64,000 bases of DNA, from positions 1-64,000 of the forward strand of contig CALUVE010000002.1 of NCBI GenBank assembly GCA_944324135.1, given 5' to 3'. Shown here one piece after another: positions 1 through 64,000 of the stretch. This DNA comes from Candidatus Gastranaerophilales bacterium (lineage in GTDB: Bacteria; Cyanobacteriota; Vampirovibrionia; Gastranaerophilales; Gastranaerophilaceae). Position numbers and translations under genes: made by a program. The notes under the pieces were generated by a model that worked only from the letters and a program-made list of their open reading frames with translations, did not search any database and was not told where the DNA came from. Each line of letters begins with the position of its first letter. Positions within the stretch are counted from its first letter, which is position 1.

Positions 1-17
1 TTGAAGTCCTTGGTTCC

Positions 18-79
18 CTCTAGCAAAACGATACTCAATCGTTTTGCTCGGCAGAGTGAGTTGCGGCATATTTTTTTTA
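18..79. repeat. Repeat A, copy 1 (hairpin plus conserved tail)
   Basis: A 10-bp perfect inverted repeat (GCAAAACGAT / ATCGTTTTGC with a short ACTCA loop) is followed by a conserved GGCAGAGTGAGTTGCGGCAT tail and a T-run. The same unit recurs at 1955-2010 in the same orientation. Immediately after it, 81-102 is a further perfect hairpin (TCAAAATTC / GAATTTTGA). No open reading frame fits here. It is probably a non-coding dispersed element rather than a terminator, because the T-run lies about 25 nt from the stem. Confidence 0.75.
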
Positions 80-103
80 ATCAAAATTCTCACGAATTTT
101 GAA

Positions 104-180
104 GTAGTAGGTTGTGGTAAATTTTAATTTACCACAACAAAAGTGTTTCGGTAATCAGAGATTACCAAAACCTACGAACT
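104..180. repeat. Repeat B, copy 1 (77-bp nested palindrome)
   Basis: This is a 77-bp unit with outer arms GTAGGTT / AACCTAC, an inner 11-bp perfect stem (GTTGTGGTAAA / TTTACCACAAC) and a second small hairpin (GGTAAT / ATTACC). It can fold into a multi-branched structure. It recurs almost identically and in the same orientation at 1877-1953 and 6036-6112. The tolC-like gene piece starts abruptly at its right edge, so the element marks a recombination junction. Confidence 0.85.
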
Positions 181-423
181 GATAAAAATCGTAAAATATC
201 AGATGAAAGATATGATATTGAACTTCAAAAATTTGATTTAGCAGAAAAAAAACGTGAGATTGGCGCTTCTGAAAATATTGAATATTTAAAAGCACAAGAA
301 AGATTGTTGGAATGTGAAAATTTGAAAATTTCAGGCAGAATAAATTATCTTATTGCAACAATAAATTTGTATAAGGCTGTTGGTGGCAAAGATTATAATA
401 ATCTTGAAGAAAGTTCTCTTTAA
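181..423 (+). pseudogene. TolC-like outer-membrane efflux protein, C-terminal fragment
   Basis: An open frame of 80 codons with no start codon runs from the edge of repeat B to a TAA stop. The translation is a long amphipathic helix rich in Lys/Glu ending in ISGRINYLIATINLYKAVGG, which matches the C-terminal helix and 'LYKALGGG' ending of TolC-family outer-membrane channels. A full family member has about 420-480 residues, so more than 80 percent is missing. The abrupt join to the repeat suggests that recombination at the repeat removed the 5' part. It is presumably not expressed as a functional channel. Confidence 0.6.
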
Positions 424-438
424 TGCTACATTCTTTTT

Positions 439-693
439 ATGAATGTATTTGCTGATAAATGTTTTAAAAATCCAATAGATATTATTAAAGCATTTGATAA
501 TAAATCTTTTATTGAGGTTTTTGATAAAATTAATAATACTTTCCCAAGTTGTTTGACAAAAACTGCTCAAACTGACGATAATTTAATTATGGGATTAGAA
601 CATAAAAATTTGCCAATTTATGGTGTACAGTATCATCCTGAGGCTATTTTAACAGAATTTGGACATGAAATTTTTAAAAATTTTATATCCTGA
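439..693 (+). pseudogene. Glutamine amidotransferase (TrpG/PabA-type) C-terminal fragment
   Basis: This 84-codon frame ends in PIYGVQYHPEAILTEFGHEI, the C-terminal signature of class I glutamine amidotransferases of anthranilate/aminodeoxychorismate synthase (the catalytic His is in QYHPE and the Glu follows). The nucleophilic-Cys domain is absent, so it cannot be an active glutaminase. The first ~35 residues (NPIDIIKAFDNKSFIEVFDK) instead resemble the start of PabB-type chorismate-binding subunits, suggesting an internal deletion fused a pabB start to a trpG/pabA end; this second assignment is weaker. It is most likely a decayed gene between the tolC fragment and an intact glycosyltransferase. 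Confidence 0.6.
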
Positions 694-728
694 TCAACAT
701 AATTTTATGAAAAAAAGGAATTAATTAT

Positions 729-1751
729 ATGAATAAAGATTATCCGAAAATTTCAGTTGTTATGCCTGTATATAATACAGATGAAATGCCATTAAGGCGT
801 TCTATAGAGAGTATTTTAAATCAAACTTATGGAAATTTTGAGTTTCTTATAATTAATGACGGTTCAGTTAATAATGTGAAAGATGTCGTTTTATCGTATG
901 ACGATGAAAGGATTATCTATATAGAAAATGAAAGTAATAAAGGGATAGAATATTCTCTAAACAGGGGATTTAAGCTCGCAAAAGGAGAATATATTGCAAG
1001 AATGGATTCTGATGATTATTCGTATCCTCAAAGATTTGAAAAACAAATAAATCTTATGGATTCAGATTTGTCAATAGATCTTAGTACTGGAGCGATGAAA
1101 GTATTTGATGAATATAATAACAGAACTTTTGTATATGGTGATGCAGATATTTTAAATGATTATTTATATCAGAAAGTTTGTTTATGCTTGAATGTGAACT
1201 TTGTTTGTCATCCTCTTGTTATGATTCGTAGAGCATTGGTTGAAAAATATAATTTATATTATTCAGAAGATTATAAATATGCAGAAGATTATGAATTATG
1301 GAGCAGGTGTTTTAAAAATTTAAAAATTGTTAATATTCCAGAAGTTCTGTTGATTTATTATCGTTCTACAAATAGTGTTTCTGTAAAGCATAATAAACTT
1401 CAAAGGATAAATGCATTAAGGATTTCTCTTGACAATTTAAAAAAATATTATGGTAAAGATTTTAATAAGTTGGTAGATGTTGAATATAAGATTGTAAATA
1501 ATGAGAAATTAACATATAGAGATGTGAAACTTTATATGGATTACTATACATATTTAACAACACTATATGAAGCAAAAAAATATGGGGTTATATGTGTTGA
1601 TAAGTATTTAAAAAATTTTATTGAATTAATTAAATTATCTGACTTTGATATAAGATTGTTTAGTTTATTATTTCAAAGCAAGGTTTTAGTATATTTTATT
1701 TTGAAATATTGGAAAATGTTACGAAAAAACTTGCTAAACCTAGGTAAATAA
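729..1751 (+). CDS. Glycosyltransferase family 2
   Basis: This is an inverting GT-A glycosyltransferase, expected to act at the cytoplasmic face on surface glycan or O-antigen-type oligosaccharide. The N-terminal strand reads ISVVMPVYNTD (residues 8-18), followed by the LIINDGS nucleotide-binding segment. The metal-binding DXD lies in RMDSDD (Asp93-Ser94-Asp95), and the ED of the acceptor-site helix is in YAEDYELWSR. At 340 aa it is complete for the family, with a basic hydrophobic tail. A GGAA-type Shine-Dalgarno lies just upstream of the ATG. The gene sits alone on the plus strand between repeat B copies 1 and 2 and ends at a strong hairpin. Base composition is very AT-rich, as in the whole 1-6 kb mosaic. 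Donor and acceptor cannot be read from sequence. Confidence 0.9.
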   Translation: MNKDYPKISVVMPVYNTDEMPLRRSIESILNQTYGNFEFLIINDGSVNNVKDVVLSYDDERIIYIENESNKGIEYSLNRGFKLAKGEYIARMDSDDYSYPQRFEKQINLMDSDLSIDLSTGAMKVFDEYNNRTFVYGDADILNDYLYQKVCLCLNVNFVCHPLVMIRRALVEKYNLYYSEDYKYAEDYELWSRCFKNLKIVNIPEVLLIYYRSTNSVSVKHNKLQRINALRISLDNLKKYYGKDFNKLVDVEYKIVNNEKLTYRDVKLYMDYYTYLTTLYEAKKYGVICVDKYLKNFIELIKLSDFDIRLFSLLFQSKVLVYFILKYWKMLRKNLLNLGK

Positions 1752-1786
1752 TTTATAATTGGGGGACTTATATAGCAAATTCCACT

Positions 1787-1833
1787 AAATAGGTTAAAAT
1801 GGTTATCAATGTTCAGTTTTAACCTATTTTTCA
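1787..1833 (+). terminator. Rho-independent terminator of the GT2 gene
   Basis: There is a perfect 13-bp stem (AAATAGGTTAAAA / TTTTAACCTATTT) with a 17-nt loop followed by T's, 36 bp after the stop codon. Confidence 0.8.
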
Positions 1834-1876
1834 TTCCTCCCGCACCTAGGCAAATTTTTTCTTTTCATTTTCTTAA

Positions 1877-1953
1877 GTAGTAGGTTGTGGTAAATTTTAA
1901 TTTACCACAACAAAAGTGTTTCGGTAATCAGAGATTACCCAAACCTACGAACT
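1877..1953. repeat. Repeat B, copy 2 (77-bp nested palindrome)
   Basis: This is nearly identical to 104-180 in the same orientation, with a single substitution visible in the small hairpin region (ATTACCC for ATTACCA). With copy 1 it forms a direct repeat bracketing a 1.7-kb segment. Confidence 0.88.
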
Positions 1954-1954
1954 C

Positions 1955-2010
1955 TCGCAAAACGATACTCAATCGTTTTGCTGGGCAGAGTGAGTTGCGG
2001 CATATTTTTT
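1955..2010. repeat. Repeat A, copy 2
   Basis: Same hairpin, conserved GGCAGAGTGAGTTGCGGCAT tail and T-run as at 18-79. Here it directly follows repeat B, while copy 1 precedes repeat B, so the A and B modules are independently combined. Confidence 0.78.
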
Positions 2011-2030
2011 TAATATTTTATTTACAAGTA

Positions 2031-3017
2031 TTACTTAATCCAAAATAGTAGTTTACGTGGAAGAAGTTTTGTGCGCAGAATTTTGGGAATTTCTATGTAT
2101 AGCCCCTTTTGACTGATTTTAAATCTAATTTGTGAGCTAAGAATATGCATTAATATAGCACCCAGTAGTATAAATTTCTTTTTAGCGTCAACACCGTTAA
2201 AAATATCACATATATTATAGCTATATATTCCATTTGTCGATAAAAAATATTCCATTGAACCATAAAAAGATCTTCCTAAGTAGAGACATCCACAACATTT
2301 TTGTCGGATTCTTTTATCCGTAATCATTTGATAAGAATTAACCATTCCTGAAAATAAGCTAAAGTTGGCAATTCTGAAATGAATATTTTCTTTATAGCCT
2401 CTTTTATAACCCATATTTTCTCCCTTATCCATATTTTGGACAAGGATGGTATGTTGAGGCACAAAAAAAGTTTTGTTTTTATTTACACACTCGCAAACCA
2501 ATGCCTGATGTGGAAATGAGTTATAAATATTAGCATAGGCGTTATGAATGACATCATCAGATAACAATTCAGACTTGTAAATGCCGGCTGGGAGGAAACA
2601 CAATTCATTAACAATAACTTCAATAGGTAAGTTGTTACCTTTTGTGAGGTGTTCAGTTAAAATAATATCCCTTTCTTCACGAATAGCCTGTTCAATTTCA
2701 GACCAATATGTCCAGTCATAATTGTCATCATCGCACAAAATCCAGAAATATTTTTTACTAACAAGTTCAAAAGCACGGATAATATTTGCATTTCCACCAA
2801 TATTTCGTGTGTTTATTATATGTTTGATTTTAGGAAATTTCGTTTTATATTCTTGTATTAATTCAGATGTCCCATCAGTAGATTTATTATCAAGAATCGT
2901 TATTGGAAAATTTCTTATAGGAGAATTTATCGTAAATATTTGTTCAAAAGTTTTTTGTAGCAAATCTTTGCGGTTATAAGTTATTAAAATTATTTCCAGC
3001 GTATCTTCTATATTCAA
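2031..3017 (-). CDS. Glycosyltransferase family 2
   Basis: This 328-aa GT-A fold glycosyltransferase has an N-terminal EIILITYNR motif, then NFPITILDNKSTDGT and RNIGGNANI. The metal-binding acidic cluster is WILCDDDN (Asp96-98). It is a clear paralogue of the gene at 13183-14280: both share LITYNR, SPI.NFPI.I.DN.STD.T, NIGGNANI and a W..W.E.E helix. It ends a tight minus-strand run, 2 bp after the pyruvyltransferase-like gene and downstream of the radical SAM gene, so the three are likely co-transcribed. It probably adds one sugar to the same surface glycan. The C-terminal third is hydrophobic/basic, consistent with membrane association. Substrate unknown. Confidence 0.88.
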   Translation of the reverse strand: MNIEDTLEIILITYNRKDLLQKTFEQIFTINSPIRNFPITILDNKSTDGTSELIQEYKTKFPKIKHIINTRNIGGNANIIRAFELVSKKYFWILCDDDNYDWTYWSEIEQAIREERDIILTEHLTKGNNLPIEVIVNELCFLPAGIYKSELLSDDVIHNAYANIYNSFPHQALVCECVNKNKTFFVPQHTILVQNMDKGENMGYKRGYKENIHFRIANFSLFSGMVNSYQMITDKRIRQKCCGCLYLGRSFYGSMEYFLSTNGIYSYNICDIFNGVDAKKKFILLGAILMHILSSQIRFKISQKGLYIEIPKILRTKLLPRKLLFWIK

Positions 3018-3019
3018 CT

Positions 3020-4405
3020 CTACCTCCTAAATTTACACTTAATTCCTAATATTGTTATAACTTTGTGTTGGTTTTCCTCTTTCACTGAAAATAATTTCTC
3101 TAAAACGCTTATTTTAGGCGTATTAATCAAAGTATTTTCTAGATGTTCCAGCTTATTTTTTACAATATCTATCTTCTCTATATTTTTTAATTTTCTATCC
3201 TGCTCAATTAATTTTTTTTGCAGAGCTGAATTACTCATACGTAGCCGTATTAAATTCTGCCATATATCATCATCTTTGACGTTGCTATATAGCTTCAAAG
3301 AAGGTTGAGTATCATAAACTTCTTTACCATTCGATGAGTATATTGAAAGTCCGTTTTTGTGTAAAAATTCCACATAATTTTCATAAAGTGCGGGATAGGA
3401 ATCGTTCATTGCATCTACATCAACTTCATCATAAATTTTAAATACATCTGCTTCATAATTAACATCCAAACGTACAGGAATATTTAACAATTTACACATC
3501 TCTGCAGCCCTGGCATCACCATTACGGCATACTGCAGGAATCCCTGCATTTAAAGATATTATAGAACCGTGAACACGATTACCAATTGTGAAACTAAACT
3601 GTGATACAAATTTTCGCCAATCATCAATGTTTGAAAATATTCTATATTTTCGAGCAAAAAACTTTTCGCATTGTTCTGGCGTCAATGGAATATCAAAATT
3701 ATTAAATGCTACTGTTTTTATAATATCTGTTTCTTGAAAATCTTGACAAATTTGAAAACTGTTAAGAAGGTATTTATTAGTCACAGTGCTGGATAGTAAG
3801 ATATCTATACCTGGGGTAGTTAAATCTAGGGGTTTCTTAATAACTTTTCTTTCTGGCCCCATTTCATAAAAAGAGGGGCAGCCCATGGCTGTAACATTAT
3901 GAATTCCTAGATTATTCAAAACTTCTTCTGTGTAAAATCCTCTTACACCAATTTGAACACAACGCTCGGATAAGTATTGCAAAAATTTAACAACAATCGG
4001 TTTTAATTTTTTATGCAATTTGGAATCCAGACCACCAAAGGCATTGGCCCCTATTCCAGCGACAATTATGGGTATATTGATTTTGGAAAACATATAAATA
4101 AGTCTTTCGTAAGGAAGAGGAAACTCATTAATACGTATAAAATCCTGAATAATGAAAAAACAATGTGTACATTCACTATTGATAAAATCAATATCTGTAT
4201 CAACCTTAGAAAAATCGTAGTAGTAAATATTTTGAATATGTGGAACTTTTTTAAAACCACCGCACAATTCTTTTATTAATGAATACGTAATATACGAATT
4301 ACCTATATTATATTGTATAGAACGCATATATTTATCGAAAGTGGCAATATCACATTCGTCATAACATAAATTGCTATTAATAAAAAATGGTTTAAACTCT
4401 TTCAT
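3020..4405 (-). CDS. Polysaccharide pyruvyl transferase family protein
   Basis: The 461-aa protein has the fold signature of the polysaccharide pyruvyl transferase family (PF04230), whose members add pyruvate ketals from PEP to surface sugars. Visible motifs are IPIIVAGIGANAFGG (~115-130), the GVRG.YT/MGCPSFYEMGP segments, and the C-terminal nucleotide-sugar-like site GNRVHGSIISLNAGIPAV with its conserved RxHG. After residue ~385 comes a coiled coil, then a short tail 'ISVLEKLFSV..HKVITILGIKCKF' also found in two neighbours. It overlaps the upstream radical SAM gene by 14 bp, so translational coupling is likely. Family is confident; pyruvyl activity is inferred, since some relatives act on other substrates. 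Confidence 0.8.
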   Translation of the reverse strand: MKEFKPFFINSNLCYDECDIATFDKYMRSIQYNIGNSYITYSLIKELCGGFKKVPHIQNIYYYDFSKVDTDIDFINSECTHCFFIIQDFIRINEFPLPYERLIYMFSKINIPIIVAGIGANAFGGLDSKLHKKLKPIVVKFLQYLSERCVQIGVRGFYTEEVLNNLGIHNVTAMGCPSFYEMGPERKVIKKPLDLTTPGIDILLSSTVTNKYLLNSFQICQDFQETDIIKTVAFNNFDIPLTPEQCEKFFARKYRIFSNIDDWRKFVSQFSFTIGNRVHGSIISLNAGIPAVCRNGDARAAEMCKLLNIPVRLDVNYEADVFKIYDEVDVDAMNDSYPALYENYVEFLHKNGLSIYSSNGKEVYDTQPSLKLYSNVKDDDIWQNLIRLRMSNSALQKKLIEQDRKLKNIEKIDIVKNKLEHLENTLINTPKISVLEKLFSVKEENQHKVITILGIKCKFRR

Positions 4406-5912
4406 AATTTTCCTTACTTAAATTTCTACTAAATTTACATTTAATCCCTAAAATGCTCAAAACTTTGTGAGCCCCTTCATTTCTGACAGAAAAAATTTTT
4501 TGGAATGTTGTTGGGCGTGAAAAATAATTTGATAGTTCTTTAGAAAAGTTGTGATTTGTTTCTTTAATTTCTTGTAAATTTTTAGCTAATATTTCATTTA
4601 TGTTGTATATCTCATCGTGCATACACTGCATATCCTGTTTTAAGTTTTGTAAATCTGAGGATAATGTTTTATTAATTTTACAAATCTCATTTTGGGCAGT
4701 TAATACATCTTCTTTCACTTCTTTAACTTCTTGTGTCAGAGCGTTTGTGATATTTGTATACTTATTAAATACACTTTCAATTTTAATTATGCTATCAACA
4801 GTATTATCCTTTTGTAGATTATTCAATTCATATTTTTCTCTATAAGATTTAGGGCTATTTTTATACTCTGTCGCATAGGCTTTGAGTTTTTTAACTGCTT
4901 CTACGCCCTGTTTTGTATTCTCACTCAGATAATCACTCAGAAATATATAATTAATCTGCATAACTTCTGTGATAATGTAATACATTTTACCGGCTACTTT
5001 TAGTAACTCGTCAGGAATTTTACCGTCATCATGTTTCCGCTTTAACCAGTCAACATCAATACTAATCCTGAAGAGTTTTTTTTGTTTATTAGAAATTAGT
5101 TTGCATAAACGTAGAAATCCAAAAATATTCTCATCATCGGAATTTGTCATATCATCAAGAAGTATATATTTCAGAAAAATCTCGTCAAAGGTCTCATTAA
5201 CTGCATAGTTATAAAGATTTTCGGTAACATTGTAAAAATAATCTTTTCGACGAATATATTCATAAGTTGCAGGGGTTCCGCAATCAACAGAAGTAATTAA
5301 AACCTTATGAATGTTATTATAGCCTTTTTTTATAATATCAATCAGTTTATTAACCCTATCCACAATTGTAGAATTTGAAAGCAGATAAAATGTTGAATTT
5401 TCCCATGTTTCACTCATAAAATCCAGTGTTTTATCAATTCCATCAAGCAATAATGGCTCTCCGCCGCCTAGGTCGAGAGCAAATTGTTTTTTATCCAAAA
5501 ATCCAATATCATAAAGGTGTTTTATAGTTTTATATAAATCTTTATATTTTTGATCAATAGGGGTGCTTCTTTGTTCATCAGTATAGAAACAATACCTGCA
5601 GTTTAAAGAGCATAGTGTGTGCGGGTGATATATCAAGTGTTTTATTGGTCCTATACCTGCATTTTCATCGTTGACTTCTTTTAGCAGGTTACAATTCTGA
5701 CATTCAGGTTGTGCTCCGTTATTTATTTCATTCAAAAATTTTTCACGTAGTCCTTGTATATCTTCGAGCGTAAGATTTTGGTAATCTGCATACATTTCAG
5801 AATTATCTGCCAAGTTAATCCAACGTACAGGACATGGATAAATATTCCCATTGTCGCGAATTTGAATTCCTGACATCTCATTCTTATTTAACCACTTACA
5901 AATCTTTACCAT
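4392..5912 (-). CDS. Radical SAM protein with C-terminal coiled coil
   Basis: The radical SAM [4Fe-4S] motif CSLNCRYC is at Cys101/Cys105/Cys108, with the SAM-binding GGGEP motif near residue 153. Upstream lie a CPVRW (Cys27) and a CQNC pair (Cys71/Cys74) that could bind an auxiliary cluster; a C-terminal SPASM domain is not evident. Residues ~375-455 form a long coiled coil, and the end carries the tail FQKIFSVR..AHKVLSILGIKCKF shared with the next gene. At 506 aa it is longer than most family members. It is first in the minus-strand trio with the pyruvyltransferase-like protein and GT2, so it probably modifies the same glycan or an associated peptide. Reaction not predictable. Confidence 0.8.
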   Translation of the reverse strand: MVKICKWLNKNEMSGIQIRDNGNIYPCPVRWINLADNSEMYADYQNLTLEDIQGLREKFLNEINNGAQPECQNCNLLKEVNDENAGIGPIKHLIYHPHTLCSLNCRYCFYTDEQRSTPIDQKYKDLYKTIKHLYDIGFLDKKQFALDLGGGEPLLLDGIDKTLDFMSETWENSTFYLLSNSTIVDRVNKLIDIIKKGYNNIHKVLITSVDCGTPATYEYIRRKDYFYNVTENLYNYAVNETFDEIFLKYILLDDMTNSDDENIFGFLRLCKLISNKQKKLFRISIDVDWLKRKHDDGKIPDELLKVAGKMYYIITEVMQINYIFLSDYLSENTKQGVEAVKKLKAYATEYKNSPKSYREKYELNNLQKDNTVDSIIKIESVFNKYTNITNALTQEVKEVKEDVLTAQNEICKINKTLSSDLQNLKQDMQCMHDEIYNINEILAKNLQEIKETNHNFSKELSNYFSRPTTFQKIFSVRNEGAHKVLSILGIKCKFSRNLSKENYERV

Positions 5913-6035
5913 AAATATTACTTACTATCATTTCTCTCTTAATTATTCTAAAATTAAAGCACTTATTATAAAATGTCGTGCTATATTGTAATATTTAAAT
6001 TTTAATGATATTTCAGGACATAATATCTCTGTATA

Positions 6036-6112
6036 ATAGTAGGTTGTGGTAAATTTTAATTTACCATAACAAAAATGTTTCGGTAATCAGAGATTACCAA
6101 AACCTACGAACT
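6036..6112. repeat. Repeat B, copy 3 (77-bp nested palindrome)
   Basis: Third copy in the same orientation as 104-180 and 1877-1953. It differs in a few bases (ACCATAAC for ACCACAAC breaks one stem pair; AAAATG for AAAGTG). It lies upstream of the minus-strand radical SAM gene and so marks the right border of the second glycan block. No repeat A accompanies it. Confidence 0.85.
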
Positions 6113-6201
6113 GCGGATATTACAAGCGGCGGGGAAACTTAAGTTGCTTGCATATTCAGTGCCATCTGTCAAAAAAAATTTTGTCCGGTTTTAAAATTAA
6201 T

Positions 6202-6582
6202 ATGAATTTAAGTATTTATAGTTTTAACAGTAACAATATTTCATTCGGTACAAAGGTTTATATAAATAAGCGTGAGTTAGAAGATGCTCTTCGGTCCGGA
6301 ATTTCCGCCGAACAAATTGCTGAAAATTTTAATGTAGATAAGTTCAGAATTTATAAGCTTTTAAAAAGGTACAATTTAGATTCTCCCAGAGCGTATAAAA
6401 ATTCTCTGAATAATCCTGATTACGCACGCATTCATGCCGAAATGCCCAGACTTGTAAACAGTGGCTATACAATCAAGGAAATAATGGATGCCCTTTCAGT
6501 GAGTAAATTTGTTGTTACTCGCTGGATAAAGCTTAATTTACCGGACGGGCTGAATGGATTGAAGCGTAAACGTAATATGTAA
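6202..6582 (+). CDS. Small protein with two helix-turn-helix segments
   Basis: The ATG at 6202 is preferred over a TTG 54 bp upstream, because the N-terminus then begins MNLSIYSFNSNNISFG, matching the short 'xSFG/TFTG' N-terminal signature of neighbouring proteins. Two HTH-like units follow: SAEQIAENFNVDKFRIYKLL (mature residues ~30-50) and YTIKEIMDALSVSKFVVTRW (~90-110), both of the type found in Hin-like or helix-turn-helix_23 resolvase tails. No catalytic recombinase domain is present. At 126 aa it may be a small DNA-binding regulator. It lies just after repeat B copy 3, in the opposite orientation to the glycan block. Function unknown. Confidence 0.6.
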   Translation: MNLSIYSFNSNNISFGTKVYINKRELEDALRSGISAEQIAENFNVDKFRIYKLLKRYNLDSPRAYKNSLNNPDYARIHAEMPRLVNSGYTIKEIMDALSVSKFVVTRWIKLNLPDGLNGLKRKRNM

Positions 6583-6587
6583 CGCTG

Positions 6588-6815
6588 CTAATTTTCTCCA
6601 TACCAGTCTACATTTCTTGTTGCGTACATTATTACTGCAATTATTACAAATAATCCCAAGCTGCCCAATAACAGCGCTAAATCTTGTAACAGAAGTAATA
6701 TGTACAAAAATGCGTATAGTAATGCCAGTAGTATTGTTATAATCGTTGTAAATCGCAAGTTTTGTCGTTTTGTGATTACGAAATATGTGTAGGCACTTAT
6801 TAGTCCTATAGTCAT
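6588..6815 (-). pseudogene. CreD-like inner-membrane protein, C-terminal fragment
   Basis: The 75-aa sequence contains two hydrophobic helices and ends LLLGSLGLFVIIAVIMYATR followed by VDWYGEN. That is the C-terminal signature of CreD/Cet inner-membrane proteins ('ALLLGSLGLF..L..VMY.TRKVDWY'). A complete CreD has about 450 residues, so only the last two transmembrane segments remain. The frame stays open about 16 codons upstream of the ATG, into further CreD-like residues (SAKEISAAMTIG) before a stop, which supports 5' truncation of a longer gene rather than a born-small protein. Expression as a tiny membrane protein cannot be excluded. Confidence 0.55.
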
Positions 6816-6946
6816 TGCTGCCGATATCTCCTTAGCACTACTTTCTATGATATGTTTTGTCAGTTTTTAAGTCAATATTCAAAATGAAAATGTAATATTT
6901 TTTTATATACAGGCAAAAAAATTTGTTTACATGTTTTTGGTGCAAT

Positions 6947-7939
6947 ATGCAGATAGCCGCTTTAAATTTTAATTCATACCCCAATTATCAAAAATCCAAA
7001 GAAAATCAGACTTTTACAGGATACCGCTCTGCTTTTTCAAGAAATTTGGATGCAGTGCTTCTCAAACACCGTGTAACCCGTGATGATGCTAAAAATTTGT
7101 CTGATTTGCTTACCCGTTTTCTTGATAAACATTTGCATAAAAATTATTTGCTTGGAGCAGGGTTTCATGGTAGAGTTTACAAACTTGATGATAAATATGC
7201 CATAAAAGTGCCGAATACACGCGCTGATTTATTCTTTTTCGAAAATATTCCAAAGAGAAAATTCGGTGCTTTAAAAACTTATTATGGTGAAACAGTTGCA
7301 AATTTTACTGATGCTAAAATATTGAGGAATGTTTCCTCAACAGGTTCTCACACTCAGGTTGGTGTGCCCGAAAGACTACTTTTAACATCTTATCCGGATG
7401 AACGTTTGGCATATTATTATAATATTTATTTGCCAAAGTTTGCTGATGTGCCTCAGCGCGCTTTTGATGCTGTTGCTAAAGATTTTGATACTTTGAACAA
7501 GATGGGGCGCGGTGCAAAAAACTATACGTTTGATTTCCAAAACCCGAATAACTTTGTGCTGGTCGGGAATACCCTTAGAATTACTGACTGTATTGCCCTA
7601 ACAAGTGTAAAAAATCCTAATACCATGGCTGAAATGCTTGTTATATTTTTAACTAAAATGAATATTAATTCTTTTGCGGATTACAGTATCGAGGCTGAAA
7701 AACCAAGAAAAACTCTTTTGAAAAAGATTATTCTTGCCGGCATGAAGTGTAATCTTGATATCGGTACATGCGGCGCCGATAGGGTGATTTGGACTAATAT
7801 TATTGAAAATATCTGTGATTTAAAGGTCTCTGGAGATGGTGTTATTTCAACTCTTCAGGAATATCAAAAGCTGTTCACTGATACCAAATTGCGTCTTAAA
7901 TTTACTAATGATTATCTGGATTCAATTTGTAATGTTTGA
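6947..7939 (+). CDS. Protein-kinase-like protein (divergent)
   Basis: The ATG at 6947 is chosen over an upstream TTG because it gives MQIAALNFNSYP..NQTFTGYRSAF, with the TFTG signature seen in other proteins here. The start of a kinase fold is recognisable: LGAGFHGRVYKLDDKYAIKV looks like a Gly-rich loop (GxGxxGxVYKL) with the VAIK lysine. About 100 residues later, YTFDFQNPNNFVLVGNTLRI then TDCIAL resembles a catalytic loop (D..xPNNF) and a DFG-like metal Asp (TDC). The classical HRD is replaced. At 330 aa it could be a small kinase, a toxin-type kinase or a pseudokinase. It converges with the DUF2023 gene, 0 bp apart. Family call moderate; activity unknown. Confidence 0.5.
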   Translation: MQIAALNFNSYPNYQKSKENQTFTGYRSAFSRNLDAVLLKHRVTRDDAKNLSDLLTRFLDKHLHKNYLLGAGFHGRVYKLDDKYAIKVPNTRADLFFFENIPKRKFGALKTYYGETVANFTDAKILRNVSSTGSHTQVGVPERLLLTSYPDERLAYYYNIYLPKFADVPQRAFDAVAKDFDTLNKMGRGAKNYTFDFQNPNNFVLVGNTLRITDCIALTSVKNPNTMAEMLVIFLTKMNINSFADYSIEAEKPRKTLLKKIILAGMKCNLDIGTCGADRVIWTNIIENICDLKVSGDGVISTLQEYQKLFTDTKLRLKFTNDYLDSICNV

Positions 7940-8386
7940 TTATAATACTTTTTCCCGTTCTTTGAATTTTAGATATCTTTCACACTGCAAAACCCTGTCG
8001 TAACCTAACATAATACCTAATATAAAATCCTGTTCCGGTGTAAGTGTATTTAGTTTTACGTTTAAGGTTGATGCTACTTTTACACATCTTTCATCCCCGA
8101 AGAACACGTTGATTTTTCCGTTTCCGACCGGATTGATTAAATACGGAATTTGTTCATGTTTTAGCCTGTTTTCAATTGTTTCCTGATACTCGCCCTTCTC
8201 TGTCGTCAAAATCAGTCTTCTCAATCCCTTTTTATATTCGTAAATGTGATGGTTGAATACTCGTAAATCTGATATCTGTTTTTGCAGGCAGGAATTATTA
8301 TCGCAGGATGTAAATGCAGGTTTGCAAATAGTCCTTTTTCTGTTTGTCACGAAAGTTGAATATGTCATTACAGGTTGTATGTACAT
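7940..8386 (-). CDS. DUF2023 family protein
   Basis: The core (residues ~42-145) reads VFNHHIYEYKKGLRRLILTT, then a segment IPYLINPVGNGKINVFFG, then LTPEQDFILGIMLGYDRVLQ followed by CERYL. This is the diagnostic layout of DUF2023 (PF09633), a small soluble family of unknown function. The family is normally ~105 aa; here an extra ~40-residue N-terminus carries the 'PAFTS' signature shared with other proteins of this window. Monocistronic in appearance, with a small hairpin (GTTAGC / GCTAAC) in its upstream region at 8402-8415. Family assignment is confident, function is not known. Confidence 0.8.
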   Translation of the reverse strand: MYIQPVMTYSTFVTNRKRTICKPAFTSCDNNSCLQKQISDLRVFNHHIYEYKKGLRRLILTTEKGEYQETIENRLKHEQIPYLINPVGNGKINVFFGDERCVKVASTLNVKLNTLTPEQDFILGIMLGYDRVLQCERYLKFKEREKVL

Positions 8387-8455
8387 TATTTACTCCTTAT
8401 TGTTAGCTTAGGCTAACTTTAGAATATCTTTAAAATACATTGACGTCAATAGGGG

Positions 8456-9346
8456 TTATATTGAAGGCAATATCTCAGCTTTATTTCTGCATTGTTCCGG
8501 GTGGGCGTTAATATAACTCTGTGTATAAACCTCCTGGAACATACCTTTTAGGCCGACAGGATTAACTGAAATGATTTTTGTATGCGGGTACATCTTTGTT
8601 GCGATTTCTTTAAAGTGCTGCCATGGTTTTAACTGATATTCCAGATTTGTTAAATTCTTATTTTTAAAAATGCTTGGTTTTTCTTTGTAAAAATGTCCTT
8701 TAGCAGAACAGTCGCATCCTACCAGATAGATAACTTCAGGATTTGTGTACATGGCAAACTGCAGTGCCGAAAATACGCATCCCAGCCAGTCTCCAATCGG
8801 TTCTATTTCCAGATTATTAGCCCAGTTACGTCTTACGGAATCTTCAAGAATATAGATTTTAGCATTTGCCTCTGCGATGTCTTGATTAGAGATTTTAATA
8901 ATCTTATTTTTTACTTTTGAATATCTTCTCTCCGGAATTACTCCGTAGAATTTTTGACACTTATCAGGTAAATATTTATTGGCAAGCTCCATATCATGTT
9001 CGAGCCTGTCCTGTATAAACAGATAATCAAGCGCTGTTATATTTTTGTGCAAAAATGAGCGGTTGACGCCAATATGTACGGTATCAGGAATTTGTGAATA
9101 ATATTTTAATGTCGGACCGCAGGCGATGAGTGCTATTTTTTGACCGTTGTATTTGTTTTGATAACCATTAAATGTCCGCGGGTGCTGTGCGGCTGCTTGA
9201 ATATTAGTTTTTTGAAGATAATAAAAATTGCTGTTCGGTTCTTTAAATTTTATTTTCAACCCCATTATTGTTACTAGTTTTCTGTTGTTGTCATCAAAAT
9301 TTTTTATCGAAAATATGAATTGAAGAAATTTTTTAAACTTTTTCAT
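8456..9346 (-). CDS. Putative glycosyltransferase (DUF115/GT42-like), candidate nonulosonate transferase
   Basis: The N-terminal ~35 residues carry the FSIKNF...KLVTIMGLKIKF segment also present as a C-terminal tail in the 3020 and 4392 genes. The enzyme core begins at ~65 with KIALIACGPTLKYYSQIP, continues with HIGVNRSFL and ALDYLFIQDR, and later VIYLVGCDCSAKGHFY and KIISVNPVGLKGMF. This order (GxGP(S/T)LK, N-R pair, IYLxGxD) is typical of the DUF115/motility accessory factor group and resembles bacterial GT42 sialyltransferases. It lies last in the locus that makes and exports a CMP-activated nonulosonic acid and abuts the ABC exporter by 1 bp. Transfer of that sugar is therefore the likely job; this is inference. 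Confidence 0.6.
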   Translation of the reverse strand: MKKFKKFLQFIFSIKNFDDNNRKLVTIMGLKIKFKEPNSNFYYLQKTNIQAAAQHPRTFNGYQNKYNGQKIALIACGPTLKYYSQIPDTVHIGVNRSFLHKNITALDYLFIQDRLEHDMELANKYLPDKCQKFYGVIPERRYSKVKNKIIKISNQDIAEANAKIYILEDSVRRNWANNLEIEPIGDWLGCVFSALQFAMYTNPEVIYLVGCDCSAKGHFYKEKPSIFKNKNLTNLEYQLKPWQHFKEIATKMYPHTKIISVNPVGLKGMFQEVYTQSYINAHPEQCRNKAEILPSI

Positions 9347-11127
9347 TATACAGCAACAGCCTCTTGTTTTTTGAATTGCATATTGTATAGATTTTTGTAT
9401 AAGCCGTTTTCTATTTGCATTAATTCATCGTGTGTGCCGAGTTCAGTGAGTTTACCCTCATTTATTACAGCAATTCTGTGTGCATTTTGCACTGTAGAAA
9501 GTCTGTGCGCAATGACAAATACAGTCTTATCTTTCATAAGATTGTCAATTGCTTTTTGTACAATTGCTTCGGATTTATTATCAAGAGCGCTTGTTGCTTC
9601 ATCAAGTATGACGATTGGTGCATTTTTGATGAATGCACGTGCTATTGCAACACGTTGTTTTTGACCTCCTGAAAGCAGTATCCCGCGTTCCCCTATGTAG
9701 GTATCAATTCCGTCTTTCAGTGTTTTTACAAATTCATCAAGATATGCCATTTCAAGGGCTTTATGTATTTCTTCATCCGTTGCGTCTTGTTTCCCTAAAA
9801 GAATATTTTCTTTTATTGTGCCTGAAAACAAAAAGTTATCCTGAAATACAACGGAGATATTTGCTCTGAGTGATTTTAGCGTGTAATCTCTTATATCTGT
9901 TCCGTCAATTTTGATTGCACCGGATTTGACGTCATAAAATCTTGGTATAAGACTTACTATAGTTGACTTTCCGCCTCCGGAATTACCGACTAGAGCTATT
10001 GTTTCGCCTGCTTTGACAGATAAATTTATATCTTTTAGGACAGGTTTATTTTTAATATATTCAAAATTAACATGTTCAAAGTCAACGCTGCTGTGAACAC
10101 CGTTTAAGACCTTGGCATCAGGTTTATCTTTGATGGCGGGTTTCGCGTCAAGAACATTGAATACACGTTCAATTGCCATAAATGAAAACTGTACAGCATT
10201 AAAGTTGTTGCCGAGATTCTTAATCGGTGTATAGAGCATAATCAATGCTGTTATAAATGATACAAAGTTTCCGCTTGTAATCTGTTTTGTCAAAATAAGG
10301 TGTGAGCCGTATCCGATTGCAAGACCTATACCGACAGAAACAATTACGTGCATCATTGGTGACAGCCAGCTTGTTCTCTGTATCATTTTTATTTTCAAGC
10401 TGAAAATATTGTTAAGGTTGTTTTTGAATTTATTTTCCTGATAGGTATCAAGGTTGTAGGATGTAATAGTTTTGTTACCTGCAAAAGCCTCATTGTAAGC
10501 TGTTATGATAGTAGAACCGGCGGCAACTGATTTGTCCATAACGCTTTTAATTCGTTCTCTTATTTTTGCAAGCGGCAAAAATGCGCATCCTAATACTATT
10601 ATCGCAATGATTGCCAGCTGCCAGGAGTTGTAAATCAGTACTCCGACAAGTGATATGGAAGAAAATAGTCTTGAAACAAAGGTCTTGAGGTTATCAAGAA
10701 GTCCTGCACAGGCGCTATCTGCATCATTGTTAAAACGGTATACGATATCGCCTGATTTTTTTCTGTCAAAGTATGCTGTTTCAAAAGTAAGCATTTTTTT
10801 GAACAAATTAAACTTGAGGTCATTGGTAATTTTGCCGCCAACCCATGTGTTCAGATAGGTCGCAAGATAGTTCAGCATACCCTGAATGCAGGTAAATGCA
10901 ACAATTCCAAAAGGTATGTACCATGGCGATTCTACGGTTTTTTCGACCATGACTAAATCCATATAAGGCTTGAGTGCAAGTGCAATAACAGCATCAAGTG
11001 AACCTATCGGAATACATATTAATACAGCCATAAGTGCTCTGAACCAGTAAGGTTTAACGTACGGCCACATCCTGGAATAGTTTACGTATGCTTGTGTTTG
11101 TTTAAATTTTTCTATTAATGCATTCAT
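9346..11127 (-). CDS. ABC transporter, fused permease-ATPase (MsbA/lipid-flippase type)
   Basis: A six-helix exporter membrane domain (residues ~15-320) precedes a nucleotide-binding domain with Walker A GNSGGGKST, Q-loop VFQDNF, signature LSGGQKQR, Walker B IVILDEATSALD and H-loop IAHRLST. Length (593 aa) is that of MsbA-type half transporters. The ATG at 11127 is preferred; an in-frame GTG at 11142 would overlap the phosphatase gene. Within the nonulosonate locus it most likely flips the lipid-linked glycan or lipid A-like carrier across the inner membrane, working as a homodimer. Overlaps the downstream transferase by 1 bp, indicating one transcript. Confidence 0.9.
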   Translation of the reverse strand: MNALIEKFKQTQAYVNYSRMWPYVKPYWFRALMAVLICIPIGSLDAVIALALKPYMDLVMVEKTVESPWYIPFGIVAFTCIQGMLNYLATYLNTWVGGKITNDLKFNLFKKMLTFETAYFDRKKSGDIVYRFNNDADSACAGLLDNLKTFVSRLFSSISLVGVLIYNSWQLAIIAIIVLGCAFLPLAKIRERIKSVMDKSVAAGSTIITAYNEAFAGNKTITSYNLDTYQENKFKNNLNNIFSLKIKMIQRTSWLSPMMHVIVSVGIGLAIGYGSHLILTKQITSGNFVSFITALIMLYTPIKNLGNNFNAVQFSFMAIERVFNVLDAKPAIKDKPDAKVLNGVHSSVDFEHVNFEYIKNKPVLKDINLSVKAGETIALVGNSGGGKSTIVSLIPRFYDVKSGAIKIDGTDIRDYTLKSLRANISVVFQDNFLFSGTIKENILLGKQDATDEEIHKALEMAYLDEFVKTLKDGIDTYIGERGILLSGGQKQRVAIARAFIKNAPIVILDEATSALDNKSEAIVQKAIDNLMKDKTVFVIAHRLSTVQNAHRIAVINEGKLTELGTHDELMQIENGLYKNLYNMQFKKQEAVAV

Positions 11128-11132
11128 TGTAT

Positions 11133-11603
11133 TTAATTGCACTCCAGAAGTAATTCAATAAACTCTCTGACAGCGCCCTCTCCGCCTTTATTTTCTAAGA
11201 TAATTATATCCTCAATCTCTTTTACTTTTTTCACGGCATCGTTTGGGCAAGCTTTGTATTTTACTGACTGTAAAAGCTCAATATCGTTTATATCATCACC
11301 AACGTATGCTACTTCATCAAGTGTTATATCTAAATCTTTGCAAATATTTTTTACAAAGTCAAGTTTCTCCCAGCTACCCATAGACAGGTAATCTACTTTT
11401 AGCTTATCGGCTCTTTTTTTTACCATAGCGGAAGTCTCTGATGTTATGACTGCTGTTTTAATTCCGGCTTCCCGCAGCAGTTTGAACCCCATGCCGTCGC
11501 GAAAATTAAATTTTTTTAATTCAATGCCGTCTTCTGTGTAATACATGCCGGCATCGGTCATAGTTCCGTCTACATCAGTTGCGAATAGCTTTATTTTAGT
11601 CAT
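11133..11603 (-). CDS. HAD-IIIA (C0) phosphatase, probable 2-keto-3-deoxynononate-9-phosphate phosphatase
   Basis: A small C0-type HAD phosphatase of the KdsC family (156 aa). Motif I is ATDVDGTMTD (Asp10 nucleophile, Asp12), motif II Thr54, motif III lysine in the VKKRADKLK helix, motif IV VGDDINDIEL. The specificity loop reads TSE with Glu56, and Lys67 lies in RADKLK. From memory, Glu56 and Lys67 are the pair described for the Bacteroides KDN-9-phosphate phosphatase, whereas KdsC has TGR there. The C-terminal NKGGEGAVREFIE also matches that enzyme's tail. Sits between the CMP-transferase and the exporter, overlapping the former by 8 bp. It should dephosphorylate the product of the synthase at 12268. 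Confidence 0.82.
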   Translation of the reverse strand: MTKIKLFATDVDGTMTDAGMYYTEDGIELKKFNFRDGMGFKLLREAGIKTAVITSETSAMVKKRADKLKVDYLSMGSWEKLDFVKNICKDLDITLDEVAYVGDDINDIELLQSVKYKACPNDAVKKVKEIEDIIILENKGGEGAVREFIELLLECN

Positions 11604-12267
11604 TTTTGTGTTTCTCCATTAATTTTTCAATTAATAAAAAATCGTCAGGTTCATCAATTTCTACAGAAGTGTATTCAGGCATCTCGTATATGGAGATTTT
11701 GCCTGACAGACGGTTTTTATACTCAAGTATATTTTTTACTGAATTTATGTAGCAAGCACCGTTTTCCATCATTATTCCTTGAAAATCCTGACGTCTGAGA
11801 CGATTTTTGTAGTCGTAATTAAGCGGCTGTCCTTTTTCGCTCCAGTAAAAACGTTTATTTCTCACGCAGGTGAGGGCTGAGTCCGCATTATCAGTAATTA
11901 ATTTAGTAAACATTTCGTCAATGTGTTTGGATTTTAAAAGCGGTGAAGTTGCCTGTATCAGGAAAAAATAATCCTCATTATGCAGATTGGCCGCGTCAAT
12001 ATATTCAAGCATTACACTTTCTGTTGTTGAGTAATCCTGCGCATTTTCGGCTTTTCTTTTGTAAATTTCTACTTTGGGTAGATTAAACTTTTCAACTGTT
12101 GTTTTTATTTCGTTGTTATCAGTTGCAATAACTACTTTATCAATACATTTTGCATTATTTGCCGCCGTGGCTGTCCAGTAAACCAGCGGATGTCCTGCTA
12201 AAATTTTTATATTTTTGAGCGGAATTGATTTGCTGCCGCCTCTAACAGGTATAAATGCAATATTCAT
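11596..12267 (-). CDS. neuA: CMP-nonulosonate (acylneuraminate-type) cytidylyltransferase
   Basis: The N-terminal nucleotide-binding signature IPVRGGSKSIPLKNIKILAG is that of CMP-sialic acid synthetases. It is followed by LVYWTATAA, VIATDNNE and the FFLIQATSPLL segment. The enzyme couples CTP to a nine-carbon keto acid in the cytoplasm. The length (223 aa) is standard. It is preceded directly (0 bp) by the synthase and overlaps the phosphatase by 8 bp, so the three steps (condense, dephosphorylate, activate) are encoded together. Actual sugar could be KDN, Neu5Ac or a relative; the neighbouring phosphatase favours KDN. The symbol is by family. Confidence 0.85.
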   Translation of the reverse strand: MNIAFIPVRGGSKSIPLKNIKILAGHPLVYWTATAANNAKCIDKVVIATDNNEIKTTVEKFNLPKVEIYKRKAENAQDYSTTESVMLEYIDAANLHNEDYFFLIQATSPLLKSKHIDEMFTKLITDNADSALTCVRNKRFYWSEKGQPLNYDYKNRLRRQDFQGIMMENGACYINSVKNILEYKNRLSGKISIYEMPEYTSVEIDEPDDFLLIEKLMEKHKND

Positions 12268-13158
12268 CTATACACTCTCCAGAATTCGTTTCAGCTTTTT
12301 ACGTTGAATTTCTTCAATATCAAGTATTTCTTTAGGTTTATATTGTAGAGCAAAATAGGTTTGTCTCAAATCTCTGGCGAGTTTCTGCATCCCCTGTGGT
12401 TCAAGTGATGCTGCGTGGTCGGTACCTTTCCAGGTTCTGTCAAGAGTAAAATGTCTTTCAAAATATTCAGCACCGAGTGCTAAAGCTGCGATATCTACAG
12501 CTATACCTAAATGGTGTCCGGAAAATCCTATGGCTTTTACGTCATCACCGTAGGTTTCTTTCAGTCTTTTTATTTCCAATAGGCAAACATCTTCAAACGG
12601 AACAGGATACCCTGAAGTGCAAGCATAAATTACTAAATCTTTTGCTCTGTTTTTAGCCTTGAAAAAGTCAATTATTTTTTGTTCTTCCTTGTGTGTAGTC
12701 ATACCAAATGAGATGTGTACTTCACCAAAGTAGTTATCCCGCAGGTATTCAAGCATGTCAAAGTTTAAGTTACTTGCAGATGGAACTTTGATAAGTTTAG
12801 GATTCAGGGAGACAATTTCTTTTGCTGCAGTCAAATCCCAAGTTGATGTTGAATAAACAAGCCCCTCATCTTCGCACCATTGTTTCAGTTGTTTATTTTG
12901 TTCCAGGTTAAACTCTAAAAATTCCCGATGTTCGCCGTAAGTTTTACCGAAGCTGTTTGCAGGATTTGGATGCGGAGCGTTGTATTCTTCCGGAGTTAGA
13001 AGTTCTTTATTGGTTCTTTTTTGAAATTTGACAATGTCAATATAAGAATTTTCGTTTAATAGTTTGAATGTACCTAAAAGTTTAATCATTTTATGTGCAA
13101 TAGCCATATCACCTTTATGGTTGCAACCTATTTCAGCTATTACTACAGGTTTTTGCAT
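12268..13158 (-). CDS. neuB: NeuB-family nonulosonate (9-phosphate) synthase without SAF domain
   Basis: A TIM-barrel PEP-condensing synthase. Recognisable motifs are VVIAEIGCNHKGDMAIAHKM at the N-terminus, VKFQKRTNKELLTPEEY, STSTWDL, LIKVPSASNLNFDML, and the C-terminal EYFERHFTLDRTWKGTDHAA followed by SLEP. It would join PEP to a six-carbon sugar (ManNAc or Man-6-P). At 296 aa it ends right after the barrel; most bacterial NeuB proteins (~340-350 aa) carry a C-terminal SAF/antifreeze-like domain, absent here. No NeuC epimerase gene is in the window, consistent with a substrate available from central metabolism such as mannose-6-phosphate. Lies 0 bp from neuA. Confidence 0.85.
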   Translation of the reverse strand: MQKPVVIAEIGCNHKGDMAIAHKMIKLLGTFKLLNENSYIDIVKFQKRTNKELLTPEEYNAPHPNPANSFGKTYGEHREFLEFNLEQNKQLKQWCEDEGLVYSTSTWDLTAAKEIVSLNPKLIKVPSASNLNFDMLEYLRDNYFGEVHISFGMTTHKEEQKIIDFFKAKNRAKDLVIYACTSGYPVPFEDVCLLEIKRLKETYGDDVKAIGFSGHHLGIAVDIAALALGAEYFERHFTLDRTWKGTDHAASLEPQGMQKLARDLRQTYFALQYKPKEILDIEEIQRKKLKRILESV

Positions 13159-13182
13159 AATTCTTCTCCTTGGTCTAAGATT

Positions 13183-14280
13183 TCAATGAGTTTCAAAATT
13201 ATTCAGTATCGGACAATACATTTTACTATCGTATTTTTTGATTGGTTGTTCTTTTTTGATAGATAATGTAATTTTTCTAAATAATCTTATTCTCCATTTC
13301 TTTTGTATTTTTTTGCTTCCTCTTGCCGGTCTTGGTGTAACAGAATATATGTATATAATTCTGTACAAAGTAAAATATAATATCAAATTTATAATGAATC
13401 TTATTCGGAATAAAGGACTTAATACGGCAAATATACAGGCAATATTGTATGTAGTTAAATTCTTTGCAGATTCATTCTGATCCTTTGACTCTAAGAAGTC
13501 TGCCGAATATAAATTAGGTGAAAACATTTTTTCAGAAATAATTGTGCTTCTTAGTTTTTTATTTTGAATCATGTATACAGTGTTGGCATATCCAGCAGAC
13601 CATGTCATATTTTTCATTAGAGGGTGCAGTTCATCTTTTTTATATCCTCTTGTGAAATCCTGTATGCCGGTTTTCTTGTCTTTATTATCGCCTATTTCAA
13701 CTATTCCGTTTTGTACCAGATAAATATTTTTATTATTGTTTACCAGATATGCAAAAAGTGCTGTGTGAGGAAATATATTAGAAATATTAAACGCCATATT
13801 GGTCATTACTTCATCATTTATGTGTTCAGTTTTATATATTACACCCGGCAGAAAAGTACTCTGATAAAAACATTGAGCAATGCTGAGCTGCGGACAGTTA
13901 TAAGTGGATACCATAATGGCATCCTGTTTTTCTTCTATAGCTTTTTCAACTTCATGCCAGCTGTCCCAACAGTAGTGGTCATTATCTGCTAAAACCCATA
14001 CGTATTCTTTTTTAGCCTGGTAAAAAGCATTCATTATATTGGCATTCCCGCCAATGTTGTGTCTGTTTTTTTCATAGCTAATATTTTTATGCATTTGCAT
14101 AAATTTTTGAACAACTTTATAAGTATCATCAGTTGAGTTGTTATCAATAATTTTTATAGGAAAATTTTTAATGGGGGATTTCTCTGAAAGTAGTTCAGAT
14201 AAAGTGTCATTCAGCTCCTCACATCTGTTATAGGTTATGAGAAAGATGTCTAATTTATCTATTATATCGCAATAACTCAT
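13183..14280 (-). CDS. Glycosyltransferase family 2 (paralogue of 2031-3017)
   Basis: 365 aa. The GT-A start reads IFLITYNRCEELNDTLSELL, then NFPIKIIDNNSTDDT and HNIGGNANIMNAF; the metal site is VLADNDHY (Asp99-Asn100-Asp101). The last ~100 residues are basic and hydrophobic and suggest a membrane-anchored tail. It is the first gene of the nonulosonate minus-strand run, 24 bp before neuB. The close similarity to the gene at 2031-3017 suggests duplication, with the two copies now at opposite ends of the glycan region. It probably adds another sugar to the same surface polymer. Confidence 0.87.
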   Translation of the reverse strand: MSYCDIIDKLDIFLITYNRCEELNDTLSELLSEKSPIKNFPIKIIDNNSTDDTYKVVQKFMQMHKNISYEKNRHNIGGNANIMNAFYQAKKEYVWVLADNDHYCWDSWHEVEKAIEEKQDAIMVSTYNCPQLSIAQCFYQSTFLPGVIYKTEHINDEVMTNMAFNISNIFPHTALFAYLVNNNKNIYLVQNGIVEIGDNKDKKTGIQDFTRGYKKDELHPLMKNMTWSAGYANTVYMIQNKKLRSTIISEKMFSPNLYSADFLESKDQNESAKNLTTYNIACIFAVLSPLFRIRFIINLILYFTLYRIIYIYSVTPRPARGSKKIQKKWRIRLFRKITLSIKKEQPIKKYDSKMYCPILNNFETH

Positions 14281-14391
14281 GTAGCATTTTCCCTTATGCA
14301 GTTCTCTCTAAAACGCATTTTGCTTTTTTATTTTAGCATGAATATTTTACTTAATTTTAATTAATTTTTTATTGTTATATTTTGTTACAGC

Positions 14392-14422
14392 AAAAGACCT
14401 CCGAGGGTGTGGAGGTCTTTTT
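14392..14422 (-). terminator. Terminator of the small gene at 14443
   Basis: Strong stem AAAAGACCTCC / GGAGGTCTTTT with T-runs on both sides, 20 bp beyond the stop codon. It also insulates the glycan operon promoter region. Confidence 0.8.
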
Positions 14423-14442
14423 AATTATTGTTTTTGATTTTA

Positions 14443-14685
14443 CTACACTTCTATAAATAATCTCTGTCCGACTATATTTTGCTTTCCGTTATAATATCCG
14501 GCAAAATATCCGCCGCGAACAGGATTGTTTTTAGCGTATGTGTTTGAGTATGTGTTGCCGTTATAATTGACAAACGGATTTCTGCTGTACGGATTTGTCG
14601 ATGAGGGCGCAACCCTTACGGCGGTTGTTCCTTGCACATTACTTTGTGATAATACTTGTGTTAACAAACTTACTAAACTTGCCAT
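14443..14685 (-). CDS. Small hypothetical protein, Asn/Tyr/Gly-rich
   Basis: 80 aa: a hydrophobic amphipathic start MASLVSLLTQVLSQSN, then a low-complexity Asn/Tyr/Ser/Gly segment ending NIVGQRLFIEV. No known domain. The gene has its own promoter (TATAAT at 14743-14748 on the minus strand), a box TTGTTATATTTCTTAAC at 14767-14783 (plus-strand reading) like that upstream of other unknown genes in this window, and its own terminator. This independent, well-built transcription unit argues for a real, probably well-expressed small structural or surface-associated protein. Function unknown. Confidence 0.6.
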   Translation of the reverse strand: MASLVSLLTQVLSQSNVQGTTAVRVAPSSTNPYSRNPFVNYNGNTYSNTYAKNNPVRGGYFAGYYNGKQNIVGQRLFIEV

Positions 14686-14816
14686 TTTACTAAACCCTCT
14701 CTTTTGTATTTAGAATTTAATAATTTTTTCCCTTTTGTCATTATTATAACACATTTTTTTATAAAATTGTTATATTTCTTAACAAAATCATTCTTTTTGT
14801 GTAGTATAATTTTCTT

Positions 14817-16076
14817 ATGGAAAATAAAAAAAATAAAATTTTAGTCGTTGGTTCCTCTGCAAGTGCGTATGCACTTGTAAAAGTCTTAAAAAAATCTTCT
14901 AGTGTTGAAAATGTATATGTTACCTCTTGTAACCCTTTATTTGCTGAGTTAGCTGAGTGCATAGATATCAGAGAAGATAAACCGGAGGAACTTTTAGAAT
15001 TTGTTGTTGAAAATAGCATTGATTTAACGGTTGCAGTATCAGAGCTTGCTGTTAAAAGTGATATTGCTTCTGTATTCAATACCGCTTCTCAGATGATTTT
15101 TGCACCGTCTAAGCAGAGTGCTAACGCATTTATTTCAAAAGCTGCTGCTAAAAAATTTCTGTATAAACAGCGTATTCCAACTCCAAAATTTGCTATTTTT
15201 GATAAACCGCAGCTTGCATATGATTATTTAAAAACTGCAAATATGCCTTTAATTATCAAATGTGATGAAAATTCTCTTTCTGTTCCGGATAGATTTGCCG
15301 CTGTGAATGTTTCAGAAGCCAGAACTTACATTGATGATTTATTTTTTAGAGGCGAAAAAAAAGTTATTATGGAAGATTATGTCTACGGGCATGATTTCAC
15401 TTTTTACGTAATTACTGACGGATATAATGTTTTGCCTATTTCTGCAGTTGCTGATTACAAGTTTATGTCAGACGGTGATGGGGGAATTTTTACAAGCGGT
15501 ACAGGTGCTTTTGCTCCTGATTACAAGGTATCTTTTGAGTTTGAAAATAAACTTATGAAAGATGTTGCTTTTCGTGTTGTTAATTCACTTGAGAAGTCAG
15601 GTTCCCCTTATGTCGGGATTATGGGCTTTGATGCTGTTTTGAAAGACGATGGTTCGTATTGTTTGACCGGTTTAAAAACTTTTTTCCAGGAGCATGATGC
15701 GGATTTGGTTTTGAATTTACTTGATGAAGATGTTGTTCAGCTTTTTATTGCCTGTGCTGTTGGTTCATTTGCTGATGACTATAATTTTATCCGTTTAAAA
15801 AATAAATTTGGTGTCTCTTGCGTTGTATCTTCAACAGGAAATGATGAAAAGGTTATCAATGGGCTTGATTTGATTGAGGATGAAGCTGAAATTTCTTACT
15901 TTAATGTCAAGAAAAATCCGTATTTTGAGTATATAGCTTCCAAAGGAAAATCGTTTGTTATTACAAGAACAGCCTCTACACTTGCTACTGCAAGAAATTT
16001 ATTGTATGAAGATTTGAGCTGTGTCAATTTTTCCGGTATTAAATACAGAAAAGATGTTTGCGCACCTGTAAAATAG
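14817..16076 (+). CDS. PurD-like ATP-grasp protein, probably not a functional GAR synthetase
   Basis: The layout follows phosphoribosylamine-glycine ligase: N-terminal Rossmann-like start ILVVGSSASAYALVKVLKKS, then APSKQSANAFISKAAAKKFL, RIPTPKFAIF, an ATP-grasp lid, MEDYVYGHDFTFYV and DGDGGIFTSGTGAFAP (PurD: DGDxGPNTGGMGAYSP). The PurD metal-binding block 'EFNVRFGDPE' is replaced by GLKTFFQEHD, losing the Glu and Asn ligands and the Arg; the N-terminal GGREHA is SSASAYA. At 419 aa length is normal. So it is a diverged paralogue, perhaps a pseudoenzyme or an ATP-grasp with a new substrate. It leads a plus-strand group with dnaJ-like and queE (34 bp gap). Confidence 0.7.
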   Translation: MENKKNKILVVGSSASAYALVKVLKKSSSVENVYVTSCNPLFAELAECIDIREDKPEELLEFVVENSIDLTVAVSELAVKSDIASVFNTASQMIFAPSKQSANAFISKAAAKKFLYKQRIPTPKFAIFDKPQLAYDYLKTANMPLIIKCDENSLSVPDRFAAVNVSEARTYIDDLFFRGEKKVIMEDYVYGHDFTFYVITDGYNVLPISAVADYKFMSDGDGGIFTSGTGAFAPDYKVSFEFENKLMKDVAFRVVNSLEKSGSPYVGIMGFDAVLKDDGSYCLTGLKTFFQEHDADLVLNLLDEDVVQLFIACAVGSFADDYNFIRLKNKFGVSCVVSSTGNDEKVINGLDLIEDEAEISYFNVKKNPYFEYIASKGKSFVITRTASTLATARNLLYEDLSCVNFSGIKYRKDVCAPVK

Positions 16077-16110
16077 TTGAAATTTTCTTCAAAATCGTTA
16101 TTATAGGTGT

Positions 16111-17262
16111 ATGGCGTTATCAAATGGCAAAAATTACTATGAAATTCTCGGGGTAACCCCGGATTCTGATGTGTCGGAAATAAAGGCTGCTTACCGCAAA
16201 CTCGCGCGTAAGTATCATCCCGATGTTAATGACAGCGCTGAGGCGGTTGCAAAATTTAAAGCTGTTACAGAAGCCTATGAAACTTTGTCTGATAATGTTA
16301 AACGTAATAAATATAACACGCTTTACGGATTTTTTAAGTCCTATAAATCATCCCAATCCGGCGCACAGTATAAAAAATCAAAAGAACCAAAATTTGAAGA
16401 TAGGACTATAAATAAAACCAAAAAAGAAAATTCATCTTCTACTGAACATAAAGCAGAGGAAAAACAGCCTCAGGCAAAGAAGCCTGAAAAAGAGTACAAG
16501 GAGGAATCTTCAAAATCGGGTACCTCTAAATCTGAAACAAGCAACCAAAAAACTAAATCTTCAAAGAATATTTTTTCTGATATTTTCGATGAGTTTTCAA
16601 AAAGTGCACAAAAACCTAAATCTGACAAAAAAACTCCAATAAACGGTTCTGATATAAATACTGATATTTCAATTACAATTGCAGAAAGTATAAAAGGTTC
16701 ATCAAGGACCGTGAATGTTCTGCATAGTTATATGTGCCCGAGATGCCGCGGCAGAAAGTTTATAAACGGAGCAAAATGTTCTGAATGCGACGGCACAGGC
16801 GAAATTTCCGAACATAAAAAAATTACGGTTAAAATACCGCCTAATATTAAAAACGGAGCTAAACTTCGTGTTGCAAACGAGGGAAATCCCGGACTGCACG
16901 GAGGAAAAAACGGTGATTTGTTTTTAAAAATTTCAATTATTCAGGATTCTCTATGGAAATATGACGGTGCGGATATTTTGTGTAATGTTCCTATTTTACC
17001 ATTTGAAGCTGCACTTGGCGCCACAATAGAAATCCCTGCTTTTGACGGAACTGTTAAATTTAAAGTACCGCCCCGTACACATTCCGGTCAAAAATTCAGG
17101 CTCGCAGGGCAAGGGTTAGAAAAAAACGGCAAAAAAGGCGATATTATTGTTACAGTTACTATTGAAATTCCGGATAGTTTGCGGGATGATGAAATCAAGC
17201 TGTATGAAAAGCTTAAAAAAATATCATCAGTTGATATAAGAGAGAAATTTAAACATGTCTGA
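16111..17262 (+). CDS. DnaJ-like co-chaperone with a half zinc finger
   Basis: Type I-like J protein of 383 aa. The J domain (residues ~8-72) contains the HPD motif in KYHPDVND. In place of a Gly/Phe linker there is a ~100-residue Lys/Glu/Ser-rich region (~75-180). The zinc region holds only two CXXCXG units (CPRCRG and CSECDG) instead of four, so it would bind one zinc ion. The C-terminal substrate-binding domains follow (KITVKIPPNIKNGAKLRVAN, HSGQKFRLAGQGL). It should stimulate a DnaK ATPase; none is in the window. It overlaps queE by 8 bp. Probably an accessory rather than the main DnaJ. Confidence 0.85.
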   Translation: MALSNGKNYYEILGVTPDSDVSEIKAAYRKLARKYHPDVNDSAEAVAKFKAVTEAYETLSDNVKRNKYNTLYGFFKSYKSSQSGAQYKKSKEPKFEDRTINKTKKENSSSTEHKAEEKQPQAKKPEKEYKEESSKSGTSKSETSNQKTKSSKNIFSDIFDEFSKSAQKPKSDKKTPINGSDINTDISITIAESIKGSSRTVNVLHSYMCPRCRGRKFINGAKCSECDGTGEISEHKKITVKIPPNIKNGAKLRVANEGNPGLHGGKNGDLFLKISIIQDSLWKYDGADILCNVPILPFEAALGATIEIPAFDGTVKFKVPPRTHSGQKFRLAGQGLEKNGKKGDIIVTVTIEIPDSLRDDEIKLYEKLKKISSVDIREKFKHV

Positions 17263-17941
17263 GCAGATTAAAGCAAAAATAAAAGAAATCTTCGCATCGA
17301 TTCAGGGCGAGGGGCCTTATGTCGGTGTAAAACAGCTTTTTATCCGCTTTTGCGAGTGCAACTTACATTGTAATTATTGTGATACTGAATTTTCTGCGGA
17401 TAGAGATTTTGTTGAGTATACTCCGGTGGAACTTTTTGAAAAAGCGAAGTCTTTCAATCTGGATACAATTGCTTCTGTTTCTCTGACCGGTGGAGAACCG
17501 CTTTTGTCTGCAGATTTTCTTGCTCAATTTTTACCTATGATGAGCGGACGTAAAATTTATCTTGAAACTAATGCTACTCTCTACAATGAATTTGACAAAA
17601 TAAAACAGTATGTTGACATAATTTCTGCGGATATAAAGCTTGAAAGTGCAACAGGTATAAAAAATGCTTATGTCTTGCATGATAAATTTTTTGAACATGC
17701 TATAGGTAAAGAATGTTTTGCCAAAATAGTATTTGATGAAAATATCACGGATTCAGAGGTTGATGCTTGTTGTATTCTTGCGCAAAAATATGATTTGGAT
17801 TTAATCTTACAGCCCAGGATGAACGGCAGCATTATGAGTGTTTCTCCTGAGTTTTGTACAAAAATTCTTGATAAATTCCTTGACCGCCACATAAAAGTAC
17901 GTCTGATTCCACAGGTTCACAAATTTATTAATGTTATATAG
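17255..17941 (+). CDS. queE: 7-carboxy-7-deazaguanine synthase
   Basis: Radical SAM enzyme making 7-carboxy-7-deazaguanine from CPH4 for queuosine or 7-deazaguanine DNA modification. The N-terminal KEIFASIQGEGPYVGVKQLF followed by IRFCECNLHCNYCDTEF is diagnostic: 'QGEG' and the radical SAM triad in CNLHCNYC (CX3CX2C). The GGEPLL SAM motif follows near residue 75, and the C-terminus ends RLIPQVHKFINV, typical of QueE (..PQ.HK). Length 228 aa is normal. Translationally coupled to the preceding dnaJ-like gene. No queC, queD or queF is in the window. Confidence 0.93.
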   Translation: MSEQIKAKIKEIFASIQGEGPYVGVKQLFIRFCECNLHCNYCDTEFSADRDFVEYTPVELFEKAKSFNLDTIASVSLTGGEPLLSADFLAQFLPMMSGRKIYLETNATLYNEFDKIKQYVDIISADIKLESATGIKNAYVLHDKFFEHAIGKECFAKIVFDENITDSEVDACCILAQKYDLDLILQPRMNGSIMSVSPEFCTKILDKFLDRHIKVRLIPQVHKFINVI

Positions 17942-18004
17942 ACTTCAACTTTAACTGTTTGCGTGGAAGTTATGTTGCAAATTCCACTGATACTATAAAA
18001 ATCC

Positions 18005-18070
18005 GTCATTCTGAGGACTAAAGTCCGAAGAATCTTTTTATTGAGATACTTCGCTAACGCTCAGTATGAC
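18005..18070. repeat. Dispersed GTCATTCTGAG fold-back repeat
   Basis: Inverted arms GTCATTCTGAG (18005-18015) and CTCAGTATGAC (18060-18070) flank an inner GGACT/AGTCC hairpin and the CGAAGAATC motif. A related arm lies at 24418-24445. It occupies most of the 239-bp gap between queE and def, which otherwise contains the def promoter (TATAAT near 18158). Confidence 0.75.
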
Positions 18071-18180
18071 ACTGTTTTGAAAATCTTTGCCTTTGCTAAA
18101 ATTTGGTACATAACTCCCGTTTGCGTTTGTTTGCAATTGGTCTGCTGTTTATAGTATAATATTCTGTAAGAGAGGTAAAT

Positions 18181-18750
18181 ATGGCAGTCAGAAAAGTTCT
18201 AAAATACGGCGAAAAAAGTTTAAGAGAACCATCAAAAGAGGTTCACAAAGTATCTAAAAAAATACAGGATTTGGTTCAGGATTTGTTGGATACTATGTAT
18301 ACCAACAATGGTGTTGGGCTTGCAGCCCCTCAAATCGGCGTTAATTTGAGAGTCTTTGTTATTGATGTTTCCAAAAATGATGAGCCGTATAATCCGATTG
18401 TCTTTATTAATCCGAAAATTATAAAAAAATCAGGCGCTATGATTAAGCAGGAAGGCTGCTTGAGTTTTCCGGAAGCTTATACTGATGTAAGACGTTATAA
18501 AAATGTTATGGTAAAAGCCCTTGATATTAAAGGTAAATCTTTCATTCTTGAGGCTAAAGACGGCGAATTAATGGCTAATGCTATTCAACATGAAAATGAT
18601 CACCTTGATGGTATTCTGTTTATAGACCACTGTGTTAACAGATTTGAGGCTGATGAAATTCTGCATAAATATAATCTGCCGCCTATTGAGCCTGATAAAT
18701 TGATTGAAGAACCGGAATTGGAGAAAATTCTTGAAGATGAAAAAAATTAA
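18181..18750 (+). CDS. def: Peptide deformylase
   Basis: Removes the formyl group from nascent proteins. All three metal-site motifs are intact: GVGLAAPQIGV (motif 1, ~residue 41), EGCLSFP (motif 2, with the Cys ligand) and QHENDHLDG (motif 3, HExxH-type, with N for the more usual E-x-x neighbour pattern Q-H-E-x-D-H). At 189 aa it has a ~20-residue acidic C-terminal extension. An AGAGAGG Shine-Dalgarno sits before the ATG. It overlaps fmt by 14 bp in the standard def-fmt order. Confidence 0.95.
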   Translation: MAVRKVLKYGEKSLREPSKEVHKVSKKIQDLVQDLLDTMYTNNGVGLAAPQIGVNLRVFVIDVSKNDEPYNPIVFINPKIIKKSGAMIKQEGCLSFPEAYTDVRRYKNVMVKALDIKGKSFILEAKDGELMANAIQHENDHLDGILFIDHCVNRFEADEILHKYNLPPIEPDKLIEEPELEKILEDEKN

Positions 18751-19663
18751 GGTTGTTTTTTTCGGTACCCCTGTGATTGCTCTAAAATCTCTGGAGTATT
18801 TGTATAATTCTGAAAAAATTGAAGTTTTAGGTGTCGTAACCCAGCCGGACAAGCCGGCAGGCAGAGGACATAAAATTTGTATGTCCCCTATCAAAGAATT
18901 TGCCCTGACAAAAAATCTCCCTGTGTTTCAGCCTAAATCTATTCGTAAAGAACCGGAAATTCAGGAAGAATTAAAAAAACTTGAGCCTGATTTTTTGGTA
19001 ACCTTTGCTTTCGGGCAAATTTTGTCGCAGGATGTGCTTGATATTCCCAAATACCATACGATTAATCTCCATGCATCTTTGCTTCCTAAATACCGCGGTG
19101 CCAACCCTATTCAACGCGCTATTATCAACGGTGATAAGCAGACAGGTATCTGTACGATGATTACAGAATTGGGACTTGACTGCGGAGATGTTTGCCTTAA
19201 AAAAGTTATTGATATTCCGGAGGATATGACCTGCGTAGATTTGTTCGAAAAAATCAGTGAGGCTTCCCCGGAGCTGATTGAGAAAACGCTAATTGGACTT
19301 ATCGACGGAAGTATAACTCCTGTCAAACAGTCAGAAAACGGTGTTTGTATGGCAGGAAAGCTTACAAAAGAAGAAACCTTGATAAACTGGAATAATTCTG
19401 CTGATGATATCCATAATCTGGTACGCGGTATTTATAAATTCCCCGGTGCGTATTTTATGCACGACGGTAAAATTATAAAAGTTATGGAGACAAAAGTTGT
19501 TAAATCGCCTAAGTCTCATGGGGCTTGCGGTGAATTCTGCTCTGTGTCAAAAGATGGTATAGAAGTTGCATGTGCTGATTGTAACCTGCTTCTTATCAGG
19601 GTAAAGCCTGAGGGAAAAGGTGAGATGTCCGCGCGCGACTGGTATAACGGACTAAAAAAATAA
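18737..19663 (+). CDS. fmt: Methionyl-tRNA formyltransferase
   Basis: Transfers the formyl group from 10-formyl-THF to Met-tRNAi. The start at 18737 gives MKKIKVVFFGTPVIALKSLE, the usual Fmt N-terminus; a longer frame from 18704 is not needed. The catalytic block is intact: INLHASLLPKYRGANPIQRA (Asn, His) and GLDCGDV (LDxGD Asp). The C-terminal domain contains the WN....I.N.VRG....PGA pattern. 308 aa. Coupled to def, it also sits 12 bp before aroH. Confidence 0.95.
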   Translation: MKKIKVVFFGTPVIALKSLEYLYNSEKIEVLGVVTQPDKPAGRGHKICMSPIKEFALTKNLPVFQPKSIRKEPEIQEELKKLEPDFLVTFAFGQILSQDVLDIPKYHTINLHASLLPKYRGANPIQRAIINGDKQTGICTMITELGLDCGDVCLKKVIDIPEDMTCVDLFEKISEASPELIEKTLIGLIDGSITPVKQSENGVCMAGKLTKEETLINWNNSADDIHNLVRGIYKFPGAYFMHDGKIIKVMETKVVKSPKSHGACGEFCSVSKDGIEVACADCNLLLIRVKPEGKGEMSARDWYNGLKK

Positions 19664-19675
19664 GGATTTTTTACT

Positions 19676-20029
19676 ATGGTGACAAAAGGTATAAGAGGTG
19701 CTATTACTGTAGATTGCAATACTGATACAGAAATCAGAAGTGCTGTTGTTGAACTGTTAAATGCTATGATTTTGCAGAATGATATTAAAGCCTGTAATAT
19801 TTCGCACGTTATATTCACTCTGACAGAGGATTTGAATGCTGCGTTTCCTGCCAAATTTGCACGTCTTGAACTCGATGGCTGGGATAAGGTTGCTATGATG
19901 TGTTTTCATGAACTCAATGTTCCGAATTCACTTGAAAAATGCCTTAGAGTGCTTATTGTGCTCAACTGCGACGAAAATTTTGAGCCTCAATTTGTTTACC
20001 TCAAAGGTGCGGCAAATCTTAGACGCTAA
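19676..20029 (+). CDS. aroH: Chorismate mutase, AroH type
   Basis: A small trimeric chorismate mutase (117 aa) converting chorismate to prephenate for Phe/Tyr synthesis. The Bacillus AroH pattern is clear: VTKGIRGAITVDCNTDTEI (Arg7-equivalent), LTEDLNAAFPAKFARL, and VPNSLEKCLRVLIVLN (Glu78 and Arg90 equivalents: catalytic ELNVPNS.EKCLRV), ending VYLKGAANLRR. Follows fmt by 12 bp. Its stop overlaps the end of the converging gene by 4 bp. Confidence 0.9.
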   Translation: MVTKGIRGAITVDCNTDTEIRSAVVELLNAMILQNDIKACNISHVIFTLTEDLNAAFPAKFARLELDGWDKVAMMCFHELNVPNSLEKCLRVLIVLNCDENFEPQFVYLKGAANLRR

Positions 20030-22641
20030 GCTTTTGTTATTTCTGATATTGCGGGGTCAAGCAATCTTCTGCCTACGTTTTCAAAGTTGATTGAGCAGAG
20101 CGTTTTGTTGCCGTATTTAATCATCTTTTCTACTATGCCGATACCATATTTCGGATGTGAAACTTTATCACCTTGTTCAAAGGTCTCTGCATTTCCCTCG
20201 ACAATATCAATATTATCTTCTGCCGGATATATCGGAACTATAGGAGTGTCATCAAATTCCGAATCCGCAGTTTCAGCTGTATCTTGAACATTGTTGTTTG
20301 CCGGCGGCAATGTTTCAATTTCATCAGCTGCAACTTCATTATCTTCTGCAGATTGCTCTGCGGTTTGCTCTTCTGCCGGCGCATCAAGATTCAATTCGTC
20401 TATGAAATTCAAATCGTCTTCTGTTAGAGTATCTTCAGTTTTTGCTGCTGCATCTTCAAAATCGTTTAATCCTACATATTTGTTTTCATTTTCCGCAGGA
20501 GCAAGCTCTTCAAGCGTAGCAAAACTGTGGTTTTCTTCTTCTTCAATTACAACTGGTTCTTCCTGTAAATTTTCAGCATCTTCATCGGAAGCAGATGGAG
20601 GATTTTCCGGCTGTTCATTAAATAATGGCTGTTCCTGTTCATCTGCCGGTACTTCTGCAGACGGAAGCTCTTCTATGATAACAGAATTGTCTTCTTCCAC
20701 CGCCTCTTCTTTTGGATACGTAACCTCCGGTATTTCTGATAATGATGAAGTCTCGTCAGGTATATTATGATCTGTTGTATCAGCAGTTGATTCCAGAGCC
20801 AGCTGCTCCTGTTTTTCCATTTCGATTAAATCATCAATTGATGGAATTTCATCTTTTTGGTCATTGTATATGATGTATTTGTCAACATCTTCTGCTGCTG
20901 TATCAGTAATGGTGTTCTGTTCCTGTGATTCTTTTGGAAATGGATTTTGGTTATCAAATATGTTCTGATAAGGATCTTCCGGTAGTGGCTCTTCTATAGT
21001 TATTTCTTCCTGAATTTCAGAAGTTGCAGGCTCTTCTGAAATATCTTCCGGTGTATCTTTTGACGGCGGAAGAATTTCTTCTTCTATAGTAGTGCCGTCT
21101 TCCTGTTCTTCATTAATCACTATGTCGTCATAGGTTTCAACAGGTGCAGACTCTTCTTCCTCAATCGGTTCAAGGCTTTCTTCAGAAAGTTCTTCCCCGT
21201 GAGGTTCTTCTTCTATTATTTGTAAATCATCAGAAGAGTTTTCATTGACAGCTTCAAGAGCATTATCTGCGATGTCGTCAGGCTCATCTTCAAAATCAAC
21301 AGTTATGTGTTCTGAATCTGGCGGTGTCATTATAGGTCTTGAGGCAGCTTCAAGTTCTGCTTGAGCTTTTTCAAACTCTTTTTGTTTTTCTTCTGCAAGT
21401 TGTTTTTCTTCCTGAAGTTTACGTTCAAGTGTGTCAAGTGCTTCAAGTTGCATTGATTGAACTATCAGCGGTATATTCTGGGTAAGTTCACCATAAACTA
21501 TAAATTCATCAGGATTAAGTTTGTTCAGATATGTGTTATAGCTTGCAAAATCATGTTGAACAGTCTGCGGCTGGAACATAATTATATTACGCGCAATTTG
21601 TTTTAATTCTGATATGTATTTGTATTCGTGGCTGCTTATTACTGTGGTGAATACATTTCCCGGAGCATAGAATAATTTTAAGAGCTTTTTATCCGAATTA
21701 GAGTTTGTTACAGGTACAAGGGATATAATTGTTTCCCTCATAGAGTGCATAACTTCATAAATATATTCAATGACCTGTTTTTGCAGTTTAGGGTTTATCG
21801 CTGTTGAAATATCAATTACAGTAGAGATGTTTTTCCCTAAAAATTCTTGTAAACTTTCAAATTCCGAGTAATGATTTGCAAATATATTGTTTTCTTCGTA
21901 TTTTAGAAGCTTATTTTTTAACAAAACCAGCTCGGGTAGTGAAGTTTCAGCATATTGCGAGTTTACAACCTCAATAAATGTGTTGAAAGGAATGTATTTA
22001 TGAGGTGCAGTTTTGGCATATTCCTGAACTTCAAGAAAAATATCCTGAATAACAGCTTTGCTCGTTGCATCTACATCGTCCAGCTCGTTTTCCCAAATAT
22101 AATTTATTGTGTCATAGTTGAGCGGAAGTTTGAAATCTTCAGTAAAAATAAATTTGTCTTCGTGAGTTATGGAGTCATCAATATCACATACAATAACTTT
22201 TTGGTTATTGCGCTGGAGTTGTTTGATAATATTGTTTATTAAGATGTCTGTGTTTTCATTTTTATCAGAGCAAATGAGTAAATCTTTTTTAAGAAGTGTC
22301 TGGTCAAGATTAAGTAAAAACTGCTGTTGAGCCAAAACCCCCATTTTAAGCGGGTTGTTTAACGGAAGAATATCAAGCAGTTCCGGTGACGGAAGATTTG
22401 TCACTACTGCATTCAACGATGGAATAGAGCCGTCATAGTTTGATACTATACCATCAGAGTTAAATGTAAAAATAAGTTTTACGATAGCATAATTGCCGGT
22501 CTCATCGGCTTTCAGATTCATAATTTGAGCCACATAGGGCATGTTTTCGTCTTCTATAATTACAAATCCTGATAGAACAAGGTGTTCATCTGCGTTGAAA
22601 CTTATTTTAACCAGATTGTTTTTTACTTCAAGTATTCTCAT
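20026..22641 (-). CDS. Large acidic protein: HAS-barrel-like N-terminus, long disordered region, CarD-like C-terminal domain
   Basis: Start at 22641 (MRILEVKNNLVKISF) is chosen over 22665 because GAGGAG lies 9 bp before it. Residues ~1-70 (LVKISFNADEHLVLSGFVII) look like a HAS-barrel as in HerA-type ATPases. Residues ~110-390 form an ATPase-like region (LLICSDKNEN..., VIVCDIDD) whose Walker A Gly-Lys-Ser/Thr is missing. A coiled coil (~410-440) leads into ~380 residues rich in Glu/Asp/Pro/Ser. The last ~50 residues, GDKVSHPKYGIGIVEKMIKY onward, form a CarD/TRCF-type or PcrA-tail beta domain that binds RNA polymerase in relatives. It may be a transcription- or DNA-associated scaffold. 871 aa. 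Monocistronic. Confidence 0.6.
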   Translation of the reverse strand: MRILEVKNNLVKISFNADEHLVLSGFVIIEDENMPYVAQIMNLKADETGNYAIVKLIFTFNSDGIVSNYDGSIPSLNAVVTNLPSPELLDILPLNNPLKMGVLAQQQFLLNLDQTLLKKDLLICSDKNENTDILINNIIKQLQRNNQKVIVCDIDDSITHEDKFIFTEDFKLPLNYDTINYIWENELDDVDATSKAVIQDIFLEVQEYAKTAPHKYIPFNTFIEVVNSQYAETSLPELVLLKNKLLKYEENNIFANHYSEFESLQEFLGKNISTVIDISTAINPKLQKQVIEYIYEVMHSMRETIISLVPVTNSNSDKKLLKLFYAPGNVFTTVISSHEYKYISELKQIARNIIMFQPQTVQHDFASYNTYLNKLNPDEFIVYGELTQNIPLIVQSMQLEALDTLERKLQEEKQLAEEKQKEFEKAQAELEAASRPIMTPPDSEHITVDFEDEPDDIADNALEAVNENSSDDLQIIEEEPHGEELSEESLEPIEEEESAPVETYDDIVINEEQEDGTTIEEEILPPSKDTPEDISEEPATSEIQEEITIEEPLPEDPYQNIFDNQNPFPKESQEQNTITDTAAEDVDKYIIYNDQKDEIPSIDDLIEMEKQEQLALESTADTTDHNIPDETSSLSEIPEVTYPKEEAVEEDNSVIIEELPSAEVPADEQEQPLFNEQPENPPSASDEDAENLQEEPVVIEEEENHSFATLEELAPAENENKYVGLNDFEDAAAKTEDTLTEDDLNFIDELNLDAPAEEQTAEQSAEDNEVAADEIETLPPANNNVQDTAETADSEFDDTPIVPIYPAEDNIDIVEGNAETFEQGDKVSHPKYGIGIVEKMIKYGNKTLCSINFENVGRRLLDPAISEITKA

Positions 22642-22718
22642 TAAACACTCCTCATCTTTAAACAAATTTTAGCATGAACATGCCTGTTCTGTCTGCATTG
22701 AGTCAATTTGTAACATTT

Positions 22719-23312
22719 TTACACAGTCTTGCATAAATCTTCCAGCTTGTTGTATATTTCAACCGTCAGCAAACATATTTTCAAATCCCTTTTTACAAGG
22801 CTTTTTAAGGTTTCTTTGTAGCATTTTAAAAGTGCCTTATTTAGTCCGTTATTTCCCTCCAGAATATTAAGAATTTCTTCACGGTAGGATTTGTCTCTTG
22901 TATTCGGTTCAATTTTATCTGCTAGAAATATGATTTTTTCAAACTCTGTCATATTAATCTGACCTAAGGTGTGCCATCTGATAGCAGAAAGTATTTCCTC
23001 ATCCGTTACACCGAAAACTTTTTTTGCATAATATGCGCTTACGGGTGCGTGAAGCGTTTTGTAATTCAGCATTTCTGACTCTTCTACCTGGAGATTGTCT
23101 TTAATAATTTCGAGCAGTTTTTCGTTGCTGAAACATTTGGCACAGTCATGTAAAAGTCCTGCAATGTATGCTTTTTCGGGGTCAAGCCCAAATTTTAAGG
23201 CTAATTCTTTTGCGCACTGCGCTGTTCCGAGTGAATGGCTGTAGCGTTCCTCGTTCAGGTTTTCTGAGAGCCATTTTTTTATTTCATCTTCGTTAATTTT
23301 TGTATAAACCAT
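22719..23312 (-). CDS. yqeK: HD-domain nucleotide phosphohydrolase YqeK
   Basis: A 197-aa HD-family hydrolase of the YqeK group, which cleaves diadenosine tetraphosphate symmetrically. Metal-site residues are visible: YSHSLGTAQCAKELALKFG (first His), the HD pair in AGLLHDCAKC, H in LHAPVSAYYA, and RWHTLG then FLADKIEPNTR. It overlaps nadD by 20 bp in the conserved nadD-yqeK order. In many genomes rsfS follows; here rsfS is at 59903, about 37 kb away. Confidence 0.9.
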   Translation of the reverse strand: MVYTKINEDEIKKWLSENLNEERYSHSLGTAQCAKELALKFGLDPEKAYIAGLLHDCAKCFSNEKLLEIIKDNLQVEESEMLNYKTLHAPVSAYYAKKVFGVTDEEILSAIRWHTLGQINMTEFEKIIFLADKIEPNTRDKSYREEILNILEGNNGLNKALLKCYKETLKSLVKRDLKICLLTVEIYNKLEDLCKTV

Positions 23313-23883
23313 TTTGTTTTATATATCTTTCTACTTCTTCTGTTACTATATCACTTATTGTCTCACCGTTTGCAATTCTTGACCTCAATTGTGTGGAGGA
23401 AATATCGTAGTATTTCATATTGGCAAAAATAAAGTTGTATCCTTTATCTCTTAAATAATCATACTTATCAGGATAAAAATCATTAGTTCTTTCAAACACT
23501 ATGAAATCTAGAAGTTTTTTTAGCTCATCAGTTTTGTACCAGCTTTCTATTTTTTCAAAGGCGTCTGTGCCAATGATGAAACTGATTTTGGCGTCAATGT
23601 TGTAATCTTTGTAGAGTTCTTTTATAGTCAGATATGTGTAAGATTTCCCCTCGTTATGAAATTCAATATCAGAACATTCAAAATTAGGGTTGTTTTTAAT
23701 GGCGAGATTAACCATATTCAATCTGTGTATGGACATATCAGGGTCGTAGTCTTTATGAGGAGGTTTGTAGGCGGGAATGAACAGTATTTTGTCAAAGCTA
23801 TAGTTCCCGGATGCATACTCTGCAACCTTTAAATGTGCCCTGTGTATCGGATTGAATGTCCCTTGAAATACGCATAATTTCAT
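23293..23883 (-). CDS. nadD: Nicotinate-nucleotide adenylyltransferase
   Basis: Transfers AMP from ATP to nicotinate mononucleotide, giving deamido-NAD. Visible motifs: N-terminal VFQGTFNPIHRAHLKVAEYA (GTFNPIHxxH nucleotidyltransferase motif), FIPAYKPPHK, IIGTDAFEKIESW and the C-terminal ISSTQLRSRIANG (ISST.IR). 196 aa is standard. First gene of nadD-yqeK; upstream lies the gene-free repeat block. Confidence 0.95.
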   Translation of the reverse strand: MKLCVFQGTFNPIHRAHLKVAEYASGNYSFDKILFIPAYKPPHKDYDPDMSIHRLNMVNLAIKNNPNFECSDIEFHNEGKSYTYLTIKELYKDYNIDAKISFIIGTDAFEKIESWYKTDELKKLLDFIVFERTNDFYPDKYDYLRDKGYNFIFANMKYYDISSTQLRSRIANGETISDIVTEEVERYIKQNGLYKN

Positions 23884-23910
23884 AAGTAAATTTTAGCATA
23901 AATATATTTT

Positions 23911-24312
23911 GTCTGTGGAAGTAGTAATGATGCAAATGTCTGGTTTAGACCCTCCCCCCTTGCGGGGGAGGTTAGGTGGGGGGGGGCAAACATTATGTTT
24001 GCATCAGTACTATTTCCGCAGACTGAAATATCGCCTCTTGAAGATATTCAATGAACTTTAAATGTCTTTTAAAAATCGGCTTTAACATTGCCCGTAAGAG
24101 GTTTCCAACATTCACCCATCGCACAGAGTTTTTAACTCCTCCCCACTCCGTGGGGGAGGTTAGGTGGGGGGGGGCAAACATTATGTTTGCATCAGTACTA
24201 TTTCCGCAGACTGAAATATCGCCTCTTGAAGATATTCAATGAACTTTATATGTCTTTTAAAAGGCGGCTTTAACACCGCCCGTAAGAGGTTTCCAACATT
24301 CACCCCTCTACA
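23911..24312. repeat. Tandem 188-bp repeat with fold-back arms and G-rich tract
   Basis: Two direct copies with a 188-bp period are seen: CAAACATTATGTTTGCATCA begins at 23987 and 24175. Each is preceded by GGGGGAGGTTAGGTGGGGG and followed by CGCAGACTGAAATATCGCCT and GCCCGTAAGAGGTTTCCAAC. A further inverted arm, GTCTGTGGAAGTAGTAATGA, lies at ~23911. Copies differ at few positions, including compensatory-looking changes in a CGGCTTTAACAC-type hairpin. Together with the next two features and a terminator this explains most of the 695-bp gap after nadD; no gene is apparent. Confidence 0.85.
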
Positions 24313-24324
24313 TCTGGTGCGAGG

Positions 24325-24406
24325 TAAAGAGGCAGAAATGTTATTTGAGGACGATAGCGGGAGCAGGGCGGGAGCGTGCTCCGAAAATAATTTTTCTGCC
24401 TCTTTA
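24325..24406. repeat. 82-bp inverted-repeat element
   Basis: Perfect 14-bp terminal arms TAAAGAGGCAGAAA (24325-24338) and TTTCTGCCTCTTTA (24393-24406) enclose a GC-rich centre with GCGGGAGC repeated. It would fold as one long hairpin. It may be a MITE or REP-like unit; no coding capacity. Confidence 0.7.
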
Positions 24407-24417
24407 TAAAAATCAGT

Positions 24418-24445
24418 AGATTCTTCGCTACGCTCAGAATGTCAC
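24418..24445. repeat. Dispersed GTCATTCTGAG repeat, single arm
   Basis: AGATTCTTCGCTACGCTCAG followed by AATGTCAC is the reverse complement of the repeat family at 18005-18070 (GTGACATTCTGAGCG.AGCGAAGAATCT). Confidence 0.7.
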
Positions 24446-24453
24446 TTTCACAA

Positions 24454-24488
24454 TAAAAAAAACCTGATCTCGGGAAGAAATCAGGTAC
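24454..24488 (-). terminator. Terminator downstream of the 54-aa gene
   Basis: On the minus strand ACCTGAT / ATCAGGT stem followed by eight T's, ~90 bp after the stop codon. Confidence 0.8.
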
Positions 24489-24578
24489 AAAATTTGTAGG
24501 GGAAAAATTAATTGGAGTTAAATAGTTAAACTTGTTTTAGGAATATAGGAATAGGAAGAATGTAAGTGCTTAAAGCTT

Positions 24579-24743
24579 TTATCTCAGATGAAGCGCCTGC
24601 TTGTTTGCCATCGCAATAAAGTTCATCTGTTCAAATAACAAATCCGAGCGGTCGACAAATGCTTGATTTGTTGCTATTGTCACTTGATTGTCATACATAG
24701 ATTTCAATTTATCATCAATTTTATTCAAATTTTTAACTGCCAT
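24579..24743 (-). CDS. Small 54-aa hypothetical protein
   Basis: Start ATG at 24743, stop TAA at 24579. It translates as MAVKNLNKIDDKLKSMYDNQ then an ATNQAFVDRSDLLFEQMNFI segment and ends ALHLR: a soluble, probably helical protein with no known domain. GAGAGG lies upstream. It has a complete transcription unit: the shared TATATAAAGTATA promoter motif (24777-24795), a TTGTTAC box (24824-24840) and a terminator at 24454-24488. Parts of its 5' and 3' untranslated regions recur around 44070-44223 without the coding part. Too short for routine gene calling; function unknown. Confidence 0.55.
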   Translation of the reverse strand: MAVKNLNKIDDKLKSMYDNQVTIATNQAFVDRSDLLFEQMNFIAMANKQALHLR

Positions 24744-24776
24744 CTCTGTCGCCTCTCTTCTTAATTATCTCTGATG

Positions 24777-24840
24777 TATATATAAAGTATATAAAAGCTT
24801 CCCGATTTCAGTTTTTATAAAACTTGTTACATTTCGTTAC
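24777..24840 (-). promoter_or_regulatory. Shared promoter module (copy upstream of 24743)
   Basis: Read on the minus strand: GTAACGAAATGTAACAA (24824-24840), then ~28 bp, then TATACTTTATATATA, 34 bp before the ATG. Near-identical arrangements precede the genes starting at 50623, 51662 and 62308, and an orphan copy lies at 44023-44088. The GTAAC box is shared with the divergent gene at 24913. Confidence 0.6.
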
Positions 24841-24912
24841 AATTGACTAAAAATGGCAATTTTCGGCTTAAGCTGGTTTTTAATTATATATAAGGTTATA
24901 GTAGGGATAAAT

Positions 24913-27231
24913 ATGCTTAATCAACCAGATTATAAATATAAACCGATATTTGGCAATACTGTTCAGCCCCAGCAGCAGTTTCAGGCTGCCATGCCGGCTG
25001 CGGGTTCTCCTGCTATGCAGGCTGGGCTAGATGCCGAGGCTATAAAAGAAAAAGCTCAGGATAGTTATGTTGCCAACAGAGCCGGTGAGTTTGAAGAAAT
25101 TGACCCATTAAAGCTCTGGGCTGTCGGCCTGCCGGCCTGGTATGTAACCGCTCAGGGTATGGATTTGTTTGCTAAAGCTTCCAGAGGTACTGATTATAGC
25201 AAGACTATTCAGGGAAAAATCGGTAAGTTTGGGGATAAAGTATCGGATATTATTACTGAAAATAAAGTTGCTAAATCCGGTCCTATGCAGACATTGGGCA
25301 GATGGGTTAAGTCTGCCAAAAATTGGGTTGTGAAACAGGCTTTTGACCACAGTGCAATTTTGCGCGGTATGAAAACCCCTACAAGTCCTGAACTTGAATT
25401 TGTTAAATCTCAGGCTAAAGGTATGAGAGGGTTTATCCTGTATGATTATCCGCAGGTTGCCGAAAACTTTATAGATAGGAGTATTCATTCTGTTAAAGAT
25501 TTGGATATGTTCGGGGCTGACAAGGCGTTTATTGATGCTAAGCAGGCTCTTATAAATGGCGGCTCAAGCGCTAAAGAAGTTATCGAACGTGCGCAGTTTG
25601 AACTTTTATCTAAAAATAAAAGTCCTGAAATTATTGACAGGTTTATGAAATTGTCTCCGGAACGCCGTGCGGAGGCTTTGAAAAATATGAAAGCAAGGGC
25701 GCTCGGATATAATAATCTTAAACATTTCAACTCTGTTAAAGACGATATTATTAACAACATTGATGATGTTATAAAGGCTTGTGACAAGGCAAATCCTAAT
25801 ATGTATTCAAAAGTTTGGACCTCTGACAAAAACTGGTGGACCAAATTCAAGGGGCACATAATGGGTCGTCGTGTTTATATGTCTGAGTTCAGAAATAAAT
25901 TGATAAGTGCTATTGGTAAAATGCCGGACGGTACTCCTACACAAAAAACTAAACTCGGTAGATTTTTACCAAAACTGACAAACTATTTCCTTGAGGGTGC
26001 AACTAACCGTGTAGCCGGTGGTAAGTTTGTTGCATTGATGAACGCTACTTTGCTGGCTGATGTTATTATAAGGACTGCTACAGCGGATAAAGGCGACAAG
26101 TTCCAGACTTTCACAGAGCGTCTTGCTGAAATGGTAGGTTTCTTTATTTTCTCCCCGATCGCTTTGAAACTTGTTCATATATTCGGCGGTGCTCAGTATG
26201 CAGGTATCAGCGAAAAAACTTTTGTAAATCTGCTCAAAAAGCTTGACGCTAAGAAAGCTAAGATGAGTGTAGAAAGCTACAATGCAGCTAAAGAAGTTAT
26301 CCTGAAAGCTCAAAATGCGGCAAAATCAGGTAAAAATATGACTGAAGCTTACCGTGAAGCATTCAAGTTCTTTAACGATAAGGCTACTGCTGCTAAATAT
26401 GCTTCAAAAGGCGAATATAAAGCCGCTAAAAAGGCTTTGTCAGGTATTCTGAAAGGTGATACCTGGAATCCTATTACAAAACTGGTTAAAAAGCTTGCCA
26501 GAATTGTGACTGTCGGTATAGAACAGCCTGCTGCTTATCGTACTAAGGCGCTTCATCTGGAGCCTAAATTCGGCTTTAAAAAGGTCGGACAAATGCTCCT
26601 TGATGCATTTAAGCATCCTAAGTACTGGTTGAAACAGGGGTTAGGCTATCCTGTCAGAATCATTGCTGTTATGATGATGGTTATGCCGTTCTTGAATAAT
26701 CTTGGTGTGAAATTTACACACATGATATTTGGCAGACCGTCAAAATCTATTCTTGATAAAGAATCTGACAAACCTGCTGAAGACCCTAATGGTATGACCC
26801 CTCAACAACAGGCAGAGCTTGAAAAATATATTGCTGACTTGAAACATCAGCAGGCTGTTAATAATATGGTTCAGCCTGACTTATCCAGACCTACAAACTT
26901 GATTAATATGGCAACAAACGGTCATCCTTATGTTGAACAACCTACTCCTCAAGCTAAACCGGATTTATCAAGGCCTACTAACCTTTTGAATATGGCATCT
27001 CATGGTCAGATGTATGAAAATAAATTAACTCCTAAACCGGTTGAGCAGCCAGAACAGAAAGAAGAAAAGAAAAAAGATGAAGAATTAGAACCTGTAAGAA
27101 CTTATGTTCCATCTTCTGCACCTGTAAATCTTGCGGGTGTTAAAGAAGATACATCTGCCGTTGATGCAGCGCTGAAAAAGTCAGATGCTGTTGAAAGACA
27201 GGCTATGGAAACTCTTTCAATGAAATGGTAA
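24913..27231 (+). CDS. Large hypothetical protein with C-terminal PDLSRPTNL repeats
   Basis: The ATG at 24913 (GGG ribosome site, MLNQPDYKYKPIFGN) is preferred over 24853, because the extra 20 codons would be encoded by the promoter region (TTATATATAAGG at 24884). 772 aa. After a short Gln/Ala-rich start come mainly helical Lys/Ala-rich regions with hydrophobic stretches near residues 55-75, 390-425 and 630-660. The C-terminal ~140 residues are Pro/Glu/Lys-rich with two copies of PDLSRPTNL(I/L)NMA(T/S). No known domain is recognised. It is divergent to the 54-aa gene and shares its GTAAC box. It could be an envelope or scaffold protein; function not assigned. Confidence 0.6.
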   Translation: MLNQPDYKYKPIFGNTVQPQQQFQAAMPAAGSPAMQAGLDAEAIKEKAQDSYVANRAGEFEEIDPLKLWAVGLPAWYVTAQGMDLFAKASRGTDYSKTIQGKIGKFGDKVSDIITENKVAKSGPMQTLGRWVKSAKNWVVKQAFDHSAILRGMKTPTSPELEFVKSQAKGMRGFILYDYPQVAENFIDRSIHSVKDLDMFGADKAFIDAKQALINGGSSAKEVIERAQFELLSKNKSPEIIDRFMKLSPERRAEALKNMKARALGYNNLKHFNSVKDDIINNIDDVIKACDKANPNMYSKVWTSDKNWWTKFKGHIMGRRVYMSEFRNKLISAIGKMPDGTPTQKTKLGRFLPKLTNYFLEGATNRVAGGKFVALMNATLLADVIIRTATADKGDKFQTFTERLAEMVGFFIFSPIALKLVHIFGGAQYAGISEKTFVNLLKKLDAKKAKMSVESYNAAKEVILKAQNAAKSGKNMTEAYREAFKFFNDKATAAKYASKGEYKAAKKALSGILKGDTWNPITKLVKKLARIVTVGIEQPAAYRTKALHLEPKFGFKKVGQMLLDAFKHPKYWLKQGLGYPVRIIAVMMMVMPFLNNLGVKFTHMIFGRPSKSILDKESDKPAEDPNGMTPQQQAELEKYIADLKHQQAVNNMVQPDLSRPTNLINMATNGHPYVEQPTPQAKPDLSRPTNLLNMASHGQMYENKLTPKPVEQPEQKEEKKKDEELEPVRTYVPSSAPVNLAGVKEDTSAVDAALKKSDAVERQAMETLSMKW

Positions 27232-27290
27232 TTAATGTTTCTAACCAGCTTGGGAGGTTGAAGAATAATTTGATATATGTTATAATATAA

Positions 27291-27472
27291 AAGCTCTGTA
27301 CGGGTGTCTAATTTTGTTCCTACATCTTTATTAACAGGGAGAATTGACTCTACGGTGTTGAAGTATACCCGCCGATTGTATAAATCGCCAGCGGGAAACG
27401 GATTATCCGGGGCGTTCACCCACCTGCGAGCCGCGCAGGTAACAAAATCACATCTGTATAGGGCTTTTTTAT
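27291..27472 (+). ncRNA. ssrS: Probable 6S RNA
   Basis: A ~180-nt region whose ends pair over ~27 nt: 5' AAGCTCTGTACGGGTG... with 3' ...CATCTGTATAGGGCTTT, and AATTTTGTT with AACAAAAT. A large central bubble and an inner hairpin follow. The 3' bubble strand reads GTTCACCCACCTGCG with the hairpin ACCTGCG/CGCAGGT, analogous to the GUUCACC hairpin of E. coli 6S. A consensus TATAAT lies at 27281-27286, placing transcription start at about 27291, and a T-run ends the RNA. The frame 27304-27510 is not considered coding. 6S RNA binds housekeeping RNA polymerase in stationary phase. Identification by structure only. Confidence 0.65.
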
Positions 27473-27506
27473 TGCAAGTTTATTCTCAAAATGATATAAT
27501 TCGATT

Positions 27507-28688
27507 ATGACGGAATCTGTTTCAACACTTGTTTTATCTGATGATGCGCAGGCTGCCGGTATAATCGGCATGTTTCTGAAAGAGCTGGATAAATTTGATT
27601 GTAGAGGTTATGTTTCGGATTTATCACAGGCTTATGAAATTATTGCATCAGCTAAAAGAATTTTACTCGTGGTTGATATTGATGATAGGACAGAGCAAAA
27701 GATTGATTTTGTTACAAAAATTTCTGCCGAGATTCCGGATTGTAAGGTGCTTATTGTCTCCGAAAATCCGTCTGTTGAACTTATGGTCAAGCTAATGAGA
27801 GCCGGCGCAAGGGAGTTTGTTTCTTATCCCCTTATCAAAACTGAATTTTTAAATTCTATCCAAAAACTCGCTGATTCGTTTGATGCTCCTGTTAAAGAAT
27901 CCTCCAGATGCCGAATTATTTCAGTATTTTCTAATAAAGGCGGTATAGGTAAAACCTCTATTGCAACCAACCTTGCTTTAGAAATTGCTAAAACTACAAA
28001 AGAAAATGTTGCTCTGGTTGATTTGAATTTTCAGCTGGGGGATGTAACTACTTTTTTGGATTTAAAACCATCTTTCAATATTTCCTATATGATTGAAAAT
28101 CTTGGTAAAATTAATGAGGATTTTCTTTTGAGCACTCTTGAAAAATATAAGGATACATCTTTGTATGTACTTGCTGATCCGCCGTTTTTCAAGATGGCTG
28201 ATGATGTTTCGCCAAAACAGATTGACAGGCTTATAACCCTTTTGTCTAAAACTTTTGCATTCATTGTAATTGATTCAGCCTCTGCATTTGATGACAAAAC
28301 AATAACCGCGCTCGGCAAATCCGATTTGGTCTTGCTGACGGCAGTTGCAAATCTGCCGGCTATGCGAAACTGCCAGAGATGTCTTGAATTATTTTCTAAA
28401 CTGGGTTTTGCTAATGATAAAATTCAGATTCTAATAAATCGTTATATGGAAAATGATGAGGTCACATCTGATGACGTTGAACAGGTGCTCGGTAAAAAAA
28501 TATACTGGAAAATTCCCAATAATTACTTTACGATGATGTCTGCTATTAATAAAGGCATTCCGGTTGTTGAGTTGAATCCGTCCTCTAATGTTGCTAAATC
28601 TTATAGAGATTTTTCTTTATTTTTGACGGATAATATTTTTAGAGCAGATTTTGAAAATAAATTAAAGAATAATAGAAAAGACGATTAA
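27507..28688 (+). CDS. TadZ/CpaE-like MinD-family ATPase with receiver-like N-terminus
   Basis: Residues ~5-125 resemble a response-regulator-like domain (LLVVDIDD, VLIVSENPS, AGAREFVSYPL), as in CpaE/TadZ proteins that position Tad/Flp pili. Residues ~135-385 are a ParA/MinD ATPase with deviant Walker A SNKGGIGKTSIATN (KGGxGKT), VALVDLNFQLGDVTTFLDL and FIVIDSASAF. 393 aa. It is followed after 1 bp by a degenerate TadA-like protein. No other tad genes (pilin, prepilin peptidase, TadB/C, secretin) are in the window, so the pair may serve another positioning role. Confidence 0.8.
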   Translation: MTESVSTLVLSDDAQAAGIIGMFLKELDKFDCRGYVSDLSQAYEIIASAKRILLVVDIDDRTEQKIDFVTKISAEIPDCKVLIVSENPSVELMVKLMRAGAREFVSYPLIKTEFLNSIQKLADSFDAPVKESSRCRIISVFSNKGGIGKTSIATNLALEIAKTTKENVALVDLNFQLGDVTTFLDLKPSFNISYMIENLGKINEDFLLSTLEKYKDTSLYVLADPPFFKMADDVSPKQIDRLITLLSKTFAFIVIDSASAFDDKTITALGKSDLVLLTAVANLPAMRNCQRCLELFSKLGFANDKIQILINRYMENDEVTSDDVEQVLGKKIYWKIPNNYFTMMSAINKGIPVVELNPSSNVAKSYRDFSLFLTDNIFRADFENKLKNNRKDD

Positions 28689-28689
28689 T

Positions 28690-29943
28690 ATGGCTTTACA
28701 GGATAGATTTGAGAAAGTTGACAGTAAATTTGTAAATATACAATCCCATGATTATGATTCACTTGATTTTGATGAAACTTATTTAAAATCAGGTGACTCT
28801 TATGTAGCTGATAATGTTGAAGCAGTTATGACTGAACGTTATGAGCTTAAAGCAATTCAAAAGATTGATGCCGTAAAGAACTGGTACGATTTATCTTTGA
28901 ATGAGCAGAGACGACTTTTGTCAGAATTTATTCAATCGTTAATATCTGAAGATGGAATTCTCTTTTTGGATCAGGATTTTCATCTGGCAAGAGTTGTGGA
29001 CAGGGTTTTAAAGCAGGAATCTGAGTTTTTGGATTTTGATTTGTTTTTGCATGGCGAAAATAATAAGAGTGTCGTCTATATTTTAGGAAACGGTGATGTA
29101 TACGTTGAAAACGACGGTAAAACAGCAAAATCTGACAGAATTGCAGATGCGTCTCAACTGCAAAAATTAAGACGTAATATTTACAGAATGCGTGGTATTG
29201 ACTCCGATTCCGGGGTGTCCTCTCTGAATTTCAGGTATCACGATTTTTTAATATCTGCAGTTTTTACTCCGTCTGAATTTTATGTTATCAGAAAATCCGC
29301 TGATATTACTCCAAATATTTCTGTGCTAAGCTGTCTTGCCTCTTCTAAGTTGAATATACTTTTTATTGGAGGTTTTAATTCAGGCAAAAGTTTATGTATG
29401 GAAAAACTTATAAATTTTTTCAGTTCAAAATATTTGAACAGCCGTTCTGTATTACTTCAGTGTTCTCCTTATATTAAACCTTTGAGGGATAGTGTTTTCC
29501 CTGTTGAAACTGAATTTGTTAGTTCTGTTTCAGATTTTAGAGGAATTTTTGATAATATTTTGCGGTTGAATTCAGAGTGTATTTTTGTTGATAATCTGCA
29601 GGAAGATTTTTTGCCTTGCTTTATTAATTCATTTAACGATGAAATCACATCAGCTCTACGTCTCACATTCAGAGCCTGCGGGCTGGATGATTGCGTTGAA
29701 AGATTATCCGGTTTGTATGCTAAAGAATTAAATACATCATTTGAATTTGCAAAACGCAAAATATTCTCTAAATTCAATCTTGTTGTTGAACTTGAGGCAT
29801 CAGAGTGTGGCGTTGATGTTTTCAGAAATTTCTATCTGGTGAATTCTAATGATTCTGATATCTCTTTTGATAAGCTTGAAGTAAGCGCTGATAGTCTTGC
29901 TTCTATTTTAGAAAATTTGTCTGAGAAATTCAGAAATATTTAG
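28690..29943 (+). CDS. Divergent TadA/CpaF-like ATPase
   Basis: The order follows secretion ATPases of the TadA/CpaF type: N-terminal domain (FIQSLISEDGILFL...), the segment SLNFRYHDFLISAVF and IRKSADITPNISVL, a Walker A GGFNSGKS near residue 232, and a C-terminal region TSALRLTFRA..LNTSFEFAKRKI. The Walker B region reads SECIFVDNLQEDF, lacking the GExR block of true CpaF; Asp-box and His-box motifs are not evident. At 417 aa length fits. Paired with the TadZ-like gene (1-bp gap). Probably a non-canonical ATPase; hydrolysis uncertain. Confidence 0.6.
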   Translation: MALQDRFEKVDSKFVNIQSHDYDSLDFDETYLKSGDSYVADNVEAVMTERYELKAIQKIDAVKNWYDLSLNEQRRLLSEFIQSLISEDGILFLDQDFHLARVVDRVLKQESEFLDFDLFLHGENNKSVVYILGNGDVYVENDGKTAKSDRIADASQLQKLRRNIYRMRGIDSDSGVSSLNFRYHDFLISAVFTPSEFYVIRKSADITPNISVLSCLASSKLNILFIGGFNSGKSLCMEKLINFFSSKYLNSRSVLLQCSPYIKPLRDSVFPVETEFVSSVSDFRGIFDNILRLNSECIFVDNLQEDFLPCFINSFNDEITSALRLTFRACGLDDCVERLSGLYAKELNTSFEFAKRKIFSKFNLVVELEASECGVDVFRNFYLVNSNDSDISFDKLEVSADSLASILENLSEKFRNI

Positions 29944-31007
29944 TTCTTTTGCTCTTTCTTATCTGTGGATTTATGCTTTGTTTTGGCTTCGCGCTCAGCG
30001 TTTACTTTCATTTTTAAAAGGTTGCTATCTGCCAGTCTTTCGTTTAGCCTATCTATTCCCGGATCTACAAACTTATCTATCAATGTTTTCTGTGTGAAAT
30101 TGTCAATAGGTTTTATCAAAAGTATCAATGCAGCTATACCACCAAAGGTTTTTATGAGTTTATTTCTGAATATTTTGGTGTTTTCATGCTTTTTCAGCAC
30201 TTTTCTCAGTGCCTGTCGTGTTGTATCTCCTCCGTAGAGAGTCTCTTTCAGTGCAACTTCTGCTGTATATTCATTAAAGAGTTTTTCGGATAATTTTTTG
30301 TGGCGGATGCCTTTTTCAAGATTTTCTTTTATTGCAAATATTTCATCGCAATTCTGGTCTATAAATTTGTCCAATCGTTTCTCTTTAGTGTTCCAGAGTG
30401 CGTAGTTGCCGTTAAGATACTTGTATATTTTTTTGAAGAAGTTATCTGTTTTAACTTCATGTTTAATTACATTCCGTCTGTTATTGATTGTAGTTCTAAG
30501 ATATTCTTTGTATTTAGTTTTGTTATCAAATATTTCATTCGGTATCTGGTCGATGAACAGGTTGATTTCATTTATTGATGCGTCTTTTTCATTAATTGAA
30601 AGGTGGTCGCTGAAAATTTTTCCGATTGGGGAAGTGAGCTTTTGACCAACAAGAATAGGTATAGCGGGCAGCAATATGCTGGATACTGATTGCGATATTA
30701 CCTGTTCAAGCCCTCTTTTGCTGCTCGGACTGTATACATCTTTATCATTTTTGTACTTGTCGTATATGTCCGCCCCCAGATACATAAATGTCGGAATCCA
30801 TAATGCTGCACCGAGTTTTGGGGTTATTACGTTTAGTGCTGCACCAATTTCGTTTGAGTATGACAAAGCTCTTAACTTCCAATCGTTAAGCGGGTCTTGG
30901 TAATCTTCCTCCTGTTGTTTCTTTTTTTCTTCTTTAACCGGCTGGGCGGGTTTTGTATTTGTAACAGGATTCTGTTCAGCTGACGTAAATGTTATTCTGC
31001 TAATCAA
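29940..31007 (-). CDS. Hypothetical membrane-associated protein with N-terminal TFTS signature
   Basis: 355 aa, starting MISRITFTSAEQNPVTNTKP, then a Lys/Glu/Gln-rich linker. A hydrophobic region spans residues ~55-125 (GAALWIPTFMYLGADIY; SSILLPAIPILVGQKL), a long charged helical part follows, another hydrophobic segment sits at ~290-310 (TFGGIAALILLIKPIDNFTQ), and the tail is basic (KTKHKSTDKKEQKN). No known family is recognised. Its end overlaps the converging TadA-like gene by 4 bp. The N-terminal signature resembles that of the proteins at 6202, 6947 and 8386. Function unknown. Confidence 0.6.
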   Translation of the reverse strand: MISRITFTSAEQNPVTNTKPAQPVKEEKKKQQEEDYQDPLNDWKLRALSYSNEIGAALNVITPKLGAALWIPTFMYLGADIYDKYKNDKDVYSPSSKRGLEQVISQSVSSILLPAIPILVGQKLTSPIGKIFSDHLSINEKDASINEINLFIDQIPNEIFDNKTKYKEYLRTTINNRRNVIKHEVKTDNFFKKIYKYLNGNYALWNTKEKRLDKFIDQNCDEIFAIKENLEKGIRHKKLSEKLFNEYTAEVALKETLYGGDTTRQALRKVLKKHENTKIFRNKLIKTFGGIAALILLIKPIDNFTQKTLIDKFVDPGIDRLNERLADSNLLKMKVNAEREAKTKHKSTDKKEQKN

Positions 31008-31110
31008 TTGATTTTTCCTAAATTTAAGGGTCTGTATTTTATATAATCCACGTAAAAAAAATTTTTTGCCACTTTTTGTAAAAAAAATTTACTTGAGCTA
31101 AAATTATAAT

Positions 31111-33099
31111 ATGGAAGATAGAAAGTTTGTTATAAACGCAAAGTATAAACCCTCAGGCGACCAGCCAAAAGCCATTGAACAGCTTGTTGATGGTATTAAT
31201 TCCGGATTTGATGCGCAAACTTTGCTCGGGATTACCGGCTCCGGAAAAACTTTTACTATTGCTAATGTTATTGAAAAAGTTCAGAAGCCGACTTTGATTA
31301 TTGCTCATAACAAAACTCTTGCTGCACAGCTTTACAATGAATTTAAGGAATTGTTTCCGGATAACGCGGTTGAATATTTTATAAGTTATTACGACTATTA
31401 TCAGCCGGAAGCTTATATTCCGCGAACTGATACTTATATTGAAAAATCTGCTTCAATTAACGAGGAAATTGACAGGCTGCGTCATAATACTACACGCAGT
31501 CTCTATGAACGTAATGACGTCATTATCATTGCGTCCGTAAGCTGTATTTACGGCTTAGGACTTCCTGAAAATTATTTTAAAGGTTCAGTGGAGATAAATG
31601 TTGGTGATAATATTGACCGCGATGACTTATTGAGACATTTAATCAGCGTTCAATATACAAGAAATGACCTCGTTTTGGAGCGTTCTACTTTCAGAGCCAG
31701 GGGCGATATAGTCGAAATTATGCCGTCTTATGAAAAAATTATTACAAGAGTTTATTTTTTCGGTGATGAGGTCGAAAAAATTGTAAGAATTGATAATGTC
31801 ACTGGTGAAATTCTTGAAACGCCGGAAAAAACGGTTATTTATCCTGCTGTTCACTATATTTCTTATGATGAAAATATAGATGAAACCCTCGGGCTTATCA
31901 GGCAGGAATTGAAAAACAGACTTGCAGAACTTGAAAGTGAAAATAAGCTCATTGAAGCGCAGCGTCTTGAACAACGCGTAAAGTATGATATGGAAATGAT
32001 TAAGGAAATGGGGTATTGTTCAGGCATAGAAAATTACTCAAGAATCATTGAACGGCGTCCGCCGGGTTCTGCCCCTGCTACCCTGCTTGATTATTTCAGG
32101 GGTGATTTTCTCACTGTTATTGATGAATCTCATGTTACTCTCCCTCAGCTAAAAGGCATGAGTCATGGCGATGCTGCAAGAAAGGATGTTTTGATTTCCT
32201 ATGGATTCCGTCTGCCGTGTGCTAAGGATAACAGACCGCTCAGAGAAGATGAATTCTTTGCAAAGGTTGGACAAAAAATTTATATTTCCGCTACCCCCGG
32301 TGATTTTGAACGTAAAACTTCTGAAAGGCTCGTGGAACAAATTATCCGACCTACAGGGCTTGTTGATCCTAAAGTTCATGTACGTCCTATTGATACACAA
32401 ATCCCTGATTTGAAAGCTGAAATCGAAAAACGTACTGCTAAAAACGAGCGTGTACTTATCACTACTCTAACTAAGCGTATGGCAGAGGATTTGACGGATT
32501 ACTTCCTACAAGAGGGGATAAAGGTGCGCTATCTCCATAGTGAAATCCAGTCTCTTGAACGTGTTGAAATTTTAAGAGATTTAAGACTTGGAGAATTTGA
32601 TGTTCTGATTGGGGTTAACCTGCTTAGAGAAGGTCTTGATATTCCTGAGGTTTCACTCGTAGCGATTATGGATGCCGATAAGGAGGGCTTTTTGCGTTCT
32701 GAAACAAGTCTTATACAGACTATCGGGCGTGCAGCCCGTAATGCGTGCGGTGAAGTTATTATGTATGCCGATAAAATTACGGATTCTATGCAAAAAGCAA
32801 TCGACGAAACAAACAGACGTCGTGAAATCCAAATTGAATATAATAAAAAATATGGAATAATTCCGCAAACTATTAAAAAGCCGATAGAGAATAATCTGCT
32901 CTCTCTTGTTGCAAGCTATCGTGACTTAGAAGATATTGTTGCTGAAGAGATGGTTGATATGGGTATCGACAAAAAAGATTTGCCAAAACTTATTGATAAA
33001 TTGGAAAAAGATATGCATAAAGCCGCCAAAATTCTTGATTTTGAACGTGCGGCAGAAATCCGTGACCAGCTCAAAAAGCTTAGAGAAATGGCTAAATAA
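31111..33099 (+). CDS. uvrB: Excinuclease ABC subunit B
   Basis: DNA damage-verifying helicase of nucleotide excision repair. The Walker A is [10 protein letters not shown] (~residue 42). The damage-inserting beta-hairpin region is [20 protein letters not shown], then [13 protein letters not shown]. Helicase motifs DESH ([12 protein letters not shown]) and the C-terminal IGRAARN follow, and the UVR domain ([20 protein letters not shown]) at the end binds UvrC. 662 aa, full length. Its last 8 bp overlap the converging gene at 33092. uvrA and uvrC are not in the window. Confidence 0.97.
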
Positions 33100-33844
33100 T
33101 TCTGTCTTTGTTCTCTTCTCTTATTATTTTTTCATAGCCTAGTTGTGCAAGCAAATGGGCAAATATTGATACGTTTGTTACAAGTATGAATGAAAAAATA
33201 TAAGTGAATAGTGGTGTTGCAATCAGATTAAATACTGTGAAAACATAAATTATAAAACCGGTAATCAGCACGTTTGCAATTCCCAGTAAACCTAAACAAT
33301 ATATTATTCCAATTCCTGTTTCAACAAGGGTTTCATATATCAATTTTAACTTGTATGCTTCTTTAATGTTGTAATTTCTAGAATATAAAATATACGAAGC
33401 AAACATGCCAATTTCAAATACTGTTGTTACGACAAAGTTGACAAAGTTTGCGAAATTCTCCGGTATGAAGCTTGCCGAATACTTAATCAATATTGCAGGA
33501 ATAAATGAATACATAATAAATAAAGGTGCAAGACAAAATACCCCTTTTATAGTCTGGAATATAAAGGTGAAAATATTACAGGTCGGAAGTATCATATTGT
33601 TTGAATTGATTACATTGTGTGTTGTAATGAGAGACAATCCAAATATAAGAAAAATTGACCCGAGTCCCCACCACGGATCATACGCGGTTATGTTTGACAT
33701 GTTCGCTTTGATTTCCTCAAAGTTTGTCGCACTAGATATGACGGGGCTTATTGCAATAAAAACAGGTATTGCAAGTATAAGAAATTTAAATGCTGAATTT
33801 TGGTCTGTAATACATTCCTCTATCGCATCTTTTATTGAAGCCAT
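33092..33844 (-). CDS. Multi-pass membrane protein of unknown function
   Basis: 250 aa with about six hydrophobic helices (near residues 20-38, 58-75, 88-118, 135-158, 175-205, 205-235) and short polar ends (start [20 protein letters not shown]; end REENKDRII). It resembles small Yip1/DUF4013-like membrane families in layout, but no signature motif is certain. Monocistronic, converging on uvrB with an 8-bp overlap. Confidence 0.6.
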
Positions 33845-33907
33845 ATTTTCTCCTTATATTTAATCTAAATTCCAACCCTATATTGATAGTATCATATTTT
33901 TCATATC

Positions 33908-35062
33908 TTAACAAGGTAGTGTAACTATAAATTCGGTACCGCACTCCGGCTCACTTTTTAAAGATATTGTGCCGCCGTGAAGTTTTACAAGTGCTTTTGT
34001 AATTGTCAGTCCCAGCCCAGTTGAGTTCTGTGTGTCTTTATTTTTCCCCTGCTCAAATTTGTTAAAGATTTTTTTGTGGTATTTTTTTTCTATTCCGCAT
34101 CCTGTATCTTTTACCGTGAGGGTATATTTGCAGCCGCTCATTTCTGTTTTTAGTTGTACAGTGCCGTTTTCGGGGGTGAATTTTATTGCGTTGTTGAGTA
34201 AATTAAATAAAATTTGTTGAAATTTTTGATAGTCTGCACTTACTTCTATCTCTTCAATATCAGGTATTAATCTTATATTTTTTTTAATGGCAAGCGGTCG
34301 GATTATATTCAAAACTTCTTCGGCTGCTGTTTTTGCGTTGAATAAAGTTTTGTTCAATCTTACTGCTCCGGCTTCAATTTTGGACATGTCCAGAATTTCA
34401 TTTATCATTCCAAGAAGATGCAGTCCTGATATTTTGATGTCGTTTAGATATTCCTCCTGCTTGTCGTTTAAATCCCCGATGCATTTGGCTGTTAACAGGT
34501 CTGAAAAGCCTATTATGGAGTTTAGCGGGGTTCTTAATTCGTGTGTTATATTTGCAAGAAAGTCACTTTTGATTTTATCAGATTTAAGTATTTTTTTATT
34601 TTGTTTTTCAATAGTTTTGTATGCTTTGTTTAATTCAATTATGGTTTCCTGCTGTGCTTTTACCTGCAGAGATATAATATTATTGAGTTCTATATTTTTT
34701 ATAAGGTTTGATATTATTTCAGATACTGTTGAAAAAATCAATTCTTCATCCTGTGTATACTGATTATTTCCGCATAAAATGAGTGTGGCAAAAACAGCAT
34801 TATCTATTTTAAAATCTGATTTTAACAGATTCTTTGTTTTGAAATCAATATCGTCAATTTGTGCGTAACAATTATTTGAAAGTTTGTTATTCCTTGTGTA
34901 CTCTGCTTTGACCCCGTCAGGAAAAATATAAAAAATGTATGCAGATTCGTACGGAAGAATTTCCTGCAGCACATTAAAAATTTCATCAACGCAGTTTTTA
35001 TTGCGAAGATTAATTTGAAAAAACTTGTTTATATTTAACAGACTTTTTTTGTATATATTCAT
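33908..35062 (-). CDS. Sensor histidine kinase, cytoplasmic (GAF-like sensor)
   Basis: 384 aa without membrane segments. Residues ~20-125 look like a GAF-type sensor (IFYIFPDGVKAEY..., FATLILCGNN), then a coiled-coil linker (~130-165). HisKA contains SDFLANITHELRTPLNSIIG with phosphoacceptor His174. The HATPase domain has N box NNAIKFTPENGTV, G1 VKDTGCGIEKK, and G2 TGLGLTITKALVKLHGG. It is the last gene of the eight-gene operon, overlapping hpt by 4 bp. No response regulator adjoins it, so its partner is elsewhere. Confidence 0.9.
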   Translation of the reverse strand: MNIYKKSLLNINKFFQINLRNKNCVDEIFNVLQEILPYESAYIFYIFPDGVKAEYTRNNKLSNNCYAQIDDIDFKTKNLLKSDFKIDNAVFATLILCGNNQYTQDEELIFSTVSEIISNLIKNIELNNIISLQVKAQQETIIELNKAYKTIEKQNKKILKSDKIKSDFLANITHELRTPLNSIIGFSDLLTAKCIGDLNDKQEEYLNDIKISGLHLLGMINEILDMSKIEAGAVRLNKTLFNAKTAAEEVLNIIRPLAIKKNIRLIPDIEEIEVSADYQKFQQILFNLLNNAIKFTPENGTVQLKTEMSGCKYTLTVKDTGCGIEKKYHKKIFNKFEQGKNKDTQNSTGLGLTITKALVKLHGGTISLKSEPECGTEFIVTLPC

Positions 35063-35598
35063 TGCTCTACATAGCCGATATATCTTAAGTTTCTGTAGTA
35101 TCCCTCGTAGTCCAGCCCGTAGCCTATCAAGAATTTGTCATCAACTTCAAAACCATAGTAATCAGGTTCAATATCAACTTTTCTTGTAATCTTTTTATCA
35201 AGCAGCGAGCAAAATTTTGTACTTTTGGTTTTGAAATTGCAGTGCATAAAATCCATCAAAAATTTTGCAGTCAGTCCGGTATCTACTATATCTTCTATTA
35301 TAAGAACATTTTTCCCGTTCAAATCCGGAAGTGAAATATCTACGGCATTGACTTTTCCTGTTGTTGTCATGCCTGTTCCGTAGCTTGAAAGTCGTATAAA
35401 CTCCATTTTTAACGGCATATTAAGGTGTTTCACCAAATCAACCGCAAATAAGACTGCTCCTTTTAATACACAGATAGCGTAGACATCTTCTCCCCTGTAA
35501 AAGTCATTCATCTCTTTAGCAAGTTCTTTTATTTTATTTTGTATTTCTGTTTCAGTGAATAATACTTTTAAATCTGATTCTTTAATTTCCATTTCCAA
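35059..35598 (-). CDS. hpt: Hypoxanthine-guanine phosphoribosyltransferase
   Basis: Purine salvage enzyme (179 aa). The PRPP-binding motif is VLIIEDIVDTGLT; other family marks are CVLKGAVLFAVDLVKHL near the N-terminus, LSSYGTGMTTTGKV (flexible loop) and FLIGYGLDYEGYYRNLRYIG at the C-terminus. It overlaps tilS by 17 bp, the tilS-hpt order known from many bacteria. The next gene, a histidine kinase, overlaps by 4 bp. Confidence 0.95.
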   Translation of the reverse strand: MEMEIKESDLKVLFTETEIQNKIKELAKEMNDFYRGEDVYAICVLKGAVLFAVDLVKHLNMPLKMEFIRLSSYGTGMTTTGKVNAVDISLPDLNGKNVLIIEDIVDTGLTAKFLMDFMHCNFKTKSTKFCSLLDKKITRKVDIEPDYYGFEVDDKFLIGYGLDYEGYYRNLRYIGYVEQ

Positions 35599-36925
35599 CC
35601 TCTTCTTCTATAAATTTTAGCATGTGTGTAGGTTTTTCTCCAGCTTTAATTTTTTCACTTAAGCCGTATCCTGCAGCCCAGAGAATTTCTTTGCCGTCAA
35701 CGAGCAGAACAATTCTGTCTTTTTCAAAATACGGCAATTTTTTTTCATTAAAATATTTTTTTAGTTTTTGATGCCCCGCCATCCCGAGCGGCTGGATAAT
35801 ATCACCGTCCCGACGTGTACGCAGCGTAAAATTTATTTCATTAAGTGTTGCATAAACGTAGGATTCGTCATCTTTTTTTAGTTCTGAGGGCGTTTGGGAA
35901 CATTCTTCAAGGATAAATTCTCCAAATGGTGTTTTATAGCGGCCGGTTTGTCGGATTAAAATTTCAAATTTTACTCCATCACAATTTTTTTGCAGTGATA
36001 TAATTCTGTTATTTACAAAAAGTCTCAATTCTCCGTTTAATGAACAGGTAGTACCTGATTTAAGCGCTGCTGATGAGTTTATGAATTCCCGTATTCTGTT
36101 AATTTTTTCGCTGTCAGTATCAAGTGCATTATCCTGAAAAATTCCGTATATAATTCTATTTTGCAATGCTTTTGAGAGTGAAATAAATTTACCGGTGTCA
36201 AGCCCGTTTTCTGTTTTTAATTCGGATTTAACAATCTCAGTATATTCATCAGCAATCTGTGATGTTTCTGAAGCATTTTCAGAAAGTGTATTTAAAGCCT
36301 GCAGGACATCAGGATTAATTTTTTCAGCGGATTTTATTATTTCGTGCCTGATAAAATTTCTGTTGTATTCCGTATTAAAGTTGGATTCATCAATGTTTGG
36401 AGTTAAATGATTTTCTTTGCAATAGTTTTCTATCTCATCACGATAAATCTCTATAAGGGGTCTATAATAAATTTCTCTGGTCTTTTTTATACCGGTAAGC
36501 CCGTTTATACCCGTACCTTTAAAAATTCTGTATAAAACGGTTTCTGCGTTGTCTGACGCGTTATGCGCGGTAAAAATAATTTTTGAACCGAATTTTTTTG
36601 CACATCTTTCAAAAAATTCATACCTTGCTTCTCTTGCCGCGGTTTCAGTATGCGGTATATTTTCAGGGAGTGTTTCCGCGTAAAAATCAATCCCTTTAGA
36701 CGCACAGAATTTTTTACAGTTAATTTCATCCTGCAAACTTTGTTCTCCGCGCCAGTTATGGTTAAGATGAAGTGCTGTAGGATGTATATTGTATTTGGAC
36801 GCTAATTTGGTTGTTACATCAAGCAGGCACATTGAATCAACGCCGCCGGAGAATCCTATCAAAACTTCGCCTGTAATATTATAATCTTTGATAAATTGTT
36901 CAACTTTTTTTTCAATTTCTTTCAT
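35582..36925 (-). CDS. tilS: tRNA(Ile)-lysidine synthetase
   Basis: Adds lysidine at C34 of the CAU-anticodon tRNA-Ile, changing its identity. The N-terminal PP-loop is LIGFSGGVDSMCLLD (SGGxDS, ~residue 24), with LHLNHNWRG and FTAHNASDNAETVLYRIFKG typical of TilS. The C-terminal domain carries RRDGDIIQPLGMAGHQKLKK and KIKAGEKPTHMLKF. 447 aa, normal. It follows the Clp_N protein gene by 1 bp and overlaps hpt. Confidence 0.95.
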   Translation of the reverse strand: MKEIEKKVEQFIKDYNITGEVLIGFSGGVDSMCLLDVTTKLASKYNIHPTALHLNHNWRGEQSLQDEINCKKFCASKGIDFYAETLPENIPHTETAAREARYEFFERCAKKFGSKIIFTAHNASDNAETVLYRIFKGTGINGLTGIKKTREIYYRPLIEIYRDEIENYCKENHLTPNIDESNFNTEYNRNFIRHEIIKSAEKINPDVLQALNTLSENASETSQIADEYTEIVKSELKTENGLDTGKFISLSKALQNRIIYGIFQDNALDTDSEKINRIREFINSSAALKSGTTCSLNGELRLFVNNRIISLQKNCDGVKFEILIRQTGRYKTPFGEFILEECSQTPSELKKDDESYVYATLNEINFTLRTRRDGDIIQPLGMAGHQKLKKYFNEKKLPYFEKDRIVLLVDGKEILWAAGYGLSEKIKAGEKPTHMLKFIEEEVGNGN

Positions 36926-36926
36926 A

Positions 36927-38291
36927 TTAATCCGAAAGAGTTTGTTTTTTTATGCCCTGGGTGATTTCAACGGCATCAACGCCGAGTTGTTCCAGAGCTT
37001 TCATTGCAAGACAATCCGGCACAAGTGTTAGAGCCTGAAGCATGTGTGCTGATTCAATTCTGGATTTTTTTTCTTTTTTTGCTAGTTCCCATGCTATTTC
37101 CAGCACTTTTTTAGCTCTTTTTGTGAATACTATTTCTTTTTCAAAGTATTCATTGCCGTATCCTATCATATTTTCAATGATGGTTCTCGCATCTTTTATG
37201 TTAATCTCAAGTTCTTTAAGTACCTCTGCACCTACTCCGGTTGCCTGTCCTATGATACCCAGCAGGAACATTTCTGTTCCGACAATATTGCGTCCCAGAC
37301 GGCGGGCTTCTTCTTTTGCAAGTCTTAATATAATAAGCGTTTCAGGCATTTGTTTTTCTATCGGTTTTATGATGCCGTGTGCAAGGTCGTTATCAGGAAC
37401 TTTTAATTCTTTGAATATATCGTATGCGACCCCTTTTTTAGTTTTTAAAAGTCCGAGTACCATGTGTTCCGGTAAAACAACTGAAGAACCCAGCTCCTTT
37501 GCCGTTTCTAGGGCTAAATTCATTACTCTGAAAGCATTTGGAGTGAAAATAATCTGACGCCCCTCGTATTCTGATTGTCTTGATTGAATGTTGGCGAGTT
37601 TTTCGTCAAATATTTCCGATGTAACTCCGTATTGAGCAAGTATTTTGGATAAATCTGACTCAGTATCCTCCAGTATTGAAGATATAATTTGTTCGGTACC
37701 TAAAATTTCGTAATTTGAGGCAGAAAGTTTTGCAACCGCACGTTCAAAAACTTTTGCGGATTCTTCGCTGTCAAACAGTGCATCTGTTGATTCAGCCTGA
37801 TTTACGTCAGCTTCTTTTGTGTCATCAGCTTCCGGATGGTATAATTTTTTAATCTTTTTCTGCACAAGTTTTTCTAAAAGTACTCTTGATTTTGGAATAT
37901 CAAATCCTAAATCTTGGAGAATTTTAACCGCAGTTGAATTTGTTTCACTTATTACGGCAAGAAATAAATGTTCATACAAAACAGTCAGATTGCCTGACTT
38001 GCCGGCCAAATCCATTGTAGTTTTCAGTATTGATTTGTAATTGTCACTGAATGGCAGCGGTGTTTTGCAGCTCTGTGCTGATTTTGGCGGAAGAATTTTC
38101 ATAACCTCTGTTTTCACCTTATCGAAATCAATATCGTAGGTTTTAAAAATCTTCAGAGAAATTCCCTTTGCCTCTTTTATTAGTGCAAGCAAAAGGCATT
38201 CTGTCGTCACATACTGTGAATTCAGCTCAAGAGCCTGTCTTTGTGATTCACTTACTACATTTATTGCTTTTTCCGTAAATTTTTCAAACAA
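36927..38291 (-). CDS. Clp_N repeat protein without ATPase domain
   Basis: The start is taken as TTG at 38291 ((M)FEKFTEKAINVVSESQRQ), 1 bp after the stop of DUF1292 and preceded by AGGAAG; a longer frame would overlap that gene in another frame. The 454-aa protein is an array of Clp N-terminal helical repeats: FTEKAINVVSESQRQALELN, SILKTTMDLAGKSG, FERAVAKLSASNYEILGTEQ, FTPNAFRVMNLALETAKELG, TLIILRLAKEEARRLGRNIV and FTKRAKKVLEIAWELAKKEK each begin a unit. ClpA/ClpB/ClpC have two such units ahead of AAA+ modules; here the AAA+ part is absent. Probable adaptor or substrate-binding scaffold for Clp proteolysis, in an operon with a ClpX-type zinc finger. Confidence 0.8.
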   Translation of the reverse strand: MFEKFTEKAINVVSESQRQALELNSQYVTTECLLLALIKEAKGISLKIFKTYDIDFDKVKTEVMKILPPKSAQSCKTPLPFSDNYKSILKTTMDLAGKSGNLTVLYEHLFLAVISETNSTAVKILQDLGFDIPKSRVLLEKLVQKKIKKLYHPEADDTKEADVNQAESTDALFDSEESAKVFERAVAKLSASNYEILGTEQIISSILEDTESDLSKILAQYGVTSEIFDEKLANIQSRQSEYEGRQIIFTPNAFRVMNLALETAKELGSSVVLPEHMVLGLLKTKKGVAYDIFKELKVPDNDLAHGIIKPIEKQMPETLIILRLAKEEARRLGRNIVGTEMFLLGIIGQATGVGAEVLKELEINIKDARTIIENMIGYGNEYFEKEIVFTKRAKKVLEIAWELAKKEKKSRIESAHMLQALTLVPDCLAMKALEQLGVDAVEITQGIKKQTLSD

Positions 38292-38292
38292 A

Positions 38293-38601
38293 TTATTCTT
38301 CCTCTTCTTCCTCAATATCTTCGTCAAGGCTTTCAACGTATGCAGCAACTCTGTTAAATTCATCATCGTCTTCAATTGTTTCAAACAGGTAGTCTTCACC
38401 GTTTTTTGAAAGTCTCATAAGAACAATTTCTGCATCTTCATCGTCTGCATTTTCTTCATCATCTGTAGGAAGAAGAAGGGCATATTCCTGTTCATCAACT
38501 TCAACTATGTCGTATAGTTCAAATGTGATGACATTGCCATTTTCGTCAATAGTTTCAATTAATCTGTCTTCTAATTCAAGATTGTTTTCATTGTTTTCCA
38601 T
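38293..38601 (-). CDS. DUF1292/DUF3727 acidic protein
   Basis: The start at 38601 (GAGGAAATC then ATG) gives MENNENNLELEDRLIETIDE; a frame to 38655 would run into ruvX. The core (ENGNVITFELYDIVEVDEQE, then YALLLPTDD) and EIVLMRLSKNGEDYLFETIE are the DUF1292 pattern, and the C-terminus is an Asp/Glu run. 102 aa. The position next to ruvX is that seen in many Gram-positives and cyanobacteria. Function unknown; the family is small, acidic and soluble. Confidence 0.85.
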   Translation of the reverse strand: MENNENNLELEDRLIETIDENGNVITFELYDIVEVDEQEYALLLPTDDEENADDEDAEIVLMRLSKNGEDYLFETIEDDDEFNRVAAYVESLDEDIEEEEEE

Positions 38602-38618
38602 GATTTCCTCTTTCTTTT

Positions 38619-39020
38619 TTATTTTCTTGATAGGTATTGTTCCAGTATAATACAAGCACTCTCAATATCAACCAGTCCTTTGTTTTTTTTGAAGTCAATT
38701 TTTCTGTCTCTTAAATTTTCTTCTGCTTGACTTGAGGTGAGTCTTTCGTCTTCAAAAATTATCTCATAATCATGAATTTTTGAAGCAAAATTTTTGCAGT
38801 CATCCGCCTGAAATCCGTGTGTCCCGTCCATATTTAGAGGCAGACCGACAACTATTTTTTTTACGTTGTTTTCTTTTGCTATTTTCAAAATTTGTTCCAA
38901 AGCTTTGTGTTCCGGATTTCGCTCAACTACGGAATGTCCGTTCGCTATCATTAATAAATAATCGCTCAAGGCTACTCCTATTCTTTTTGTTCCTATATCC
39001 AGACACATTACTTTATACAT
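38619..39020 (-). CDS. ruvX: Holliday junction resolvase-like RuvX/YqgF
   Basis: RNase H-fold nuclease-like protein (133 aa) implicated in 16S rRNA 5' processing. Motifs: MCLDIGTKRIGVALSD (first Asp), VVGLPLNMDG, and FEDERLTSSQAE (EDERLTT/S-type, Glu/Asp), with a final Asp in VDIESACIILEQYL. It overlaps the upstream gene by 8 bp and precedes DUF1292. Confidence 0.93.
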   Translation of the reverse strand: MYKVMCLDIGTKRIGVALSDYLLMIANGHSVVERNPEHKALEQILKIAKENNVKKIVVGLPLNMDGTHGFQADDCKNFASKIHDYEIIFEDERLTSSQAEENLRDRKIDFKKNKGLVDIESACIILEQYLSRK

Positions 39021-40626
39021 TTTCTACCCATGTTTTTTCTATTTTGTTTACTATTTGACTCAATTCTGACTCCGTAAATACAGAGTTATCCTTATTGTAT
39101 TTTAGAGAAAAGTAGTATTCGTAGATACTGCGCTTTATTATGTAAGAATAAAGTTTTTGCATAAGGTCTTTGCTGCCGTATATATTGAAAGAGATTTCTG
39201 CAAGGTGAGTATCACCGGTAATCATAAACAGGTATGCACACATTAGAATCCTCTTCGTCCACACGGTAACTTCTGTTTCATCAAATATTGCAAAAATATT
39301 TTCAGCAACCAATTTATCAAGGTCAATGTTATTGGTATCTTTTTTTAATTTTTTGTTAAGAGAAGCAAGAAATTCTTCAAATTCACTGCTGTATTCACTA
39401 TCCAGAAACCAGTGTGAGGCTGCTTCCGATTCCAGAAATTCATCAAATTCGTTTTGAGAAATTTTTCTTGTGTTCAGTCTGTCGCGTACTATGCTTTCAA
39501 TATCAAGCTGGCTGTAATCAATATCAGCAAGAATATTTTTCCAGCAGATATATTCGTAAGGTATACTTCTGTTGGCAAAATTTTTGCGGGCGAGTTTCTC
39601 TGCCTGATTGAGCAGTATCATTAACTCTTCTGGTAAAATATTCAACGCTTTTTCATCTTTATAAAAACGTTTGATAATAGTATCGCATTCAAATTTTGTT
39701 ATTTCGTTAAACCCGAAACAATCACGTATGCCGTTGTAATCATTTATAACAACAGCCGCAAACTGGATTTTCTCGTCTTTATTTATTCTTGAAAATATAA
39801 GGGCAGAGTTGCCGTGTCCGTCCGGAAATGTTGCGCAGAATCTGTATGGTTTTGTCTCTGATAGAATTTCTTTATAAAATTTTAGTGAATTATCCTCTCG
39901 GATACCTGCCATTTTCAGCGTAGAAATATTCTTTTTTACAAGCGGAACCAGTTTTTCGTCAATAAATTCCAGAGACGTATTGAGCGCGTGGAATGCAAGA
40001 AGCGACTTAGACTCGCCGAGCAGCCTTAGTGCTTCTAATCCTGCATCACTCTGCGGCTGTGACAAAAACACCGGAATAAGTATATTCGCAAGTCCATTTT
40101 CTGAAAAATCTTCTCCCAGAGACTGTATAAGGATAATTTTGTCCTCCGGTTTCAGTGAATTTAAAAAGTCCAGAAAGTCAATTTGTACTTCCGGATTTGC
40201 AATTGCTGATGTGAGAAGTTTCCTTGTATCAGCGTCAAGCAGCTCATTTTCATCTACTACTTCACTTAATTTGTCATAAGACCAGTCTGTGTCAATTTCT
40301 CTTAGAAAGTTGAGAATTACTAATTTTACGGAGTTAGAAATGTATTTTTCATTAAGAATTGCCCAGAGTTTTGATGTTAATTCTTCTTTTTCCAGATATC
40401 GCTCGAGTAGATATTTAATTATCTCTTTGTTGTCATCCTGAGGATTGGTTAACTCTTTGAAAAGCAGTTTTGTAATTGTTTTTTTATCCTGTTGTGCGTC
40501 AAGTAGTTTGATATTTACATCACAAGGCTGCAGGCTTGAACTTTCTTTGTACTTTTTAAACAAATTATTCAGTTCAGCCTTTATTTCAAAAGGATTCAAC
40601 TGTTTGATATCCTCGCTAAAAATCAT
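39013..40626 (-). CDS. Conserved hypothetical protein with helical (HEAT-like) repeats
   Basis: 537 aa. Residues ~1-235 are short paired helices (KLLFKELTNPQDDNKEIIKY; VKLVILNFLREIDTDWSYDK; LEALRLLGESKSLLAFHALN) consistent with HEAT-type repeats. The middle (~255-330) looks alpha/beta (PYRFCATFPDGHGNSALIFS; AAVVINDYNGIRDCFGF), followed by acidic helices. I do not recognise a named family. Overlaps with neighbours by 4 and 8 bp place it firmly in the operon between the zinc finger protein and ruvX. A role in RNA or protein quality control is guesswork. Confidence 0.65.
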   Translation of the reverse strand: MIFSEDIKQLNPFEIKAELNNLFKKYKESSSLQPCDVNIKLLDAQQDKKTITKLLFKELTNPQDDNKEIIKYLLERYLEKEELTSKLWAILNEKYISNSVKLVILNFLREIDTDWSYDKLSEVVDENELLDADTRKLLTSAIANPEVQIDFLDFLNSLKPEDKIILIQSLGEDFSENGLANILIPVFLSQPQSDAGLEALRLLGESKSLLAFHALNTSLEFIDEKLVPLVKKNISTLKMAGIREDNSLKFYKEILSETKPYRFCATFPDGHGNSALIFSRINKDEKIQFAAVVINDYNGIRDCFGFNEITKFECDTIIKRFYKDEKALNILPEELMILLNQAEKLARKNFANRSIPYEYICWKNILADIDYSQLDIESIVRDRLNTRKISQNEFDEFLESEAASHWFLDSEYSSEFEEFLASLNKKLKKDTNNIDLDKLVAENIFAIFDETEVTVWTKRILMCAYLFMITGDTHLAEISFNIYGSKDLMQKLYSYIIKRSIYEYYFSLKYNKDNSVFTESELSQIVNKIEKTWVENV

Positions 40627-40898
40627 TTACGGGCTTTCCCCCAGAACGCATCAAGAATTTGCTGTGCTTCAGCTGACGGCATTCTATCATTGAGTATTAA
40701 ATATTGTACTGCAATCATTGCACACTCAGAACATATGTTAACACCAGGCCCTTGTACCATTTTTAACACTTGCGTGTTCGGACGGTGGCAAAAACTGCAA
40801 TATACAAGTTCTTCATTATGTGAATGACTTTCGGATGCTTCGTGATCGTGGTGTTCTTTTTTCTTCTGACCTAATTTTACTACTTTTTCGTTAGACAT
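40623..40898 (-). CDS. Stand-alone ClpX-type C4 zinc-finger protein
   Basis: 91 aa: a His/Lys-rich N-terminus (EKVVKLGQKKKEHHDHEASE, then SHSHNEE) followed by YCSFCHRPNTQVLKMVQGPG and VNICSECAMIAVQYLILNDR. The CX2C...CX2C pattern with GPGV.IC.EC is that of the ClpX zinc-binding domain, which dimerises and binds substrates/adaptors such as SspB. Full ClpX continues into AAA+; this protein ends after the domain. It is the first gene of the eight-gene operon. The His cluster may bind metal. Probable adaptor or regulator of Clp protease. Confidence 0.8.
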   Translation of the reverse strand: MSNEKVVKLGQKKKEHHDHEASESHSHNEELVYCSFCHRPNTQVLKMVQGPGVNICSECAMIAVQYLILNDRMPSAEAQQILDAFWGKARK

Positions 40899-41013
40899 GG
40901 ATTTTTACTCCTTTGTATTCTATTGTAACTTAAATTTTAAAAATTTGCATATTTTTTTTGCTTATTTTATAATTACCTTAACATTATTTTTTTTATAAGA
41001 GGGTTGAGATTAT

Positions 41014-41640
41014 ATGAAAAAAGCACTTTTACTTGTTAGTATTCTGTCAATTTCAGTATTTTCCACTGCTTGTATTAATAATTTTGCAGTTCAAGAACTT
41101 AATAATAAGGCTAAAGTTTCACTTGAACAGGGGGATTATCAAACTGCAATCGAGCGTTTAAAATCCAGTATTGACTTGGATGACAGTGTTTTTGAATCTC
41201 ATTACAATCTCGCTGTTGCATATACACAGGGGGAAGATTATTTGAAAGCTATTTCCTCTTATAAGAAAGCAATTGAATTGAAATCGGATTTTCCTGATGC
41301 TTATTACTCTCTTGCAGTAGCTCAGGAAAGCCTTGCAACTGCGGTTGATTCAGGTGAAGTGATTGTCTCAGAAAACGGTCAGTTTGAAAAAGTCCTGCAG
41401 GATACACAATACGATATTGAAGATGCAGATATTTCAACTGTGAAAATGGTTTCTCCAGCCGCAGTTAATGCAGAAATTCAGCTTTTGACAGATGCTGTTG
41501 CAAATTACAATAAGTATCTTGAAATTGCTCAAAATCCTGATGATGCTGAGGCTGTTTCAGACAAAGTTAAGGCTCTTGAGGCTAAAGTTGATGAGCTGCA
41601 GCAGGGCGCACAGAATAAACAACTCCAAGAGGTGCAATAA
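41014..41640 (+). CDS. TPR-containing lipoprotein
   Basis: 208 aa. A lipoprotein signal MKKALLLVSILSISVFSTAC gives Cys20 as the lipidated residue. Mature residues hold at least two TPR units (NKAKVSLEQGDYQTAIERLK; YNLAVAYTQGEDYLKAISSY; DAYYSLAVAQESLATAVDSG) and a C-terminal coiled coil (DKVKALEAKVDELQQGAQNK). It precedes the lipoprotein-modifying enzyme lgt by 5 bp, a telling pairing. Probably a periplasmic-face assembly partner. AGAGGG lies before the ATG. Confidence 0.85.
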   Translation: MKKALLLVSILSISVFSTACINNFAVQELNNKAKVSLEQGDYQTAIERLKSSIDLDDSVFESHYNLAVAYTQGEDYLKAISSYKKAIELKSDFPDAYYSLAVAQESLATAVDSGEVIVSENGQFEKVLQDTQYDIEDADISTVKMVSPAAVNAEIQLLTDAVANYNKYLEIAQNPDDAEAVSDKVKALEAKVDELQQGAQNKQLQEVQ

Positions 41641-41645
41641 AGTAG

Positions 41646-42431
41646 TTGTTTACTTCACCTGGCGACGTTGCTTTTAGAATTTTTTCGATGCCTGTTTATT
41701 TTTACGGAATTATAATGGCTTTTGCTGTCCTTGTCGGCTGTGTCATGGCTTTTTTTCTTTTCAGGACGTTTTATTCCAGAGAAAAGGCAGATGTAATTAT
41801 TGATTATTCTCCTTTCATAATTTTTTCAGGAATTATCGGGGCACGATTGTATTATTGTCTTTTGAATTTGGATTATTATATTCATTACCCGCTTGAGATT
41901 TTCAACCTTAGACAGGGCGGGCTTTCTGTTCACGGGATGATTTTTATTGGAGTGTGTGCAATTATTTTTACTGCAGTGCGCAAAAAAATTGAGTTCTGGA
42001 AGCTTTTTGATGTATTCGCCTGCGGAGCTGCTATAGGACAATCAATTGGAAGATGGGGAAATTTCTTTAATTCAGAAGCTTTCGGACTGCCCACTAATCT
42101 TCCATGGAAACTTTATATCCCGATTTCTCATCGTCCGGATTCCTTTATTCAGTATGAGTATTTCCATCCGACTTTTTTGTATGAAAGTATTTTAGACTTT
42201 TTGATTTTTATTTTGCTGGTAGTTATTCTTTCTAAGAAGAAAACGTCTCCCGGGGTCACAGCGTGTGCGTATTTGTTTTTGTATTCATTGGTAAGAATTT
42301 TTATTGAAGCTATCAGGGTAGACAGTGCTCTTGATTTCGGCTCGTTGCATGTCGCGCAGGTCGTTTCTGTTGTATTGATGATTTTAGCACTGTTTTTTTA
42401 CTTTCTTCTTAATAAAAAATCAGCTGAATAA
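41646..42431 (+). CDS. lgt: Prolipoprotein diacylglyceryl transferase
   Basis: Attaches diacylglycerol to the lipobox Cys at the inner membrane. The TTG start at 41646 is accepted because the N-terminus FTSPGDVAFRIFSMPVYFYG matches the conserved Lgt start ('SPG....I....Y.YG'). Seven hydrophobic helices are apparent. Key motifs: GARLYYCLLN (Y/R), GGLSVHGMIF (essential His) and GQSIGRWGNFFNSEAFG (Arg, Asn, Glu signature), then HPTFLYES. 261 aa. Coupled to the preceding lipoprotein. Confidence 0.95.
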   Translation: MFTSPGDVAFRIFSMPVYFYGIIMAFAVLVGCVMAFFLFRTFYSREKADVIIDYSPFIIFSGIIGARLYYCLLNLDYYIHYPLEIFNLRQGGLSVHGMIFIGVCAIIFTAVRKKIEFWKLFDVFACGAAIGQSIGRWGNFFNSEAFGLPTNLPWKLYIPISHRPDSFIQYEYFHPTFLYESILDFLIFILLVVILSKKKTSPGVTACAYLFLYSLVRIFIEAIRVDSALDFGSLHVAQVVSVVLMILALFFYFLLNKKSAE

Positions 42432-42473
42432 CTTCTTTTTATTTATATGTGTTTTCTGTATAATTTTTCTGCT

Positions 42474-43649
42474 ATGGAAAATAATAATACTGACACTAAA
42501 AATGTAAGAGCCCTGTTCTGGCTGTCAGGAGGGCATTTTGTAAATGATATTTATACAGGTTTGCTGAACCCTATCATGCCTTTTATTGCAGCTAAACTTG
42601 CTTTTTCAATGGCGTTTGCAACTGTTATTATGAGTATTGCACAGATTTTTTCTAATCTTTTGCAGCCACTGTTCGGGTTTTATGCTGACAGATTTCATAA
42701 AAGATTTTTTATTTTCTGGGGACTTTTGATGTCCTCTATGTTTATCTCTTTTGCTCCTGGAGCGCCAAGTATACCGTTTCTTATATTCTTTATAATTTTC
42801 GGAAGTCTTGGGTCGAGTTTTTTCCACCCGCAGGCGCTCGGGGTTGTTACTTATTTTGCTGGGAGCAGTGCAGCAAAATCTTTAGGTGTATTTTTGAGCA
42901 TGGGTACTGTCGGGTATGCTTTCGGGCCGATTTTGTCAGCTTATGTCGCGCAATTCTGGGGTTTTGAACGCATGCCGGTTCTTGCTGTGTTCGGGATTTG
43001 CTGGGCACTTTTGATGTTTGCGCTTGTGCCGAAATTTTCTATTGTGTCTTCGGCTCTTAAAAGTACATCTTTGAGCAGAACTTTCAGCGATATACTCTCT
43101 AATAATGAGCTCCGTATTCTTATTGTTATTTCCATGCTGAAAACTTTAATAAATAATTCGTGTGCTATACTTTTGCCGTTTTTATGGAAAAGTATGGGGT
43201 GTTCTCCTTTTTATATCGGGGTTGCACTATTCCTGTTTATTTTTGCAGGCGGTATAGGCTCTCTCATCAGCCGTAATGCTGAGCAGATTCTCGGTACTCG
43301 TAATATCTTCTATTTTTCTATGACATCTACTCTGCCGCTTATGATTTTATTTATCTTGACTTATAAGGTTATGCCTGTATTTTCGCTTGTCATATTTGCT
43401 CTAATGGGAATGTTTACTATGATGGCTTTTCCTGTCACTATGTATCTTGCCCAAAATGTTCTGCCTCAATACAAAAGCGTAATATCAGGCTTTATAAACG
43501 GGTTCTCCTGGGGTATCGTTGCAATTTGCATGACAATAATCGGATTTTCAGCACAAAATTTCGGCATTACAAAAGTATTGCTAATAGTCGCTGTCATACC
43601 GGCAATCTGCTCTCCGTTAGTTAGAAAGCTGAATATAGAAAAAGAATAA
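42474..43649 (+). CDS. MFS transporter, fosmidomycin-resistance (Fsr) type
   Basis: The ATG at 42474 (MENNNTDTKNVRALFWLSGG) is chosen; an upstream ATG frame adds only 9 codons. 391 aa with ~12 membrane helices. The first helix GHFVNDIYTGLLNPIMPFIA and PLFGFYADRFHKR (motif A-like), plus SSFFHPQALGVVTYFAG, match the Fsr/MdtG-like group of drug-proton antiporters. Placed 42 bp after lgt, possibly on the same transcript. Substrate unknown. Confidence 0.82.
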   Translation: MENNNTDTKNVRALFWLSGGHFVNDIYTGLLNPIMPFIAAKLAFSMAFATVIMSIAQIFSNLLQPLFGFYADRFHKRFFIFWGLLMSSMFISFAPGAPSIPFLIFFIIFGSLGSSFFHPQALGVVTYFAGSSAAKSLGVFLSMGTVGYAFGPILSAYVAQFWGFERMPVLAVFGICWALLMFALVPKFSIVSSALKSTSLSRTFSDILSNNELRILIVISMLKTLINNSCAILLPFLWKSMGCSPFYIGVALFLFIFAGGIGSLISRNAEQILGTRNIFYFSMTSTLPLMILFILTYKVMPVFSLVIFALMGMFTMMAFPVTMYLAQNVLPQYKSVISGFINGFSWGIVAICMTIIGFSAQNFGITKVLLIVAVIPAICSPLVRKLNIEKE

Positions 43650-43654
43650 AACCG

Positions 43655-43939
43655 TTATGCAAGTGTTGTAAATGTTGAACCGTTCTTTTTGCATTCGGCT
43701 TCAAGGCGTTTTTCAGCCATTTTTTCCTGTAAGTATGATATTTTGTATAATAATTTATTCGTCACTAAATCAAGACTCAATTTTTTGTCCATTTGATTGA
43801 GCATGCTCAAATCATGCTCCCCTCCGAATGTGTGACCATTAGCATTGTTCATCATTGCATTTGAATTCTGCATCATAGCAAACGCAGAATTGCTCATTTG
43901 ATTTATAGCATTAAATTTAGCAATCGAAGATACTAGCAT
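43655..43939 (-). CDS. Small Met/Asn-rich hypothetical protein
   Basis: 94 aa: MLVSSIAKFNAINQMSNSAF then MMQNSNAMMNNANGH, a Met/Asn-rich stretch, followed by a charged helix (LLYKISYLQEKMAEKRLEAE). No known domain. Its first residues are amphipathic rather than a signal peptide. Upstream (43955-44040) lies an AT-rich region with TTAAC/TAAC boxes similar to other unknown genes here. It converges with the MFS gene (5 bp). Likely a real small structural protein; function unknown. Confidence 0.5.
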   Translation of the reverse strand: MLVSSIAKFNAINQMSNSAFAMMQNSNAMMNNANGHTFGGEHDLSMLNQMDKKLSLDLVTNKLLYKISYLQEKMAEKRLEAECKKNGSTFTTLA

Positions 43940-44022
43940 TACTAACCCTCAAAAAACCTATTTACTTATTTATTTTAAAACGTAATTGAATAAATTGCAA
44001 TAGTTCTTTTGTTATTTTTTGT

Positions 44023-44223
44023 GTTAACTTTTGTAACAATAAATCCAACTACTGAAATTGCGGTTTGCGTATATACTTTATATATATGTAAGACATAACA
44101 CAACATTAAATAACACGATATTAAGAGAGAGATTTAATATATTCCGTTTAAAAAAAGAGAGACAAATTCCTATTCCTACCTTCCTAAACAAAAATTCAGC
44201 CCCTATAAAAGGGGCTTTTTTAT
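44023..44223 (+). ncRNA. Orphan promoter-terminator unit: small RNA or gene remnant
   Basis: Within the 329-bp gap before pyk: box GTTAACTTTTGTAACAA (44023-44039), TATATACTTTATATATATG (44070-44088), ~110 nt without a good ORF, then a terminator (AGCCCC / GGGGCT plus T-run, 44198-44223). The transcribed part resembles the untranslated regions of the 24579-24743 gene: a GATATTAAGAGAGAG stretch and ATTCCTATTCCTACCTTCCT before the terminator. Either a ~130-nt small RNA or a copy of that unit whose ORF was lost. The 60-codon frame at 44058-44240 overlaps the promoter and terminator and is rejected. Confidence 0.5.
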
Positions 44224-44268
44224 TTGTTATTTATAAGTAGTTGAATCCGGAACAAAGACCGGCAGATA

Positions 44269-45708
44269 TTATATATTATCTGTAGAACCCAGTTCGTGGA
44301 TTTTGATGAAGTTTGTTCCGCCTGTGAGCAGTTGAGGTATTGAACCGGTAAATACTACGATATCACCTTTTGAATATTCCATCTGGTTAAGGAAGAAATC
44401 GTCAATTTTTCTAAGGGTTTGTTTATCAATTTTGCCCTCAATTTGCAGGTCAATCGGGTAAATACCTCTGTACAATTTGATGCCGCGACATGTGGTTTTC
44501 TGCGGGCAGCATGCAAATATCGGTACACTAGGACGTGCTTCAGATAAAAATTTTGGAGTATAACCGCTTGCGGTAATTGTTACAATCGCTTTTACATCAA
44601 TATTTTTGATAATATCAGTAATTGCCATACCGATTGCCATTGATTGGTTTGTAATACTTTCAATCATATTTTTAGAGAAGCAGTTTCTTTCTAAGAAGTT
44701 GCTTGATTCTACGTTGTCAGCAATCATTTTCATAATATGAACAGCTTCTTCAGGGTATTTTCCTGCGGCAGTTTCTCCGGAAAGCATTACAGCGTCCGCA
44801 CCGTCAAAAATTGCGTTTGCAACGTCAGAAGTTTCTGCACGTGTCGGAATCGGATTTTCAATCATGCTTTCAAGCATCTGTGTCGCAACAATAACTACTT
44901 TGCGGTTAAGGTTTGCTTTTCTTATGATGTCTTTTTGAACGATAGGTACTTTTTCTGTTGAAATTTCAATACCCAAATCGCCCCTTGCGACCATGATACC
45001 GTCAGATAAAGAAATAATTTCGTCGATATTTTCAACCGCCTGCGGTTTTTCAATCTTCGAAATTATTTTGACCTGTGAATTCATGTTATCAAGGATTTTT
45101 CTGAGTTTTTTTACGTCGTCTGCAGTTCTTACAAATGAAAGTCCGAGATAATCAATGTTGTTTGTAACTGCAAAATTTACGTATTCAAAGTCTTGTTGGG
45201 TAAGAACATCTATACTGCCTGTTGCACCCGGAATATTTATACCTTTTCTTTTCTTTAAAAGACCGCCTGTTTCAACACGAGCTGTAATTACTCCGTTTTC
45301 AACAGATTCTGCAACGAGCTGTAATTTGCCATCATCAATCAGGATTCTTTCTCCCGGTTTTACATCATCAGCAATACCCTCATAATCAACAGGTATGATA
45401 CCGTCAACCATTTCTTTTTGGTGTTTAAATTTAAGCAATTCGCCTTTTTTAATTTCAAAACTTTCTTTAAGTTCGCCTATTCTGATTTTTGGACCCTGGA
45501 GGTCAAGTAGAACAGGGATAAGAGTTTTTTCTTCTTTTTCAATTTCTCTGATGTAATTTAATCTCTCTAAATGTACTGCAGGAGTTTCGTGTGATGAATT
45601 GAGACGGAACATAGTTACGCCTGCATCGTATAATCGTTTTATATCCGCCTTGGTAGTTGTTGCAGGACCAAGCGTCGCAACAATCTTAGTCATTGTGTAA
45701 TGTTTCAT
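44269..45708 (-). CDS. pyk: Pyruvate kinase
   Basis: Converts PEP + ADP to pyruvate + ATP. The start at 45708 is preferred (AAGAAGG just upstream; MKHYTMTKIVATLGPATTTK); an ATG at 45747 lacks a ribosome site. Motifs: KIVATLGPAT, MFRLNSSH (Arg, Asn), LLDLQGPKIRIG, ISKIEKPQAVENIDEI (catalytic Lys, Glu), IMVARGDLGIEI, and VATQMLESM..PTRAE. The C-terminal allosteric domain is present (VFTGSIPQLLTGGTNFIKIH). 479 aa, single-domain-set length without an extra PEP-utiliser domain. Confidence 0.95.
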   Translation of the reverse strand: MKHYTMTKIVATLGPATTTKADIKRLYDAGVTMFRLNSSHETPAVHLERLNYIREIEKEEKTLIPVLLDLQGPKIRIGELKESFEIKKGELLKFKHQKEMVDGIIPVDYEGIADDVKPGERILIDDGKLQLVAESVENGVITARVETGGLLKKRKGINIPGATGSIDVLTQQDFEYVNFAVTNNIDYLGLSFVRTADDVKKLRKILDNMNSQVKIISKIEKPQAVENIDEIISLSDGIMVARGDLGIEISTEKVPIVQKDIIRKANLNRKVVIVATQMLESMIENPIPTRAETSDVANAIFDGADAVMLSGETAAGKYPEEAVHIMKMIADNVESSNFLERNCFSKNMIESITNQSMAIGMAITDIIKNIDVKAIVTITASGYTPKFLSEARPSVPIFACCPQKTTCRGIKLYRGIYPIDLQIEGKIDKQTLRKIDDFFLNQMEYSKGDIVVFTGSIPQLLTGGTNFIKIHELGSTDNI

Positions 45709-45879
45709 TTCAGCCTTCTTTCTATGTGTAAAGGGGTTTTCAAACATGCAATTCTATTATGCTAAAAATTTTTTTTCAAGATTAAATCATAATTTTGTAC
45801 GGGTTTACAAATGTTATATTATGAGTTATACTGTGAACAAACTTGATGGTTACTGTTTATAGAATATGAGGAAGTAAAC

Positions 45880-47151
45880 ATGAGAAAATTATTATCTACC
45901 GGCGTTGTTGTATTAGGTCTACTTGCAACTGCTGCCGTGCCTGCATTTGCTTATGACGGTATTGCTGATGTAAGCAAAGATTACTGGGCACAAAAAGAAA
46001 TTGCTGACGTTGTTTCAAGCGATATTATGACACTTGATGCGTCTACTAATTTCTATCCAGAAGAAGTTGTTACAAGGGTTGAATTTGTAAAATCTTTATT
46101 GAAATTGTTAGCTAATGACAATATGGAAATTAAGATTCAAAATTCATTCAAAGATGTTTCATCTTCTGATCCAGATTATGGCGCAATTTTGCGTTCTCAA
46201 CAGCTTGGCTTGGTTTACGGTTATCCGAACAAAACATTCCAGCCGTCTAAAGTGCTTATCCGCTCAGAAGCTCAATCTGTTGTAAGCCACATTACACGTG
46301 AAAAAGTTACTGACACAAGCATTTTGTCTAACTTTGTTGATGCAAATAAAGTTCCTGGCTGGGCTAAGTATGTCTATGCTAAAACTTTGACAGACGGTAT
46401 TTATGTAAACTATCCGAATGCTGATGAGTTGAGACCTGATGACGCTTTAACAAGAGCTGAAGCTGCTGTTTTGCTTTCAAGATTGAAATCTAAAATCGGT
46501 CTTGTTAAACAACAGTATGTTTCTGAAGATGTTGTAAGAGTTGAACATTTGAATGTTTCTAGAAAAGCTGAATCTAACGAAGTTAAAATTACTAACATGA
46601 GAAAAATCATTGTTAAAGGTAACGTTTTAGAAGTTGCTTTTGATGAAAAATTCAAATCTAAAAACCATGCTGCAGGTGATACTTTGTATTTCGTAGCAGA
46701 TGAGGATATCTGCACTGATGAAGGTACAGTTGTTATCCCGGCTGGTTCTAAATTCTTTGCTACTGTTGACGAAATTGTTGCTCCAAAATGGTTCAACAAA
46801 AACGCAAGAGTATTCTTACATTTAGACAGAGTAATCTTCCCGAACGGAAGTCAGTACAAACTCGTTGCTAAACCGTTCTACAAAAACTACGAACTTAAAG
46901 AAGGTCCTTGGATGACTGCCGGTAAAGTTCTGTTATCTACAGTTACTTTCGGTGCTATCGGTACAGGTGCCGGTGTTGGTTTTGCGTTCATTCCTGAACC
47001 GACAAAAGTTGGTACCGGTGTGGCTATCGGTCTTCCTGTAGGTGCCGGTATCGGTTTAGTTACTGGTCTTGTTACTCCGGGCTTGAATTACAATGCTAAA
47101 GAAGGCGAAGAAATTTATGTAATCTTGCTTGAAGATGCTAGCGTTAAGTAA
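45880..47151 (+). CDS. Exported SLH-domain envelope protein
   Basis: 423 aa. The signal peptide MRKLLSTGVVVLGLLATAAV ends PAFA-YDG. Three S-layer homology units follow: IADVSKDYWAQKEIADVVSS, FKDVSSSDPDYGAILRSQQL and FVDANKVPGWAKYVYAKTLT, the latter two each followed by a YP.....P...(T/I)R.E(A/F) helix. The C-terminal ~200 residues are beta-rich (LYFVADEDICTDEGTVVIPA) with a glycine-zipper segment GAIGTGAGVGFAFI...GLPVGAGIGLVTGL that may insert in a membrane. SLH domains bind pyruvylated wall polymer, which fits the pyruvyltransferase-like gene at 3020. Codon use here is less AT-biased than in neighbours, suggesting high expression. Own promoter and terminator. Confidence 0.88.
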   Translation: MRKLLSTGVVVLGLLATAAVPAFAYDGIADVSKDYWAQKEIADVVSSDIMTLDASTNFYPEEVVTRVEFVKSLLKLLANDNMEIKIQNSFKDVSSSDPDYGAILRSQQLGLVYGYPNKTFQPSKVLIRSEAQSVVSHITREKVTDTSILSNFVDANKVPGWAKYVYAKTLTDGIYVNYPNADELRPDDALTRAEAAVLLSRLKSKIGLVKQQYVSEDVVRVEHLNVSRKAESNEVKITNMRKIIVKGNVLEVAFDEKFKSKNHAAGDTLYFVADEDICTDEGTVVIPAGSKFFATVDEIVAPKWFNKNARVFLHLDRVIFPNGSQYKLVAKPFYKNYELKEGPWMTAGKVLLSTVTFGAIGTGAGVGFAFIPEPTKVGTGVAIGLPVGAGIGLVTGLVTPGLNYNAKEGEEIYVILLEDASVK

Positions 47152-47177
47152 TTATCAGATTAGTAACACTTGTTATT

Positions 47178-47211
47178 AAAAGGGTTGTCCTGAATGGACA
47201 ACCCTTTTTTA
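47178..47211 (+). terminator. Terminator of the SLH protein gene
   Basis: Perfect stem AGGGTTGTCC / GGACAACCCT followed by six T's. Confidence 0.9.
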
Positions 47212-47342
47212 GTGCTTTTGTCCACCGCCTAATGAGCAGGCTGTATTACCCTATCAGGTGTCGTATTCTTTTCCTTAAAGTTTAAAATAAATATGTAGCC
47301 GATTTTACGGCTGATGGTTTTTAATTTAACTGGGAGATTATT

Positions 47343-47702
47343 ATGAAAAAATTTTTATTACCACTTGCTGTTTTTACACTCATGCTTGTTCCATCGCAAA
47401 GCGCTAATGCCTGGAGTGCCGGTGAGGCTCTGAGTTACCTCAATCCTCTTCCGTATGTTGGAATTGGTGAAAACAAAACAAGTTTTAGTCTGAATCCTTT
47501 CACAGGATTTAAAAACTGTAATCCTTGTAAGAAAGTTAAAAAACAGGAGTGCAACATGTGTACAGGTGCCGCTGCTCCTGTATGTCCGACCTGTACGAGA
47601 GCTTTTCCAAAAAATAAGGACTGCAGCACTTGCAAAAGGGTTATAATGCCTGTTTATGAAGTTATTGAAGAACCTGTTTGTCCATGTCAGATGAAACACT
47701 AA
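47343..47702 (+). CDS. Exported Cys-rich small protein
   Basis: 119 aa with a clear signal peptide MKKFLLPLAVFTLMLVPSQS ending ANA-WSAG. The mature part holds paired cysteines: CNPC, CNMC, CPTC, CSTC and CPC, spaced 14-20 residues apart, in a Lys/Pro-rich context. This could be a metal-binding or disulfide-bonded envelope protein; no family recognised. GGGAG precedes the ATG, and the 190-bp upstream gap has the SLH terminator and a small GCCG/CGGC hairpin. Terminated at 47738-47766. Confidence 0.7.
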   Translation: MKKFLLPLAVFTLMLVPSQSANAWSAGEALSYLNPLPYVGIGENKTSFSLNPFTGFKNCNPCKKVKKQECNMCTGAAAPVCPTCTRAFPKNKDCSTCKRVIMPVYEVIEEPVCPCQMKH

Positions 47703-47737
47703 CAACATGCCTCGGTAAGTGAGGGCAATTGCAGAAG

Positions 47738-47766
47738 AAAGCGCCTGAATAAGGCGCTTTTCTTTT
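47738..47766 (+). terminator. Bidirectional terminator
   Basis: Stem AAAGCGCCT / AGGCGCTTT with T's; lies between the Cys-rich gene and the converging uridine-kinase-like gene. Confidence 0.85.
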
Positions 47767-47790
47767 TGTTATTACTTATACAATAAAAAA

Positions 47791-48627
47791 TTAGTACACA
47801 ATTTCTCTAAGTGTATTCAGAATTTTGTCAGTGATTTGCTGGATATATTCCTGGCTGACAAGACCGTTAATTACAGCGTCAGAAATCTGATAGGCAGGTC
47901 TGATGTATTGCTGTGCTGTTTTGTTTACATCCTGAAACTGTAAATCAGCTGCGTGACCGGTTTTGCCACGGAGCGCAGCTCTTCTGTACCATCTGTCTTT
48001 CAAAACTTCAAGCGGCGTGAAAACATAAACTTTCACGTCCATAATATCACGTAAACCTTCGTTTAAGACGTATAGTCCTTCTGTGAGAACAACTTTGGCC
48101 GGTTTTTTAACCTCACCGTTCGGGTCAGATACGCAGGTTACAAAGTTATAATTCGGAGATGTAATAGTCTCGCCGTTTTTCAGTGCGACAAGATGATCTT
48201 TCATCAAGTCAAGATTTATGGCATCCGGCGTATCAAAGCTAAATCCGGTTTTAAACAATTCCTCGTAGCTGCCTGCTTCAATCAACTCCTTGGAGGTGTC
48301 TTTGTAGTAGTCATCACAGCGTATAACTGTGTAAATCCCTTCTTTTTTGTCTTTAACGCAGGCTTTAATCGTATTGTCAACAAAAACGGTTTTTCCGGAT
48401 GCACTTTCACCTGTAATTCCGATTAAGAATGTTTTTTTCTTATCCAGAACAACTTTTCTCGCAATATTCAGCACAAGATTCTCTGATATGCGTAAAAATA
48501 AAGGTTGAGCCTGTGTTTTATCTTCTTCAAGAATCTTGTTGAGCGCATCAACTATATTTGAAATTACTTCCATATCCCTTCTGCTGGAATAATAATCATA
48601 GCTTGTCAATTGAAAATCCGTCATCAT
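47791..48627 (-). CDS. Uridine kinase/phosphoribulokinase-family P-loop kinase
   Basis: 278 aa. P-loop GITGESASGKTVFVDN (~residue 72), VIRCDDYYKDTSKEL (Asp of the PRK/URK family), FDTPDAINLDLMKDHLVALK, and VVLTEGLYVLN (Glu of Walker B region). A ~55-residue N-terminal extension (YDYYSSRRDMEVISNIVDAL) is not typical of Udk. It most likely phosphorylates uridine/cytidine for pyrimidine salvage; a pantothenate-kinase-like or other nucleoside substrate is possible. Monocistronic. Confidence 0.75.
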   Translation of the reverse strand: MMTDFQLTSYDYYSSRRDMEVISNIVDALNKILEEDKTQAQPLFLRISENLVLNIARKVVLDKKKTFLIGITGESASGKTVFVDNTIKACVKDKKEGIYTVIRCDDYYKDTSKELIEAGSYEELFKTGFSFDTPDAINLDLMKDHLVALKNGETITSPNYNFVTCVSDPNGEVKKPAKVVLTEGLYVLNEGLRDIMDVKVYVFTPLEVLKDRWYRRAALRGKTGHAADLQFQDVNKTAQQYIRPAYQISDAVINGLVSQEYIQQITDKILNTLREIVY

Positions 48628-48804
48628 ATAAATATGTTTACCTTCCTGCGTTACTTATGACGCATCATTCTATAATTTTACTTTAAAAGCAAAAAAATAT
48701 CTCATAAATAATAAATTTTGTAACAATATTATTTAATTATTTAAAGTTTTAGAAAAAATAAGCCGTTATTTAGTATGTAAATAATTCATAGGAGTATGTA
48801 AGTT

Positions 48805-48978
48805 ATGTATCATGACAAATTATTTAACAGCGCACTGCGTGAAGTGAAAGACGAAAGTTTCCAAGCGCTCAAGGAGGAAGTTATTTCAATGGAAAGAGCT
48901 ATCTCAAAATTTCTCGATGAAATTCTTGAGTGCACTGCCTCCATTGCGGAAAGAGACTTTAATCTTCCTAAATTTTAA
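48805..48978 (+). CDS. Small 57-aa acidic helical protein
   Basis: ATG at 48805 with GGAG 11 bp upstream; stop at 48978, followed at once by a terminator. Translation: MYHDKLFNSALREVKDESFQ, then ALKEEVISMERAISKFLDEI, ending in a short Cys-containing tail (LECTASIAERDFNLPKF). Mostly helical, no membrane segment or known domain. Upstream (48720-48726) is a GTAACAA box as in the other small-gene units. Function unknown; the compact unit with ribosome site and terminator supports reality. Confidence 0.55.
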   Translation: MYHDKLFNSALREVKDESFQALKEEVISMERAISKFLDEILECTASIAERDFNLPKF

Positions 48979-48986
48979 TTTTAAAG

Positions 48987-49016
48987 AAAAGGTCTGTATA
49001 ATCAGACCTTTTTTAT
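48987..49016. terminator. Bidirectional terminator
   Basis: Stem AAAGGTCTG / CAGACCTTT with a T-run on the plus side and A-run on the other; serves the 57-aa gene and the converging 535-aa gene. Confidence 0.85.
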
Positions 49017-50623
49017 TACGCCATATATCCAAATTGAGGAAAGAAATTGAAATTGTTCATCATCGGATTGAACCCCATACCGTACATAGGCATCGTCGGA
49101 GTAAATCCCATATTGAATGACGGCGCATATGTCGGGTTGAAAGCATAAGTTGAAGTTGTTGTTGAGCTTGTTCCGTATCCGATTAGGCTGCTTAAATTTG
49201 TTAAAATTTTTGCTAATTCTTTATTTTTTACTTTGTCTTCTGATTTAGATTCTGACTCTTTAGTTTCTTCTTCTGTTTCTTCTGTAGTTGAACCATTTGT
49301 TGATGCATCAGCAAGTAATGTTGTGCTTTGGGAAGATGAGGTTTCCTCTGAAGTTTCTGTTACGGTTTCTTCTTCGCTACTTTGAGATTGAGTGGCTGTT
49401 TCAGTTTCTGATTCAGGCGCTTGTGCTGAGGCGTCAGCTTCTGCCATAAGATCAAGATTTTGTTCAGTATATGTGGCGTACACGTCATCATACACATCTG
49501 CTATTGCTTCTGTATCTGCGCTGATGACACCTGATTCCACTTCTTCTGCACAACGTATTGTTGCTGCTTCAAGAAGATTACCCATAGCTTCCGGATTATT
49601 CATGGCAATTTCTACCTGTTTTTGTTCTGCTAATTCAAGTTCAGATGGTCCGGTTACGGCTCTTGCAGCTTTGCCTGCAAGCCAGCTTCCCAAAAGTCCG
49701 CATCCGACTCCAACAATAGCACCGACTACTGTTCCGACAACAGGAATAGGTATGCATGAACCTATAGCAGCACCTGCTACCGCACCTGCTTTGGCACCTA
49801 TAATCCATCCGCCAACATCTGCTGCTGTGTTTATTGTGCTCTTAACAAGTTGTCTGTTTCCGCTTTCTTTGCCGAGGGCCTGATATGTGCCGTATACCTC
49901 AAGCCCTGCAACGCCTGCAGAAATAGCTGCAAAGAGTGCGTTGCCGCCTTTTGCATATTTACTTAAAGTTCTCAATTTAGATGAAGTTGTTGCTGCTTTC
50001 AAGTATTTACCTTTAAGTGCAGAGATACCTGTTTTCTTTGCAACAAATCTTTTTGCCTGTCCTATTTTGCTTGTCGGTTTTATCTCACCTGACATTTTAG
50101 CTTGATGTATATTATATTTTGCCAGTGCTTCTGCTGCCTCTATATTTTTTGTAGCGGTTTTAAGTGCATCACCTTTAAGAGTTTGTGCTTCTTCAAGCAA
50201 AGTTCTTACATTTTGATATTTGTCAGCTACAACCTGTGCATTATGGATTTTTGGTGTAATAGCTGCGCCCTCAGCAATTACAGGTGCCTTTGGGGTAGTT
50301 TTAAGCATACTTTTTACCTGATGCTCCCTGTAACCGTTCATAATTGTGCCGCCGGGATTTTTCTTAAAATCTATAACGAAATTTTTTGTCTTTGTTAAAT
50401 TCGGTGTTAAATTTTGTTTAAGAGATTGTACTCTGTGTCCTTTGTTATTCTTCCACCATTGTGAACCCTGCGTAGTTAATTCAGCGCCGGCCATGAAAGT
50501 CAGACTGACAGTAGGTCCGATTTCTGTAGGATTTAATTCTGAACCATTGGCATATTTTACCAATTTTTCGACATTTTGTTTATTGTATTGCTGCGGCTGT
50601 ACGCCCTTAACTTTTGCAGTCAT
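49016..50623 (-). CDS. Glycine-zipper protein with disordered acidic C-terminus
   Basis: 535 aa. Basic helical N-terminal half; at ~245-325 a glycine-zipper region (GGWIIGAKAGAVAGAAIGSC, then IPIPVVGTVVGAIVGVGCGL followed by LGSWLAGKAA) able to insert or pack in membranes. Residues ~390-480 are Ser/Thr/Glu-rich and disordered. The end is Met/Phe/Tyr/Gly/Pro-rich (YGMGFNPMMNNFNFFPQFGY), an aromatic low-complexity tail. No signal peptide. Shares its promoter module with the next gene upstream (50763-51662), which has a similar glycine zipper, and with genes at 24743 and 62308. Likely part of a lineage-specific envelope or secretion-related structure; not assignable further. Confidence 0.6.
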   Translation of the reverse strand: MTAKVKGVQPQQYNKQNVEKLVKYANGSELNPTEIGPTVSLTFMAGAELTTQGSQWWKNNKGHRVQSLKQNLTPNLTKTKNFVIDFKKNPGGTIMNGYREHQVKSMLKTTPKAPVIAEGAAITPKIHNAQVVADKYQNVRTLLEEAQTLKGDALKTATKNIEAAEALAKYNIHQAKMSGEIKPTSKIGQAKRFVAKKTGISALKGKYLKAATTSSKLRTLSKYAKGGNALFAAISAGVAGLEVYGTYQALGKESGNRQLVKSTINTAADVGGWIIGAKAGAVAGAAIGSCIPIPVVGTVVGAIVGVGCGLLGSWLAGKAARAVTGPSELELAEQKQVEIAMNNPEAMGNLLEAATIRCAEEVESGVISADTEAIADVYDDVYATYTEQNLDLMAEADASAQAPESETETATQSQSSEEETVTETSEETSSSQSTTLLADASTNGSTTEETEEETKESESKSEDKVKNKELAKILTNLSSLIGYGTSSTTTSTYAFNPTYAPSFNMGFTPTMPMYGMGFNPMMNNFNFFPQFGYMA

Positions 50624-50651
50624 TATAATCCCCGTGAATAATTTTCCCTTG

Positions 50652-50700
50652 TATATATAAAGTATTTTTTTGTCTGAAAATTGCCTTTTTTGTTACAAAT
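50652..50700 (-). promoter_or_regulatory. Shared promoter module (copy upstream of 50623)
   Basis: On the minus strand ATTTGTAACAA (box), GGCAATTTTC, then TACTTTATATATA 29 bp before the ATG. Confidence 0.6.
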
Positions 50701-50706
50701 ATTAAA

Positions 50707-50732
50707 ACGGCAAATCTTTTTCAAGACTTGCC
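50707..50732 (-). terminator. Terminator of the 299-aa glycine-zipper gene
   Basis: On the minus strand CGGCAAGTCTT / AAGATTTGCCG stem followed by TTTTA; directly upstream of the next gene's promoter box. Confidence 0.7.
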
Positions 50733-50762
50733 GTGGATTGGGGTAATTGATTGGATGTATAT

Positions 50763-51662
50763 TTATGCTTTTTCAGTTTTTTCTTTGTCACTTTCCTGTG
50801 AGGCTGCAGGTGTTTGCTGCGGGTTGTAAGCGAACGGATTACCAAATATGTCGCGTTCAAATATATTTCCGCCGTTACCCATTAATTGCTGCATCTGCAT
50901 CATCATATATGGATCTAAACCTCCGAACGGTACTTGCTGATAGCCTGCAGTTGCTGCAGTATTTTCTGCTACGCGTTTTTCTACTTCTTCGGCAATTTTT
51001 TGTTCCTGGTCGAGTTTTCTTTCGGAGTAGCTTTTGCCAACTACTTTTGAAGTCAGCCAGTCACCTACAGCATAACCGACGATACCACCTATCGGGCCTA
51101 GAATTGCCGTACCTACTGCAGCTGCAAGGGTGCCGCCTCCGACTCTTGCTGCTACTTTTAATACTTCAGCACCCCCTGATGCTATACCTTCGTTTGCTGT
51201 TGCTTTTACTATATCAGGCAATGAAAACGCTGCCAGAAGTAATGTACCTATCAGCGGCATTCTTGTACCAACACCTTTTAGAGCGCCTTTAAGACTGCCA
51301 AGCAGTTTACTTTTACCAAGGCTTGCTGCTCTTGCCCCGCCGACTTTCCAACCTCTTCCTATTTGTGATGGAATTGTTTTAATGTTTTTCCACAATGCTG
51401 CCCAGGCATTACCGCCATTTTTGGCAACAACTTTGTTGTTGTATTTTTCTGCAGCCAGTATGCCGTCTTTGAATCCGCCTTTTACTGCTTTAAACCAGCT
51501 TTCGCCTGTTGCTGCTCTACCTTTTATACGGCTTTTCATTGCTGCTGACATTACATCGTTTGCTGTTCCTGTTACAAATCCAGGATATAGCTTGCCTGCT
51601 CTTTTTGCATAACCTTTTGCTGCGTTGTAAAGTGTTTTCCACCCAATTGAACCTACACTCAT
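50763..51662 (-). CDS. Glycine-zipper protein with Met/Gln-rich tail
   Basis: 299 aa. A basic N-terminal region (TLYNAAKGYAKRAGKLYPGF) leads to a hydrophobic segment RMPLIGTLLLAAFSLPDIVK (~125-145) and a glycine-zipper pair GGTLAAAVGTAILGPIGGIV then GYAVGDWLTSKVVGK (~175-210). A short coiled coil (ERKLDQEQKIAEEVEKRVAE) and a low-complexity tail (DPYMMMQMQQLMGNGG...) follow. Resembles the 535-aa neighbour in architecture. No signal peptide. Own promoter module and terminator. Function unknown; membrane-inserting structural or effector-like protein is a guess. Confidence 0.6.
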   Translation of the reverse strand: MSVGSIGWKTLYNAAKGYAKRAGKLYPGFVTGTANDVMSAAMKSRIKGRAATGESWFKAVKGGFKDGILAAEKYNNKVVAKNGGNAWAALWKNIKTIPSQIGRGWKVGGARAASLGKSKLLGSLKGALKGVGTRMPLIGTLLLAAFSLPDIVKATANEGIASGGAEVLKVAARVGGGTLAAAVGTAILGPIGGIVGYAVGDWLTSKVVGKSYSERKLDQEQKIAEEVEKRVAENTAATAGYQQVPFGGLDPYMMMQMQQLMGNGGNIFERDIFGNPFAYNPQQTPAASQESDKEKTEKA

Positions 51663-51695
51663 GACTATTAACCTACCTTTTTTACCTTACCTGTT

Positions 51696-51758
51696 TATAT
51701 AAAGTTTTTTTTAATTTTGGAATTGCCATTTTGATTTATTTTGTTAATATTTCTTAAT
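51696..51758 (-). promoter_or_regulatory. Shared promoter module (copy upstream of 51662)
   Basis: On the minus strand ATTAAGAAATATTAACAA, ATGGCAATT, then ACTTTATATA 34 bp before the ATG. Confidence 0.6.
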
Positions 51759-51829
51759 ATTTTTTATATTTACAAATTAGAATTATGGGAGTATATTTGT
51801 CTTATTGATACTATTTACAGGAGAGTTTT

Positions 51830-52822
51830 ATGCGGACAGTGACATTAATAAACGGTGATGGGATTGGACCTGAAATATCTGATGCGGTCGTAAAAATTAT
51901 TGAAGCCAGCGGACTGAAGATTGATTGGGATGTCCAAACTGCAGGTGAAGATGTTATTGAAAAGGAGGGCGTTCCTCTACCGGAGAGAGTCATAAATTCG
52001 ATTAAAAAAAATAAAATTGCTCTTAAAGCACCTGTAACAACTCCGATAGGAAAAGGTTTCCGCTCTGTGAATGTTCAGCTGCGCAAAACATTGGACTTGT
52101 ATGCAAATTTAAGACCCTGCAAGAATTTGCCTAATGTAAAAACCAGATTTGATAATGTCGACATTGTTGTTGTAAGAGAAAATACTGAGGATTTATACGC
52201 TGGAATTGAACGCCAGCCTGATGAGGATACTGCAGAAAGTATTAAAATTATCACAAGAAAAGCTTCTGAACGTATTTGTAAATTTGCGTTCGATTATGCA
52301 CTTCAAAACGGACGTAAAGAGGTTTGCGTTGTCACAAAAGCTAATATTATGAAACTTTCTGACGGAATGTTTTTGGAGTGTTACCGTAAAGTTGCTGAAA
52401 ATTATCCTCAGATTAAAAAACGTGAAATTCTTGTGGACAATCTATGTATGCAACTTGTTCAAAAACCTGAACAATTTGACGTTCTTGTACTGCCTAATTT
52501 GTATGGGGATATTGTCTCAGACCTTTGTGCCGGTCTAATCGGCGGTTTGGGTGTTGCGCAGGGTGCAAATATCGGACTTGACTACGCTGTATTTGAACCT
52601 GTTCATGGTTCTGCTCCTGATATAAAAGGGCAGAACAAAGCCAATCCTACGGCACTTTTGCTTTCAGCAATTGAGATGTTGCGATATATTAAAGAAAATA
52701 CCTATGCAGAAAAAATTGAGAGAGCCTTATTCAAAACTCTTGAATCTGGTATTTGCACCCCTGACCTCGGCGGGAATTGCAGTACAACCGAATTCCGTGA
52801 TGCTCTAATCTCAAACTTATAA
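51830..52822 (+). CDS. NAD-dependent isocitrate dehydrogenase (IDH3-like)
   Basis: 330 aa of the beta-decarboxylating dehydrogenase family. VTLINGDGIGPEISDAVVKI, LRKTLDLYANLRPCKN, RENTEDLYAGIE, KANIMKLSDGMFLE, LPNLYGDIVSDLCAGLIGGL and FEPVHGSAPDIKGQNKANPT align closely with the catalytic alpha subunit of mitochondrial NAD-IDH. The SVNVQLRKT segment (Ser/Asn before LRK) favours isocitrate over isopropylmalate. It would convert isocitrate to 2-oxoglutarate. A homoisocitrate or isopropylmalate role is less likely. Monocistronic, converging with a small gene (6-bp overlap). Confidence 0.85.
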   Translation: MRTVTLINGDGIGPEISDAVVKIIEASGLKIDWDVQTAGEDVIEKEGVPLPERVINSIKKNKIALKAPVTTPIGKGFRSVNVQLRKTLDLYANLRPCKNLPNVKTRFDNVDIVVVRENTEDLYAGIERQPDEDTAESIKIITRKASERICKFAFDYALQNGRKEVCVVTKANIMKLSDGMFLECYRKVAENYPQIKKREILVDNLCMQLVQKPEQFDVLVLPNLYGDIVSDLCAGLIGGLGVAQGANIGLDYAVFEPVHGSAPDIKGQNKANPTALLLSAIEMLRYIKENTYAEKIERALFKTLESGICTPDLGGNCSTTEFRDALISNL

Positions 52823-53125
52823 CAATCCTAAATCGTTCAGAAATCTTTTGTTGTCAGCAAGCATTGAGAGTTTTTCGTCAATGAACGGATCTGTGACGCC
52901 ATCATCAAAAAGTTCTTTAACCATTTCATTGTGGTCTGTGTTTTCGGGATTAGAAAGAACGAGTTTTGAAAAATTTTTAATGTCACATTCTTTTTCGTAA
53001 AGTTTGACAGCTTTTTTGGTCAGCCCGTCCATAAACTCATTTCCGCCTTTTTCTATCGGACAGGAAATGTTTTCATTTACCGCCTTATTCTCTTTTCTGA
53101 GTCTTAATGCTAATTTTTTGAACAT
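52817..53125 (-). CDS. Small hypothetical protein
   Basis: 102 aa, charged, with a basic start (MFKKLALRLRKENKAVNENI) and mixed helical remainder (FMDGLTKKAVKLYEKECDIK; DPFIDEKLSMLADNKRFLND). No domain recognised. The frame is intact with a start codon, but no strong ribosome site is visible. It overlaps the end of the isocitrate dehydrogenase gene by 6 bp. Confidence 0.5.
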   Translation of the reverse strand: MFKKLALRLRKENKAVNENISCPIEKGGNEFMDGLTKKAVKLYEKECDIKNFSKLVLSNPENTDHNEMVKELFDDGVTDPFIDEKLSMLADNKRFLNDLGLL

Positions 53126-53276
53126 ACACTCTATCCCTTCATTTTCATTATAAAATATTTTGTAGTAAAGTCTATCAATCTAAAGATTTATTTAAGGATA
53201 TTTTATTCTTGATTAATACTTGTATTTGAATTAGAATTATAATGCTTTAAGAATATATAAGAAAGAGGTTTTACAG

Positions 53277-54542
53277 ATGCTTGATATCAAACTGATTAGA
53301 GAAAATCCGGATAAAATAAATGAACTTTTAAAACGCAGAAACCCTGATTTGTCAATAGATGAGGTTATTGAAATAGACGTTGAACGCCGCAAAATTCAAA
53401 CTCAGGCTGATGAACTCAGAGCAAAAAGAAAAAGTGAATCACAAAAAATCGGTGAATTAAAGAAAAAAGGTGAAAACACTGATGCAATTCAGGAAGATGT
53501 CAGAAAAATCGGTGATGAAATCAAGACTCTTGAGGAAAAGCAAACAGAATTAGATGCAAAACAGCGTGATATTTTGCTGCATATCCCGAATATTCCGGAT
53601 GAAACAACTCCGATCGGGGCTTCTGAAGATGATAACGTTGAAGTTTACAAATGGGGTGAACCTCGTAAATTTGATTTCGAATTCAAGGCTCACTGGGATT
53701 TGTGTGAAGAGAAAAATCTTGTTGATTTTGAGCGCGGTGTAAAACTTTCACAAAGCCGCTTTACTCTTTACCGCGGCAAGGGCGCCAAGCTGGAACGTGC
53801 AATTATCAACTTTTTCCTTGATTATCATACAGGTGAACAAGGTTATGAAGAAATTCTGCCGCCTTTTATGGCAAATGCAGCTACAATGACCGGCACAGGC
53901 CAGCTTCCGAAATTCAAGGAGGATATGTACAAGTGTGTTGATGAAGATTTGTACTTGATTCCGACCGCTGAAGTTCCTGTTACAAATATCTATGCCGGTG
54001 AAATTTTGTCTGAAGATGATTTGCCTATGTATATGACGGCATATACTCCTTGCTTCCGTCGTGAGGCCGGTTCTGCAGGAAAAGATACAAGAGGTTTAAT
54101 CAGAGTTCACCAGTTTAATAAAGTTGAACTTGTAAAACTGTGTACTCCTCAGTCAAGTAAAGATGAACACGAAAAATTGACTGAAGATGCTGAAAAAATG
54201 CTCCAGTTACTTGAACTTCCATACAGAAGAGAAGCTCTATGTACTGCTGATATCGGTTTTTCAGCTAACAAATGCTGGGATTTGGAAGTTTGGATGCCGT
54301 CTTATGGTACTTACAAAGAGATTTCAAGCTGTTCAAATTATGGCGATTATCAAGCTAGACGTGCAAATATACGCTACCGTGACAAAGATACCGGTAAAGT
54401 GCAATTTGTACATACAATTAACGGTTCAGGACTTGCTGTCGGCAGAACTTTTGCAGCCATTGTCGAAAATTACCAGCAGGCTGACGGTACTATCATTATT
54501 CCGGAAGTTCTCAGAAAATATACCGGTTTCGATAAAATATAA
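53277..54542 (+). CDS. serS: Seryl-tRNA synthetase
   Basis: Class II synthetase charging tRNA-Ser (and tRNA-Sec). The N-terminal helical arm (residues ~30-100: [20 protein letters not shown]) is followed by motif 2 ([20 protein letters not shown]) and motif 3 ([20 protein letters not shown]). [10 protein letters not shown]-type motif 1 region reads [16 protein letters not shown]. 421 aa, standard. A TATAAT-type promoter lies at ~53239. The downstream helicase starts 9 bp later, likely co-transcribed. Confidence 0.97.
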
Positions 54543-54551
54543 AGGGTTAGG

Positions 54552-56843
54552 ATGTACGAATTTCCGTTTGAACTGGATGAATTTCAAAAAGATGCCTGTA
54601 ACTGTATAGACAACGGCGAAAGTGTCGTTGTTTGCGCGCCTACAGGTGCTGGTAAAACGGTAATCGCTCAGCACGCTATCCATCGCGCACTTGAGCAGGG
54701 CTTGAGGGTGTTTTACACTACTCCTCTAAAGGCTCTTTCTAATCAGAAGTTTTATGATTTTGGAGAAAAATACGGTACTGAAAAGGTTGGTCTTTTAACT
54801 GGAGATACTTCTATAAATCGTAACGCGCAGATTGTTGTTATGACTACAGAGGTTTTCAGAAATATGCTCTACGGTACAAACTTTGGTGCTGTTGCAGACA
54901 ACATGAAAGATGTCAGGTATGTTGTCCTTGATGAAGTTCACTATATGAATGATGAGCAGCGCGGTACTGTTTGGGAAGAAAGTATTATCTACTGTCCTAC
55001 AAACGTTCAAATTATAGCCCTGTCTGCAACAGTTGCTAACGCGCAGGAGCTTACGGATTGGATTAATACTGTTCATTCCAAAACTGAACTTGTTGACACT
55101 GATTTCCGCCCTGTTCCGTTGAGATTTTTTTATTTTGACAGTTCTCAGCCCTATAAGTTGCTCCCGCTATTGACTCCAAGCGGGCAATTGAATAAAAAAA
55201 TTAAACCAGAAAAACGTGATTTTCACAGAGGTAAACGTAAATCACCAAAATCGCCAGTAGTTGATGTTGTTAGAAATCTTTATCAGAGCGATATGTTACC
55301 TGCTATTTATTTTACTTTCTCACGCAAAAAATGTGACGAACAGATGGAAAGATGCGCCTCTTTAGAACTTGTTACACGTGAGGAACAGGCTCAAATTAAA
55401 CAGTTTATTGATGAATATATAGCGGAGTATCCTCATCTTTATAACAACAAACATCTTGATTATCTTATGTGCGGGGTTGCCTCTCACCACGCGGGACTTT
55501 TGCCGGCCTGGAAAAATCTTGTTGAAAAATTATTTCAGAAAGGTTTGATAAAAGTTGTATTCGCGACAGAAACACTCGCTGCCGGCATAAATATGCCTGC
55601 GCGTACAACTGTTATCAGTTCGACAAGCAAGCGTACGGATAGCGGGCACAGAATGCTTACTGCCAGCGAATTCCTCCAGATGTCCGGTCGTGCCGGTCGA
55701 CGCGGTATGGATGAAGTTGGTTATGTTGTAATTGTAGGTACACAATTCCAGACTCCGGAAGAAGTTGCTGAACTTGTTCTGAGTGATGCCAACCCTCTCG
55801 AAAGCCGCTTTGCACCAGGATACTCTATGGTTTTGAACCTCCTTCAGCGTTTTAGTCTTGATGAGGCAAAGGAGTTAATCCTGAAAAGTTTCGGGTATTT
55901 TTCTTCAGGTTCAAGGCTCCAGCCGCTTTTAAAACAGTATGACCTGAATGAGGCTGAAATTAAACAGAGAGATTTTGTCTGCCCGTTCAAGTTGACTGAT
56001 GCCGACTTACACGAATATGATAAGATGCGTCATATTTATGTTCAAAATCGCCAGACTTATAAGAAAATTCTTAAGCAAGAAAAAAATAAAAACAGACCTC
56101 TTTCTGAAGAAGTTATACAGTTCGGGCAGCAAAACAAAGAACTGCTTAATAAAATGCACAATTATAGGTGTGATACTTGTAAACTTTACAAAAAACATTC
56201 AAAAAATGTTGAAGTTATTGCAAGAATTTATGCTCGTCAGCATAAACTTGAAAAAGAAATGGAGCGTCAACGGGACATTTTCTGGAATAAATTTCTTTCC
56301 CATAGAAGCGTTCTAATTGATTTTGGCTATCTGAAAGAAGATTATCCTACAGATTGGGGTAAGACTACTTCTCAAATCCGTTCTGAGAATGAACTCTATC
56401 TTTCTCAAATCATATTTTCTGATGCTCTTCAAAATTTAACCCCTGCTCAGCTTGCTGCGGTTGTTTCGGCTGTTACTACTGAAGAACAGCGCACTGATAT
56501 GATGTACGGGCTCCCTCTGTCTGAACCTGTTAGAAAATCGCTTAATTTAATCCGTAACATTAGAAGAAAAATTGATAAAGTTCAAAAACGCTACTCTGTA
56601 GAAGCTCCTTTGTATATAAATCCTTTTTACAGTTCACTGATTGAACTCTGGGTAGATGGCGCAGAGTGGGAAACAATTGCTGAATCTCTTGATGTTGGTG
56701 AAGGCGATATTGTCAGAAGCTTTAAACGTACTGTTGATGTACTAAGACAATTTACAACCATAGACAATGTGCCGGAATGGCTTGTGTTTACCGCTCGAGA
56801 GGCAATTGATAAAATTCTTAGAGAACCTGTTGATTTAGATTAA
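54552..56843 (+). CDS. Ski2-like DEAD/DEAH-box RNA helicase with DSHCT domain
   Basis: 763 aa. Helicase motifs: FQKDACNCIDNGESVVVCAP, Walker A APTGAGKT, TTPLKALSNQKF (Ia), DEVH box VVLDEVHYMND, SAT (LSATVAN), ATETLAAGINMPARTTV (V) and QMSGRAGRRGMDEVGYV (VI). The C-terminal ~200 residues (LTPAQLAAVVSAVTTEEQRT...) form a DSHCT-type domain. Close relatives occur in cyanobacteria and plant chloroplasts (ISE2-like), where they act in RNA processing. The N-terminal FELDEFQKDA matches that group. In tandem with serS. Confidence 0.9.
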   Translation: MYEFPFELDEFQKDACNCIDNGESVVVCAPTGAGKTVIAQHAIHRALEQGLRVFYTTPLKALSNQKFYDFGEKYGTEKVGLLTGDTSINRNAQIVVMTTEVFRNMLYGTNFGAVADNMKDVRYVVLDEVHYMNDEQRGTVWEESIIYCPTNVQIIALSATVANAQELTDWINTVHSKTELVDTDFRPVPLRFFYFDSSQPYKLLPLLTPSGQLNKKIKPEKRDFHRGKRKSPKSPVVDVVRNLYQSDMLPAIYFTFSRKKCDEQMERCASLELVTREEQAQIKQFIDEYIAEYPHLYNNKHLDYLMCGVASHHAGLLPAWKNLVEKLFQKGLIKVVFATETLAAGINMPARTTVISSTSKRTDSGHRMLTASEFLQMSGRAGRRGMDEVGYVVIVGTQFQTPEEVAELVLSDANPLESRFAPGYSMVLNLLQRFSLDEAKELILKSFGYFSSGSRLQPLLKQYDLNEAEIKQRDFVCPFKLTDADLHEYDKMRHIYVQNRQTYKKILKQEKNKNRPLSEEVIQFGQQNKELLNKMHNYRCDTCKLYKKHSKNVEVIARIYARQHKLEKEMERQRDIFWNKFLSHRSVLIDFGYLKEDYPTDWGKTTSQIRSENELYLSQIIFSDALQNLTPAQLAAVVSAVTTEEQRTDMMYGLPLSEPVRKSLNLIRNIRRKIDKVQKRYSVEAPLYINPFYSSLIELWVDGAEWETIAESLDVGEGDIVRSFKRTVDVLRQFTTIDNVPEWLVFTAREAIDKILREPVDLD

Positions 56844-56922
56844 TCCGCGTAAATTCTTGATATAGTGTTATTTAAACACTATAAAACCCTGTAAATTATT
56901 GCTATTATTACCTTTAAGCCCC

Positions 56923-56951
56923 TTGACATTTTTCTAAAAATATGTTACAAT
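56923..56951 (+). promoter_or_regulatory. Consensus sigma70-type promoter for the 57062 gene
   Basis: TTGACA (56923-56928) and TACAAT (56946-56951) with 17-bp spacing and a TGTTA extension. Transcription would start near 56958, giving an unusually long (~100 nt) leader with inverted segments (AGGAAGTTCCT; AGTG...CACT), no ORF seen. Confidence 0.85.
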
Positions 56952-57061
56952 AGTAGTAGGAAGTTCCTAACGGTTATTTAGGTTTCTGATGAGTGTTATT
57001 CCCCACACCACTCTAAAATAAAAAAGGTATCCGCGTACTACAAGACTTAACAGGTGGCACT

Positions 57062-58315
57062 ATGGATACTATTTTAGCGCGCCCGTACGGGCTGAACGGT
57101 AAAGATATCGCAGGTATAATCGGCAGTCTCTTCAATCTTTCGATTATAGGGGTACTGGTATGTTCACAAGTTTGGGTACTCGCAATGTCTGACGAAGTCA
57201 GGGTTGCGAGTGCCGCTGTACAAAAAATGAATGTTAGTGTCGGGCGGCAGATTATGGAAGAAATTTCACCGGAGCTGAAAGAGGAAAAATTTAACAAATC
57301 TGTGCGGGATAAGTATCCAAAGGCAGCAATCAATGATGTTAAGCGCGGGGTAAAGCATATTAAAATTACAAAATACTTTAGCGGGCGCCCTGTGAGGATT
57401 AACATTGTTGAGGCTGATTTAAAACTTGCTAATCTGGTTATAAAGCCGGAACTGGCATCCGAGAAATTAAACAGCAGGCGCTCAATAAAAAATATCGCAA
57501 AGAAAAGTTCCTCGCTCGTTGCTTTAAACGGAACGTATTTCAAACCCCAGACGGGTGTTCCTATCGGAACTTTGATGATTGACGGTAAACTTATGACAGG
57601 TCCGATGTATGATAGAGTTGCTTTAGGTGTTTTTGATGAAGGTTTTGATATTGCAAGGGTTAGTTTAGACGCAAAGGTTAAATCAGACGGTAAAATTATT
57701 AAGATTGATAATGTTAATCAGCAGCGTACTCTTTCTACGCATGTATTATTGTATACCCCTGAGTGGGGAACAACAGCGCCACGTAGTCCGAAATACGGAT
57801 ATCAAATTGCAGTTAGCGACGGCAGAATTGTTTCAACTTCAACTGCAGCTTTGCAAATTCCTGCAGACGGCTATGTAATTGTTGGTCCAAAGTCGATTTT
57901 GAGTGCATATGAAACTGGTAAAAAAATTAAGCTGAATATAAAGACACTACCAGAGTGGAAAAATGTTAAACACATTATAAGCGGCGGCCCGTATCTTGTG
58001 AAAGACGGTTCAGTATTTGTTGATGTTACCGCGCAGAAGCTTCACTCAATCACCGGTCGCAATCCACGCAGTGCAATCGGTTATACTGCAGATAACAGGC
58101 TGATTTTAGTTGCGGTTGACGGACGTGAGGGAGCATCGGTCGGTCTGACCCTTTCCGAGCTTGCCGGTTTTATGAAAAGTATCGGCTGTACTAGCGCAAT
58201 CAATCTTGATGGCGGCGGTTCAACAGTTATGTATGTAAACGGGAATATTGTTAATAACCCTAAAGTCCACGGCGGCATTCCGCTTTCAAATGCTGTTGTA
58301 CTTTCCGCAAGTTAG
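57062..58315 (+). CDS. Phosphodiester glycosidase (NAGPA) family exoprotein
   Basis: 417 aa. One N-terminal hydrophobic helix (GIIGSLFNLSIIGVLVCSQV, then WVLAM; ~18-42) anchors or exports it. From residue ~100 comes a domain of the NAGPA/phosphodiester glycosidase family (PF09992): VALNGTYFKPQTGVPIGTLM, DRVALGVF, ISGGPYLVKDG, RNPRSAIGYTADNRLILVAV then DGREGASVGLTLSELAGFM and the signature AINLDGGGSTVMYVNG. The family cleaves GlcNAc-phosphodiesters and in cyanobacteria is tied to exopolysaccharide or envelope glycan. Acts outside the inner membrane. Own consensus promoter. Confidence 0.9.
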   Translation: MDTILARPYGLNGKDIAGIIGSLFNLSIIGVLVCSQVWVLAMSDEVRVASAAVQKMNVSVGRQIMEEISPELKEEKFNKSVRDKYPKAAINDVKRGVKHIKITKYFSGRPVRINIVEADLKLANLVIKPELASEKLNSRRSIKNIAKKSSSLVALNGTYFKPQTGVPIGTLMIDGKLMTGPMYDRVALGVFDEGFDIARVSLDAKVKSDGKIIKIDNVNQQRTLSTHVLLYTPEWGTTAPRSPKYGYQIAVSDGRIVSTSTAALQIPADGYVIVGPKSILSAYETGKKIKLNIKTLPEWKNVKHIISGGPYLVKDGSVFVDVTAQKLHSITGRNPRSAIGYTADNRLILVAVDGREGASVGLTLSELAGFMKSIGCTSAINLDGGGSTVMYVNGNIVNNPKVHGGIPLSNAVVLSAS

Positions 58316-58325
58316 AAGATGGGGC

Positions 58326-58745
58326 TTATCTTACGTTATAGCCGATAATATCAGAAACGTACGGAATTTTTGTATACTTGCCTGCAAAAGATGTAATTAT
58401 ACAGTAAATTAGTAATCCGTATATGAAAATTTGTACAACCGAGTAGCCGACAAGTACAGGCATATTCAGTAAAAATATAACTTGTGCAGTGATTTTGTTC
58501 AGAATAGGAATCATGCTGAAGAATTGGACTATAAATGATATTAAGAAAGACAGAAGCACATATCCTATTGATAGAAATATAGACTGAAATACGTGGAATG
58601 TTAAAAATTTGGTAAGTCTTAAACCGGCAAATTTTGATATTATGAGCCACGCACAGCCGACAAAACCCACAGTAAAGTAACTGAGCGCAGCTACAATGCG
58701 CTCAATCATAAAAGGTTTATTAAATTCATTATTATCAGGGTACAT
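58326..58745 (-). CDS. Tic20-family membrane protein
   Basis: 139 aa with three or four membrane helices. ERIVAALSYFTVGFVGCAWL, KFLTFHVFQSIFLSIGYVLL and the C-terminal AGKYTKIPYVSDIIGYNV match the Tic20 family layout (RxxAALxY, .F..FHxxQ(A/S)IxL, GxxxxIPxxSD). In cyanobacteria the homologue is an inner-membrane protein of unclear role, ancestral to the chloroplast import channel Tic20. Its start overlaps the end of the TPR gene by 1 bp, so the two are co-translated. Confidence 0.72.
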   Translation of the reverse strand: MYPDNNEFNKPFMIERIVAALSYFTVGFVGCAWLIISKFAGLRLTKFLTFHVFQSIFLSIGYVLLSFLISFIVQFFSMIPILNKITAQVIFLLNMPVLVGYSVVQIFIYGLLIYCIITSFAGKYTKIPYVSDIIGYNVR

Positions 58746-59818
58746 TAGTGTACCTCCAGTTCTCCTGCACGTTTTTTGTCTATATATTCGTCAACAATTT
58801 GCAGGTAAATGAGTTTAAATTCGTCATTCTCCGGTTCAATTTTCATCGAAGCACGGTAGGATGCAATAGCAGGCTCAATCTCACCTTTGAGATAATGAGC
58901 ATTGCCCAAAAGCATATATGTTTCAGCTGAATTTGGTTTGAGCTTGAGAGTTTCTTTGTACAAATCCATAGCCATATCAAGCTGGTTGAAGTTTGTATAA
59001 AGGTTTGCAAGCAAAATCTGCGCATTTATCTCTTTAGGCTGTTGATTGATTGCACGTTTGTACATTTCAACTGCTACATCATATTCTTGGAACTCGGAAA
59101 GTGCCATTGCATAACAAATATATGCTTTGTAATTGTCACCGTCCATTGTAAGAGCTTTTTCAAAATAGTGGTAAGCCTGTTCTCTCTCTTTCATAAGTGT
59201 GAGTGTATTACCAATACAAATCGCAACTATTTTGTTATCCGGATTGAGGACAAAAACTTTTTTGTAGAGTTCTAATGCTGTTGCATAGTCGAAAAGTTTG
59301 AAACAAACATTCCCCATATCCACAAGAGCTGTAATATTTTCCGGATCAAGCGAAAGTGCTTTTTCATAATAAGCTTTAGCTTCAATATAGTTGTTAAAAT
59401 CATAGTATAACAGTGCTATAGCATTGTAGATTTCCGGATTTGTCGCATTAAGGTCTATTGCACGATTGTAGTAGAATAGAGCTTTGTCAAAATTTTTCCA
59501 CTCAGCAAATACATTACCGATATTATAATAAATCAGATAATTTTTAGGGTTGATTTCAAGAGCTTTGTTGTAGTACGAGAGTGATTTTCTGAAATCTTTT
59601 TCATAGAACCACATAGTACCCATTCCAACGAGAGCTTGGACATCTTTCGGATGGATAGTAAGCAAACTTTCAAGAACAGACATTACCTTGTCATAATCCT
59701 GCTGCTCCAGATAAAGCTCTGATAATGTGTGATAATTTTCCGCGTTTTGCGGATCTTTAGCCATTGCAAGGATGGCATCATTAATTCTTTGTCCTAAATC
59801 GTTATTTTTATTTTCCAT
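58745..59818 (-). CDS. TPR-repeat protein
   Basis: 357 aa made almost entirely of tetratricopeptide repeats, about nine or ten units of 34 residues. Examples: ENYHTLSELYLEQQDYDKVM, VQALVGMGTMWFYEKDFRKS, YLIYYNIGNVFAEWKNFDKA, PEIYNAIALLYYDFNNYIEA, TALVDMGNVCFKLFDYATAL, SAETYMLLGNAHYLKGEIEP. No signal peptide or extra domain. A protein-interaction scaffold, coupled to the Tic20-like gene and perhaps working with it in the envelope. Confidence 0.88.
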   Translation of the reverse strand: MENKNNDLGQRINDAILAMAKDPQNAENYHTLSELYLEQQDYDKVMSVLESLLTIHPKDVQALVGMGTMWFYEKDFRKSLSYYNKALEINPKNYLIYYNIGNVFAEWKNFDKALFYYNRAIDLNATNPEIYNAIALLYYDFNNYIEAKAYYEKALSLDPENITALVDMGNVCFKLFDYATALELYKKVFVLNPDNKIVAICIGNTLTLMKEREQAYHYFEKALTMDGDNYKAYICYAMALSEFQEYDVAVEMYKRAINQQPKEINAQILLANLYTNFNQLDMAMDLYKETLKLKPNSAETYMLLGNAHYLKGEIEPAIASYRASMKIEPENDEFKLIYLQIVDEYIDKKRAGELEVH

Positions 59819-59869
59819 GCTTTATATTTTAGCCTATTTTTTTCAGTTTGTAAAATCGTTTAGAAATGT

Positions 59870-59900
59870 AACAAGCCCTGTAACATCAGGGCTTGTTTTT
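59870..59900. terminator. Terminator-like hairpin
   Basis: Stem AACAAGCCCTG / CAGGGCTTGTT at the end of rsfS; the T-run is on the plus side, so on the minus strand it is a weaker, A-preceded hairpin. Confidence 0.6.
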
Positions 59901-59902
59901 TA

Positions 59903-60322
59903 TTATTTGTATTGTGAATAGTCTTTAGATGCCTCTTTCCATTCATCTTCCGAGATACTGAAAGCGTTGCTCCAGAATTTTTCGATAGCATAGGTTTCTC
60001 TCTCTTCTTTATGCAGAATATGAACAACAACATCTCCGTAATCAAGAAGATTCCACCTGTTTTTAGCATCATTTTCCATTCTGGCCGGCAGCCTTGAAAA
60101 TAGAGTTTTGATGCGGTCTTTAACTTCTTCCATAAGCGCTTTTACATGCGGGGTTGAATCCGCAGTCGCAATTACAAAGAAGTCAGCCAGGGAGGAAACA
60201 TTACTGATATTCAGTATGGTTATATTTTTAGCCAGTTTGTCATCCAGAACTCTTGCGATGATACAGGCAAATTTATGTGAATTTAATTCTTCCAACTGAA
60301 GCCTCTTTCTTAAACTACTCAA
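59903..60322 (-). CDS. rsfS: Ribosomal silencing factor RsfS
   Basis: 139 aa. The DUF143/RsfS core is clear: ACIIARVLDDKLAKNITILN, VSSLADFFVIATADSTPHVK, WNLLDYGDVVVHILHKEERE. It binds uL14 and blocks subunit joining in starvation. A C-terminal YAIEKFWSNAFSI is typical (YxLExLW). It overlaps rpiB by 8 bp. Usually found with nadD-yqeK, here it is separated from that pair. Confidence 0.93.
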   Translation of the reverse strand: MSSLRKRLQLEELNSHKFACIIARVLDDKLAKNITILNISNVSSLADFFVIATADSTPHVKALMEEVKDRIKTLFSRLPARMENDAKNRWNLLDYGDVVVHILHKEERETYAIEKFWSNAFSISEDEWKEASKDYSQYK

Positions 60323-60752
60323 TCATACCAACTCTGCGAGCGTGTCTGCTGCCGTTTTCGAATGCAGATTTAAGCCATATATCGACAATATCAAGAGCAA
60401 GGTGTTCGCCTATAACCCTTTCTCCGAGGCAGAGAACATTTGCGTTGTTGTGTGCGCGGGAAACTCTTGCAGAATATGTGTCACCACAGAGCGCTGCTCT
60501 GATTCCGCGGACTTTGTTAGCGGCAATTGACATACCTATACCTGTTCCGCAAATGAGTATACCTCTGTTTGCCTGTCCTGAGATAACAAGTTCTGCTACG
60601 TCGTGGGCAATTTTCGGATAATCACATGCTTCACGGGTGTATGTTCCTACATCAGTATACGGGATGTTTCTTGATTTCAAGTATTCTATGATTTTTTGTT
60701 TATAAAAAAATCCACCGTGATCAGAACCGATTGCTACTCTTAGGTCTTCCAT
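60315..60752 (-). CDS. rpiB: Ribose-5-phosphate isomerase B
   Basis: Start at 60752 (AAAGGAG 10 bp upstream; MEDLRVAIGSDHGGFFYKQK), not the longer frame at 60788. The RpiB/LacAB hallmarks are present: SDHGG, DVGTY, CDYPKIAHDVAELVI, ILICGTGIGMSIAANKVRGI, RAALC and NVLCLGERVIG. Catalytic Cys is in ICGTG. Interconverts ribose-5-P and ribulose-5-P. 145 aa. Overlaps rsfS. Confidence 0.95.
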   Translation of the reverse strand: MEDLRVAIGSDHGGFFYKQKIIEYLKSRNIPYTDVGTYTREACDYPKIAHDVAELVISGQANRGILICGTGIGMSIAANKVRGIRAALCGDTYSARVSRAHNNANVLCLGERVIGEHLALDIVDIWLKSAFENGSRHARRVGMIE

Positions 60753-60859
60753 AATAATAAACACTCCTTTCTTTATGTGTGTAATCAATTATACGATTTT
60801 TTTCTGGTTTTGTAAATAATTAGACCAGTGCATTGTGCGTTATATTTTGTTTAGAAAAT

Positions 60860-60892
60860 AAAAGAGCGGAATTTTTGAAATCCCGCTCTTTT
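60860..60892 (-). terminator. Terminator of the glycine-rich protein gene
   Basis: On the minus strand AAAAGAGCGGG / CCGCTCTTTT stem followed by ATTTTC, about 20 bp after the stop. Confidence 0.8.
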
Positions 60893-60913
60893 ATATTTTC
60901 AATGATTAACTTA

Positions 60914-62308
60914 TTAGGCAATATTATCGCTTAAGCCTGCATAACCAGCTTTACCTTGTCCTCTTGTTTGTCCTGATTCAGTGTATTTGTATTGGCTTAA
61001 TCTGAATTTGTCTGTACCTTGTTCAAGTATGTATATTTCAGGTTGTCTTGGGTTATCTGTTGCTTGCAGGTAAACGTGACCGCTATCATCTGTACTTACA
61101 ACTTTGTAAGTGTGGCTGCCGATTTTAATTGTGTCACCTGTTATATCAGTTGCTTTTACATTACCGATATCACCTACATCGCCGTGGTCAATGATATCAA
61201 ATGTTTTGCCATCAAGTGAGCTTAATTTAAATCCGTTGCTTGATACAAGGTCGAAACCATTAATTGCTTTCATTAATTCATCAGGTGTTTTGTATACTTT
61301 GCCATTGTATTTTACGCCAGCGAATTTGCCTTCTCCGTCTTCAACAGCTTCGCATCCCTCCGGCAGGACTCCTTTACCGAAGATTTTTTCAAAAGCTTCG
61401 TTTGTACCGCCCGGAACATTTTGTGATCCTCTGCCTCCGTCATCTTGAACGCCATTGCCTTTGCCATCGGCACCGTCTGTATCGTCAGCTCCTTCAGTAC
61501 CGTCGCCATTTCCTGAATTTATTCTATTTTCTATACCATCTTTGAAATCTTTTAATTGTCCAGGTGTTGGTACGGTTCTAAATTCTGACGTGTGAGTTTT
61601 ACCCTTGCTGTCTGTATATGTTAAGGTATATTGTAAGTCAGTACCTTTGCCGTCTTCACCATTCGGGTTGTCATTTACAGATAAATTAAACCCGTTAGTA
61701 CCGTTATCTTTATTAAATTTGTCAGCTTCTTCTCGCAATTCTTTAAGTGCTGTTTCTCTGCCATCGCCTGTGCTGCGTGTACCTTTAGCACCATCAGCAC
61801 CATCTGCTCCATCAGCTCCGTCAGCGCCGCCATTTATCTGATCAATAATATCTTGAGGTGTTTTACCTGTCAGAATATTACCATCTTTATCTTTTACAGC
61901 ATATTCTCCGTTCAAGAATGATACATTATAGTCCTTGCCAAGAAGTTTCTGGAGACCGTCAACTTCGTTGCCGCCAGCACCAGCAGCACCGCCGGTTGTT
62001 CCTCCGCCGCCTCCGCCGTAAAGTCCTACTGCACTGCTGTTGCCTCCGCCGCCTAACAGACCGCCAAGGAAGCCGCCGAAGAATCCGCCTAAGAATGACT
62101 TCCAACCACCGCCGCCGCAGCAACCGTAGTCCATTGTATAGCCGCCCATCATTGGCATCCCGACTCCAAAACCGCCCATTGTTGGCATTCCGCATCCAAA
62201 ACCACTGCTGTAGTTGTTAAAGCTGCCAGAAATCACTGTCTTGTTTATTACTGATGGTGTACTAAATTTACCCCATGCTCCGGGTCTTACTGGTTGAAAG
62301 AATGTCAT
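60914..62308 (-). CDS. Glycine-rich protein with a short collagen-like run
   Basis: Start at 62308 is preferred (AAGGAG with 8-bp spacing) over the ATG at 62314. 464 aa. Residues ~35-115 are extremely Gly-rich (GCGMPTMGGFGVGMPMMGGY; GGGGWKSFLGGFFGGFLGGL, then LGGGG), with CC at the front. A run of GAD triplets (GADGADGADGADGAKG, ~165-180) is collagen-like. Further on, a Gly/Asp/Asn-rich linker separates repeated beta-like modules (DYNVSFLNGEYAVKDKDGNI; FAGVKYNGKVYKTPDELMKA). The last ~100 residues are beta-rich (IKIGSHTYKVVSTDDSGHVY). No signal peptide. Promoter module shared with the glycine-zipper genes. Likely structural or surface protein; function unknown. Confidence 0.65.
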   Translation of the reverse strand: MTFFQPVRPGAWGKFSTPSVINKTVISGSFNNYSSGFGCGMPTMGGFGVGMPMMGGYTMDYGCCGGGGWKSFLGGFFGGFLGGLLGGGGNSSAVGLYGGGGGGTTGGAAGAGGNEVDGLQKLLGKDYNVSFLNGEYAVKDKDGNILTGKTPQDIIDQINGGADGADGADGADGAKGTRSTGDGRETALKELREEADKFNKDNGTNGFNLSVNDNPNGEDGKGTDLQYTLTYTDSKGKTHTSEFRTVPTPGQLKDFKDGIENRINSGNGDGTEGADDTDGADGKGNGVQDDGGRGSQNVPGGTNEAFEKIFGKGVLPEGCEAVEDGEGKFAGVKYNGKVYKTPDELMKAINGFDLVSSNGFKLSSLDGKTFDIIDHGDVGDIGNVKATDITGDTIKIGSHTYKVVSTDDSGHVYLQATDNPRQPEIYILEQGTDKFRLSQYKYTESGQTRGQGKAGYAGLSDNIA

Positions 62309-62336
62309 AAACATATCTCCTTAGTTTATAGTGCTT

Positions 62337-62403
62337 TATATATATAAAGTATATACGTATTGCATAATTGCGTATATAACATTGTTTTGTTACATTTCTT
62401 TAC
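62337..62403 (-). promoter_or_regulatory. Shared promoter module (copy upstream of 62308)
   Basis: On the minus strand GTAAAGAAATGTAACAA, ~33 bp, then TATACTTTATATATATA ending 29 bp before the ATG. The remaining intergenic sequence to recG (62404-62527) is AT-rich without other visible features. Confidence 0.6.
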
Positions 62404-62527
62404 AAAAGCACTTGTGTAAACCGGTTATTGTTCGCTTATACTCTTTGTTATCCCTATATTTATATTATAACATTTTTTATAAATATATGGTACATTTAAT
62501 AAGATAAATATTAATAAATGTTAAGAT

Positions 62528-64000
62528 TTAAACATCTAACCCGGTAAATAATTGGAGAGATGTTGCAGAGTTTAGAATAGGATATTCGTCCAAATTACGT
62601 GTTTTAATAAAGTCTATTGCTTCGTTACGCGCAAGTTCAAGAATTTTTGCATCGCGTACTATGTCAGATATTATCAAATCAGGCAAACCGCTCTGGCGTG
62701 TTCCGAGAAATTCTCCGGGGCCGCGCAGCTGCAAATCTTTTTCAGCAATAACAAAACCGTCGTTAGTTTGAGTCATAATATTTAAACGTTCACGGGTTTC
62801 CTGTGATTTAGATGCTGTCACAAGTACACAATATGACTGGAGAGCGCTTCGCCCGACACGTCCTCTCAGCTGATGGAGTTGAGATAGTCCGAAACGTTCA
62901 GCATTTTCAATAATCATAACTGTAGCGTTCGGAACATCAACCCCGACTTCTACAACTGTTGTTGAAACGAGAATATCATATTTTTTATTCTTAAAGTCAG
63001 CCATGACCTGTTCTTTTTCGTCATTTTTCAATTTGCCGTGCAGCAGTCCAATTTTGTATTGCGGAAAGATTTCATTCTGAAGTTTTTCAGCTTCGATTGT
63101 TGCGGCTTTAGCTGATAATGTCTCGCTTTCATCAATCAACGGATACACAACGTAGGCTTGTCTGCCTGCATTTACTTCGGATTTAATAAGTTCATAGACA
63201 CCCCTGTGTGAACTTGTGAGAGTTGTTTTTATCGGGAGTCTCCCTTTAGGGAGCTCGTCAATCACGGTTAAATCCAAATCGCCGTGCACAGTGAGAGCAA
63301 GTGTCCGTGGAATCGGGGTTGCAGTCATTGTGAGCATTTGAGGATTATGTGATTTTTTTCGGAGAATATTTCTTTGTTTTACTCCGAATCTGTGCTGTTC
63401 ATCAACGACTATTGCGCCAAGATTTGCAAAATCAACAGTGTCCTGAATTAGTGCGTGCGTACCAACTGCAATATGCATTTGTCCGTTTTTTAAATTAGTC
63501 AGCATTTCATTTCTGACTTTTTTGCCCTGCGAACCTAAGAACAATCCCACACTTAATCCCATAGGGGTAAGCCATTGTACAAGATTATTATAATGCTGCT
63601 GCGCAAGAATTTCAGTCGGCGCCATGATTGCACCTTGATACCCGTTTTCAACTGCCGCAAGGAGCATTATCGTAGCGACAACAGTTTTACCGCTGCCGAC
63701 ATCTCCCTGTAGAAGTCTTTGCATTGGTTCATCAGAGGTCATATCAGCAAGAATTTCGTTTACAGCTTTTTTTTGTCCGCTAGTTAACTCAAACGGGAGA
63801 CTGTCAATAAATTGTTTTACAAGACCGTTTTGTTTTACTTGCAATGCAAGTGATGAGCCGCTATGACGAGCATTTTCTCTCAGCCTGACAAGTTTTAGCT
63901 GCACCAGAAATAATTCTTCAAAAATTAAGCTGAATCTAGCCCTATCAAGCATATCCTGTGTTTCAGGGAAATGAACTTGTTGTATTGCAATGCTTTTGTT
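62528..64000 (-). CDS. recG: ATP-dependent DNA helicase RecG, 5' part beyond the window
   Basis: The reading frame stays open through 64000, so the N-terminal wedge domain lies outside. The visible 490 codons contain HFPETQDMLDRARFSLIFEE, helicase motifs QKKAVNEILADM, Walker A LLQGDVGSGKTVVA, MAPTEILAQQHY, the DEQH box VVDEQHRFGVKQR, TATPIPRTLALT, TTVVEVGVDVPNA and QLRGRVGR, and the RecG-specific QLRGPGEFLGTRQSGLPDL. RecG regresses stalled forks and processes junctions. The C-terminus is intact. Confidence 0.96.
   Translation of the reverse strand, partial: NKSIAIQQVHFPETQDMLDRARFSLIFEELFLVQLKLVRLRENARHSGSSLALQVKQNGLVKQFIDSLPFELTSGQKKAVNEILADMTSDEPMQRLLQGDVGSGKTVVATIMLLAAVENGYQGAIMAPTEILAQQHYNNLVQWLTPMGLSVGLFLGSQGKKVRNEMLTNLKNGQMHIAVGTHALIQDTVDFANLGAIVVDEQHRFGVKQRNILRKKSHNPQMLTMTATPIPRTLALTVHGDLDLTVIDELPKGRLPIKTTLTSSHRGVYELIKSEVNAGRQAYVVYPLIDESETLSAKAATIEAEKLQNEIFPQYKIGLLHGKLKNDEKEQVMADFKNKKYDILVSTTVVEVGVDVPNATVMIIENAERFGLSQLHQLRGRVGRSALQSYCVLVTASKSQETRERLNIMTQTNDGFVIAEKDLQLRGPGEFLGTRQSGLPDLIISDIVRDAKILELARNEAIDFIKTRNLDEYPILNSATSLQLFTGLDV

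Follow-up and report, generated by a model that had tools for sequence, protein, structure and literature searches.

A conserved Gastranaerophilales protein predicted to combine a degenerate HerA-fold head, an acidic spacer and a PcrA/UvrD-type Tudor tail

The window analysed here, a stretch of 64,000 nucleotides from a Candidatus Gastranaerophilales bacterium (contig CALUVE010000002.1, assembly GCA_944324135.1), a gut relative of the cyanobacteria in the class Vampirovibrionia ('Melainabacteria'), carries on its minus strand a gene, here called X, that begins with an ATG at 22641 and ends with a stop at 20026; a TTG lies in frame 24 bases 5' of the ATG. The genes yqeK and nadD precede X on the same strand, while aroH (19676-20029) is convergent with X and overlaps it by four bases. 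A 792-aa protein (24853-27231, plus strand) is encoded divergently from nadD, has no Pfam or NCBIfam matches, and occupies the same place in several genomes of family f1 with 29-83% identity. The uvrB gene lies 8.5 kb from X. No paper on X was found in the literature. The features of X and of uvrB are as follows.

20026..22641, minus strand: whole gene X, 871 aa plus stop; start and frame kept in relatives
22393..22641, minus strand: X aa 1-83, N-terminal HAS-type beta barrel (AlphaFold2 strands and HerA matches across the head)
21457..22353, minus strand: X aa 97-395, RecA-like HerA core, predicted to be catalytically degenerate (model, Foldseek, hhalign, DUF87 in orthologues)
22240..22275, minus strand: X aa 123-134 (ICSDKNENTDIL), site of the missing Walker A P-loop (hhalign column against HerA GQTGSGKS)
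21334..21456, minus strand: X aa 396-436, charged helical neck (model helix at 399-409)
20188..21333, minus strand: X aa 437-818, acidic spacer of low conservation (composition: 126 D/E, 8 K/R)
20401..20424, minus strand: X aa 740-747, TEDDLNFI, short linear motif of the spacer (in 54/71 relatives)
20227..20238, minus strand: X aa 802-805, VPIY, spacer motif (in 63/71 relatives)
20029..20187, minus strand: X aa 819-871, PcrA/UvrD-type Tudor domain (Pfam, AlphaFold, Foldseek, residue comparison)
31111..33099, plus strand: uvrB, separate gene and candidate docking partner, with a helicase interaction motif, IDNVTGEIL, at about 31789-31815

The open reading frame of X is not a product of chance, because it is matched in all 39 order relatives searched (as pieces only in G023, which is fragmented, and G037, where it is split over contigs), because the copies in these relatives are open frames without internal stops, and because identity remains at 83-89% in the head and 98% in the tail between species in which synonymous sites have reached, or nearly reached, saturation. 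The spacer, with 52-55% identity within the genus, is far less conserved than the head. As judged from these comparisons, both the head and the tail of X are under strong purifying selection, and the three-part architecture of HerA-fold head, acidic spacer and Tudor tail can be regarded as close to certain.

X is a single-copy gene that occurs in nearly all sampled Gastranaerophilales and in three further families of the class. A head-profile search of the class sample recovered it from families f1, f6, f9, f14 and f15, and the search of order relatives added f2-f5 and f7. The same head profile found no X in f10-f13 of the class sample, and in f8 it gave just one marginal match of 57 residues; no copy was seen in one family f1 genome of 99% completeness (G123). 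The photosynthetic cyanobacteria sampled yielded matches to PcrA tails only, and collections of phages and plasmids yielded no matches to X. Among the genomes and libraries searched, the head-spacer-tail combination is thus found only in the non-photosynthetic Cyanobacteria (Vampirovibrionia). The nadD-yqeK-X order is kept only in part of family f1, with ileS, comM-like or unrelated neighbours elsewhere, and because the neighbours vary in this way between families, gene context was left out as evidence. In several families of the order (L046, L048-L050, L198), X and a comM/yifB-like gene are transcribed divergently; at the f9 loci (L073-L084) ileS lies downstream of X and a rarA/mgsA-like gene is divergent, and ileS is near X in f15 as well.

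The first-pass annotation of this DNA proposed an N-terminal HAS-barrel followed by an ATPase-like region that lacks the Walker A lysine, and both elements are borne out by structure prediction, by profile alignment and by Pfam matches in orthologues. The AlphaFold2 model of residues 1-410, computed with 51 relatives in the input, has a mean pLDDT of 90.9 and a pTM of 0.87. When this head was compared with the PDB using Foldseek, HerA subunits filled the top of the list (best match 8zir, E 4.0e-15; Sulfolobus HerA 4d2i, E 1.7e-14), with TM values of about 0.7 by query length. A profile-profile alignment (hhalign) of 13 X heads with three real HerAs extended over 409 columns with an E-value of 1.7e-7. 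A narrower head profile limited to family f1 matched HerA weakly (E 2e-4, 111 columns), and the sequence support for HerA therefore rests on the diverse set of heads. Pfam DUF87, the central domain of HerA, matched seven order orthologues of X at E <= 0.001, six of them above the curated cut-off and the strongest with 40.8 bits against a cut-off of 23.2 (E 2.9e-10); the Pfam search with the window's own copy of X alone gave no matches in the head. As modelled and aligned here, the X head is a HerA by fold. SepF was rejected as an identity for the head: the Pfam match is weak and present in 11 of 51 heads (best E 2e-4), and the 410-residue model fits HerA end to end, such that the SepF match would reflect a local strand-helix resemblance.

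HerA and other DUF87 proteins are hexameric DNA translocases, and the head of X had been described as translocase-like. That description holds for the fold and fails for the motor, since Walker A, the Walker B DE and SQRP are all eroded. The Walker A pattern is absent from the first 500 residues in each of 116 distinct X relatives. In the hhalign comparison the GQTGSGKS of HerA is aligned to CSDKNENT in X, the Walker B DEAH to VTNSNSD with no conserved DE, and the SQRP motif to SSHE. Some unusual form of nucleotide binding or hydrolysis could be imagined from the behavior of D153, which is invariant in all 114 aligned X copies and sits where the DFNGEY/DLHGEY of HerA has its Asp, but with the P-loop and the remaining motifs gone this is extremely improbable. 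F254-A255, N352 and G384 are also near-invariant in X heads, and together with D153 this implies that the fold and some surface have been selected for another purpose. From the aligned motifs, the head of X is no working translocase and is predicted to be ATP-dead. An active HerA encoded in the same genome was considered as a ring partner and rejected, as G000 has no DUF87 matches. A few Gastranaerophilales genomes (L195, L196, L197) do contain real HerA genes with a P-loop beside a SIR2-like ORF, an arrangement that looks like the HerA-Sir2 type of defence pair.

Between head and tail, the acidic stretch previously put at about 380 residues was recovered as a spacer of 382 aa. A coiled coil had also been proposed; the corresponding neck is helical-looking and charged, but this stretch is unconserved beyond close relatives. 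Across 71 relatives the spacer varies in length from 159 to 934 aa with a median of 33% acidic residues, and it carries two short motifs: one resembling TEDDLNFI (0.5 occurrences in shuffled spacers) and one of the form [VIL]P[VI]Y (1.5 occurrences in shuffled spacers), the latter near-fixed about 17 residues N-terminal of the Tudor domain. Much longer copies exist, including a 1385-aa open frame at L042 (G015:C17), due to a much longer spacer, and copies in f15 that reach 1578 and 2158 aa.

The tail of X is a 53-aa Tudor domain, modelled by AlphaFold with block pLDDT values of 81-91. The last 70 residues alone match PcrA_UvrD_tudor (PF21196) with 26.7 bits against a cut-off of 23.9 (21.4 bits, below the cut-off, in full-length X) and CarD_TRCF_RID (PF02559) with 25.4 bits against a cut-off of 23. 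In the Foldseek search of the PDB, the eight best matches are all Tudor domains of PcrA/UvrD, followed by CarD and also Mfd. The earlier assignment of a C-terminal domain of the RNA-polymerase-interaction type therefore stands as a Tudor fold and is revised as to subtype, from the CarD/Mfd RID to PcrA/UvrD. Fold prediction of head and tail together thus returned HerA-type and CarD/PcrA-type folds, as opposed to folds unrelated to either.

In the PcrA of G. stearothermophilus, mutation has shown that H681, W684, K712 and L714 are needed for binding to RNA polymerase (PMC5397179); this numbering was verified on the PDB sequence of that protein. In 115 distinct X tails, the position of H681 is H in 92 and T in 22, that of W684 is Y in all 115, that of K712 is R or K in all 115, and that of L714 is L in 112. 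The loop ahead of K712 differs by one residue in X, so the match to K712 is either R858 or R859 depending on the alignment, both of which are basic. At the level of sequence, the RNA polymerase-binding residues of PcrA appear largely kept in the X tail, with the H partly conserved, and the tail is likely to be a working docking module. CarD was rejected as the first choice for the origin of the tail, given that PcrA/UvrD Tudors provide the eight top fold matches together with matching residues. The C-terminal helical DNA-binding domain of CarD was not found in X, where the Tudor is the last domain, nor was an SF1 helicase core with Walker A, the head being HerA. The PcrA of the window's genome is encoded elsewhere, at C25, and a separate Mfd is present in that genome.

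The Tudor domain at the tail of PcrA binds a beta-hairpin motif, [VIL]DxxTGE[VIL][VILT], which RpoB carries in its SI1 insert and which UvrB also has (PMC8318588), and a crystal structure of the UvrD tail with UvrB is on record (7egt). In the eight X-bearing genomes, the strict motif is absent from the short beta2/SI1 region of RpoB, where near-matches occur only outside SI1 (LVNRD[TS]GEIK(EQ) in beta1 and DGRTGE near the C-terminus). UvrB has a [TS]GE hairpin in every one of the eight X-bearing genomes and the strict motif in five of them. When the whole genome was searched at the DNA level for the pattern, six sites were returned, against one for a reversed control, and among the six only UvrB and an MnmE-like protein have the strict nine-residue form. 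With an RpoB that lacks the SI1 motif and a UvrB that has it, UvrB is ranked over RNA polymerase as the partner. It should be noted that the motif in UvrB is not specific evidence for X, because it is expected to serve PcrA anyway, and that the claims made here about the partner are drawn from motifs and from published work in Bacillus, Geobacillus and Escherichia.

The reading preferred here, with a probability of roughly 0.4, is that X acts in repair by docking on UvrB, its dead head serving as a platform. X would be an ATP-dead scaffold of HerA fold that is brought to its partner by the PcrA/UvrD-type Tudor tail, which would bind a TGE beta-hairpin (the 'helicase interaction motif'), with the one in UvrB as the most probable target. 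At sites of nucleotide-excision repair X would then join PcrA or compete with it. The head, perhaps still an oligomer, may serve DNA or another protein as a platform without motor activity, while the long acidic spacer may give reach and present its two short motifs to further partners.

The same tail may instead act on RNA polymerase, in line with the first-pass annotation, which suggested a tether to transcription or repair machinery. The Tudors of CarD, Mfd and RapA bring their proteins to transcription complexes, and X could similarly take a dead HerA head there through beta1 or another site on the polymerase. In B. subtilis and E. coli, RNA polymerase is indeed bound by Tudors of PcrA/UvrD (PMC5397179, PMC8318588), the PcrA interface residues are largely kept in X, its tail comes closest in structure to CarD and Mfd after PcrA/UvrD, and beta1 of RpoB offers the near-match LVNRD[TS]GEIKEQ. 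Docking on RNA polymerase is nonetheless rather unlikely, as the SI1 hairpin recognised by PcrA is missing from RpoB in all eight genomes and the PcrA tail of B. subtilis protected only the SI1 region of the polymerase and not beta1 (PMC8318588). The partner could also be a lineage-specific protein other than UvrB and RNA polymerase, in which case X would work elsewhere, for example in replication, in chromosome handling or at the cell envelope. Similar motifs elsewhere in the genome, including LDELTGEVI in the MnmE-like GTPase, would allow for this, and the neighbours of X (nadD-yqeK, ileS, comM-like) give no particular direction; nothing found here speaks positively for a partner of this sort, and it is considered quite unlikely.

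A further alternative concerns PcrA itself, for which X could be an antagonist that blocks helicase interaction motifs or a substitute that took over docking from a PcrA that had drifted. When PcrA tails of the order (L213-L218) were compared with others (L219, L220), the RLL or KLL of the interface was found to be KAM/KAV in the order, whereas X keeps [KR]RLLDP, and the W/F of the interface is L in three of the four family f1 tails examined. In the tail tree, the PcrA tails of Gastranaerophilales sit on a long branch of their own, and in B. subtilis a free PcrA tail displaces PcrA when expressed (PMC8318588). Against this, f9 and f14 hold X beside canonical PcrA tails, and the tail tree, which separates the tails of X from those of PcrA, is poorly resolved, its 52 columns being compatible with one origin or two. 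The drift in the PcrA tails hints at a division of docking sites between X and PcrA, or at a contest over them, but an outright antagonist or substitute is distinctly improbable. A bolder version of the scaffold idea is possible, though on the doubtful side: a whole lineage may have turned the HerA motor into a non-hydrolysing scaffold, ring-shaped or monomeric, with a PcrA docking tail, that would act as a dedicated hub, vying with the helicase for UvrB (or RNA polymerase) and thereby rewiring repair or transcription coupling where RNA polymerase lacks the SI1 hairpin.

X is a conserved protein, so far unnamed, whose probable role is to keep a protein of repair or transcription in position. 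Should the tail dock as predicted, X would clearly exemplify both the conversion of a HerA motor into a scaffold and the re-use of the PcrA docking module outside a helicase, and the sharing of UvrB by repair helicases and their rivals, in a lineage whose RNA polymerase lacks the SI1 hairpin, would become testable.

Several known systems share parts of this architecture. With HerA/DUF87 proteins (Sulfolobus HerA 4d2i, HerA-DUF4297 8zir, Sir2-HerA) the X head has in common the HAS barrel and the RecA-like core, and the two are collinear over the 409 aligned columns. Unlike HerA, X has lost all three catalytic motifs (Walker A, DE of Walker B, SQRP); its head is about 150 residues shorter, the acidic spacer and the Tudor are additions, and the neighbours of X that were inspected show no recognised NurA, Sir2 or DUF4297 partner gene. 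The Tudors of PcrA/UvrD (5dma, 6yi2, 7egs, 7egt, 9dqs) share the fold of the X tail, which when isolated exceeds the PF21196 cut-off, and a long disordered linker precedes the Tudor in both. In PcrA/UvrD, however, the Tudor is carried on an SF1 helicase and in X on a predicted dead HerA head, the W of PcrA is replaced by Y, and the RpoB of the X lineage is without the SI1 motif. The RID of CarD and Mfd (TRCF) likewise shares the Tudor fold, though PF02559 is barely above its cut-off and the structural match is weaker than that to PcrA/UvrD; X has neither the C-terminal helical domain of CarD nor the helicase of Mfd. A precedent for dead helicase-type binding modules is provided by the catalytically inactive P-loop domains of the DndH/PglZ defence proteins (PMC10853773, PMC12839542). 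Those proteins are derivatives of SF2/SF3 helicases that reside in defence islands, whereas X is a core chromosomal derivative of HerA.
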